From an uncultured Microcaldota archaeon (lineage in GTDB: Archaea > Micrarchaeota > Micrarchaeia > CAILAH01): a DNA stretch of 35,818 bases. Position numbers and translations under genes: made by a program. Positions 1-35,818 of the stretch are shown in pieces (the stretch's first letter is position 1; every line of letters starts with the position of its first letter). The stretch is taken from NCBI GenBank assembly GCA_903832205.1, contig CAILAH010000057.1:1-35818 (forward strand), read 5' to 3'. Below the pieces are notes generated by a model. The model ran no database searches. It saw only the letters and a program-made list of their open reading frames with translations, and was not told the DNA's origin.

Positions 1-49
1 CTTTGCACATTTCTTCTATTCGTCGTAGCTCGTTTTCTTTTAGTTTCGG

Positions 50-94
50 TTTTCTTTAGGATATTGTGGCCGAAGGCCACACACCGAAAGAAAA
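50..94 (-). terminator. T-tract hairpin downstream of the small RNA
   Basis: The outer arms TTTTCTTTaGG (50-60) and CCgAAAGAAAA (84-94) pair with one mismatch, and they enclose a perfect inner hairpin GTGGCC-GAA-GGCCAC (66-80). Read on the minus strand, the element starts with a T-tract immediately after the predicted small RNA, then folds so that the T-tract pairs with an A-tract. A closely similar element follows tRNA-Lys at 24393-24434. A terminator or 3'-end processing signal is my inference. Confidence 0.45.
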
Positions 95-95
95 A

Positions 96-218
96 GGAAC
101 TATACTGCGCACTGTCGACCATACGCACAGCCGCTTTCACGGGAGGCGCATCCGCCTGGCGAACCAGACGAACATATCATTGCGCTACGATACTCCTGTG
201 GCCATCCATGCGCAGCAC
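96..218 (-). ncRNA. candidate structured small RNA, about 123 nt
   Basis: No convincing protein is coded here. On the minus strand a TATA box (240-247) lies about 25 nt before a sequence whose ends pair: CTGCGCA (215-209) with TGCGCAG (111-105). Inside are a CACAG/CTGTG helix, an ATCGT/ATGAT hairpin, a CGTCTGG-TTCG-CCAGGCG hairpin and a short CCG/CGG hairpin, which gives a branched fold. The RNA would end at a T-tract (95-91). I do not recognise it as 5S rRNA, SRP RNA, RNase P RNA, a tRNA or a C/D guide. An H/ACA-type guide cannot be excluded. The fold was found by eye, so the boundaries are approximate. Confidence 0.35.
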
Positions 219-239
219 TCTAATTAAGACCCTAAACTA

Positions 240-247
240 TATATAAA
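240..247 (-). promoter_or_regulatory. TATA box for the candidate small RNA
   Basis: TATATAAA on the plus strand reads TTTATATA on the minus strand. It sits about 25 nt upstream of the paired 5' end of the candidate RNA, which is normal archaeal TATA-to-start spacing. Confidence 0.4.
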
Positions 248-276
248 CTTAACGCTGGTGCCTTCACCTGAGAAAA

Positions 277-1083
277 TCACTGTATTTTCACGCCGCCAAC
301 GCCACGGGCTGCATAGGGCTGGTCGCCGGCGCGGACGGCATAGTTTTCGGCAAAGTCGTTGCGGTTGTCGCTGTGGCGCACCAGGGGCCTAACGCCGACC
401 CCGCTTATTCTGTAAAAACCGCGCATTTCGCGTTGTGGCGGCTCATCGAAAGACTCAACCCCCAACGGGATTCTTGTTCTGGGGTCCACCCTGCCTATGT
501 CTCCAGATTCCTGGATAATGCCTCTTAAGATAATGATTGTTTTTGGAATCACTGTTGCCAACCGCCCTTCTTTTGTTACGCTTTCTGGGTCGATAAACAG
601 GCCTACGCCTTTCACGCCGATTGCCTCCGGTGGAACGTAATTTGCCCTAAGTGTCCAGCCAGTCTCTGAGTCAACAATATCCCTGCCACTTTCAAAGGCC
701 CCATCTTTTTCTGGATATGCAATAATTTCCCTCGCCCATGCAGGATAGTAGTCTTTCTCTTTCAGTTCGTTAAGTTTAGTAGAGCTGACTGTGCCAACCA
801 AATATTCGTCGTGAAGAACGTGCGATGGAAGGCGAAGGTTATTTGCAGCAGCGGCCGTTGCCGCATCACGGTAGCTCCTTTTTAGTATCTTGCGATCATT
901 CCAGTCAACTATCACCAAAATTTCCTTGCCCAAATCATTTTCAGCATATGTCGATGATGGCAGGATTATTCGTCCCTGTTCTGGTTCTGGTTTCGCTGCA
1001 CAAAAAGGTTCCTTTCTATCTTTAATCCTCTGCAAGACAACTTCCTTCTTTTTTGGGTCAATCAAGCTGTGAACCATAAGCAT
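277..1083 (-). CDS. hypothetical protein, 268 aa
   Basis: I do not recognise the family. The protein is soluble-looking, with no signal peptide or membrane segment. It is rich in charged residues and has a Gly/Arg-rich C-terminal third with several short beta-type stretches (residues about 150-260). It lies 6 nt downstream of the membrane-anchored HExxH protein gene and is probably co-transcribed with it, as the last gene of the leftward cluster. A GTG one codon upstream (1086) could also start translation; I chose the ATG. The context suggests a partner of the upstream metallopeptidase-like protein, but nothing in the sequence proves a role. Confidence 0.75.
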   Translation of the reverse strand: MLMVHSLIDPKKKEVVLQRIKDRKEPFCAAKPEPEQGRIILPSSTYAENDLGKEILVIVDWNDRKILKRSYRDAATAAAANNLRLPSHVLHDEYLVGTVSSTKLNELKEKDYYPAWAREIIAYPEKDGAFESGRDIVDSETGWTLRANYVPPEAIGVKGVGLFIDPESVTKEGRLATVIPKTIIILRGIIQESGDIGRVDPRTRIPLGVESFDEPPQREMRGFYRISGVGVRPLVRHSDNRNDFAENYAVRAGDQPYAARGVGGVKIQ

Positions 1084-1089
1084 CACAAA

Positions 1090-2667
1090 TTAGTCGTCTT
1101 TTCTTTGGCCGCTGTATACGAGATAGCCAGCACCTGCGAGCATCAGCATGGCTGCGATGTATCCCGCGTAGAACTTTTCCTTTGAAGGAAGCTGCTCGAC
1201 AACATCCAGGTTCTTCTGGTGCGCGCGCCTTATCTCCTCTATCTCCGCCGCAACCATTGCGTTCTCCGCGTTATCGAAGCATTTCGTGTCCTTGAATATT
1301 GATTCCCAGGTTGCCTTTGAGTCCTCCTGCACGCCGCCCATATAATGGCCCACAAGCCCGCGGATGTGGCGCACAACCGCAAGCGCATTCTCCTTATCGG
1401 TGTATGCGCCCTCGTTTGCGCTCTTCTCAATGTGGCTCGCAAGCTGCTGCAGTCCATAAATCTGGGGGCCATCAACCTTGAACCTGTCCATGGTAGGCGA
1501 GTCATTGTGCCTCATTATGAGGCTCTCGCCCAGCCTCGCGAACATCTCATCCATAAGCCCGGGCATCACCTGGTAGTTCAGCCAGTTCTCCAGATACTCC
1601 GCGGCCTTTGGCGAGCCTTTGCGCAGCAATACGAGCGCCGCCTGCACCTTCTTGCGCGAATCCATGAACTGCTTCTCTATTCCTGCGCGCTTCTTGATAT
1701 CATCCCGGATTTCCCGGTTCGAAGCATTATTTTTCGTGCCGATGTTTGTAAGGCCGTCAGCCCCCTGGCTTTTGACCCATGCGTGAATCTTATAGAGCTC
1801 CTTCACCTGCTTTGAAAGCGCTTTGTAGAGCTTCTGGTCGTCAATCCCCTGGGAAGCGTCATCAAGCGCCTGCACAAACCTGCCGAAGTAATCGTGGCCT
1901 ATTTCGGTCATTTCCGTGCCGGTACCAGTGCCAATGAATCCCCTGCCGATAATAATGCGCACCGCATTGTCAAGGGCACGGTCCTTTGGCTCCTTTTCAT
2001 CAAGCAGGATTGTGGCAAATTCTGCCGCAGGTTTCTTTTTCGTACCAGTTTCGAAAAGGTACTCGAGTTCCTTGTAAATCTTCTGCGACTCATCACCGTG
2101 CACCTGAGCCCAATTGCCCCATTCCGGGCCCACCGCGGGCACGCGGCCCTCACGGCTGAAGTAATAGAAATATACTGCGCCAGAGGTTGCTCGGTTCCTG
2201 TCAATGAGCTCAGAGAGGAACTTGTAGAATGATGCGCTCGCATCGGTGTTTTGATTAGCATAATGCATTATCTTGTTGTAGAGCATGTGCGCGTCCTCAT
2301 GGAATATGGCGCCCTCGCATTTCGGGTCTATGACCGAATAGCCCTGCCCCTTGGGATAGAAGAAACCGCACCTGTCGGTCTTTCCGGAATCGAATATCCA
2401 TACGCGCTTCAGTATTAGTCTCTCTGGAGAAATCTTGAACGCCTCAAACGCCTTCACCGCCTCCTCCTTCCTCTTGTCGCACTCTGCTTTTGAGAGCTCG
2501 ACCTTTGCCTGAGCCTTGTTAATGTCACCTGTCAATTTCTCAACGCGCTCCCTCTGCGCCATCGCCTTGGAAACGTGGAGCTGTGAGCTGCAGGTAACAC
2601 CGGTTGTGGCTATGCCTGCTAGAACCAGCGAAGCGATGCCAATGAAGCGCATAGTACTGTTTGCCAC
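1090..2667 (-). CDS. membrane-anchored HExxH metallopeptidase-like protein, 525 aa
   Basis: The protein begins with a short charged stretch and a hydrophobic segment (residues about 6-26, ending near Cys26), which reads as a signal peptide or anchor. A coiled region follows (about 35-75), then HEDAH at residues 123-127, a match to the HExxH zinc site of metallopeptidases. A second hydrophobic segment near the C-terminus (about 498-518) ends in a short charged tail, so the body is probably outside the cell and tethered at its end. No NEGL-type third ligand is evident; a Glu in the segment RLGES (near residue 390) is one candidate. The start is GTG 2667, about 28 nt from a TATA box; ATG 2652 is the alternative. 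It shares a cluster with a second HExxH protein (3015-5051). Peptidase activity is inferred from one motif only. Confidence 0.7.
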   Translation of the reverse strand: MANSTMRFIGIASLVLAGIATTGVTCSSQLHVSKAMAQRERVEKLTGDINKAQAKVELSKAECDKRKEEAVKAFEAFKISPERLILKRVWIFDSGKTDRCGFFYPKGQGYSVIDPKCEGAIFHEDAHMLYNKIMHYANQNTDASASFYKFLSELIDRNRATSGAVYFYYFSREGRVPAVGPEWGNWAQVHGDESQKIYKELEYLFETGTKKKPAAEFATILLDEKEPKDRALDNAVRIIIGRGFIGTGTGTEMTEIGHDYFGRFVQALDDASQGIDDQKLYKALSKQVKELYKIHAWVKSQGADGLTNIGTKNNASNREIRDDIKKRAGIEKQFMDSRKKVQAALVLLRKGSPKAAEYLENWLNYQVMPGLMDEMFARLGESLIMRHNDSPTMDRFKVDGPQIYGLQQLASHIEKSANEGAYTDKENALAVVRHIRGLVGHYMGGVQEDSKATWESIFKDTKCFDNAENAMVAAEIEEIRRAHQKNLDVVEQLPSKEKFYAGYIAAMLMLAGAGYLVYSGQRKDD

Positions 2668-2690
2668 CAGGTAGGATTGGCAAAATGCGA

Positions 2691-2700
2691 ATATTTAAAG
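2691..2700 (-). promoter_or_regulatory. TATA box for the 1090-2667 gene
   Basis: The minus strand reads CTTTAAATAT, centred about 28 nt before the GTG start at 2667. The roughly 100-nt gap to the upstream gene therefore seems to hold an internal promoter in the leftward cluster. Confidence 0.45.
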
Positions 2701-2766
2701 GTTTTGGTAAGGAATCGAATGAAAATAGAAGCCAATCAAGGCCAATTGAATGCAATCAATCAGTGC

Positions 2767-3018
2767 CTAATCAATGTGCAAATCAAGGCCCGTAATTATC
2801 TTGTGCGCAAGCTGGCTTATCTCCAAATCGTTGGACCTGAGGTATCTGTAGAGAACCGGGCTTGATTTCATCATCTCGTCAAAGTAGGCGTCCTTTTCCA
2901 AGAGAATCTCCTTCGCCTCAGCGCGCGTTGCGCTATTCAGCTTGTTCGTCCACACGATAATCCGCGCTTCAGCATCCTTGTACTCCTTTGATTGCGCGAG
3001 CTCAAGCATCTTCTTCAT
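2767..3018 (-). CDS. small helical protein, 83 aa, coupled to the metallopeptidase
   Basis: The start ATG overlaps the stop of the upstream metallopeptidase gene in an ATGA arrangement (3015-3018), so the two are almost certainly translationally coupled. A longer reading frame exists upstream but lies inside the neighbour, so I chose the overlap start (MKKMLEL). The protein is small, charged and predicted mostly helical, with no signal peptide or membrane segment. The family is not recognised. Tight coupling suggests a partner, inhibitor or chaperone of the metallopeptidase; this is inference from gene order only. Confidence 0.75.
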   Translation of the reverse strand: MKKMLELAQSKEYKDAEARIIVWTNKLNSATRAEAKEILLEKDAYFDEMMKSSPVLYRYLRSNDLEISQLAHKIITGLDLHID

Positions 3019-5051
3019 ACGATACCAGCCTCCTCTTCTTTTTCGGGTTTCATTATAAACACCATCAGCGGGTCTTCTGACCACTGGTTCGGGTCGATGG
3101 ACTTTTTCTCCATCATATTGCCCAGCCTGGTGCACGCATCAAGCCCGGTTGTTGCACTCTTAAGCTGCAGGAACGAGCCTTCACCGAGCGCCGCATCAAA
3201 CTTCCGCATGACATCGGTGAAATCTCCCTTAAGATAGGCACTCTTGAGCACGTCAGCTCCGACAATCTTCTGCATGTATAAAGCGACCGTTGTTTCAGCA
3301 GGGTAAGCGATTGCATCGGGCTTCACGTCGTGCTCCTGCGCAAGCTGCTGCGCGTGCAATTCAGTAAGCCCCTCGTTCAGCCAATTGCTCCTGAACTGGT
3401 GCTCCTTGCCGCCGCTGTAATACCTCTGGTACTCGCCGCCGCCAAGCCAGGATGCATAATGAAGCTGCTCGTGCGCGGAAACCTCCATAAGCTGGGAGGT
3501 GCTTTTGAATGTTGAGCGCATGGCGAACATGTTGGTGAATGTAAGATACTGCGCAACCGCGCCGGACCTGCTGCCCGCAGGCGCGCCCCTCTCGATTGAG
3601 TTGAGCTGAAAAAAGTACTGGTCGCTCATGAGAATGAACGGCGGCTTCCGCACAAAGCTGTTGTAGACGCTGTCGCCGAGGAAGGCGCGCGTGAGCCATT
3701 TTTCCGACACTTCCTGCGTGCGCGATAAGCTTGATTTTGGCATGTCCCTGGCCCGTGTTTCCTGCGGCATATAAATGTCGAAATTATAGGCTGCGTGATG
3801 CATGCGCGTGAAAACCAGCTGTGAATAGAGGCAGAGCCGCGCCTCATCACTATTGCTGACCACGAGATACTGCCCCACATCCTTCCGTTCACCCAACAGG
3901 GTAAAGTCAATCGTGGTGGGCACAACCTTCGCGAGCTTTTGCAGGAATCCCTGAGAGATATCCATGCCCTTTGATTTTTCCTGCAGCGCCTTTAGCATAA
4001 AGGGCGTGAATGCCTCATTGAACAGCTTAGCCTGCGACTCAGCCAGGGTTTTGCTTACGGCCTTTGCTGAATTGATGCCTGCAAAATATGAAGTGCATGT
4101 CTGCTCAACCATGCCTAAGCTTTCAAAGATGTGGCCAGCCTTGTTGTAAAACTGGAGCGCCTTCTGCGGGTCCTCGCTCTCGCGGCAATAGGCGGCATCA
4201 TAATAGCTCGAAGCTTCCTTGCTCAATGCCCCGGCTTTGTGGAACATCTTTGCTGCCGTAAGGAAAAGCTGCTGTGAATCATTGTGGAATATTCTTGAGA
4301 TAAGGTCTGCAGCTGTGTAATAATAGCCGCCAGCCACCTCATATTCATTGTTGTTCTCGGCAAGCGCTCCGAAATCGCTGTAGATATCAGATTTTTTCTT
4401 AATGAAAAATGCGCGCTCGATTGGGAACTGCCGCCCCGCCATCGCTATGCCCTCATCATATGCCTCAAACGCCTTGGTAGCCATTGCAAGCTTGTCCCAG
4501 TAAATTTCGCCTGCCCCTTTGCAGAGAAGCATGATTTTCTTTGACTCGGCCTTCAGCTGCGGGTGGTCGGACATATATTCCGCCCTTTTAAGGAGGATTG
4601 CAGCCGCGCGCTCGGTCCCGATGCGCTTCGCAGCATTAATCGCCTCATCATATTTGCCCTCGCTTATCAAATCGGTGATGCGCTGCTCCTCCCTGTGGCC
4701 CTTGACCTGCCCCATCCTCTCCTGCGCTGCGGTCCTTGCCTTTGCAAATCCGCTTTTCTTTTGTGCGGAATGCGCAACTCTTGCACTGCCTTTCTCCTTG
4801 TGCTGGCCCGTTTGCAGCGCATCCATGACGACCGCATGTATTTTATTGGCAAGCTGCTTCGCGTGCCTGCCCTTCCTCTTGCGCAACTTCTGCGAAAGCA
4901 TGTATACTGAGAGGATGTTGTCAATTTTCTTGTCGGCCAGGACTGAAACTTCCGGATAATCAAGGTGGAGATAATCCTGCGAGATTTCGCTCAATAGGTT
5001 CAGGTGCTTCCTGGAGAGCATGAACTTCTCAAGCGCCTTGGGATACTCCAT
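3015..5051 (-). CDS. TPR-repeat gluzincin-type zinc metallopeptidase, 678 aa
   Basis: The C-terminal part has HEQLH at residues 527-531 and WLNEGLTE with Glu560, 29 residues after the second His. This HExxH...NEG(L/x)xE pattern is that of gluzincins of the MA clan (peptidase_MA-like, related to M1). The first 400 residues are helical with TPR-like pairs (segments such as AAKMFHKAGALSKEASSYYDAA), and a basic stretch lies near residue 60. There is no signal peptide, so it is probably intracellular. I chose ATG 5051 because a TATA box at 5071-5081 lies 25 nt upstream, indicating a leaderless message; an upstream in-frame ATG at 5084 precedes that TATA box and is unlikely. It is followed by a coupled 83-aa gene. 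Substrate unknown. Confidence 0.8.
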   Translation of the reverse strand: MEYPKALEKFMLSRKHLNLLSEISQDYLHLDYPEVSVLADKKIDNILSVYMLSQKLRKRKGRHAKQLANKIHAVVMDALQTGQHKEKGSARVAHSAQKKSGFAKARTAAQERMGQVKGHREEQRITDLISEGKYDEAINAAKRIGTERAAAILLKRAEYMSDHPQLKAESKKIMLLCKGAGEIYWDKLAMATKAFEAYDEGIAMAGRQFPIERAFFIKKKSDIYSDFGALAENNNEYEVAGGYYYTAADLISRIFHNDSQQLFLTAAKMFHKAGALSKEASSYYDAAYCRESEDPQKALQFYNKAGHIFESLGMVEQTCTSYFAGINSAKAVSKTLAESQAKLFNEAFTPFMLKALQEKSKGMDISQGFLQKLAKVVPTTIDFTLLGERKDVGQYLVVSNSDEARLCLYSQLVFTRMHHAAYNFDIYMPQETRARDMPKSSLSRTQEVSEKWLTRAFLGDSVYNSFVRKPPFILMSDQYFFQLNSIERGAPAGSRSGAVAQYLTFTNMFAMRSTFKSTSQLMEVSAHEQLHYASWLGGGEYQRYYSGGKEHQFRSNWLNEGLTELHAQQLAQEHDVKPDAIAYPAETTVALYMQKIVGADVLKSAYLKGDFTDVMRKFDAALGEGSFLQLKSATTGLDACTRLGNMMEKKSIDPNQWSEDPLMVFIMKPEKEEEAGIV

Positions 5052-5070
5052 GGCAAATACTTGTTGATGA

Positions 5071-5081
5071 GGATATAAAAA
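5071..5081 (-). promoter_or_regulatory. TATA box for the gluzincin cluster
   Basis: The minus strand reads TTTTTATATCC, centred 25 nt before ATG 5051. This spacing decides the start of the metallopeptidase and implies a leaderless transcript. The divergent 5148 gene has its own AT-rich element at about 5114-5134. Confidence 0.55.
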
Positions 5082-5113
5082 CATTGTTCTGCGCCGAGAA
5101 TAATGTCCCTGCT

Positions 5114-5134
5114 CCCTAATAATACATTTTTATT
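5114..5134 (+). promoter_or_regulatory. AT-rich promoter of the 5148 operon
   Basis: Two TATA-like runs, TAATAATAC and ATTTTTATT, lie 19-28 nt upstream of the in-frame ATGs at 5148 and 5157. The ATG at 5103 lies upstream of both and is probably not used. Confidence 0.4.
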
Positions 5135-5147
5135 CATTCAGACGCTA

Positions 5148-5669
5148 ATGGAAAGCATGCATAAGGATGTTAAAAGGGTCACCGATGACACCATCAACAA
5201 GGGCGGCTTACTAATCAACATGTACTTTGACGCCCACGCGCCGGATGCGGAAGGGGTGAAGAACAGGCTTACTGAGCTATTTGCAAAAATCACAAAGGAA
5301 GAGGGCGTGGTGTACGCCATCGGCGAGATTGAGGCACCAATACAGGAGGAGGTTGAAGGCAAGGAGGAGAGCAGGGAGATCTATTCAACATCGGGCTCGA
5401 TAAGGGTGCTCACAAAGGACGTCAGGAACGCGGTAAGGATTGTAATGTCATATGGGCCGATGCATACCGAGGTCCTCGAGCCGCAGAAGATGATGGTCAC
5501 GTTCGCAGAGGTGCAGGAGATAATGAACGACGCATCCCTGACCACATACACGCTTTCGCAGTTCATCATACAGAACACGCTCAAGGGGGAGGCGCTGCAG
5601 GCGTTCCTCCACAACATAAAATACAGGGAAAGGATTGGCGCGGAACTGAGGAAGGGCGAGAATAAATAG
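5148..5669 (+). CDS. hypothetical protein, 173 aa, upstream of KaiC-like ATPase
   Basis: I do not recognise the family. The protein is an alternating alpha/beta sequence with an acidic patch near residues 65-80 and no signal peptide or membrane segment. It heads a tight plus-strand run: the KaiC-like ATPase starts 13 nt after its stop and TrpRS follows. The start at 5148 is chosen for its distance from the TATA-like element; ATG 5157 is equally possible and ATG 5103 less so. The close pairing suggests it works with the KaiC-like ATPase, for example as a regulator or sensor, but that is inference. Confidence 0.75.
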   Translation: MESMHKDVKRVTDDTINKGGLLINMYFDAHAPDAEGVKNRLTELFAKITKEEGVVYAIGEIEAPIQEEVEGKEESREIYSTSGSIRVLTKDVRNAVRIVMSYGPMHTEVLEPQKMMVTFAEVQEIMNDASLTTYTLSQFIIQNTLKGEALQAFLHNIKYRERIGAELRKGENK

Positions 5670-5682
5670 AAGGTGGATGAAG

Positions 5683-6390
5683 ATGAAGACAAAAAATATT
5701 GACAAGATCTCAAGCGGCATTCCGGGTTTTGATGAGATTAGCGACGGCGGGTTCATACGCAACAGCATAATCTCGGTGAGCGGCGATGTGGGCTCGGGCA
5801 AGACCATTTTCGGGATGCAGTTCATCTACAAGGGCGCAGCCGAGTTCGAAGAGAACGGGATGTACATCTGCTTTGAGGAGCCCAAGAAAATCATGTACAG
5901 GAGCATGCTCAAGTTCGGCTGGAACATCAAGGCGCTTGAGGACACGCAGAAGATTACGTTCCTTGAGTACCCGCCGCATGAGGTGGACATTTTCTTCGAG
6001 CAGGAGGAAACGCTGCTCAATTTGATTGACAAGTTCGGCGTGAGCAGGATTGTGATTGACCCGGTCAGCGTCATGGGCATGCATTTCCAGGATGACGCAA
6101 GCAGGAAGGCGGGGCTAATGAAATTCGCCGACAAGCTCAGGCAGTGGGGATGCACGGCCATACTGCTCAGCGGCACGCATGACCAGAGTGTTGACATTAC
6201 AAGGAGCATAGAGGCGCTTGCGGATGCGTCTATCAGGCTCTACAACCCGCTCATTGAGGGCAGGAGGACGAGAGGGATTGAAGTTGTGGAGCTGCGCGGG
6301 TCTGCGCACTCGCAGATTGTGCACCAGATGATTATAGGCGCAAAGGGGATTGAGATTGACCCGCACTCCGTGCTAGAGATAAGCGAATAA
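5683..6390 (+). CDS. single-domain KaiC-like/RadA-superfamily ATPase, 235 aa
   Basis: The N-terminus has the KaiC signature (SSGIPGFDEISDGG, residues 10-23) followed by Walker A GDVGSGKT at 34-41. A Walker B-like strand SRIVIDPVSV lies near residue 120. The length matches single-domain archaeal KaiC homologues rather than the double-domain clock protein. These are RecA-fold ATPases, commonly in signalling or in partnership with a small upstream gene. I chose ATG 5683 because AGGTGG lies 6-7 nt before it; ATG 5677 sits directly on that ribosome binding site. It lies between an unknown gene and TrpRS in one run of genes. Confidence 0.9.
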   Translation: MKTKNIDKISSGIPGFDEISDGGFIRNSIISVSGDVGSGKTIFGMQFIYKGAAEFEENGMYICFEEPKKIMYRSMLKFGWNIKALEDTQKITFLEYPPHEVDIFFEQEETLLNLIDKFGVSRIVIDPVSVMGMHFQDDASRKAGLMKFADKLRQWGCTAILLSGTHDQSVDITRSIEALADASIRLYNPLIEGRRTRGIEVVELRGSAHSQIVHQMIIGAKGIEIDPHSVLEISE

Positions 6391-6399
6391 GGTGAACTG

Positions 6400-7494
6400 A
6401 TGAACATCAACCCATGGGGCAATGAGGCAATCGATGTAGATAAATTGTACAAGGAGTTCGGCCTCCAGCATATCACTCCCGAGATGAAAAAATTCTTCAC
6501 TGGGGAGATGGTGTTTGACAGGGAAATTGTAGTTGCCCACAGGGGATTTGATGAGTACCTGAAAGCGTTCCAGCAGGGAAAGAAAGTTGCGGTGATGTCG
6601 GGGATTAAGCCGACGGGACAGTTCCATCTCGGGAGCCTGCAGACTGCCGAAGAGCTTATTTTGCTGCAGAAGAAACTGAAAGCGAAAGTGTTCTATGCGA
6701 TTGCCGATTTGGAGGCATATGCGGATAACGGGAGCACTTACAAGCAGAGCGAGGAAATTGCAATAGGAAACGTATCGGATTTGCTTGCAGCAGGGCTTGA
6801 TGAGAAGAACGCATACATATACAGGCAGACAAGGGAGATGCGCGTAATACAATTGGCAAACATATTCGCGAAGCACACCACAAAGGCGACCATGGAGGCG
6901 ATTTACGGCGACAGGAACATGGGGCTCTATATGTCGGCGCTTGTGCAGATGGGCGATATCTATCTTCCGCAGCATGAGGAGTTCGGGTTCACAAATGTTG
7001 TTGTGCCTGTGGGCCTCGACCAGGACCCGCACATCAGGCTTGCGCGCGATTTGGCCGCAAAGGACACCGGATTGAAACTGACAGCGCCCGCATCAACATA
7101 TCACAAGACCATACTAAGTTTGGACGGGCAGAACAAGATGTCAAAGAGAAGCCCGGACTCAATGCTTACGCTTTACGATGATGAGAAGGCATTGAAGAGA
7201 AAACTCGCAAATGCATTCACGGGCGGCAGGGAGAGCGCGGAGGAGCAGAGGAAGCTTGGCGCGAATCCTGCCATTTGCCCCGTATATCATCTTGGATATG
7301 ATGTGTTCGACTCGCGCGATGATGCAAACAAGAACAGGTGGGAGAGGTGCAAGGGCGGCAAGCTTTTGTGCGGCGAGTGCAAAAAGGAAATGCTCGAGAT
7401 AATCATGCAGAAATTCAAGGAGCACAAGGAAAGAAGGGATGAGAAGGAGCACATCGCAAAGCAGATTGTTGCGGGCAAATTCTACAGCGATTAG
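6400..7494 (+). CDS. trpS: tryptophanyl-tRNA synthetase
   Basis: Class I synthetase charging tRNA-Trp. It has the archaeal/eukaryotic-type N-terminus containing NPWG, the HIGH-box variant HLGS at residues 76-79 after GIKPTGQF, the family segment PVGLDQDPHIRLARD, and the KMSKS-loop variant KMSKR at 246-250. The length (364 aa) is normal for archaeal TrpRS. A GGTGA ribosome binding site sits 4-5 nt before the ATG, and the gene begins 9 nt after the KaiC-like ATPase. The C-terminal part holds CxxC (CGEC) in a Lys-rich helical region. Confidence 0.96.
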   Translation: MNINPWGNEAIDVDKLYKEFGLQHITPEMKKFFTGEMVFDREIVVAHRGFDEYLKAFQQGKKVAVMSGIKPTGQFHLGSLQTAEELILLQKKLKAKVFYAIADLEAYADNGSTYKQSEEIAIGNVSDLLAAGLDEKNAYIYRQTREMRVIQLANIFAKHTTKATMEAIYGDRNMGLYMSALVQMGDIYLPQHEEFGFTNVVVPVGLDQDPHIRLARDLAAKDTGLKLTAPASTYHKTILSLDGQNKMSKRSPDSMLTLYDDEKALKRKLANAFTGGRESAEEQRKLGANPAICPVYHLGYDVFDSRDDANKNRWERCKGGKLLCGECKKEMLEIIMQKFKEHKERRDEKEHIAKQIVAGKFYSD

Positions 7495-7574
7495 ATTGGC
7501 AGCAGTTATATGGGCAGGGGCAATGCATAGGTGTCTTACATGATAGCAAATTGCGAATTTGCTAGCTAGCAAAA

Positions 7575-7585
7575 CACATATAAAA
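7575..7585 (+). promoter_or_regulatory. TATA box for acylphosphatase
   Basis: ACATATAAAAG is a strong archaeal TATA box, centred about 30 nt before ATG 7610. It places the start at MIYARIV rather than at the upstream in-frame ATG (7559), which precedes the TATA box. Confidence 0.6.
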
Positions 7586-7609
7586 GTTCATAAATCAAAG
7601 TGTTTTGCT

Positions 7610-7900
7610 ATGATATACGCGCGGATTGTTGTAACAGGAAGGGTGCAGGGCGTATTCTACAGGGCCACGATTAGGGATATTGCAAAGCGCATTGGCATTA
7701 AGGGCTATGCTAGGAACATGCCGGAAAGGGACAAGGTGGAAATCGTGTGCGAATGCGACAATGAGAAGCAGATCCAGGAGCTCTGCGAGTCGCTCAACAT
7801 AAAGGAGGATATGGGGATAGAAGTCAAGGAGATTAGGGTGGCGGAGAAGAGAAAAATACAGATAGGCAATTACTCTGATTTTGAGATAAGGCACTATTAA
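7610..7900 (+). CDS. acyP: acylphosphatase
   Basis: Small enzyme hydrolysing acyl phosphates. The family signature GRVQGVFYR is present with the phosphate-binding Arg at residue 18, and the catalytic Asn is at residue 36 in GYARN. At 96 residues it matches the normal family size. The usual C-terminal tail appears as SDFEIRHY. It is monocistronic, with its own TATA box, and is followed by the tRNA-Thr locus. Confidence 0.94.
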   Translation: MIYARIVVTGRVQGVFYRATIRDIAKRIGIKGYARNMPERDKVEIVCECDNEKQIQELCESLNIKEDMGIEVKEIRVAEKRKIQIGNYSDFEIRHY

Positions 7901-7910
7901 TAATTTAAAC
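7901..7910 (+). promoter_or_regulatory. TATA box for tRNA-Thr locus
   Basis: TAATTTAAAC is centred about 28 nt upstream of the tRNA 5' end at 7934, the expected archaeal spacing. It suggests that the abnormal tRNA locus is transcribed. Confidence 0.45.
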
Positions 7911-7933
7911 ATTCATATCTGAATATCGACTGT

Positions 7934-8132
7934 GCCTCCGTAGCTCAGTGGTAGAGCGCTCGCCTTGTAGCACTGATGGAGGGGGAAGCGTCCCCCTCCC
8001 TCGTGTGGTCTACACCTACCCCCTCATGGGGATGGAATAAGGAATGTCACACCGTGGTCCCCGTGGGTTCATAAGGGCCGCGGTGGGGGCCCTTATATCG
8101 GAAGGTCACAGGTTCAAATCCCACCGGGGGCT
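7934..8132 (+). tRNA. tRNA-Thr(TGT), interrupted, with two competing T-arms
   Basis: The 5' half is perfect: acceptor GCCTCCG, D-arm GCTC/GAGC, anticodon strand CTCGC and loop CTTGTA with anticodon TGT (7966-7968). The 3' end CGGGGGC plus discriminator T (8125-8132) pairs with the acceptor. Between them lie about 155 nt. The nearest T-arm, CACAGGTTCA then AATCCCAC, pairs badly. An upstream GTGGGTTCA (8063-8071) joined to AATCCCAC (8117-8124) would give a perfect T-arm by removing 45 nt flanked by GGTTCA repeats. No clean partner for CTCGC is seen. The insert holds perfect hairpins GGAGGGGGA/TCCCCCTCC (7978-7999) and ATAAGGGCC/GGCCCTTAT (8071-8096). It is either a multi-intron tRNA or a decayed one. 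Confidence 0.55.
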
Positions 8133-8165
8133 TGCGCTAACTCATTTTACAAAATTAAAGAAAAT

Positions 8166-9209
8166 TTAAATAAATAGGTTAGAAAGCAGGCCGTTCAGGA
8201 CTCCTATAAATATAAACAGCAGCCCTACTCCCGCTATGACGAAGAACGGCAGCAGCTTCAGCCCGTCCCTCATGGAGCCGCTACGTATCACCGCGAGGAT
8301 GAACGATGCGAATATGGATGTCACCATAATAGATATCATGGCGAACATCTTGAAATCATCAGCGGTAATCTTTGGCGGCGAGAACGACACCAGCCCGAAC
8401 GATGAATAATCGCCTGTAATGGGGATGTGCGCCCATACCGCGCCCAAAGTCGCAATAAGCTTATAGGATACCGCAAACAGGAAGGGCGCGCCAATAAGCG
8501 CCGCGAACGAGATGAATATGACATACATTATCATTGATGAACTGGCTTCCTTGTAGAGAATCTGCATCTTGCGCAAATCTGCGGCCGTGCGCTCCATAAT
8601 CTCGCCGATTTCACCGCCGGATGAGATGCCGAACTTAAGCACGCTCACGGTCCTGAGCAGGTATTTCGAGTTGAATCTGTTTGCAAGGTAGGAGAGCGAG
8701 TCTGACAGCGGCTCACCGCTGAACGTCCTCTTCATTGCAATCTGCACTTCCTTTGAGAAAATCCCAAACTCGGGCGTGGCAGCGCGCCACAGCGCCTGCT
8801 CCACAGGAAGGCCCGCGCGGACGTTTGCCGCTGCCAGCTGCAGGAAATCAGGGAGCACGGTCTCAAGCTCGCGCTTTCTCGCGTCAATCTGCACAAGCAG
8901 GTAGGCATACACTATTATTGCAATCGCAACGATGGAGAGCAGCTCCAAAGAGACGAACATCAATAGGCCGCCAACGAACTGGGATGCGAAAATGCCAAGC
9001 CCTGCGAGCGGCTGGGAAAATACGCTTAACCAGGTTGTGCCGAACAGGGAAATCATGAACACTAGGAGCCCGAATACCACCGCAAGCAATATTGAGCCGC
9101 CAAGCACCCACTCGGCCTCCTCCATTATGCCTGCCATGTCCAAGTACTTGGTCACCGAGTGGACGATATTTCTCGGGAGTGAACGCCCTATTTGTGTGAA
9201 CCTGTTCAT
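8166..9209 (-). CDS. T2SSF-domain membrane protein (FlaJ/TadC-like), 347 aa
   Basis: Polytopic membrane platform protein of type IV pilus/archaellum-type machines. Hydrophobic segments lie at about residues 35-60, 65-105, 220-250, 280-310 and 320-345. The cytoplasmic T2SSF-type helical bundle lies between (about 110-215: LPDFLQLAAANVRAGLPVEQ...SGGEIGEIMERTAADL). Its start overlaps the stop of the upstream T2SSF gene in ATGA (9206-9209), so the pair is coupled, as in TadB/TadC. No assembly ATPase or prepilin peptidase gene is in the window; the pilins at 11376 and 13491 are plausible substrates. Confidence 0.88.
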   Translation of the reverse strand: MNRFTQIGRSLPRNIVHSVTKYLDMAGIMEEAEWVLGGSILLAVVFGLLVFMISLFGTTWLSVFSQPLAGLGIFASQFVGGLLMFVSLELLSIVAIAIIVYAYLLVQIDARKRELETVLPDFLQLAAANVRAGLPVEQALWRAATPEFGIFSKEVQIAMKRTFSGEPLSDSLSYLANRFNSKYLLRTVSVLKFGISSGGEIGEIMERTAADLRKMQILYKEASSSMIMYVIFISFAALIGAPFLFAVSYKLIATLGAVWAHIPITGDYSSFGLVSFSPPKITADDFKMFAMISIMVTSIFASFILAVIRSGSMRDGLKLLPFFVIAGVGLLFIFIGVLNGLLSNLFI

Positions 9210-10063
9210 ACCTCAAACCTCGGTCTTGAACTCTCAATCATCGTCAGGAAAATGTACTGTACGAGCGTGATTACGACAAGCGCGCCAAAGAGGAATTCCC
9301 AGCTGAACGACACGCCCGTAAACGTAAGCAGCGTGACCATCAACGTGATTCCAAGCGATGGGACTATGATGCCGAACAGGAGATAGAACATGCCGAGCGG
9401 GTTAAGCTTCTGCCCGTAGGCCTTGATCTCTATAATCTGCTCCTGCGACATCTGGTCGAGCATTGTCTCAAGCGAAACCGCAATATCGGAGCCTGAGCGT
9501 ATTGAATTGACTACCTGAAGTATGAGCCTCTTGAACGGCTTGGACGGCGTCTCCTCCGCCACGTCCTCCATGGCCACATCGAGCGGGACGCCGAGGTTGG
9601 TCTTATCTATGATTTCCTTGAACACCTTGCTGACCTCGCCGTAATCATTGGTGAGATGGGTCATGGCGTCATAGAGAGGTATGCCTCCGCGCACCTCAAT
9701 GAGCAGCTGCCTTCCCGCGAACAGGAGGTCCTTGTCGATACTGCGCTGCCTTGATGATATCAGCACATCGACCCTCTTCATGAAGAACAGGAAGATTGCC
9801 AGAAGCAATAATGGAAGCAGGATTATCAGCCAGAGATAGCTGATGAACGCGGTTGTGAAGATAAGCAAAAAGATGAGCGTAAGCGCCACAAAAACCACTG
9901 ACGTGAACATGATTACATCCTTGATGTATACGTCCTGCGTCTTGGTCATCTTGGCAACCCTAAGCTTCTTCCTAAGGTCGGGGAAAAACGAGCCCACTTT
10001 TTCAACGAATGCGTTGACCCTCTCTTTCTTTGGTGCCGGCTGTGAACCTGCCGATGAAGACAT
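9206..10063 (-). CDS. T2SSF-domain membrane protein (FlaJ/TadB-like), 285 aa
   Basis: First gene of the two-protein secretion platform. After a soluble Lys-rich N-terminus come membrane segments at about residues 50-95, then a T2SSF bundle (about 105-205: LLFAGRQLLIEVRGGIPLYD...SGSDIAVSLETMLDQ), then two C-terminal membrane segments. The frame stays open far upstream, but the family start and the TATA box at 10095-10104 support ATG 10063 (MSSSAG). The upstream extension would run through the promoter and into hisS. It overlaps the downstream partner by 4 nt. Confidence 0.87.
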   Translation of the reverse strand: MSSSAGSQPAPKKERVNAFVEKVGSFFPDLRKKLRVAKMTKTQDVYIKDVIMFTSVVFVALTLIFLLIFTTAFISYLWLIILLPLLLLAIFLFFMKRVDVLISSRQRSIDKDLLFAGRQLLIEVRGGIPLYDAMTHLTNDYGEVSKVFKEIIDKTNLGVPLDVAMEDVAEETPSKPFKRLILQVVNSIRSGSDIAVSLETMLDQMSQEQIIEIKAYGQKLNPLGMFYLLFGIIVPSLGITLMVTLLTFTGVSFSWEFLFGALVVITLVQYIFLTMIESSRPRFEV

Positions 10064-10094
10064 TAATACCACAATAGGACATTTGCAGGTAAAT

Positions 10095-10104
10095 AATTTA
10101 AATA
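10095..10104. promoter_or_regulatory. shared divergent TATA element, hisS / T2SSF pair
   Basis: AATTTAAATA is nearly self-complementary. It lies 28 nt before the HisRS ATG (10127, leaderless on the plus strand) and 36 nt before ATG 10063 on the minus strand (leader about 9 nt). One box could serve both directions. Confidence 0.5.
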
Positions 10105-10126
10105 TGTTGTTATTGTTAATAGGAAT

Positions 10127-11353
10127 ATGATTCGACGTGCAAGGGGCATGCGGGACGTACTTCCTGAGGACGAGATTGAGCGCAAGCGCATAATCGCCAT
10201 TATTGAGAGGAAATACCAGGAATACGGGTTTGACCCCGTTTCGCACCCGGCAGTCGAGCGGCTTGACGTGCTTGAGGCAAAAAGCGGCGAGGGCATCAAG
10301 ACCGAGATATTCAGGTTTGATGACAAGGAGCTGGGGCTCAGGTTTGATTTGACAGTCTCGCTTGCAAGAATGTACGCTGAGAATGCGAACTTTGCGCTCC
10401 CATTCAAGAGATATACAATAGGCCAGTCCTGGAGAAGGGAAGAGCCGCAGTACGGAAGATATAGGGAATTCACGCAAGCCGATGCAGATATATTAGGAAG
10501 CGCAAGCATGAAATGCGAGGCCGAGCTGATTGCCTGCGCATGCGGCATTCTTGATGAGCTGGGCGTTAAGGGGTACAAGGTATACATAAACAACAGGAAG
10601 CTGCTCACATCCGTGCTCAAGCACGTTGGAGTTGCTGATGATAAGATTGATTCCGCTATCAGGTGCGTTGACAAGCTTGACAAGAAGGACAAGGAAGAGG
10701 TCGCGAAAGAGCTTGCACAGAACGGAATTGAGAACGGTAAGGAGATTGTCGAGGCGTTCAACAAGAAGCTCGATTACTATGAAACCATTGATGCGCAATC
10801 GGTTGCGGAGCTCAAGGAGCTTTTCTCATATCTGGAGATGTACGGCATTAAGCATTATGAGTTTGACCCGAGCATTGCGCGGGGGCTTGGATATTACACC
10901 GGCCCCATATATGAGATTAAGAGCGCTGACAGGCAGCTTGGCACAATCGCCGCGGGCGGCAGGTATGATGGGCTTGTCGGCATTTACGCAGGCCAGCAGG
11001 TGCCCGCAGTGGGAATTTCTTTTGGCATTGACAGGATGGCTATTTTGTTCAAGAATGAGGAGAGCAGGAAAACCTATACGAAAATTGTGCTCGTCAATGT
11101 CAGGGATGAGAACCTGAAGACCTGCATTGAGTATGCCGGGCAGTTCAGGAAGCACGGCATTGCTGCGCGCGTTGACCTGATGGGCCGCAACATGAAAAAG
11201 CAATTGGATTACGCATCCTCACTGGGCGCGGCATTCGTGGGAATTGTCGGAGACAAGGAAGCCGAGTCCAAACAAATCACGATTAAGGATTTGAGATTGG
11301 GCGAGCAAAAGACAGTTGCGATTAAGGATGCAATTAAAATGATGAAAGAGTAG
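10127..11353 (+). CDS. hisS: histidyl-tRNA synthetase
   Basis: Class II synthetase charging tRNA-His. The start GMRDVLPED is typical of the family. Motif 2 reads YTIGQSWRREEPQYGRYREF (about residues 96-115). The His-specific motif ARGLGYYTGPIYEI is near 251-264, and motif 3 AVGISFGIDRM is near 290-301. A C-terminal anticodon-binding domain follows. The length (408 aa) is normal. It is leaderless from the shared TATA element. It ends in a short intergenic hairpin facing the convergent pilin gene. Confidence 0.96.
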   Translation: MIRRARGMRDVLPEDEIERKRIIAIIERKYQEYGFDPVSHPAVERLDVLEAKSGEGIKTEIFRFDDKELGLRFDLTVSLARMYAENANFALPFKRYTIGQSWRREEPQYGRYREFTQADADILGSASMKCEAELIACACGILDELGVKGYKVYINNRKLLTSVLKHVGVADDKIDSAIRCVDKLDKKDKEEVAKELAQNGIENGKEIVEAFNKKLDYYETIDAQSVAELKELFSYLEMYGIKHYEFDPSIARGLGYYTGPIYEIKSADRQLGTIAAGGRYDGLVGIYAGQQVPAVGISFGIDRMAILFKNEESRKTYTKIVLVNVRDENLKTCIEYAGQFRKHGIAARVDLMGRNMKKQLDYASSLGAAFVGIVGDKEAESKQITIKDLRLGEQKTVAIKDAIKMMKE

Positions 11354-11373
11354 TTTGCTTTTTTTTCCAAACT
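11352..11373. terminator. hairpin with T-tract loop between hisS and pilin gene
   Basis: AGTTTG (11352-11357) pairs with CAAACT (11368-11373), and the loop is mostly T (eight in a row). It lies at the convergent 3' ends of hisS and the pilin gene. It looks like a T-tract terminator for hisS; strength and use are inferred. Confidence 0.4.
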
Positions 11374-11375
11374 AA

Positions 11376-11861
11376 TTAGCTGACGCGCACTGAGACCATA
11401 CCGCTCGTTGTGTACGGTTCAGCGCTGCCTGGAATCGTGTAAGTGATTGTTATCTTGACTTTCTCAAGTGTTGCGGTTCTCAGCGTACCTGCAGAGAAAG
11501 TTGAGGTAGCAAAGATTTCTTTATTCGGCAAAATTTCTCCCTGCGTTCCACACGACTTTATTTCACCAGTGCTTAATAGCTGCGCTTCGCATTTTGTTGT
11601 TCCTGCAATCGGGTAGCCCAGGCCATTGTTGAGAGTTAGCTTGAACTCACCTGGCGTGGCGGGTTTTGGGGCATCATTTGACATGAGAGTCATGGACTTG
11701 CATTGGAGGCTCGGCTGGAACAGGCATTCCTCGCCCATGTACTGCTGCGGGTTGAACACTCCAAACGAGTAGAGTATTGCCAAAACAGCAAGTAGAATGA
11801 TGAATGCCCAGCCATAGGTCATCAGGTATTCAACTGACGATTGGCCCCGCTTTGCCCTCAT
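11376..11861 (-). CDS. pilin-like protein with class III signal peptide, 161 aa
   Basis: The N-terminus MRAKRGQSSVEYLMTYGW followed by a hydrophobic helix (residues about 17-33) is the archaeal class III (type IV pilin-like) signal: a short basic leader, cleavage before QSSVEYL, and the hydrophobic core as the assembly helix. The rest is a beta-rich extracellular domain with four Cys (CLF...C, C...SCG), probably two disulfides. Such proteins are cut by an EppA/PibD-type peptidase and assembled by a T2SSF platform; two platform proteins lie nearby (8166-10063). The minus-strand gene converges with hisS. Confidence 0.88.
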   Translation of the reverse strand: MRAKRGQSSVEYLMTYGWAFIILLAVLAILYSFGVFNPQQYMGEECLFQPSLQCKSMTLMSNDAPKPATPGEFKLTLNNGLGYPIAGTTKCEAQLLSTGEIKSCGTQGEILPNKEIFATSTFSAGTLRTATLEKVKITITYTIPGSAEPYTTSGMVSVRVS

Positions 11862-11924
11862 GTATGAGAATATGGATTATAAATTAATAAACCTATATCG
11901 TGCAAGTATATACGGTGGTGCTAC

Positions 11925-12221
11925 ATGTCGCATACTTTTGGAAATGAACTAAGAAGAATGCCCCTTTACGCCGGTGAAGCGCCTGAAAAGAGGGGAGAAA
12001 TAATTGTCCTGGATGACGGTATAGTCCTGGAGGACGGGGATTTCAAGATGCCGCTGCATAAGTCCTTGATTGAGGCAGTCAGCGTACAGAAAGCCCTGTC
12101 GCCATCCAAGTTCGAGGTTAACCTGCGTTATTATGATTTCATGGGCTCCTCAATGGAGATGACGTTCGTGCTTGCGGATGAGGACTACAAATTTTTGGCC
12201 TCGAGGATTTCGAGAAGATAA
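11925..12221 (+). CDS. small hypothetical protein, 98 aa
   Basis: The protein is beta-rich, with no signal or membrane segment. The segment from about residue 25 to 90 alternates strands (EIIVLDDGIVLEDG, FEVNLRYYDF, MEMTFVLADE) and ends in a helix, which resembles a PH-like or OB-like small domain. The family is not recognised. A TATA-like CCTATATCG lies about 30 nt upstream. It is followed 25 nt later by the four-CBS gene and is probably co-transcribed with it. Confidence 0.7.
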   Translation: MSHTFGNELRRMPLYAGEAPEKRGEIIVLDDGIVLEDGDFKMPLHKSLIEAVSVQKALSPSKFEVNLRYYDFMGSSMEMTFVLADEDYKFLASRISRR

Positions 12222-12246
12222 GCCAGCAGTATAATTGGGTGAATGC

Positions 12247-13341
12247 ATGGAGTTTGAGGATGCAATCGTTATGGATGTCAATGAGCCCGTATCTTCCGCA
12301 GTCGGGAAGATAATCAAGGGCGAACCGTGCGTTGTGGTCACGAAGAATGGCCAGTATTTCGGCATATTCAGCTCGATAGATGTTAATGAGGTCATTGATA
12401 CCTCAAAGGAAAAGCTGGGCACCGTATGCGAAAGGGCGCCGCTGCTCAATGAGGGCGCGGACACCAAAGAGGCGGTGAAAACATTCCTTGATGGCAGGTA
12501 CAAGGCGCTCCCTGTCAAGAGCAGGGACGGCTGGAAAGTTATACGAAGGAACAAATTCCTTAAGTTTTTGCTCAAGCAGAACCTTTTGCCCAATATGAAG
12601 CTGGGTGAAATAATGAACGTGCCCCTGCACACGCTGGACCATGATGAAAGTGTAGGCAGGGCAAAGGAGATGATGAGGAAAAATCATATCAGGAGAATCG
12701 TGATCACCGAGGATGGGAAGCTTGCAGGCGTCATTGCCATGCACGACCTGCTCGTGATTTCGGAATCAAAGAAGGACAGGGCGCCGTTCGTTAAGGAAAA
12801 GGTAAGCAATGACAGGCAGCCCATAAGGGATTACATGAACAGGGAGGTTTACACCCTGTCGCCTACTGCCAGCATTTCAGATGCAGTACAGATGATTCAG
12901 GACTCGGATGCGTCCTCCGTCATCATCGCTGAGGGCACAAGGCCAGTTGGAATGGTCAGCATAAGGGACCTGTTCGAGATTGTGGCCGCCAAGAAGCACG
13001 AGGAGCGCATATACTTCAGCGGAATGGACCGTTCCGATGAGGAATACCTGCCAGAAATCAAATCCATGGTTGAGAAGGCGATGGAGAAGATTGAGGATTT
13101 CATGAAGATTGAGTACATCGCCGTACACTACAAGAAAGTGAAGTTCAAGGGATTGAGGAACAGGTATGAGATTAAGATACGCGCAGTTGGCGACCAGGCA
13201 ATCTCAGTGTCAAACGCCGATTGGGACATAAGGAGCGCAACACAGGGCGCGGTGCATGAGCTAATGACCGTGCTGATGAAAGCCCACACAAAGGGCAGGG
13301 ATATTGCCAAGGGGCGCGAAAGGGACAAGAGAAGGGATTAG
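12247..13341 (+). CDS. four-CBS-domain protein with C-terminal ribosome-factor-like domain, 364 aa
   Basis: Four CBS motifs occur in order. Two degenerate ones lie in residues 1-110. Two clear ones follow: LGEIMNVPLHTL...GVIAMHDLL (about 118-170) and IRDYMNREVYTL...GMVSIRDLF (about 192-244). CBS pairs bind adenine nucleotides. The C-terminal 95 residues (MEKIEDFMKIEYIAVHYKKV... then a beta-rich part and a basic tail) resemble the RNA-binding fold of hibernation-promoting factors. Archaeal four-CBS proteins have been described as ribosome-inactivating hibernation factors, so that role is plausible but inferred. The start is ATG 12247, with GGGTGA 5 nt upstream; an upstream TTG is less likely. 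Confidence 0.82.
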   Translation: MEFEDAIVMDVNEPVSSAVGKIIKGEPCVVVTKNGQYFGIFSSIDVNEVIDTSKEKLGTVCERAPLLNEGADTKEAVKTFLDGRYKALPVKSRDGWKVIRRNKFLKFLLKQNLLPNMKLGEIMNVPLHTLDHDESVGRAKEMMRKNHIRRIVITEDGKLAGVIAMHDLLVISESKKDRAPFVKEKVSNDRQPIRDYMNREVYTLSPTASISDAVQMIQDSDASSVIIAEGTRPVGMVSIRDLFEIVAAKKHEERIYFSGMDRSDEEYLPEIKSMVEKAMEKIEDFMKIEYIAVHYKKVKFKGLRNRYEIKIRAVGDQAISVSNADWDIRSATQGAVHELMTVLMKAHTKGRDIAKGRERDKRRD

Positions 13342-13383
13342 CCCTTTTACCCTAATTCTTTATTTTTCTATCAATCCTTACCC

Positions 13384-13423
13384 AAGGGGTATTCTTCATT
13401 TCTAAGGGGTATTCCTTGTTTTT
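13384..13423. repeat. 20-bp unit in two tandem copies
   Basis: AAGGGGTATTCTTCATTTCT is followed directly by AAGGGGTATTCCTTGTTTTT. The copies lie among T-rich tracts (13349-13445) downstream of the CBS gene. The T-tracts would fit archaeal termination of the plus-strand transcript. No gene is seen between 13342 and 13490. Confidence 0.5.
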
Positions 13424-13490
13424 CTAATTAGCCCTTTTTTTCCAATTAGCACTCATTTTCCCAAACTGAAAATCCCAATCTAAAATTTGC

Positions 13491-13901
13491 CTACTGAACT
13501 TCAACAAGCACGCCGCTAAGGTCATCCTTGGACGTGATTAGTATCCTCTTTATTCCCGCACCCGTCTGAGAGCCGGGTGTGTAATCAACATTCGCCCTGA
13601 CCTGCTTTACAACCTGTGTATTGCTGCTCGTGACAGTGAACGCGAACACCTTATCTTTGTAGTCTAGGGTGCCCAGGGGCAAATAGACATAGAGCGTTGT
13701 GTTTGTTCCCGGCCCGTATGCGGATACCGCATCAACGGTCCCCGCAAGCTTTGAGAGCGACCTCTCAGCCTGTGCGGATTCGGAGAATTGTGAGAAATCA
13801 AGCATGATCGGGAGCACTGCGTAAACCAGTGCGAATATGAGAACGAGCGCAAATCCCATCACTATGAGCGCCTCCGTGCTTGCCTGCCCCCTGAAATGCA
13901 T
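13491..13901 (-). CDS. pilin-like protein with class III signal peptide, 136 aa
   Basis: The start MHFRGQASTEALIVMGFAL has the short basic leader, the Gln-x-Ser-x-Glu cleavage context and the hydrophobic assembly helix (residues about 9-30) of archaeal class III pilin-like precursors. The remainder is a Thr/Ser/Val-rich beta domain without Cys. I chose ATG 13901 because the motif begins at once and a TATA-like ACATTTTTAATC lies about 27 nt upstream; an earlier in-frame ATG (13946) adds an unlikely leader. It is divergent to ValRS. It is a second likely substrate of the nearby T2SSF pair. Confidence 0.83.
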   Translation of the reverse strand: MHFRGQASTEALIVMGFALVLIFALVYAVLPIMLDFSQFSESAQAERSLSKLAGTVDAVSAYGPGTNTTLYVYLPLGTLDYKDKVFAFTVTSSNTQVVKQVRANVDYTPGSQTGAGIKRILITSKDDLSGVLVEVQ

Positions 13902-13971
13902 GATTCTATTTCTGCATATTAGATTAAAAATGTTTTTCATTTCCAATATAGGCGTATAGGGTGCTTTGCCA

Positions 13972-16329
13972 ATGGATGCTTACGACAAGAAACTGGAAGA
14001 GAAATGGATGGAGAAATGGTATTCAACAGACATGTACGGGTTCAAGGAAGCGGCTGGAAAGCCCACCTACATCATTGATACGCCGCCCCCGTTCACATCG
14101 GGAAAATTGCACATGGGCCACGTATTATCATATTCACTTTTCGATTTTGCCGCAAGGTACAAGAGGATGAACGGGTTCAATGTGCTCTACGCGCAGGGAT
14201 GGGACACCCAGGGGTTCCCAACCGAGGTTAAGGTCGAGGCCAAGTATGGAAGGGGCCTTCCAAGGGAGGAGTTCGTTAGGAGATGCGTTGAATGGACCTA
14301 TGAGTTCATCGATGTGATGCGCGGGCAGATGAAGAGGATGGGATTCTCGGCGGACTGGAAGCGCGAGTACATAACCATGACGCCCGAGTACCACAAGAAA
14401 GTGCAATTGTCACTGCTCAAGATGTACGGGCAGAATCTCGTTTACAAGGGCTCGCACCCGGTGTTCTGGTGCACCAACTGCAGGAGCGCGATTGCAAAGT
14501 CAGAGACAGAAGAGGTTGACAGGGAGACCAAATTGAACCGCATCAAGTTCAGGCTTGAGGACGGGAAGGATTTGCTGATTGCGACCACGAGGCCCGAGTA
14601 CCTGCACGCCTGCGTTGCGGTGCTTGTGCACCCCGATGATGAGAGGTTCACCGACCTTGTGGGCAAGGCGATTGAGACACCGCTCGGCAAGAAGGTGAAG
14701 ATATTCTCGGATGTTGATGTTGACAAGGAGTTCGGCAGCGGCGCGGTGATGGTGTGCACGTTCGGCGACAAGCAGGACGTGGTGTGGGCATACAGGCACA
14801 GCCTCCCCATAATTGACGCGATTGATGATGCGGGCAGGCTGATAAACGCCGGCGAGTTCACGGGATTGAAGCTCAAGGAGGCAAGGGAAAAGATAATGGA
14901 GAAGCTGCAGGGCGAGGGAAAGGTCGAGAAGGCCGAGCAGCTCAACCAGGTAGTCAAGGTGCACGACAGGTGCAAGAAGCCCATTGAGCTCAAGAATTCG
15001 GACCAGTGGTTCTGCAAGGTCGACGGGTTCCAGAGGGACATTGTCAAGGCTGCAAAAGAGATGAAGTGGAATCCCGAGTTTACGCTACAGTACCTGGTTG
15101 ACTGGACAAATTTCGTCGAGTGGGACTGGGTGATTTCAAGGCAGAGGTATTTTGGGACGCCTTTGCCGTTCTACATCTGCAAGAAATGCGGCGAGAGCAG
15201 GGCGGTTGAGGAGAAGGAGCTGCCGTTCAGGCCGGAGACCGCAAGAAATGACGTGAAATGCAAGTGCGGCGAGCTGATGGCCGCGGAGCAAAGCACCTGC
15301 GACTGCTGGATTGACTCGTCAATAACGCCGCTCATAATCGCGGGATGGCCTGAGAAGGGCTGGGAGAAATATTACCCCGCAACGCTCCGCCCGCAGGGAA
15401 TCGAGATCATACGCTCCTGGGCATTCTACACCATTTACAGGTGCCTCATGCTTACCGGAAAGGCGCCGTTCAAGGAGATGCTGCTCAACGGGAACGTGCT
15501 CGGCCCGGATAATAAGAAGATGAGCAAATCCCTCGGGAATGTTATTGACCCAGGAGATTTGATTGAGAAGTATTCCGCGGATGCAATAAGATTGTGGGTA
15601 GCCATAAGCGGCTCGTCAACGCACGACAGGCCGTTCAACTACCAGGAGATGAAGTTCGCGCACTCGTTCATAAACAAGGTGTGGAACGCATCCAAGTTTG
15701 TTGAGATTGCGTGCAATGATTACACAGAGGGCGATGCCGAATACGGCATTACGGACAAGTGGATAATGGGCAAGTTTGAGCGCGTGAAGGAGCTGGCGTC
15801 AAAGTCATACGAGAATTATGATTACTTCAATGCGACAAGCGCCATACAGAATTTCTTCTGGCACGATTTCTGCGACAACTATCTTGAGTTCGTGAAGCAC
15901 AGGATATACGGGGCGGATGAGAAAAGCAAGAGGGCGGCGCAGAATACATTGCTCACCATTCTTAACGAGTCGCTCAAGCTTTTGGCGCCCGTGATGTCAT
16001 TTACAACGGAGGAGATTTACTCACAGCTTTTCGCCAAGAATGAGAAGTGCGAGAGCATACACCTGTGCAGCTGGCCAAAGGATGACACGTCAAGGCTTGA
16101 TGAGCAGAGTGAGGGCGCGGGGGATTTGCTCGAGCAGATTGTTGGCGAAATAAGGAAATACAAGAGCACAAGGAAGATGTCGCTCAAGGATGAGATTCCC
16201 TGGCTGAGGATATCGGTGCCTGAAGCCCAGAGTATATACACAAACTCAATAACCGAAGAGGCAAAGCTCATAGGCAAGGTGGAGAAGATTGAGTTTGTAA
16301 GTGGAGAGATCATATCGATAGTGGAGTGA
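13972..16329 (+). CDS. valS: valyl-tRNA synthetase, archaeal type
   Basis: Class I synthetase charging tRNA-Val. TPPPFTSGKLHMGHVLSYS near residue 40 holds the HIGH box (HMGH) in the Val-specific TPPPxxSG context. The editing domain shows TTRPEYLHACVAVLVHPDDE. Two CxxC/CxC groups (CKKCGES and CKCGE, about residues 400-440) look like a zinc site. KMSKS occurs in DNKKMSKSLGNVI, and an anticodon-binding helical domain follows. The length (785 aa) is right for archaeal ValRS, which lacks the long C-terminal coiled coil of bacteria. ATG 13972 is preferred over TTG 13966; GGTG lies upstream. Confidence 0.95.
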   Translation: MDAYDKKLEEKWMEKWYSTDMYGFKEAAGKPTYIIDTPPPFTSGKLHMGHVLSYSLFDFAARYKRMNGFNVLYAQGWDTQGFPTEVKVEAKYGRGLPREEFVRRCVEWTYEFIDVMRGQMKRMGFSADWKREYITMTPEYHKKVQLSLLKMYGQNLVYKGSHPVFWCTNCRSAIAKSETEEVDRETKLNRIKFRLEDGKDLLIATTRPEYLHACVAVLVHPDDERFTDLVGKAIETPLGKKVKIFSDVDVDKEFGSGAVMVCTFGDKQDVVWAYRHSLPIIDAIDDAGRLINAGEFTGLKLKEAREKIMEKLQGEGKVEKAEQLNQVVKVHDRCKKPIELKNSDQWFCKVDGFQRDIVKAAKEMKWNPEFTLQYLVDWTNFVEWDWVISRQRYFGTPLPFYICKKCGESRAVEEKELPFRPETARNDVKCKCGELMAAEQSTCDCWIDSSITPLIIAGWPEKGWEKYYPATLRPQGIEIIRSWAFYTIYRCLMLTGKAPFKEMLLNGNVLGPDNKKMSKSLGNVIDPGDLIEKYSADAIRLWVAISGSSTHDRPFNYQEMKFAHSFINKVWNASKFVEIACNDYTEGDAEYGITDKWIMGKFERVKELASKSYENYDYFNATSAIQNFFWHDFCDNYLEFVKHRIYGADEKSKRAAQNTLLTILNESLKLLAPVMSFTTEEIYSQLFAKNEKCESIHLCSWPKDDTSRLDEQSEGAGDLLEQIVGEIRKYKSTRKMSLKDEIPWLRISVPEAQSIYTNSITEEAKLIGKVEKIEFVSGEIISIVE

Positions 16330-16376
16330 GCATGCGTGCGTTAGTTGCGTGGGAGTGGGCTGCGTAGCTGAATTCA

Positions 16377-17474
16377 ATGATACCGGGATTGCACATAAAC
16401 ACGGTTGCAGAACTGCTCTACTATTTCGGCGTAGGGGGATTTGGGGGAGTGGTGCTCCTCTACATTCTCTACGGGATTTCTGTTGCCCTGGATTCCATCT
16501 ATTCAATCGCGCTCAACATCCCTGACGGCGCGACCGGGATTGCGCCCACGGCCGCACAGCAGCTCTCGGCCAAAGGCGAGGTTGGCAGGGGCGTCTATTC
16601 CTATCTGATGGGGGGAATCATTGCAGTGGGCGCATCAATTGTGCTTATCCCGCTTTTGCTCATGCTCATGCCGGTTTTGCAGCCGCTGCTCCAGGCAAAC
16701 ATGTTCCTTGTAATACTGTTTGTGGCATCGCTCATGCTCCTTAGTGATTTCAGCATTGCAAACCTCGCCGCGTTCATTATAGCCGGGCTTTTTGGCTTTT
16801 TCGTACTTAACGCCGATACGTCCGGCAACCTAATATTCCCAATGTTCGTCGGATTCTTTACGCTCCCCATGCTCATGCTCAAGACAAGGGCGCTTGGGGT
16901 CGAGGCAAAATACAAGGCCAAGATTAATTGGAAAATCCCGATCCTGGCGACTCTTGTTACCGCATTTGCCTATCTCATTCCCGGAGTGGCCACGCCCACA
17001 ATCATCGTGGTGCTCGCAGGGCTTTTCACGAGAATAAAAAATGATGAGTTCGTTACCGCGCTGGGAGCAATCAATGCGTCCAACCTCATCTTCTCAATTC
17101 TCATGATAGACATAATAGGGAAGGCGCGCGTGGGCGTTGCCATTGTAGCGCAAAACATGTACCACACATTCATCTTCGGGGATTTGATGCTCGCGCTCAT
17201 TGGAGCCGCGGCATTCGGCATTACCGCACTGCTCATACTCCACTACCTTCCCAATGCAATTAGGTTTTTCTCGCCGTTCACACACCCGCTAATGAAATTT
17301 GTGCTTGCCCTCTATCTTGCGCTTCTCGTCTTCCTGATAAACGGCGCATTTGGAATCCTCATACTGGGAATGGCGACCATAATCGGAACGCTTGTGTTGC
17401 TAATCCGCGCAAGGAGAACCACGCTGATAGGCAGCATCATATTAAACTCCCTGTCGTATTATTTCGGAAAATAA
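16377..17474 (+). CDS. TctA/DUF112-family membrane permease, 365 aa
   Basis: Ten or more hydrophobic segments span the whole protein. The N-terminus MIPGLHINTVAELLYYFG matches the PGLHxNT start of archaeal DUF112 proteins, which are related to the TctA subunit of tripartite tricarboxylate transporters. A second half repeats the pattern with IPGVATPTIIVV near residue 200. No TctB or TctC gene is nearby, as is usual in archaea, so the substrate cannot be predicted. It starts 47 nt after valS; no clear promoter separates them. Confidence 0.85.
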   Translation: MIPGLHINTVAELLYYFGVGGFGGVVLLYILYGISVALDSIYSIALNIPDGATGIAPTAAQQLSAKGEVGRGVYSYLMGGIIAVGASIVLIPLLLMLMPVLQPLLQANMFLVILFVASLMLLSDFSIANLAAFIIAGLFGFFVLNADTSGNLIFPMFVGFFTLPMLMLKTRALGVEAKYKAKINWKIPILATLVTAFAYLIPGVATPTIIVVLAGLFTRIKNDEFVTALGAINASNLIFSILMIDIIGKARVGVAIVAQNMYHTFIFGDLMLALIGAAAFGITALLILHYLPNAIRFFSPFTHPLMKFVLALYLALLVFLINGAFGILILGMATIIGTLVLLIRARRTTLIGSIILNSLSYYFGK

Positions 17475-17482
17475 GGCTTTAA

Positions 17483-20329
17483 TTATTCTAATCTGCTTGC
17501 AACAATATCTCCTGTGCTCGCAACCGTGCCTGGCCTGAATACGCGTTTTATGGGATTTGTGTAAAGCACATTCCTTATGCTCCCGTTCCTGTTCAATTCA
17601 AAATATGCGCTGGACTCATAGACCGGTGCGATTAGCTCGGCACCCACTTCATTAGCCATGACCGCAGCTATGCCCCGGTCATGCTTGCCTGTCGAGCATG
17701 CATCAAGAATTATATGGGGCTGCTTGGTGCCGGCAAATGCATTTTTCAAAGCCCCCAGGCTTTCCTTGTCAGAAATGTCCACGCGGTTTGCTGCGGCCGA
17801 CCCGCCCAGGTCAATGCTTGACACATCACCATGCGCACTTATCACCAAAGTGTCAATCTTCCCATATGCCCTTGGCAGCACAGCCATCTTCTCGAAAAAT
17901 TCCTTCTTTGTTGAGACCTCAGCAACAATGACGCGATAATGGCGGGTTAATTGGCCAAGCACATTGCCCGTCTGGTAGAGCGCACCGTTCCAGTCGTAGG
18001 TGCCGGCCATTACCAATAGCAGCGGCTTGTCGCGCTTCCTCGTTGAATCCATATTTGCTGCAATCTCATTAAGCAGTGAAGGGGAATATCTCAGGAAATT
18101 GCTTATGCCCAGGTCCCTGTAGAGCATCTTTGTATTTTCTTCGCCAACCATAACCATTGAGTATGCCAGGTTATAGCACAGGAACGCATCATCCGCATTT
18201 GCACCAAGGCCTTTTGCCACCATCTCCGCGGCATCGAGCGTTTCAGTTATGCGCGCAATGTTTTTGACAAAATCAGGATTTGATTTAATCAGGTTTAGCA
18301 CTGCATCATCCCTGTCCTTGAATAATGGAAAGAATTTCATCATGCCCTTTACCATGGCGGACATCTTTTCCTTGTCTTCAGGGAAATATTTCAAAAGCGG
18401 GAAGAAACCGCCTTCAAATCCGCCCTTGGTGATTTTCATATACGCATCCTGGTACTTCAGTATACGTTCCGCTGTTTGCGCATTGATGGAATCAAGGCCT
18501 GTCTCCCTTACGGCACCCTGTATTGTCTTTTCCCTTTCGGAAACGTTCTTTTCCCCTGCCATGAGGATGGAATGGAATTCAACAAGGTTATCCGTGAATT
18601 CCTGGTTAAGGTAATCCTGGGTAAACGAGGGGTTCTTAAGGACAGCCACGAAAAGGTCCGCTGCATATCCGCCGCCCTTCTTGCGCAGGGATTTCGTAAA
18701 CCTGATTAGTCTCTCGCTGAATTCCTTATTTAGCCCGTCCTTGTCAAAACTCGGGTTAAGCAGGAGGGCATTAAGGCAGTTGATGTAATAATCAACATTC
18801 CACTTCTCCTCAATTAGCCCATCCAATATTGCGAGATGCCTGCCCTGCGGGTCGGTTGTGAGTATCTGGCCAAGGCTCGTCAAGGCAGGGCCGATAACGA
18901 GGGACTCGCACTCGGAGAATATCGTCTTTACAATCTCAAACCGCTCCCTTGTAAAGCCCGGGGAACGGAAAAGCAATGAAAGTGGCTCATCATACATCCC
19001 CAAGGCGAGGCCCTTGTATTCTTCTTTTCGTGAGAAGTAATTAACAATGTCGCGGGCAAAGGATTCATAATCATCGAGCGAGTGCACGTTCTGGTTTGCT
19101 ATAAGAGATGCGGCGGGGAAGCAGAACCAGCTTAGGTTCTTTGACTCAATATGCTTAAACACTTCAGCGAGCCTGTCGGCATTATTATCGGAAAAGTCCT
19201 TGATTGAAAAGTTCGGGTTATAAAAGAGGGAATAGGCCGCGTTAATCGCGTATTCACCTGAGGTTTTCTTTGCAAGCCTGTCCGCGAATGAGAGAACGGC
19301 GGGCTCGAACTGCCCGCTGTAATAAATCAAAGAAATCATATGGACTGACATTGAGATGTTTGTATTTTTCTTCAGAAGCGATAGTATGGTATCAAGCGAG
19401 TCGAGTGTGAATTTTTCATTGATAAGGATTGATTCGAACCTATTCTTTGCTGAGGCCCCGAGCTGGCTTGATATTTTTTCTGATGAGAGGGTTGCATAAA
19501 ATGATGCCGCTTTCTCAATGTGCTCCTTTTTTATGTCCTGCAAGCGAATGCCCGGGTTGTTAAGAAGGCAGTCCAAAATAATCTCCTTTTCGCTGGAGTT
19601 GATCATTTTGCCTAGCCGTACCGCCTCATCAGACGCAGCACCGCTGAAATTCATAGTGGCGAATTTGTCAAACGCAAAATAGGCAATTCTTATTGAATTC
19701 TGCCGGTCACTTGAAAATGTTGAGGCCGCCACTGACTTGTTTACCACCTGCTCAAGAAAATCAAGGGTTTTTAGGCCGAACTTCTCCATGGAGAATATCC
19801 CATAGAGGATGTTGACATCAGCATGCAATGACTTGCTGGAAAGGTTGTTGAAGAATTCTATCTCCCTATTTAGCAGCGCACTCTTGGACTTGTAATCCGG
19901 GCCGATGGATGCTGCGATGGGATGGAATACCTCGTTAAAATCCTTGCACTTTTCGGCTACAATCGCCGCCAGCGGTATCATTTCCAACGGCTTGCTTGTG
20001 GAAAATATCTGCCTTAGGCAAACCTCAACATTATTTGGGGAAGGCTTCTTTGAATATATGGTAGATGCAATCTGGTCAAGCTGCATGAGCATTTCCGTTG
20101 TGAGTTTCATTGGCTTAAAATTCGGATGGTTCACGAGAGACGTGAGAGACTTGATAACTTCAACGGGGTGTTTAGCCCCCTTGGCATAATCAGATACCTG
20201 CTCGATAACGTGTGACTTGGCCTCCTCGCTTTGATTTACCATAAAATAATGCTGCAGCTTGAAAATCTCTGCTGATGCTTGCGTACGCTGCTTTGCAGGC
20301 GATGACTGTTGTACTGCTGATTCTGCCAT
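17483..20329 (-). CDS. helical-repeat protein with C-terminal caspase/CHAT-like Cys protease domain, 948 aa
   Basis: The C-terminal ~180 residues form a clan CD-type domain. A strand (KPLLLVMAGTYDW) leads to DTLVISAHGD with His833 and then to HIILDACSTGKHD with Cys878. The 45-residue gap and the xxAHG / DACSTG pattern match the catalytic dyad of caspase-, gingipain- and CHAT-type peptidases. Residues 1-770 are all-helical with a recurring NP-x-F motif (HPNF, NNPGI, YNPNF, RSPGF, LNPSF, KNPSF, SNPDF), each followed by a helix, as in a degenerate alpha-solenoid. There is no signal peptide. It has its own TATA-like box (GTTTTAATTG) about 27 nt upstream and no operon partner. Cytosolic signal-triggered protease is inference. 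Confidence 0.85.
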   Translation of the reverse strand: MAESAVQQSSPAKQRTQASAEIFKLQHYFMVNQSEEAKSHVIEQVSDYAKGAKHPVEVIKSLTSLVNHPNFKPMKLTTEMLMQLDQIASTIYSKKPSPNNVEVCLRQIFSTSKPLEMIPLAAIVAEKCKDFNEVFHPIAASIGPDYKSKSALLNREIEFFNNLSSKSLHADVNILYGIFSMEKFGLKTLDFLEQVVNKSVAASTFSSDRQNSIRIAYFAFDKFATMNFSGAASDEAVRLGKMINSSEKEIILDCLLNNPGIRLQDIKKEHIEKAASFYATLSSEKISSQLGASAKNRFESILINEKFTLDSLDTILSLLKKNTNISMSVHMISLIYYSGQFEPAVLSFADRLAKKTSGEYAINAAYSLFYNPNFSIKDFSDNNADRLAEVFKHIESKNLSWFCFPAASLIANQNVHSLDDYESFARDIVNYFSRKEEYKGLALGMYDEPLSLLFRSPGFTRERFEIVKTIFSECESLVIGPALTSLGQILTTDPQGRHLAILDGLIEEKWNVDYYINCLNALLLNPSFDKDGLNKEFSERLIRFTKSLRKKGGGYAADLFVAVLKNPSFTQDYLNQEFTDNLVEFHSILMAGEKNVSEREKTIQGAVRETGLDSINAQTAERILKYQDAYMKITKGGFEGGFFPLLKYFPEDKEKMSAMVKGMMKFFPLFKDRDDAVLNLIKSNPDFVKNIARITETLDAAEMVAKGLGANADDAFLCYNLAYSMVMVGEENTKMLYRDLGISNFLRYSPSLLNEIAANMDSTRKRDKPLLLVMAGTYDWNGALYQTGNVLGQLTRHYRVIVAEVSTKKEFFEKMAVLPRAYGKIDTLVISAHGDVSSIDLGGSAAANRVDISDKESLGALKNAFAGTKQPHIILDACSTGKHDRGIAAVMANEVGAELIAPVYESSAYFELNRNGSIRNVLYTNPIKRVFRPGTVASTGDIVASRLE

Positions 20330-20403
20330 CCAATTAATACTATACGCGGGACAATTAAAACATTTCTCTTCGCAGTATACTCGATATCAAAAAGGGTAGT
20401 AGG

Positions 20404-20943
20404 ATGGACAACAGGATAAAGGGGCTGCTCATTGTAATTCTCGCCCTAATCATTCCCATAATCATATTCGTAAACTACGACGCGATAGCCAAATATGACT
20501 GGAGCTCGCTCGGCTATTTCGGCGTGTTCCTGGTAATGCTCATAACGAGCGCTACAGTAATACTTCCGGTTCCGGGGCTTGCAGTGGCAACCATTGCGGG
20601 CGCATTTGCCAATCCTCTCCTGATTGGAGTTGCGGGAGGGCTGGGAAGCGCACTAGGCGAATTGACCGGCTATCTCGCGGGCTATGGCGGCAGCGAATTA
20701 ATTGACGGGAAAAAGATGAAAGAATACGAGAAAATAAAGAAGATGCTGATGGAAAAAGACCGTGCGTTCATACTCATATTCTTCCTAGCACTTATACCGA
20801 ACCCGCTGTTTGATATTGCGGGAATTGCTGCGGGCGCAATAAGATACCCGCTCTGGAAATTCCTGCTCGCCTGTGCGCTAGGAAAAATAATCAAGGTTGC
20901 AGTGTTCGCATATCTGGGATACTTAGCTTTCGCCGCCCTCTGA
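20404..20943 (+). CDS. VTT-domain (DedA/SNARE-associated) membrane protein, 179 aa
   Basis: Hydrophobic segments lie at residues about 7-25, 35-60, 65-95, 120-145 and 155-178. The central pattern (ILPVPGLAVATIAGAFANP...GGLGSALGELTGYLAGYGG) and later NPLFDIAGIAAGAIRYP match the VTT/DedA fold with its re-entrant helices. Family members are linked to lipid scrambling or membrane homeostasis; which applies here is unknown. It is divergent from the caspase-like gene and lies 63 nt upstream of the M15 lipoprotein. GGGTAG lies just before the ATG. Confidence 0.85.
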   Translation: MDNRIKGLLIVILALIIPIIIFVNYDAIAKYDWSSLGYFGVFLVMLITSATVILPVPGLAVATIAGAFANPLLIGVAGGLGSALGELTGYLAGYGGSELIDGKKMKEYEKIKKMLMEKDRAFILIFFLALIPNPLFDIAGIAAGAIRYPLWKFLLACALGKIIKVAVFAYLGYLAFAAL

Positions 20944-21006
20944 TTATTAAATGCCGGGCTCTTCACGGGCTATTAGCTATATATTCTTTCTGAGCGATTT
21001 GCTATT

Positions 21007-24000
21007 ATGAGGCTCCTTTCATTCCTTCTGATTTTCACATTGTTCCTGGTCCTTTCAGGCTGCGTATTTGAGGCCAGCAATGACTCTCTCAGCAGCAACC
21101 AGGTACGGGTGCAGGATTCCGCCAATATTGATGTCCAGACGAGCAGCAACGTCGTCCTCCCGAGCATGGCCGACAGCCTGCAGAAAGTCACAAAATCCCT
21201 GTATGAGGATACGTGTAATAAAATAGTGGTTACGGGCGCAAGCAGGACCAAAAAAGGGCAGGCGGAGATGTTTTACAAAAACTGTCTTTTGAATGAAGAT
21301 ATGATTTGCAAGCCTGACACATGCGATATTACCAAAGGCAAATTGTTTGACCGCGGCCCGGACGGTGAATACATACCTAAAGGCGCATTGATAGGTGTTG
21401 ACCTAAGCGACGAGGCCAAGGTAGTTAAGCTCCTTACCAATAACGGCGACGAAAAGAACTGCCCCCACACAACCGATATTGCGATTGACATTTGGTGTGA
21501 CGGCACGGTGGGCAAGCAGGCGGACGTCGCATGCGAGAAGAGGCTCGCGGAATTGATGATTGCGAACGGCTTCTGCCGACTCACCACCGAGGCATGGCAT
21601 TTTGAGTGGGCAGCAGAAAACATTTCACCGGGCTGCAGGACGGATCTGGGTGCATCCTATTATGTTAAGTACAAGACGGATGACCCGGCCCATCCGATGG
21701 TTTGGAAGCTTGTAGATCCGACAAAAGACGAGGAAACGGGAGAGGAATGCGCAAGATGGGATTATGATGCACATCAGTGCATACAAACAAAATCATCCGC
21801 AGAGGCCGATACCAGCAGTGCGAAAAAGAAGTCATGCAAGAATGAATCCATCGTTGCCATCGTTAATCATAATATCCAGCCGATAATCAACAACATAGTG
21901 CCCAAGCCAAAATGCCCGACAGGAAACGTCTACGGCAGTGACAACCGCTGCCACCCTGCGTGCGGCTACAACACCTATTGCACGGGCGATTCGCAGTGCT
22001 TCAATAACCAGTGCCTAATCTGTGAAACCGGCTTTTACCTTGGGACAGACGGCAAATGCTACCCCAAAGGCGGCAACGCCTCAATTATTACATGCCCCAC
22101 CGGCTACGTTCCCGGTGAAGGCGAGATGTGCTATGAAGAGTGCGGCCCAAACACTTACTGCACGGGCGGCTCAATCTGCTACAATGGCGAATGCATAAAC
22201 TGCGAGCCAGGCAGCTATCTGGGAACGGACGGCCAGTGCCACCATGAAAACGTTCCGGACTTGATTGACATCTGCCCCAAGGGCACCGTTTACGGTGATG
22301 ATGAGATGTGCCACGAGGAATGTGGCTATAACCAATACTGCACGGGCAATTCCATATGCTTAAATGGCCGATGCCTCGGCTGCGACCCTGGCAATTATTT
22401 GGGGATGGACGGAAGATGTTATCCTGAAAATGGCGATTTGCCGCCTGAATGCTCCGATGGCTATGTTCCAGGTGATGATGGGATGTGCTACCAGGAATGT
22501 GGTTATAATCAGTACTGCACGGGCGACTCATTCTGCTACAATGGCGAATGCAAGGGCTGCAACAAAGGCAGCTACCTGGCAATAGATGGCAAATGTTATC
22601 CGGAAAGCGGCGATGAATGTGAAAAGGGCTTTGTGTTCGGCACCGACAACTGGTGCCACCCAGGATGCGGCACGGACACCTACTGCATAGGCGATTCATA
22701 CTGCTTTAACAGCAAATGTGTTGGCTGCGACCCGGGATATTATCTTACAACTGACGGCACTTGTGCCAAGCTAGGCGGAGTCTGCGATGAGGGATTCGTA
22801 CTAGGCGATGACTATTGGTGCCACCCAGAATGCGGTCAAAACCAATACTGCACTGGTGATTCGTATTGTGACAACGGCGAATGCGTAATTGATACAGGCT
22901 GCAACCCCGGCTATGTCCCAGGAGGAGACGGCTATTGCTACCCAGAATGTGGCCATAATCAGTATTGCACAGGCGACTCATATTGCTATTACGGCGAATG
23001 TGTAAGTGGAACAAAGTGCGACCCAGGCTTCGTTCCCGGTGATGACGGTTACTGTCACGAGGAATGCGGTTACAACGAATATTGTACCGGAAATTCACAT
23101 TGTGAGAACGGCGAATGTGTAACAGGTAACGGCTGCGACCCGGGCTTCGTTCCGGGCGACGATGGCTTGTGCCACCCCGAATGCGGCAGTAATCAGTACT
23201 GCACCGGTGACTCACAATGCGTAAACGGCGAATGTGTAAGTGGAACCGAGTGCAACCCCGGCTTTGTTCCCGGTGATGACGGTTATTGCCACGAAGAATG
23301 CGGCAGTAATCAGTACTGCGTCGGCGATGCCATGTGCATTAACGACCAATGTGTAGGCAAAATCTGTCCACCTGGTTACGTGGCAGGCAATGATGATCAG
23401 TGCCACACGGAATGCGGCAGTAATCAGTACTGCACAGGCAATTCTGTATGCGAAAACGGGGAATGTGTTGTTGACAATGGATGTAATCCAGGATATGTTC
23501 CGGGAGGAGACGGATATTGTTACCCAGAATGCGGATATAACCAGTACTGCACGGGCAATTCTGTGTGCGAAAACGGGGAATGTGTTGTTGACAATGGATG
23601 TAACCCAGGGTATGTTCCGGGAGGAGACGGATATTGTTACCCAGAATGTGGAACTAACCAGTACTGCACAGGCAATTCTGTATGCGAAAACGGGGAATGT
23701 GTTGTTGACAATGGATGCAACCCAGGGTATGTTCCGGGAGGAGACGGATATTGTTACCCTGAATGCGGATATAACCAGTACTGCACAGGCAATTCTGTAT
23801 GCGAAAACGGGGAATGTGTTGTTGACAATGGCTGTAACCCAGGTTATGTTCCTGGAGGAGACGGATATTGTTACCCTGAATGCGGCTACAACCAGTACTG
23901 CACGGGCAACTCATATTGCTCCAACGGCCAATGCGTTGTTGACAGCGGCTGTAACCCAGGTTATGTTCCGGGTGGAGATGGCTATTGTTACCCCGAATGC

Positions 24001-24063
24001 GGCTATAATCAGTATTGCCCCAGCGGCACATACTGTTCCGGTGGCCAATGCTACTATTACTGA
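21007..24063 (+). CDS. lipoprotein with VanY-like M15 peptidase domain and 16 Cys-rich repeats, 1018 aa
   Basis: The N-terminus ends in lipobox LSGC with Cys19, so it is likely lipid-anchored outside the cell. Residues about 60-260 carry the zinc ligands of D-Ala-D-Ala carboxypeptidase-type M15 enzymes: His154 and Asp161 in HTTDIAID (family pattern HxxGxAxD, here Gly to Asp), then Glu195 and His198 in EAWHFEW. Residues 303-1018 are 16 Cys-rich modules of the form CxxGYVPGxDGxCxxECGxNQYCTGxSxCxNGxC. The first five are longer (55-60 aa) and the rest are about 39 aa. They resemble EGF-like stalk or adhesion modules with 3-4 disulfides each. Hydrolysis of a peptide cell-wall link is family inference; the host lacks an obvious peptidoglycan. 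Confidence 0.85.
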   Translation: MRLLSFLLIFTLFLVLSGCVFEASNDSLSSNQVRVQDSANIDVQTSSNVVLPSMADSLQKVTKSLYEDTCNKIVVTGASRTKKGQAEMFYKNCLLNEDMICKPDTCDITKGKLFDRGPDGEYIPKGALIGVDLSDEAKVVKLLTNNGDEKNCPHTTDIAIDIWCDGTVGKQADVACEKRLAELMIANGFCRLTTEAWHFEWAAENISPGCRTDLGASYYVKYKTDDPAHPMVWKLVDPTKDEETGEECARWDYDAHQCIQTKSSAEADTSSAKKKSCKNESIVAIVNHNIQPIINNIVPKPKCPTGNVYGSDNRCHPACGYNTYCTGDSQCFNNQCLICETGFYLGTDGKCYPKGGNASIITCPTGYVPGEGEMCYEECGPNTYCTGGSICYNGECINCEPGSYLGTDGQCHHENVPDLIDICPKGTVYGDDEMCHEECGYNQYCTGNSICLNGRCLGCDPGNYLGMDGRCYPENGDLPPECSDGYVPGDDGMCYQECGYNQYCTGDSFCYNGECKGCNKGSYLAIDGKCYPESGDECEKGFVFGTDNWCHPGCGTDTYCIGDSYCFNSKCVGCDPGYYLTTDGTCAKLGGVCDEGFVLGDDYWCHPECGQNQYCTGDSYCDNGECVIDTGCNPGYVPGGDGYCYPECGHNQYCTGDSYCYYGECVSGTKCDPGFVPGDDGYCHEECGYNEYCTGNSHCENGECVTGNGCDPGFVPGDDGLCHPECGSNQYCTGDSQCVNGECVSGTECNPGFVPGDDGYCHEECGSNQYCVGDAMCINDQCVGKICPPGYVAGNDDQCHTECGSNQYCTGNSVCENGECVVDNGCNPGYVPGGDGYCYPECGYNQYCTGNSVCENGECVVDNGCNPGYVPGGDGYCYPECGTNQYCTGNSVCENGECVVDNGCNPGYVPGGDGYCYPECGYNQYCTGNSVCENGECVVDNGCNPGYVPGGDGYCYPECGYNQYCTGNSYCSNGQCVVDSGCNPGYVPGGDGYCYPECGYNQYCPSGTYCSGGQCYYY
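21913..24060 (+). repeat. coding tandem repeats, 117-bp units at the 3' end
   Basis: Sixteen units encode the Cys-rich modules. The last five to six (about 23400-24010) have period 117 bp (39 codons) and are nearly identical at DNA level, differing mostly at synonymous sites, whereas the first five have diverged and carry an extra half module. This gradient suggests recent expansion at the 3' end. The repeats are contiguous coding units with no spacers, so they are not a CRISPR array. Confidence 0.9.
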
Positions 24064-24187
24064 GCCGTAAAAAATTTCTTTTTCTGTTTTCCTTTCTAGC
24101 CCAAAATTAGTTTTCTTTTCTAGTCCAGGTCTTTGCTAAAACTTTTTCTTTTAGCCCAGGTTTTCTTTTTCTCTGAAAAAGAAAAAG
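24064..24187. repeat. T-rich degenerate repeats with perfect terminal hairpin
   Basis: Three imperfect copies of a TTTTCTTTT-TAG-CCCAGG-like unit occur on the plus strand (about 24084, 24111 and 24142). The stretch ends in a perfect 11-bp hairpin, TTTTCTTTTTC (24161-24171), loop TCT, GAAAAAGAAAA (24175-24185). The first T-rich part directly follows the M15 lipoprotein stop and may end its transcript. The hairpin lies just beyond the 3' end of tRNA-Leu read on the minus strand. No gene is seen here. Confidence 0.6.
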
Positions 24188-24322
24188 TGGAGGGGAAGGG
24201 ATTTGAACCCTCGAACCCGCTAGGGGACCAAGCGTCTCACACGTTTTCTTTTGGTACAGCTTTTCTTTCCAAAAGAAAAGATGTCCTGAACCTGGCGCGT
24301 TTGACCACTCCGCCACCCCTCC
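24188..24322 (-). tRNA. tRNA-Leu(CAG) with 51-nt intron
   Basis: The acceptor GGAGGGG pairs with CCCCTCC, with discriminator A and no encoded CCA. The anticodon stem CCAGG/CTTGG, loop TT-CAG-G, long variable arm and T-arm GAGGG-TTCAAAT-CCCTT identify a type II tRNA-Leu. The intron (24234-24284) lies after position 37. Loop bases TTCA pair with TGAG near the intron 3' end, leaving the two bulges expected of a bulge-helix-bulge splice site. The intron contains a perfect 11-bp palindrome TTTTCTTTTGG/CCAAAAGAAAA. The mature length is 84 nt. Confidence 0.93.
24244..24279. repeat. inverted repeat inside tRNA-Leu intron
   Basis: TTTTCTTTTGG (24244-24254) and CCAAAAGAAAA (24269-24279) form a perfect 11-bp stem with a 14-nt loop that itself contains TTTTCTTT. 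It is the same arm sequence as the hairpins at 50-94 and 24393-24434. Confidence 0.75.
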
Positions 24323-24392
24323 CGAAGGGATGCATTATCATGCTCGCCCCCGCAACCCCATAACATTCATCATAGGATTTCTTTTTGCCAGG

Positions 24393-24434
24393 TTTTTCTT
24401 TGGAAAGCCGCCATGCGGCGCACCGAAAGAAAAA
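24393..24434 (-). terminator. T-tract hairpin downstream of tRNA-Lys
   Basis: TTTTTCTTT-GG (24393-24403) pairs with CC-g-AAAGAAAAA (24423-24434), enclosing GCCGC-CAT-GCGGC (24407-24419). Read on the minus strand it begins with a T-tract six nt beyond the tRNA-Lys discriminator base. It matches the 50-94 element in order and sequence (TTTTTCTTTCGGTG, then a GC hairpin, then AAAGAAAA). It is a probable RNA-gene terminator or processing element. Confidence 0.5.
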
Positions 24435-24440
24435 ACTGAG

Positions 24441-24634
24441 CGGGCCCAGAGGGATTCGAACCCTCGACCATCAGATTTCTCAGGTATTCCCCATATCTTG
24501 AGGGGATATGAGGGTAGATGGAAGGGGGGACCTCATACTTGCGAAGCAAGTTGAGGCACTGTTCGCGAAGCGAACGAGTGTCCCCTTCCACCACTGTAAG
24601 AGTCTGCCGCTCTACCAAGCTGAGCTATGGGCCC
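24441..24634 (-). tRNA. tRNA-Lys(CTT) with 120-nt intron
   Basis: The acceptor GGGCCCA pairs with TGGGCCC, with discriminator G and no encoded CCA. The D-arm GCTC/GAGC and T-arm GAGGG-TTCGAAT-CCCTC are perfect. The anticodon strand GCAGA pairs with TCTG at four positions (27/43 is G-A), and the loop CTCTTA gives anticodon CTT. The intron spans 24477-24596 after position 37; three of the four central bulge-helix-bulge pairs (loop CTCT with intron TGAG) form. The mature length is 74 nt. A TATA-like AAACTTTTT-type run (24651-24660, shared with the divergent CYTH gene) lies about 22 nt upstream. Confidence 0.93.
24477..24596 (-). other. tRNA-Lys intron folding as a three-way junction
   Basis: The base helix is TGGAAGGGG (24519-24527) with CCCCTTCCA (24582-24590). 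Arm 1 is CCTCA-t-ACTTGC-GAA-GCAAGT-TGAGG (24531-24556). Arm 2 is CACT-GTTCGC-GAA-GCGAAC-g-AGTG (24557-24580). Both arms end in GCGAAGC, a loop known to form exceptionally stable mini-hairpins in DNA. The intron is unusually long and ordered for an archaeal tRNA intron. A function beyond splicing is unknown. Confidence 0.7.
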
Positions 24635-24650
24635 ACTGTCCAACGGTATT

Positions 24651-24660
24651 GTTTAAAAAG
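24651..24660. promoter_or_regulatory. shared TATA element, CYTH gene / tRNA-Lys
   Basis: GTTTAAAAAG is centred 27 nt before ATG 24682 of the CYTH gene (leaderless) and about 22 nt before the tRNA-Lys 5' end on the other strand. The tRNA spacing is slightly short, so bidirectional use is only likely. Confidence 0.45.
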
Positions 24661-24681
24661 AAAGATTTTTTAAATATACCC

Positions 24682-25215
24682 ATGCTAGAGGTCGAATGCA
24701 AGATTCTGAATGTCAAGGGTGCGGAAATCGAGCGGAAGCTCCGCAAGCTGGGCGGGAAAAGGATTGGCGCAAAAACCCTGAGAGCAATGCATTTTGACAC
24801 GCCTGGCAGGGATTTCAAGAAGAACAAATGGCTATTAAGGCTGAGGACGGATGGGAAGGAGCACATACTTACAATGAAGACCGGTATGAAATGCGCGTCC
24901 GGCATCAAATCCGCAGAAGAAAAAGAGATTACAGTCGCAAATTATGCCAACGCGAAGAAAATCCTCATGAACATGGGCTTTGGGGTTGTTGGTGAGTTCG
25001 TCAAGAAAAGGATAAGCTATAGGCTGGGCAAAGCAAAGATTGAGATTGACAGGTATGGCGGCGAGCTGTCGTTCATACCCACGTTTTTGGAGATTGAGGC
25101 AACGTCAAGGTCAATAGTCCTGAATATTGCAAGAAAATTGGGATACACCGCAAAAGACCTGAAGCCCTGGACGGTATACGAGCTCATCGGATACTATAAG
25201 GGAAGAAAGCTATAG
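24682..25215 (+). CDS. CYTH-domain protein (CyaB/thiamine-triphosphatase-like), 177 aa
   Basis: The N-terminus MLEVECKI contains ExExK, the hallmark of the CYTH triphosphate-tunnel fold. Conserved charged strands follow (WLLRLRTDGKEHILTMK, KKRISYRLGKAKIEIDRYGG, FLEIEATS). Family members act on triphosphates (class IV adenylate cyclase, thiamine triphosphatase, inorganic triphosphatase), and which applies cannot be told from sequence alone. The frame is open far upstream through the tRNA-Lys gene, but ATG 24682 fits the TATA box spacing. The last 6 nt overlap the convergent PHP gene. Confidence 0.87.
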   Translation: MLEVECKILNVKGAEIERKLRKLGGKRIGAKTLRAMHFDTPGRDFKKNKWLLRLRTDGKEHILTMKTGMKCASGIKSAEEKEITVANYANAKKILMNMGFGVVGEFVKKRISYRLGKAKIEIDRYGGELSFIPTFLEIEATSRSIVLNIARKLGYTAKDLKPWTVYELIGYYKGRKL

Positions 25216-25866
25216 CTTCGGCTTGAGTATGCTGTGCCTGCGCAAAGTGGAGAACGTGTGCACGTAGATGGGCGAAAGCCCGCCTTTCATCTCAACCCTG
25301 CCCAGCTTGAGCTGTTTCCTGAACTCCTCAATATCTGATGCCTTGGCCTCAACGTATGCGGAGCCGATTTCGCTCCAGTGGTGCGCATCCGAGCCTGCAA
25401 TCTTGACCAGCTTGTGCCTCATTGCGAAATCAAGCGCTTTCTTGTTTCCGTGCGGGATGCACATCCTTGCGTTCATGCACTCGATTCCGTCAACATACCT
25501 GCCGTAATCTTCAAGCCTTGATGCGCTGGGCGCTTTCCGAATCGTATCGTATGGGTGCGCAATGGCAACGAACGCATCCTGGTCGCGCACATCATCGATT
25601 GCCTCAAAAAACCCATTGTGCTTAATACCGCTGCTAAGGAAATAGATTAGCAAATGGAACTTGTTTCCGTCGTCTTCCTCCACCGTCTTTTCAATGCCTT
25701 TGATGAACTGCCTGCCCTTGAACTCCTTCCATGCGGAGGTTGTATCATGGTCGGTTATAGCGATTGCATCGACCTTTTTTGATTTGAGGACCTTCTTTGC
25801 CTCACCCAAAGTAATAAGCCCATCAGAAGAGCGGTGGGTGTGCAGGTGCATCTCTACCTTCATCAT
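25210..25866 (-). CDS. PHP-domain metal-dependent phosphoesterase, 218 aa
   Basis: The four PHP motifs occur in order: MHLHTH (residues 6-11), ITDHDTT (about 37-43), IAHP (about 100) and GSDAH near 157-161, giving the His/Asp set for three metals. Stand-alone archaeal PHP proteins are phosphoesterases related to the DNA polymerase X/III PHP domain and to histidinol phosphatase; the substrate is not assignable. Two adjacent ATGs (25866, 25863) are possible starts; GGGGG lies about 10 nt upstream. It is convergent with the CYTH gene. Confidence 0.9.
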   Translation of the reverse strand: MMKVEMHLHTHRSSDGLITLGEAKKVLKSKKVDAIAITDHDTTSAWKEFKGRQFIKGIEKTVEEDDGNKFHLLIYFLSSGIKHNGFFEAIDDVRDQDAFVAIAHPYDTIRKAPSASRLEDYGRYVDGIECMNARMCIPHGNKKALDFAMRHKLVKIAGSDAHHWSEIGSAYVEAKASDIEEFRKQLKLGRVEMKGGLSPIYVHTFSTLRRHSILKPKL

Positions 25867-25896
25867 ATAAATATTCCCCCTAAAAAGTTATAACGT

Positions 25897-26919
25897 ATGA
25901 ATCTAGACATATCGATGGCGCTCGGAGTTGTTGCGCTTGTCGCATTCCTGCTTACGGTGGTTGCGTTGCCTCCCCTAATCAGGAAGCTGAAAACCAAGGG
26001 GTTCGTCTCAGGTGACATGAACAAGGAGGGCAAGCCCAAGATTGCAAGGATCGGCGGCATTGCGGTTTTCCTGGGATTCATCGTTGCGTTCCTGCTTCCG
26101 ATGCAGCTTTCGACAAACAGCATTGCGCCCGATGCGCTGCTTGCTGCTGCATTATCAATCTCGCTTATTGCATTCCTCGGGTTTGCAGATGACATTTTGG
26201 ATATTCCGGATGTGTACAGGGTTATTCTACCATTGTTTGCTGCGCTCCCATTGATGCTTGTCAAACTTGGCACATCTACTATGACGCTGCCTTTGCTGGG
26301 CACTGTTAATTTATCGCTCGGCACAGTTGTTCTCCCGTTCCTTGGTCCCGTCGGGCTTAACCTCTACGTCTTATTGCTAATACCAATTGGAGTGGTTGCA
26401 TGCTCCAATCTCATTAACTTGCTCGCAGGATTTAACGGACTTGAGGCGGGCAGCGGGATAATCATTTGTCTCTTCCTGATATCCATAATACTAATGGACG
26501 GGAAAGGCGCAAACCAGACTACCGCGTTATTCCTTGCTGTTGCATTGCTTGGCGCGCTATTAGCGTTCCTTATATTCAATCGGTATCCCGCGCAGGTGTT
26601 CCCCGGCAATATTGTCACTTATTTGATAGGCGCGAGCATTGCTGCGATTGTGATAATAGCAAATATAGAAAAGGTAGGTGTGATACTGCTCCTTCCGCAG
26701 ATTGTCGAGTTCTTCCTTAAGGCGCTCTCCAAATTTCACGCTGAGAATTACGGGACGCCTGTCAAGGGCAGGCTCACCTACAGCGGGCCCACAAGGTCCC
26801 TCACGCATTTCCTCATGAAAACGTTCAGGCCCACCGAGCCGCAGCTTGTGCTCATGCTCTGGGGAATCCAGGTGCTTGCAGGATTGCTTGCAGTAGCAAC
26901 TATGGTCCTGAGGATATAG
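25897..26919 (+). CDS. GPT/Alg7-AglH-like sugar-1-phosphate transferase, 340 aa
   Basis: This is a polytopic enzyme (about ten hydrophobic segments) of the MraY/WecA/Alg7 family, which moves a sugar-1-phosphate from a UDP-sugar to a polyprenyl or dolichyl phosphate as the first step of N-glycan assembly. Family motifs are RIGGIAVFLGF (about 51-61), GFADDILDIPDVYR with the Asp pair (about 96-98), and NLLAGFNGLEAG (about 173-184), closest to Alg7/AglH. At the usually invariant F-x-GD motif the protein has FPGN with Asn238, a notable substitution. It is followed at once by the SET gene. Confidence 0.9.
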   Translation: MNLDISMALGVVALVAFLLTVVALPPLIRKLKTKGFVSGDMNKEGKPKIARIGGIAVFLGFIVAFLLPMQLSTNSIAPDALLAAALSISLIAFLGFADDILDIPDVYRVILPLFAALPLMLVKLGTSTMTLPLLGTVNLSLGTVVLPFLGPVGLNLYVLLLIPIGVVACSNLINLLAGFNGLEAGSGIIICLFLISIILMDGKGANQTTALFLAVALLGALLAFLIFNRYPAQVFPGNIVTYLIGASIAAIVIIANIEKVGVILLLPQIVEFFLKALSKFHAENYGTPVKGRLTYSGPTRSLTHFLMKTFRPTEPQLVLMLWGIQVLAGLLAVATMVLRI

Positions 26920-26927
26920 GTGAACCC

Positions 26928-27407
26928 GTGCCGATTCTTTTGGAAATAGCCAAATCAAAGATACACGGGACGGGAGTTTTTTCACGAAGCAAAATAAAGA
27001 AGGATGCGCGGGTTTTCAAGTTTGCTGATAGGACAAGATACATTAATCATAGGCCCGGGTGCCACTGCAAGATATGCCGCAGGTGCATCAACATCGCAGA
27101 AAACATCTGGCTTTATCCGAAAAAAGACTCATTTGGATGGAACCTGAACCACAGCTGCAGCCCGAATTGCTATGCAAGGGGCAGACATATCTGGGCTTTA
27201 AGGGACATTTCTCCGGGTGAGGAAATAACGATTGATTATTCAACCACAAACGTGGATAAAAGATGGAAAATGAACTGCCACTGCAAATCAAGAAACTGCA
27301 GGCAGGTCATCAGGAGCATCCAATCCCTTCCAAAAGGACAGTTCAACAAATACAAAGGACGCATGCCACCTTATATTGAGAAAAGTTATGATGGGCATAT
27401 GCGGTAA
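26928..27407 (+). CDS. SET-domain protein lysine methyltransferase, 159 aa
   Basis: SET motifs appear in order: KIHGTGVFS (N-terminal GxG for S-adenosylmethionine), LNHSCSPNCY (NHSC cofactor/catalytic motif, about residue 75), GEEITIDYS (catalytic Tyr, about 95-105), then a post-SET-like CHCKSRNC. An extra cluster, CHCKICRRC near residue 45, may bind zinc. The start is GTG 26928, with AGGTGA 5 nt upstream; it lies 8 nt after the GPT gene, so they are co-transcribed. Likely targets in archaea are chromatin or ribosomal lysines, but none is identified. Confidence 0.9.
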   Translation: MPILLEIAKSKIHGTGVFSRSKIKKDARVFKFADRTRYINHRPGCHCKICRRCINIAENIWLYPKKDSFGWNLNHSCSPNCYARGRHIWALRDISPGEEITIDYSTTNVDKRWKMNCHCKSRNCRQVIRSIQSLPKGQFNKYKGRMPPYIEKSYDGHMR

Positions 27408-27421
27408 AAAGCCATAATTAC

Positions 27422-27430
27422 AAATAAAAA
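27422..27430 (+). promoter_or_regulatory. TATA box for rad50
   Basis: AAATAAAAA is centred 27 nt before ATG 27453, and no ribosome binding site precedes the ATG, indicating a leaderless message separate from the SET gene. Confidence 0.45.
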
Positions 27431-27452
27431 CTACAGCTGGCTAATTTAGCTG

Positions 27453-30098
27453 ATGCAGATTAAGAGGGTCACACTTCAGAATTGGAGGTCCCATAAGGAC
27501 ACGAAGCTCGATTTCTCCAAAGGCACGAATATGCTCGTGGGAATCATGGGCTCCGGGAAAAGCTCGGTGCTGGAGGCCATCTGCTTTGCATTATACGGGA
27601 CGTTCCCTGCGCTTGCGCGGAAGAGGGTAAAGCTGGGACAGATTGTCACGGAAGGCACTAACGGCGCTGATTGCAGGGCGGAGATTGTTTTTGAGAAGGA
27701 CGGGAAGGAGTACACGTTAGCCAGGACCATTAGTGACGGAAAAGGGGATGCGGAGCTCAGGGAAGGCACCAGAATGATTGAGACTAAGAGCGAAGCGGTC
27801 ACACGGATGGTGGAGCACATCCTCGGCGTGAATTATGACCTATTTTCCAAGGCGATTTATTCAGAGCAGAATTCACTTGATTATTTCCTTTCATTGAACC
27901 CCGGGGACAGGAAAAAGCAGATTGACGATTTGATTGGGATTGACAGGTTTGAATTAGCTCGCGCAAATTCGACCAAGCTCGCAAACAGGATTGCTGAAGA
28001 GATAGGCGAGCTGGAAAGGCAGATTGGCAGCTATGATAAGGGCGCGCTTTCTAAGGAGAAGGAGAACACAGGGAAACTGGTGAAAGAGGCCCGGGAAAGG
28101 CAGGCTACGCTGAAAAGCGAGCTGGCTGAGATTACTAACAAGGCGAATGAGCTGAAAAATAAAAAAGAGGCGCTTGAGCTTAAGCGGAAATCATATGAGG
28201 ATTTATCACGGCAGCACGTCGAGTGCAGCACGTTCATAGAAAGCGTGGGAAAGGGGCTGAAGAATTACAGGAGTGAAGATGCGGAGAGGGTTAGGGGCGA
28301 GATTGCGAACGCCGAGAAGGAGATTGCAGGGCTCAGGAATGATTCGGCTGCAATGGATAGGGCACTAACCGAGGCGAGCAGGAAGATCGGCGAGATTGAG
28401 ACCAACCTGAAAAGCGCTGATGCAAAGAAGAAGGAGAGCGGGGAGCTCAAGAAAAAGCTTACTGCACTTGGTGCGGCGGATGATGCGCAAATGATAAGAA
28501 AGGAAATTGAGGTGCTTAATTCCCAGCTTGTTTCTGCGGAGAAGGGGCACGGCTCATCAAATGCGGAATCCGCACTGCTTAAGAAGGATATTGCAAAGCT
28601 CGAGAGAGAGGTGGCGGAACTGGAGCAGCTGAGGAAGGATGCGGATATGCTCAGCAATGCGCACCAGAGGACGCTTGATGATACAAGGCACAGCGATGTG
28701 AGCACCATCGAGTGGATTGCCTCATTGAGGGAAATAATCAAGATTACGCAGGAATCAATAGTTGCCCTTGAGAGGGAGGGCGGCGGGCTGTGCCCCATGT
28801 GCGAGGGCCCGCTTGACAAGCAGAAGAGGGACCTGCTCGTAATCAAGAGAAAGGAGACCATAGAGAATTCCCATAAGGAGCTTGCTGAAAACGAGGCAAA
28901 GCAGGCCAAGCTCAAGAAGGAGATACAAAAGCTTGAGGTTGACCTGAAGAGAAAGGCGGAACTGGGCACGCGGCTTGAAGGGTTTGAGCTGAAAGCCAGG
29001 GAGCTCAAGGAGAAATCAGAGAAAATGAAGTCGCTTGAATTATCTGCAAAGGAGAGTGAGGCAAAGATTACTGAATTGAAGAAGAGCATTGCAGAGCAGG
29101 GTGCGAAAGCTAGTAAGGCGGATGAGGCCGCACTGCTAAGGCAAAGGATAGATGATGCGGATAAGTTCATATCGCAGCACGCCGGGGATAGGGCGGCTCT
29201 TGATGATTTGCAGAAAAAGCATAATGATGATGCATCGGCACTAGGCAAGATGCGCGAGAGCTTGTCAGAGAGTGAGAAGGAGCTTGTGAAGAAGAAGAGT
29301 ATGGTTGAGGAGATTGCCAGGGATTTGGAATTGCAGGCAAAGGTGCAGCAGAAAAGCGCGCAATTTGAAAAGGTCAAATCGGATATTGCCGGAATGGATT
29401 ACAAAGAGGAGCTGCTTACCGAATCGCTGGCGGCGCATAACGATGCGCTTGTCAAGAAAAAAGGGCTGGAAGTTAACGCCGAGAATATTTCTAAAAATGC
29501 GGAGCTGATGGAGAAGAACCTTGGGATGATAGAGAAACAGCTGGCGGATGTGGAAGGCAGGGAGAAAGAGCTCGGGAATATGAGGGATGCCGCCAGCAAA
29601 GCCAAGGAGTTCCAGCAGTCCGTTATTGAGACGCAGGTGCTGCTTCGCAACGAGCTTGTCAACTCAATCAATGCGGTAATGGACAAGATATGGGACGTGA
29701 TTTATCCCTATGGCGACTTTACGCAGGTGAAGCTTGAGGCATCGGAATCCGATTACGTGCTCAAGGCGAAGAGGAATAATGACTGGGTTGTTGTTGAGGG
29801 AAACGTGAGCGGCGGGGAGCGCGCATCGGTGGCGCTTGCGCTGCGTGTTGCGTTCTCAATAGTGCTCGCGCCGAACATGAGCATGCTCGTGCTCGATGAG
29901 CCCACGCATAACCTGGATGAAAATGGCGTGAAATCACTGAGCGAAATACTCAGGGAAAGGCTGCCGAAAATAATGGAGCAGTCATTCATCATTACGCACG
30001 ACGAGAATCTGAAAGAAGGGGCAAGCGGGAGGCTCTACACGTTCAACAGGAACAAGAGGGCAAGGGAGCCCACGCAGATTGTGTCTGATTCTGTATAA
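27453..30098 (+). CDS. rad50: DNA double-strand break repair ATPase Rad50
   Basis: SMC-like ATPase of the Mre11-Rad50 complex. Walker A lies in GIMGSGKSS (about residues 30-38), and the Q-loop region reads YSEQNSLDYF. Two long coiled-coil arms (about 170-430 and 465-730) flank a zinc hook, CPMC, at Cys447/Cys450. The signature motif SGGERAS is near 787, and Walker B MLVLDEPTHNLDENG is near 811-825. The length (881 aa) is normal. Mre11, HerA and NurA genes, commonly next to rad50 in archaea, are not in this window; rad50 follows a SET gene and faces a Cys-rich lipoprotein gene. Confidence 0.96.
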   Translation: MQIKRVTLQNWRSHKDTKLDFSKGTNMLVGIMGSGKSSVLEAICFALYGTFPALARKRVKLGQIVTEGTNGADCRAEIVFEKDGKEYTLARTISDGKGDAELREGTRMIETKSEAVTRMVEHILGVNYDLFSKAIYSEQNSLDYFLSLNPGDRKKQIDDLIGIDRFELARANSTKLANRIAEEIGELERQIGSYDKGALSKEKENTGKLVKEARERQATLKSELAEITNKANELKNKKEALELKRKSYEDLSRQHVECSTFIESVGKGLKNYRSEDAERVRGEIANAEKEIAGLRNDSAAMDRALTEASRKIGEIETNLKSADAKKKESGELKKKLTALGAADDAQMIRKEIEVLNSQLVSAEKGHGSSNAESALLKKDIAKLEREVAELEQLRKDADMLSNAHQRTLDDTRHSDVSTIEWIASLREIIKITQESIVALEREGGGLCPMCEGPLDKQKRDLLVIKRKETIENSHKELAENEAKQAKLKKEIQKLEVDLKRKAELGTRLEGFELKARELKEKSEKMKSLELSAKESEAKITELKKSIAEQGAKASKADEAALLRQRIDDADKFISQHAGDRAALDDLQKKHNDDASALGKMRESLSESEKELVKKKSMVEEIARDLELQAKVQQKSAQFEKVKSDIAGMDYKEELLTESLAAHNDALVKKKGLEVNAENISKNAELMEKNLGMIEKQLADVEGREKELGNMRDAASKAKEFQQSVIETQVLLRNELVNSINAVMDKIWDVIYPYGDFTQVKLEASESDYVLKAKRNNDWVVVEGNVSGGERASVALALRVAFSIVLAPNMSMLVLDEPTHNLDENGVKSLSEILRERLPKIMEQSFIITHDENLKEGASGRLYTFNRNKRAREPTQIVSDSV

Positions 30099-30106
30099 GA
30101 AAAAAA

Positions 30107-30472
30107 TTAGAGGAATGGCAGGTAGCAGATATCGTCAGGCAATCCAGTTGCTTGGTTGACTGCCGAGCATTCATTGAAACAGTCCTGAAGGTCCTCCGGC
30201 TGCATATTCTGGCGGCACATGTTCTCGCAATTCATCTTAAGGGTCTGCTTGCAGCAGGTGGTGGCATCGCCCAGGCCCGCATCGCGGACATAACCCATGC
30301 ATTGTGAGAAGCAGCCCTCGCCTGCGCCCTGGCTGTCGCAAACCCTAGTACAGGTCTCGCCATAAGTCCCATAGGGGCATGAGCTGCTTGAATAGGGCGC
30401 TGAACTGCTGCTGCAGCAGCCCGATAGCAGGACTACCGGGACCAACAATAATATCGCTAATATTTGCTTCAT
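30107..30472 (-). CDS. small Cys-rich lipoprotein, 121 aa
   Basis: The leader MKQILAILLLVPVVLLSGCC ends in lipobox LSGC (Cys19), so the protein is probably lipid-anchored on the cell surface. The mature part has a Ser-rich linker and about 14 Cys in paired patterns (CTRVC, CFSQC, CC, CENMC, CFNEC), suggesting a small disulfide-bonded domain of helical pairs. The family is not recognised. It lies 9 nt after the M23 gene in the same direction and is probably co-transcribed, so the two may act together at the surface. It converges on rad50. Confidence 0.82.
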   Translation of the reverse strand: MKQILAILLLVPVVLLSGCCSSSSAPYSSSSCPYGTYGETCTRVCDSQGAGEGCFSQCMGYVRDAGLGDATTCCKQTLKMNCENMCRQNMQPEDLQDCFNECSAVNQATGLPDDICYLPFL

Positions 30473-30481
30473 GGTATCACT

Positions 30482-31633
30482 TTATTCATTACCAAAGTTT
30501 ACAACATCGCCGTCAATGGGCATGCTGTGTTCCCTGTCCATCTTTCCCTCGCCCATGCTCGCCCCAGGGGCGTAGCCCGTGATAAACCTGCCAGTCCAGG
30601 GCGCATCGTTTGCCAAGAGCTTATCCCAGTCGCGCGCAGTCCCCACAAGTGCGTAGGGCTCGAACACGTAGGGCTTGCCCTCCGCAAACAAGGCATCCTT
30701 GCCGTTCATGATATGGAAATGCAGGTGCGGGAGGTCGGAATTTCCGGAGCTGCCGAGCCTTCCAATCACATCGCCTTTCTTCACCTTGTCGCCCACCTTG
30801 AACGTTTCACTTCCGGGGATCATGTGCGCATAAAATGCATAATTGCCATTCCCTATATCAATTACCATTGAATTGCCGCCCGCCCATGCAACCGTGGGGA
30901 CTGGCTTCTGGCCTGGGATATTATCTGCAAGCCCGTCTTTTGCGTCCACAACTGTGCCGTCGGCAACGGAATAGACATTAACGCCATAGCAGGGAAAGTC
31001 CTCATTGGTTTTTCCATTCGTATCGTACATTTTGTCGTTTGCGCCAAACTGTATGAAATCTATCGCATAGCGCTGGGAAATGAATGGCTTTCCATTCAGA
31101 TTAAAGATGGTCTTCCTGTGGCCTACATAGTTTGACGGCCCATTTCCCACAAGCCACTTGTCGCCTCTTAACGGCGATGCGATAACCAAAAGGGGCGTGC
31201 TGTCAATTGCTGTCACCGCGCCCTCAAACACCCTTCCGTCCTTCAGATAGACCTTGTGGTAAATCGCCTTTGGCGCTTCTGTTGGCTCAACCCACATGTA
31301 GAATATGTAAGCATAAAGCCCCCTAATGGGCGCTGTTGAGGAACGATTAAGGTCATCCCCCTGCAATGTCTTAATCAATGCGCCCGTTGAATTGTCATAA
31401 ACCTCAATCTTGGAGAATTCCATCTTGGTCTCATTTGAGACGTACAATTCATAGACGAGGGTCTGCTTGTTGTCAAGCATCGCCACCTGCGGTGCATGCG
31501 GGACGTACATTGCGGGTGCCGCCGAGCTTTTCGGCAGTGACAGGAATACGTTCACTGCCAATGAAATCAAAAGCAAAAGGACAATTGCAAGAAACGCTGG
31601 TTCGGATATGAAACTTGCTTTTTGTTTAGGCAT
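30482..31633 (-). CDS. secreted M23-type metallopeptidase, 383 aa
   Basis: An N-terminal hydrophobic segment (residues about 11-32) acts as signal or membrane anchor. A beta-rich middle domain leads to a LytM/M23 core: QRYAIDF (metal-binding Asp region, about 205), GTVVDAKDG, GNYAFYAHM with the catalytic-side His, KKGDVIGRLGSSGNS and finally HLHFH at 303-307. These are the HxxxD and HxH zinc ligands of M23 enzymes, which cut peptide cross-links in bacterial walls. ATG 31633 is 26 nt from a TATA box shared with the divergent Nudix gene, giving a leaderless start. Confidence 0.9.
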   Translation of the reverse strand: MPKQKASFISEPAFLAIVLLLLISLAVNVFLSLPKSSAAPAMYVPHAPQVAMLDNKQTLVYELYVSNETKMEFSKIEVYDNSTGALIKTLQGDDLNRSSTAPIRGLYAYIFYMWVEPTEAPKAIYHKVYLKDGRVFEGAVTAIDSTPLLVIASPLRGDKWLVGNGPSNYVGHRKTIFNLNGKPFISQRYAIDFIQFGANDKMYDTNGKTNEDFPCYGVNVYSVADGTVVDAKDGLADNIPGQKPVPTVAWAGGNSMVIDIGNGNYAFYAHMIPGSETFKVGDKVKKGDVIGRLGSSGNSDLPHLHFHIMNGKDALFAEGKPYVFEPYALVGTARDWDKLLANDAPWTGRFITGYAPGASMGEGKMDREHSMPIDGDVVNFGNE

Positions 31634-31653
31634 TGCCGAATATCCCCTGCAAG

Positions 31654-31665
31654 AAATATAAATTT
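31654..31665. promoter_or_regulatory. shared divergent TATA element, M23 / Nudix
   Basis: AAATATAAATTT is nearly palindromic and centred at 31659. It is exactly 26 nt from ATG 31685 on the plus strand and 26 nt from ATG 31633 on the minus strand, giving leaderless starts in both directions. Confidence 0.6.
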
Positions 31666-31684
31666 GCACTGGTTGAAATTGCTT

Positions 31685-32101
31685 ATGATTGAGATGCGCC
31701 CAAAGATAGGGGTTGGCGTGATAATATTAAAGGGAAACAGGGTACTTTTCGGAAAGAGGAAGAACGCCCATGGCGACGGCTCCTGGTCCTGCCCCGGCGG
31801 GCATCTCGAATGGAATGAGACTGTTGAGGATTGCGCTATCCGCGAGGTTAGGGAAGAGGCGGGAATTGAGATAAAGAACCTGAGGCATGCGGAGTTCACG
31901 AGCGGGGACTTTTTCCCCAAAGAGAATAAGCATTATATTACGCTGTACATAGTCGCTGATTATGATTCCGGTGAGGTAACGGTGATGGAGCCGGACAGGA
32001 CGGACGCATGGGAATGGTTTGAATGGGACAATTTGCCACAGCCGCTCTTTTTGCCAATCCAGAACCTGCTAGATCAGGGCTTCAGCCCGTTCAAATCATA
32101 G
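31685..32101 (+). CDS. Nudix hydrolase, 138 aa
   Basis: The Nudix box GHLEWNETVEDCAIREVREEAGIEI (about residues 37-61) fits Gx5Ex7REUxEExGU fully. The N-terminal GVGVIILKGNRVLFGKRK and the surrounding WSCPGG resemble ADP-ribose/nucleotide diphosphatase-type Nudix proteins such as plant-type NUDT15 relatives. The substrate is a nucleoside diphosphate derivative but not assignable further. The start MIEMRP (31685) fits the shared TATA element; an ATG three codons later is possible. Confidence 0.9.
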   Translation: MIEMRPKIGVGVIILKGNRVLFGKRKNAHGDGSWSCPGGHLEWNETVEDCAIREVREEAGIEIKNLRHAEFTSGDFFPKENKHYITLYIVADYDSGEVTVMEPDRTDAWEWFEWDNLPQPLFLPIQNLLDQGFSPFKS

Positions 32102-32117
32102 TTTTGCGAAAAAAGAA

Positions 32118-32295
32118 TGCAGGGGGCAGGATTTGAACCTGCGAACCCGCTAGGGGACCGGACTTTTTACATCAATGAAGATGCAACCCAAATCCTTTGA
32201 GGGAGGATAGGTGGGTTGCGAAGGGGGAAAGGAGCGCTCTCCTTGCACCCTTCGTCCTAAATCCGGCGCGTTTGACCAGGCTCCGCCACCCCTGC
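32118..32295 (-). tRNA. tRNA-Leu(TAG) with 92-nt intron
   Basis: The acceptor GCAGGGG pairs with CCCCTGC, with discriminator A and no encoded CCA. The anticodon stem CCGGA/TCCGG, loop TT-TAG-G, long variable arm and T-arm GCAGG-TTCAAAT-CCTGC identify type II tRNA-Leu. The intron (32164-32255) follows position 37, and loop TTTA pairs perfectly with TAAA near the intron 3' end, as in a bulge-helix-bulge site. The intron forms two arms: GCAACCCA/TGGGTTGC (32183-32219) and GAAGGG/CCCTTC with inner GGAG/CTCC (32220-32253). The mature length is 86 nt. A T-tract follows the 3' end on the minus strand. Confidence 0.93.
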
Positions 32296-32301
32296 ACTAC
32301 A

Positions 32302-32319
32302 CAGTAATTGCAGTAATTG
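32302..32319. repeat. 9-bp direct repeat upstream of tRNA-Leu(TAG)
   Basis: CAGTAATTG occurs twice in tandem (32302-32310 and 32311-32319) just upstream of the tRNA 5' end on the minus strand, next to an AT-rich TATA-like run (about 32325-32335). It may be a promoter-proximal element or chance. Confidence 0.4.
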
Positions 32320-32385
32320 CAATAAGTAATATTAAAAATAGAAAAGAAACGAAAACTTATACCGGCTTTCTAAGATTCAATGTGC

Positions 32386-32577
32386 TCAGAGTTTCTTAAC
32401 GCCCTTTGCGCGTGGGCCGCGGTCGCTTGCCTCAACTTCATATTCGACTGCGTCGCCTGGCCCTAGTGTTGCACCGCCCTCAATTGCTGATGCGTGCACG
32501 TATACATCCTTGCCGTCATCTCCTGTGATGAAGCCGAAACTCCTCGCGGAGTTAAACATCTTTACTTTTCCTTTCAT
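32386..32577 (-). CDS. cold-shock domain protein (CspA-like), 63 aa
   Basis: Single OB-fold nucleic-acid binding protein. It has the RNP1-like SFGFITGD and RNP2-like VYVHASAI motifs, and starts as MKGKVKMFN (usual MKGxVKWFN; the aromatic Trp is Met here). ATG 32577 is chosen over an in-frame GTG three codons upstream because GGTG lies 6 nt before it and the family begins here. A TATA box TCTATATAG (32598-32606) lies about 25 nt upstream. The protein acts as a small RNA/DNA chaperone; such proteins are scattered among archaea. Confidence 0.92.
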   Translation of the reverse strand: MKGKVKMFNSARSFGFITGDDGKDVYVHASAIEGGATLGPGDAVEYEVEASDRGPRAKGVKKL

Positions 32578-32597
32578 CGAAAACACCTTTCGTTCAA

Positions 32598-32606
32598 TCT
32601 ATATAG
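32598..32606 (-). promoter_or_regulatory. TATA box for the cold-shock gene
   Basis: CTATATAGA on the minus strand lies about 25 nt before ATG 32577, with a GGTG ribosome binding site between them. Confidence 0.5.
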
Positions 32607-32691
32607 ACTGCAGAGAGAGATAATAAAAACCTAATGTCGGCATAACCGCGGGTCACTAGCCTTAATAAAATGCCTTTTCTGAAAGTAAAAC

Positions 32692-33153
32692 ATGAAAGTG
32701 GGGACGCTTTGTTACGTAAGGGATAACGGGAAAACACTCATGATCCACAGGATAAAGAAGGAAGAGGACATGCACAAGGGGAAATGGAACGGCCTCGGCG
32801 GTAAGATTATCCCTGGGGAATCCCCTGAAGAGTGCGCGATACGGGAGGTCAGGGAAGAGTCGGGCCTGACAATGATAAACCCCAAATTAAAAGGCGTGCT
32901 TACGTTCCCGCTTTTTGACGGGGCAAATGACTGGTATGTTTTCGTATACGTTGCGGATGAGTTTGAAGGCGAGCTGGCCGAATGTGACGAGGGAAAGCTC
33001 GAATGGATAGATAATGACAGGCTTCTTGGCCTTCCGCTCTGGGATGGCGACAGGATATTCCTCAGGTGGCTGGACGGGGACGGGTTCTTCTCGGGCAAAT
33101 TCATCTACAAGGACGGAAAGCTAATTGACCATACAGTAATCTTCCATAAATAA
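32692..33153 (+). CDS. MutT-like Nudix hydrolase, 153 aa
   Basis: The Nudix box GGKIIPGESPEECAIREVREESGLTM (about residues 36-61) is complete. The upstream part MKVGTLCYVRDNGKTLMIHR with KWNGLGGK, and the segment ANDWYVFVYVADEFEGEL, resemble the MTH1/8-oxo-dGTP diphosphatase group, so sanitation of damaged nucleotides is the likely role; the substrate is not proven. A TATA-like CTTAATAAAATG lies about 26 nt upstream. It is convergent with the PAC2 gene. Confidence 0.9.
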   Translation: MKVGTLCYVRDNGKTLMIHRIKKEEDMHKGKWNGLGGKIIPGESPEECAIREVREESGLTMINPKLKGVLTFPLFDGANDWYVFVYVADEFEGELAECDEGKLEWIDNDRLLGLPLWDGDRIFLRWLDGDGFFSGKFIYKDGKLIDHTVIFHK

Positions 33154-33182
33154 GAAATAAACGAAAAAAAGAAAGAATGCGC

Positions 33183-33243
33183 CCCAAACAGGTTTTGCGA
33201 AGCAAAACTACCGGGGGTTTAAGGGGACGGATGTGCCCCTTAA
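33183..33243. terminator. nested hairpins between convergent Nudix and PAC2 genes
   Basis: GTTTTGC-GAA-GCAAAAC (33192-33208) is a perfect 7-bp stem with the GCGAAGC core. It is flanked by CCCCAAAC (33183-33190) and GTTTaaGGGG (33217-33226), which can pair, while TTAAGGGG (33219-33226) can alternatively pair with CCCCTTAA (33236-33243), overlapping the PAC2 stop. Two mutually exclusive folds are therefore possible. It is a likely bidirectional 3'-end structure. Confidence 0.5.
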
Positions 33244-33974
33244 GCGTACATGCCGCCGCCTGTAAGGGGCTCCTTGAACGTGCCCTCGGACTTCTTTGCG
33301 GCATCTATGTTCTTCCTGATTTTGCCTTCAAGCACCATTGCCTCTTTCACCAGCTCGCTGGTATCGATTGGCATCCCAAGGTAATCGGAAAGTGACGTGA
33401 GCACCATGGCCGCGCCGAGCGGGTCCACATAATCCGGCTTTGCCTCGGCAAGCAATGAAAGGACGGGGACCTTGCCGCCCATGGCCGCCTTCTGCAGCAG
33501 CAGTGCGTTAATGCCCGTTGTCGCGCCCTCCTTTATGGGGAGCACGCCGAACTTATCGAACAGCTTAAGCTCCTTGGGGTCGGACGTTATTCCAAAGACC
33601 TCATCCTGCTTGCCTGTGATTGAAATTCCGCCAAGCGATACCATCCTGCGTATGCCATTATCCTCACTCCATTGGTAGAGCAGGTCGGACATCAGGTGCA
33701 CGGTCTTCATCGACATTACGAACTCGGACATGATGATAAGGAGCTTGTACTTGTCGGACTTGTATATCCTGAGCGGCGGCAGCGGCGTGTTGTTGTGTAT
33801 TGCGATTATGGGCGGGAACAGGACGGACTCTGCATAGCCGATGAGCTCCATCTTGAACTTCTCAACTAGGAAGTTGACTGCGATTGTGCCCACAAGGCCG
33901 TAGCCCGGGAAGCCCTCAACCATTGTGTAGCCGTTATACTTAGACTTCTTGTCAAACAGGACGAATTTTATCAT
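33240..33974 (-). CDS. PAC2-family proteasome assembly chaperone/activator with HbYX tail (PbaB-like), 244 aa
   Basis: The N-terminal half YTMVEGFPGYGLVGTIAVNFLVEKF and the central FGITSDPKELKLFDKFGVLPIKEGATTGINALLL match the PAC2 family. The last residues GGGMYA end in Met-Tyr-Ala, a hydrophobic-Tyr-X (HbYX) motif of the kind proteasome activators use to dock on the 20S core. Archaeal PbaB proteins are PAC2 homologues with this tail and form homotetramers. The length and tail fit a PbaB-type role; proteasome genes are not in the window. The gene converges on the MutT-like gene, and its stop lies in a hairpin. Confidence 0.88.
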   Translation of the reverse strand: MIKFVLFDKKSKYNGYTMVEGFPGYGLVGTIAVNFLVEKFKMELIGYAESVLFPPIIAIHNNTPLPPLRIYKSDKYKLLIIMSEFVMSMKTVHLMSDLLYQWSEDNGIRRMVSLGGISITGKQDEVFGITSDPKELKLFDKFGVLPIKEGATTGINALLLQKAAMGGKVPVLSLLAEAKPDYVDPLGAAMVLTSLSDYLGMPIDTSELVKEAMVLEGKIRKNIDAAKKSEGTFKEPLTGGGMYA

Positions 33975-34025
33975 AAATAAGGATACGAGAGAAAGAATAA
34001 AAAGGTTAGCCAGATGGCCGTAAAT

Positions 34026-35321
34026 TTAGGGAGAAAGTCTCATCCTGTCTCGCGGGAAGAGCGTTGTTTCCCTGATGTTGTCAAGGCTGCAAATCTTCAT
34101 CGTAATCCTCTCCGCGCCGATGCTCCAGCCCGCGTGCGGAGGCGCACCCGACTTGAATGCCCTGATGTAGAACTCGAAGTTCTCAGGGTCCAGACCCCTG
34201 TTGCGTATCTGCTGTGCCAGCAGTTCCGGGTCGTGGATACGCTGTGCTCCTGAAGATATCTCCAACCCCCTGTATATGAGATCGAACGCATTGCAAATCT
34301 CCACGTTCTCCTTTGAGGGCATTGAATAGAATGCGCGGAGCTTGGTGGGCCATTTTGTGATGAAGTATGCCTCGCTGCCAATGAGCTCTCCCATGAGCTT
34401 CTCGTGCGCCCTGCTGAAATCGTCGCCCCATTCTATCTTTTCGCCGTTTGCCTGGAGCTTTTCAATAAGCTGTGAATAGGTGAACCTTGGAACCGTGGTC
34501 GGGACGTTGACCACGGACTTGAGCATCTCAAGCTCCGGCTTTCTCTTTTCAGCGACCGACTTGAGGATGTGAATCAGCACTGCCTCCTCGACATCCATCA
34601 CGTCATTGTCATCCGCAAACCCCATCTCAATGTCCATCTGGTATGCCTCGTTGAGATGGGCGGTTGTTGCGTGCGGCTCGGCGCGGTAAACTAAACACTG
34701 CATGAATATCTTGTCCATTCCGCCCATCACCGCCATCTGCTTGTATAATTGCGGTGATTGTGCCAGGAATGCCTCCTTCTCGAAATAGACAATTGGGAAT
34801 AATTCTGCGCCGCCTTCAGTTGCCGCGCCAACAATTGCGGTGGGCACAATCTCTTCGAACCCTTTGCCCAGTAAATATTCACGGAACGCCTGCTGCACAG
34901 TCCCTCTTACTCTGAATATTGCCTGTATCTCGGGCCTGCGCAAATCAATGTGCCTGTTGTCCAGGCGGACGTCCAATTCGGGGATTTTCTCCTTATCGGC
35001 AACGTCAAACGGGACCTTGCCGTAAACCTTGCCTAGAACCTCAACCTTGGAGGGGATAAGCTCAACGCCTGCCTTTGCGCCTTTGCCCTTCACTATTTTT
35101 CCGGTAACTGAGACAACAGTCTCCTTTGGCTGGATAAGCAAATCAACAATCTCATCCGCAACGGCGCCCCTTTTTGCGGTTATCTGCATCATGCCGCTCC
35201 TGTCCCTCAATACTGCGAATACGATTTTCTTTATGTCGCGGATCTCGTGCAGCCATCCTGCCACGGTTACCTCCGCGCCCTCTTCGAGCTTGACTGCGTC
35301 AGAAATATAATGGCTCCTCAT
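34026..35321 (-). CDS. aspS: aspartyl-tRNA synthetase, archaeal type
   Basis: Class IIb synthetase. The N-terminal OB-fold anticodon-binding domain starts MRSHYISD and contains VTVAGWLHEIRDIKKIVFAVLRD. The core shows RLDNRHIDLRRP, FEEIVPTAIVGAATEGGAELF, LAQSPQLYKQM, FRAE-type YRAEPHATTAHLNE and motif 3 GWSIGAERI. The length (431 aa) is normal. ATG 35321 matches the usual family start and has a TATA-like run at about 35341-35350. ATG 35363, 14 codons upstream, is an alternative that fits the shared TATA element at 35386-35395. Discriminating or non-discriminating specificity is not settled here; an AsnRS gene start lies next door. Confidence 0.95.
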   Translation of the reverse strand: MRSHYISDAVKLEEGAEVTVAGWLHEIRDIKKIVFAVLRDRSGMMQITAKRGAVADEIVDLLIQPKETVVSVTGKIVKGKGAKAGVELIPSKVEVLGKVYGKVPFDVADKEKIPELDVRLDNRHIDLRRPEIQAIFRVRGTVQQAFREYLLGKGFEEIVPTAIVGAATEGGAELFPIVYFEKEAFLAQSPQLYKQMAVMGGMDKIFMQCLVYRAEPHATTAHLNEAYQMDIEMGFADDNDVMDVEEAVLIHILKSVAEKRKPELEMLKSVVNVPTTVPRFTYSQLIEKLQANGEKIEWGDDFSRAHEKLMGELIGSEAYFITKWPTKLRAFYSMPSKENVEICNAFDLIYRGLEISSGAQRIHDPELLAQQIRNRGLDPENFEFYIRAFKSGAPPHAGWSIGAERITMKICSLDNIRETTLFPRDRMRLSP

Positions 35322-35385
35322 GGGTCGGTAATGAACATTAGAAATATTTTGATCGCTCCTCATGAGGCAATTATAGGCGTTAATA

Positions 35386-35395
35386 GTTTTTAAAT
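35386..35395. promoter_or_regulatory. shared divergent TATA element, asnS / aspS
   Basis: GTTTTTAAAT is centred 26 nt before ATG 35417 (plus strand, leaderless). Read on the other strand it is 28 nt before the in-frame ATG 35363 of aspS. Confidence 0.5.
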
Positions 35396-35416
35396 CTCAT
35401 CGGCATAATCTCCCTC

Positions 35417-35773
35417 ATGAAGCAGATAGCGGATGTCCTAAAGGACGAAATGGACGGAAAGGAAGTTGAGATTAGGGGCTGGGTCCACCGCGAAAGAGGA
35501 AGCAACAAGCTGAAATTCGTGGTGCTGCGCGACTCCAGCAATCACGTGCAGTGCGTATTCAATAAGGAAAATTTCGAGAAGAATTGGAATGAGATAGACC
35601 ACATGCAGGTTGAGACTTCCCTCATCATTAGAGGTATTGTGAAAAAGGATACACGGGCTCCAACAGGGTATGAAGTCAAGGTGAAGAGCTATGAGGTTGT
35701 TGGGAAGATAGACACGTTGACGGTGTTACCGGCAACGTACGCCTCCTCCAACGTAGTAGCTGCAAAAGACTGA
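35417..35773 (+). CDS. asnS: asparaginyl-tRNA synthetase N-terminal domain, truncated, 118 aa
   Basis: Residues 1-100 are a typical AsnRS/AspRS OB-fold anticodon-binding domain (VEIRGWVHRERGSNKLKFVVLRDSS, QVETSLIIRGIVKKDTRAP, YEVVGKID). The expected next segment (FPI... leading to the RHL/RR catalytic start) is absent: after residue about 101 the sequence changes character and reaches TGA at 35771. The whole catalytic domain (about 330 residues) is missing. The sequence after about 35717 does not resume AsnRS in any frame I could read, so this looks like a rearrangement or an assembly join near the window end rather than a simple frameshift. Divergent from aspS. Confidence 0.75.
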   Translation: MKQIADVLKDEMDGKEVEIRGWVHRERGSNKLKFVVLRDSSNHVQCVFNKENFEKNWNEIDHMQVETSLIIRGIVKKDTRAPTGYEVKVKSYEVVGKIDTLTVLPATYASSNVVAAKD

Positions 35774-35818
35774 GGATCCGCAAAAGCTCCCATGAGGAAG
35801 TCTTGCTCATTCAATCCA
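35717..35818. other. anomalous sequence at the window end
   Basis: From about 35717 onward the plus strand no longer encodes AsnRS. Read on the minus strand, one frame is open from the window end and looks protein-like (for example GAFADPQSFAATTLEEAYV). A GGATCC site is at 35774-35779. This may be a foreign fragment joined here, either biologically or by assembly; I cannot assign it. Confidence 0.45.

Follow-up and report, generated by a model that had tools for sequence, protein, structure and literature searches.

Clan CD proteases that carry a repeat arm are already known. In Csx29 (TPR-CHAT) of type III-E CRISPR, the TPR part detects target RNA and allosterically brings His615 and Cys658 into register, which leads to one cut in Csx30; Csx29 also contains a clan CD pseudo-peptidase, the CHAT1 domain (PMC10028731). 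Separase (C50) has a HEAT/ARM-type array followed by a C-terminal clan CD protease (PMC4626109). A sensor-plus-protease layout is also found in SAVED-CHAT (PDB 8tl0; CHAT, PF12770), which has the clan CD fold and an HG...C dyad, while Tce1, a T6SS effector of Pseudomonas aeruginosa (DUF4347; PDB 9qpe), is a small clan CD core whose 178-residue chain in the fold library lacks a repeat arm. Here, we describe a solenoid that is joined to a predicted cysteine peptidase of clan CD (caspase-haemoglobinase fold); what is new is the Micrarchaeota family to which it belongs, the exchangeable arms of this family, and its partner-free organization.

The fusion is encoded on the minus strand at positions 17483 to 20329 of the window, by which we mean the whole analyzed stretch of 35,818 nucleotides. 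The ORF has an ATG start, 948 codons, and zero internal stops, in agreement with the 948-residue protein reported by the first-pass annotation, and the source, a Micrarchaeota MAG (1.11 Mb, 70 contigs, completeness of 82%), is archaeal, as had been supposed. At 46.9%, the G+C content of the ORF is the lowest among the 19 larger window ORFs tabulated (range otherwise 49 to 53%). A second, distant family member (L085) is located on contig 59 of the same MAG. Elsewhere in the window, three tRNA genes with long introns (24188 to 24322, 24441 to 24634, and 32118 to 32295, minus strand; spans of 135 to 194 bases) were detected with Rfam but not with ARAGORN. A TPR/SNAP-like protein with a C-terminal HEQLH...ELH (3015 to 5084, minus strand) is possibly a gluzincin metalloprotease, that is, a second repeat-plus-protease fusion. 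A 1018–amino acid lipoprotein-like product (21007 to 24063, plus strand) begins like a D-Ala-D-Ala carboxypeptidase and contains many Cys-rich EB-module repeats that are nearly identical to one another.

The sole alpha/beta domain of the full-length model is the C-terminal one (residues 764 to 935; 17525 to 18040, minus strand). An AlphaFold2 model of this domain, based on a 48-row alignment, reached a pLDDT of 95.0 and a pTM of 0.92. The predicted order, beta1-alpha1-beta2-alpha2-beta3(His)-hairpin-alpha3-beta4(Cys)-alpha4-beta5 with additional hairpins, is the strand order described for caspases (PMC4357240). Model strand 141 to 147 is followed by His149 (His833 of the protein) and strand 188 to 192 by Cys194 (Cys878), so that, as is typical of clan CD, beta3 of an alpha/beta sheet ends in His and beta4 in Cys. 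A Foldseek search of the PDB with the domain returned Tce1/DUF4347 as the best match (E = 3.4e-5), along with legumain, caspase-8, SAVED-CHAT, CED-3, and caspase-3. The TM-scores of 0.3 to 0.5 (normalized by query), which are low partly because the helical module was included in the query, place the domain inside the clan CD fold but assign it to no solved family. Legumain (C13) and caspases (C14) share with it the strand order and the positions of His and Cys, but there is no detectable sequence family match, and their TM-scores are 0.3 to 0.4. SAVED-CHAT differs in its sensor, the candidate sensor here being a helical repeat array rather than SAVED. At the sequence level, the single 948-residue protein matched nothing in the PDB, and the family profile gave weak matches to the Tce1/DUF4347 and SAVED-CHAT structures; a profile match to FCP17 was judged to be due to chance. 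When a viral fold library was queried with the domain, the top matches were phage proteins and giant-virus caspases, the best of them being a “minor capsid protein” fragment of Siphoviridae sp. ctKUC4 (BFVD A0A8S5P2H5; E = 8e-7).

The first-pass annotation had proposed a caspase/CHAT-type protease on the basis of a His-Cys dyad. The translation bears out the 45-residue distance between His833, in LVISAHGD (codon 17831 to 17833, minus strand), and Cys878, in IILDACSTGK (codon 17696 to 17698, minus strand), and the caspase-type sheet of the model supports the fold; conservation among homologs agrees with both. In the family alignment, the two predicted catalytic residues and Glu804, at the end of beta2 (codon 17918 to 17920, minus strand), are invariant in 61 of 61 proteins; Asp779, just after beta1 (codon 17993 to 17995, minus strand), and Arg747 are present in 57 of 61. 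The His-Cys spacing ranges from 37 to 69 across the family (median of 44) and is 43 in Csx29. Collecting the 61 members with a profile creates a bias toward proteins that keep the motifs; nevertheless, strict invariance is informative since the profile extends over 242 columns and several matches align at only ~20 to 25% identity. Both Asp779 and Glu804 are candidate active-site residues, located in the model at the edge of the sheet that holds the active site. Asn42 is the third catalytic residue of legumain, and either Asp779 or Glu804 may play a comparable role. Together, the fold and the dyad suggest that the 948-residue protein is likely to be proteolytic. A catalytically dead domain serving as a binding module has precedent, since clan CD pseudo-peptidases such as CHAT1 of Csx29 exist (PMC10028731); we nevertheless consider it highly improbable here, given the invariance of His, Cys, and Glu804 against a mean column identity of 25 to 30%.

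Upstream of the peptidase, residues ~12 to 763 of the full-length model are all helix, and no pseudo-caspase domain precedes the active one. The pLDDT is ~40 to 79 before residue 690 and very high from residue 700. The earlier statement that the first 770 residues are helical is therefore matched by the model in extent, at low to moderate confidence for the part before residue 690. Residues ~12 to 696 (18242 to 20296, minus strand) form a HEAT/ARM-like superhelix, also of low to moderate confidence, whose Foldseek matches in the PDB are HEAT/ARM superhelices (SF3B1, karyopherins, and Pds5B), with separase-securin at rank 17. These matches support an alpha-solenoid ahead of the protease, and whole-chain TM-scores near 0.2 allow no finer name for the arm. 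At least seven NP-x-F motifs had been reported; the strict count is four (residues 371, 525, 566, and 684), and seven is reached only if HPNF, NPGI, and SPGF are included. Even so, four is far above chance: shuffling the first 700 residues gives an expectation of 0.1, and in 20,000 such shuffles a count of four was never reached. The array itself is real: a repeat profile built from the repeats of two relatives (consensus IAEKSGENAPYALNALESLLKNPNFKPEMLNE) found 24 copies in L086, 15 in L090, and five in the 948-residue protein, compared to one match in all shuffled family sequences. The five copies, all on the minus strand, occupy residues 53 to 74 (a weak copy; 20108 to 20173), 287 to 314 (19388 to 19471), 352 to 377 (19199 to 19276), 511 to 535 (18725 to 18799), and 551 to 576 (18602 to 18679).

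The NPxF solenoid is one among several interchangeable repeat types of the family. Pfam HEAT/Arm models match the arm of relative L086; the arm of L037 has a TPR-like SNAP match below the cutoff; that of L105 is ankyrin-type; and the arms of a genome with nine family members (G043) contain FAKNP repeats. Common to nearly all relatives is a family-specific helical module between arm and protease, represented here by residues 700 to 763 (18041 to 18232, minus strand) with a near-invariant GIxxFxRY that includes Arg747. This fixed joint appears to be the best candidate for a relay between the two parts.

All strong similarity detected in a first search fell within the C-terminal ~250 residues. 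When 301 Micrarchaeota genomes from 126 genera were searched with a 250-residue profile of this part, family members were found in 38 genomes (~13%) and 26 genera. A profile search of the fetched loci yielded 61 proteins above 40 bits, including the 948-residue one, with lengths of 219 to 2505 amino acids and the protease domain at the C terminus in nearly all. Three giants (L102, 2328 to 9842, 2505 amino acids; L104, 6869 to 13414, 2182 amino acids; L103, 8314 to 12399, 1362 amino acids) have an internal protease and long C-terminal extensions, which in L104 include a HATPase_c domain after the protease domain. Two distant members (L115, 5972 to 7714; L120, 103 to 2814) have Por secretion-tail domains and were omitted from the tree because of possible bacterial contamination of the MAGs. 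A scan of 84,980 genomes with the single protein detected no relative, and a scan with the pattern of a 12-row alignment found relatives only in Micrarchaeota among named genomes and no match in viral contigs. There was likewise no match in plasmids and phages by tblastn or, for the 948-residue protein, in PHROGs.

Curated models place the protein outside the CHAT and DUF4347 families. Its Pfam match to DUF4347 (PF14252; residues 800 to 890; E = 1.3e-3) scores 18.9 bits against a cutoff of 24.6. At the cutoff, DUF4347 was found in none of 98 genomes searched; at E ≤ 0.01, it is the most frequent sub-threshold Pfam match of the family (17 of 48 domains). CHAT (PF12770) does not match the 948-residue protein and was found in 1 of 48 domains (E = 4e-4) and 1 of 96 genomes. 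No NCBIfam model names the protease domain, and NCBIfam matches to pelota and SDR, each in only one or two members, were dismissed as chance. PADLOC-DB contained no family matching the 948-residue protein, with no anti-phage system model matched; strong PADLOC-DB matches in relative L105 fall on its ankyrin-like arm. Our search of the literature on Micrarchaeota and caspases and on DPANN and CHAT found no paper describing such a family.

The gene lies between a membrane protein gene (16377 to 17474, plus strand) and a gene for a VTT-domain (DedA-like) membrane protein (20404 to 20943, plus strand). In four of four relatives from the same GTDB family, these two genes are adjacent on the same strand with gaps of ~10 to 115 bases (including some Ns in G004); in the source genome, they are separated by 2.9 kb containing the opposite-strand ORF. 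The empty site in all four relatives points to a mobile single-gene module. The alternative, that the sister genomes have lost the gene, would be less parsimonious. Two genomes of the same GTDB family (G002 and G004) have their own copies at other sites, and four proteins from this GTDB family do not group on the tree (four changes, the same as with shuffled labels). In the 1.2-Mb genome G043, nine paralogs group in a single, fully supported clade. Seven of these, with differing arms, are arranged in tandem (L027, 5232 to 19530; G043:C25), and two copies are located elsewhere. The arms of these paralogs share 29% identity with 29% gaps, compared to 53% identity with 4% gaps in the protease parts. 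A family match in G006 (G006:C20:33277-33708) has three in-frame stops and is a likely pseudogene. The empty site, the G043 clade, the low G+C content, and the decayed G006 copy suggest gain, amplification, and decay of a single gene.

Across the family loci, no recurring neighbor or operon partner was found; genes for aminoacyl-tRNA synthetase, UvrAB, and ABC proteins adjoin a few copies and were rejected as partners because they are ordinary housekeeping genes. There is no CRISPR or defense-island context at the locus, no Cas7-11, other Cas, or STAND ATPase neighbor was recognized in the window, and Cas1 is absent from the 82% complete genome. None of the neighboring genes was recognized as a gasdermin candidate. 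The suggestion of the first-pass annotation that the gene stands alone is thus supported both in the window and by its surroundings in related genomes.

The best reading is that the protein is related to Csx29 or separase in working principle and is a member of neither. Like Csx29, it has a protease preceded by a helical repeat arm, a layout in which switching of an endopeptidase by its arm is known, but no Cas7-11 or Cas1 was found, a CHAT1-type pseudo-caspase is absent, and its repeats are not TPR. It resembles separase, whose substrate at anaphase is the cohesin kleisin, in the HEAT/ARM-type array and C-terminal clan CD protease; the differences are the lack of a pseudo-protease domain, the patchy accessory distribution, and the archaeal origin. 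By analogy with these two enzymes, the solenoid would sense a signal and release protease activity, as the first-pass annotation had also inferred. The long N-terminal HEAT/ARM-like array would serve as the recognition arm. When a partner or non-self molecule binds to it, the GIxxFxRY linker, the likely relay, would rearrange, and the shift of the linker would set the His833-Cys878 dyad in register. The activated enzyme may then cleave a single cellular protein or a few, as do Csx29 and separase. We put at about 0.5 the probability that the protein is such a single-chain, repeat-gated cysteine endopeptidase, encoded by a mobile, partner-free gene and engaged in conflict, i.e., defense against viruses or mobile elements. 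A mobile gene without a partner whose relatives multiply with differing arms fits a conflict role better than a housekeeping one.

Gain, amplification, and decay fit conflict genes, and surface or host-interaction genes behave alike. Micrarchaeota are generally regarded as host-dependent, and the protease could act at or outside the envelope of such an archaeon, its repeats binding host or neighbor proteins that it then processes. This option is strengthened by N-terminal hydrophobic export or anchor segments in 11 of the 55 members whose start is complete. A lipobox-like Cys accompanies the segment in a few of them, and the 11 include the second copy of the same genome, L085, with a lipobox-like VSAC. 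Part of the family thus probably works outside the cell, and the family as a whole is probably active on both sides of the membrane. The closest solved structure, Tce1, is moreover a secreted effector. On the other hand, the 948-residue protein, like 43 other complete members, has no N-terminal export segment, and its sequence contains no transmembrane-like stretch. We consider a surface role of this protein possible but doubtful.

An endogenous regulator of division, chromosome segregation, or protein quality control, comparable to separase or to a legumain-like housekeeping protease, could explain why a HEAT/ARM-type array precedes a clan CD domain, as it does in separase (PMC4626109). Such a function is hard to reconcile with presence in only 13% of genomes, an intact empty site in a sister genome, proteins that do not form one clade within a GTDB family, as many as nine copies in a genome, and the absence of a pseudo-caspase domain ahead of the active domain, and we regard it as unlikely. 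Alternatively, the peptidase may act only on itself, so that the arm is matured or released and other proteins are left intact. Autoprocessing is common in clan CD (PMC4357240), but the domain is C-terminal with almost nothing beyond it in most members, and no conserved cleavage site was noticed by non-systematic inspection; self-processing as the sole activity therefore seems quite unlikely.

Returning to the conflict-type, repeat-gated protease, a broader proposal for the family is more tentative, and we would not bet on it at even odds: a one-gene, immune receptor–like protease family of Micrarchaeota in which a fixed clan CD protease is combined with exchangeable, fast-diverging repeat sensors, travels as single-gene cargo, and reaches nine copies in one genome through birth-and-death amplification, with no need of a CRISPR, STAND, or gasdermin partner. 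Little is known about conflict systems in DPANN archaea, in part because they escape curated models, as nearly all of this family does. What the arms recognize can be tested directly with the G043 paralog array. If the proposal is true, very small genomes would devote up to nine genes to receptor-proteases with diversifying arms, and the layout of separase and Csx29, a repeat arm that switches a caspase-like domain, would exist as a stand-alone archaeal module.
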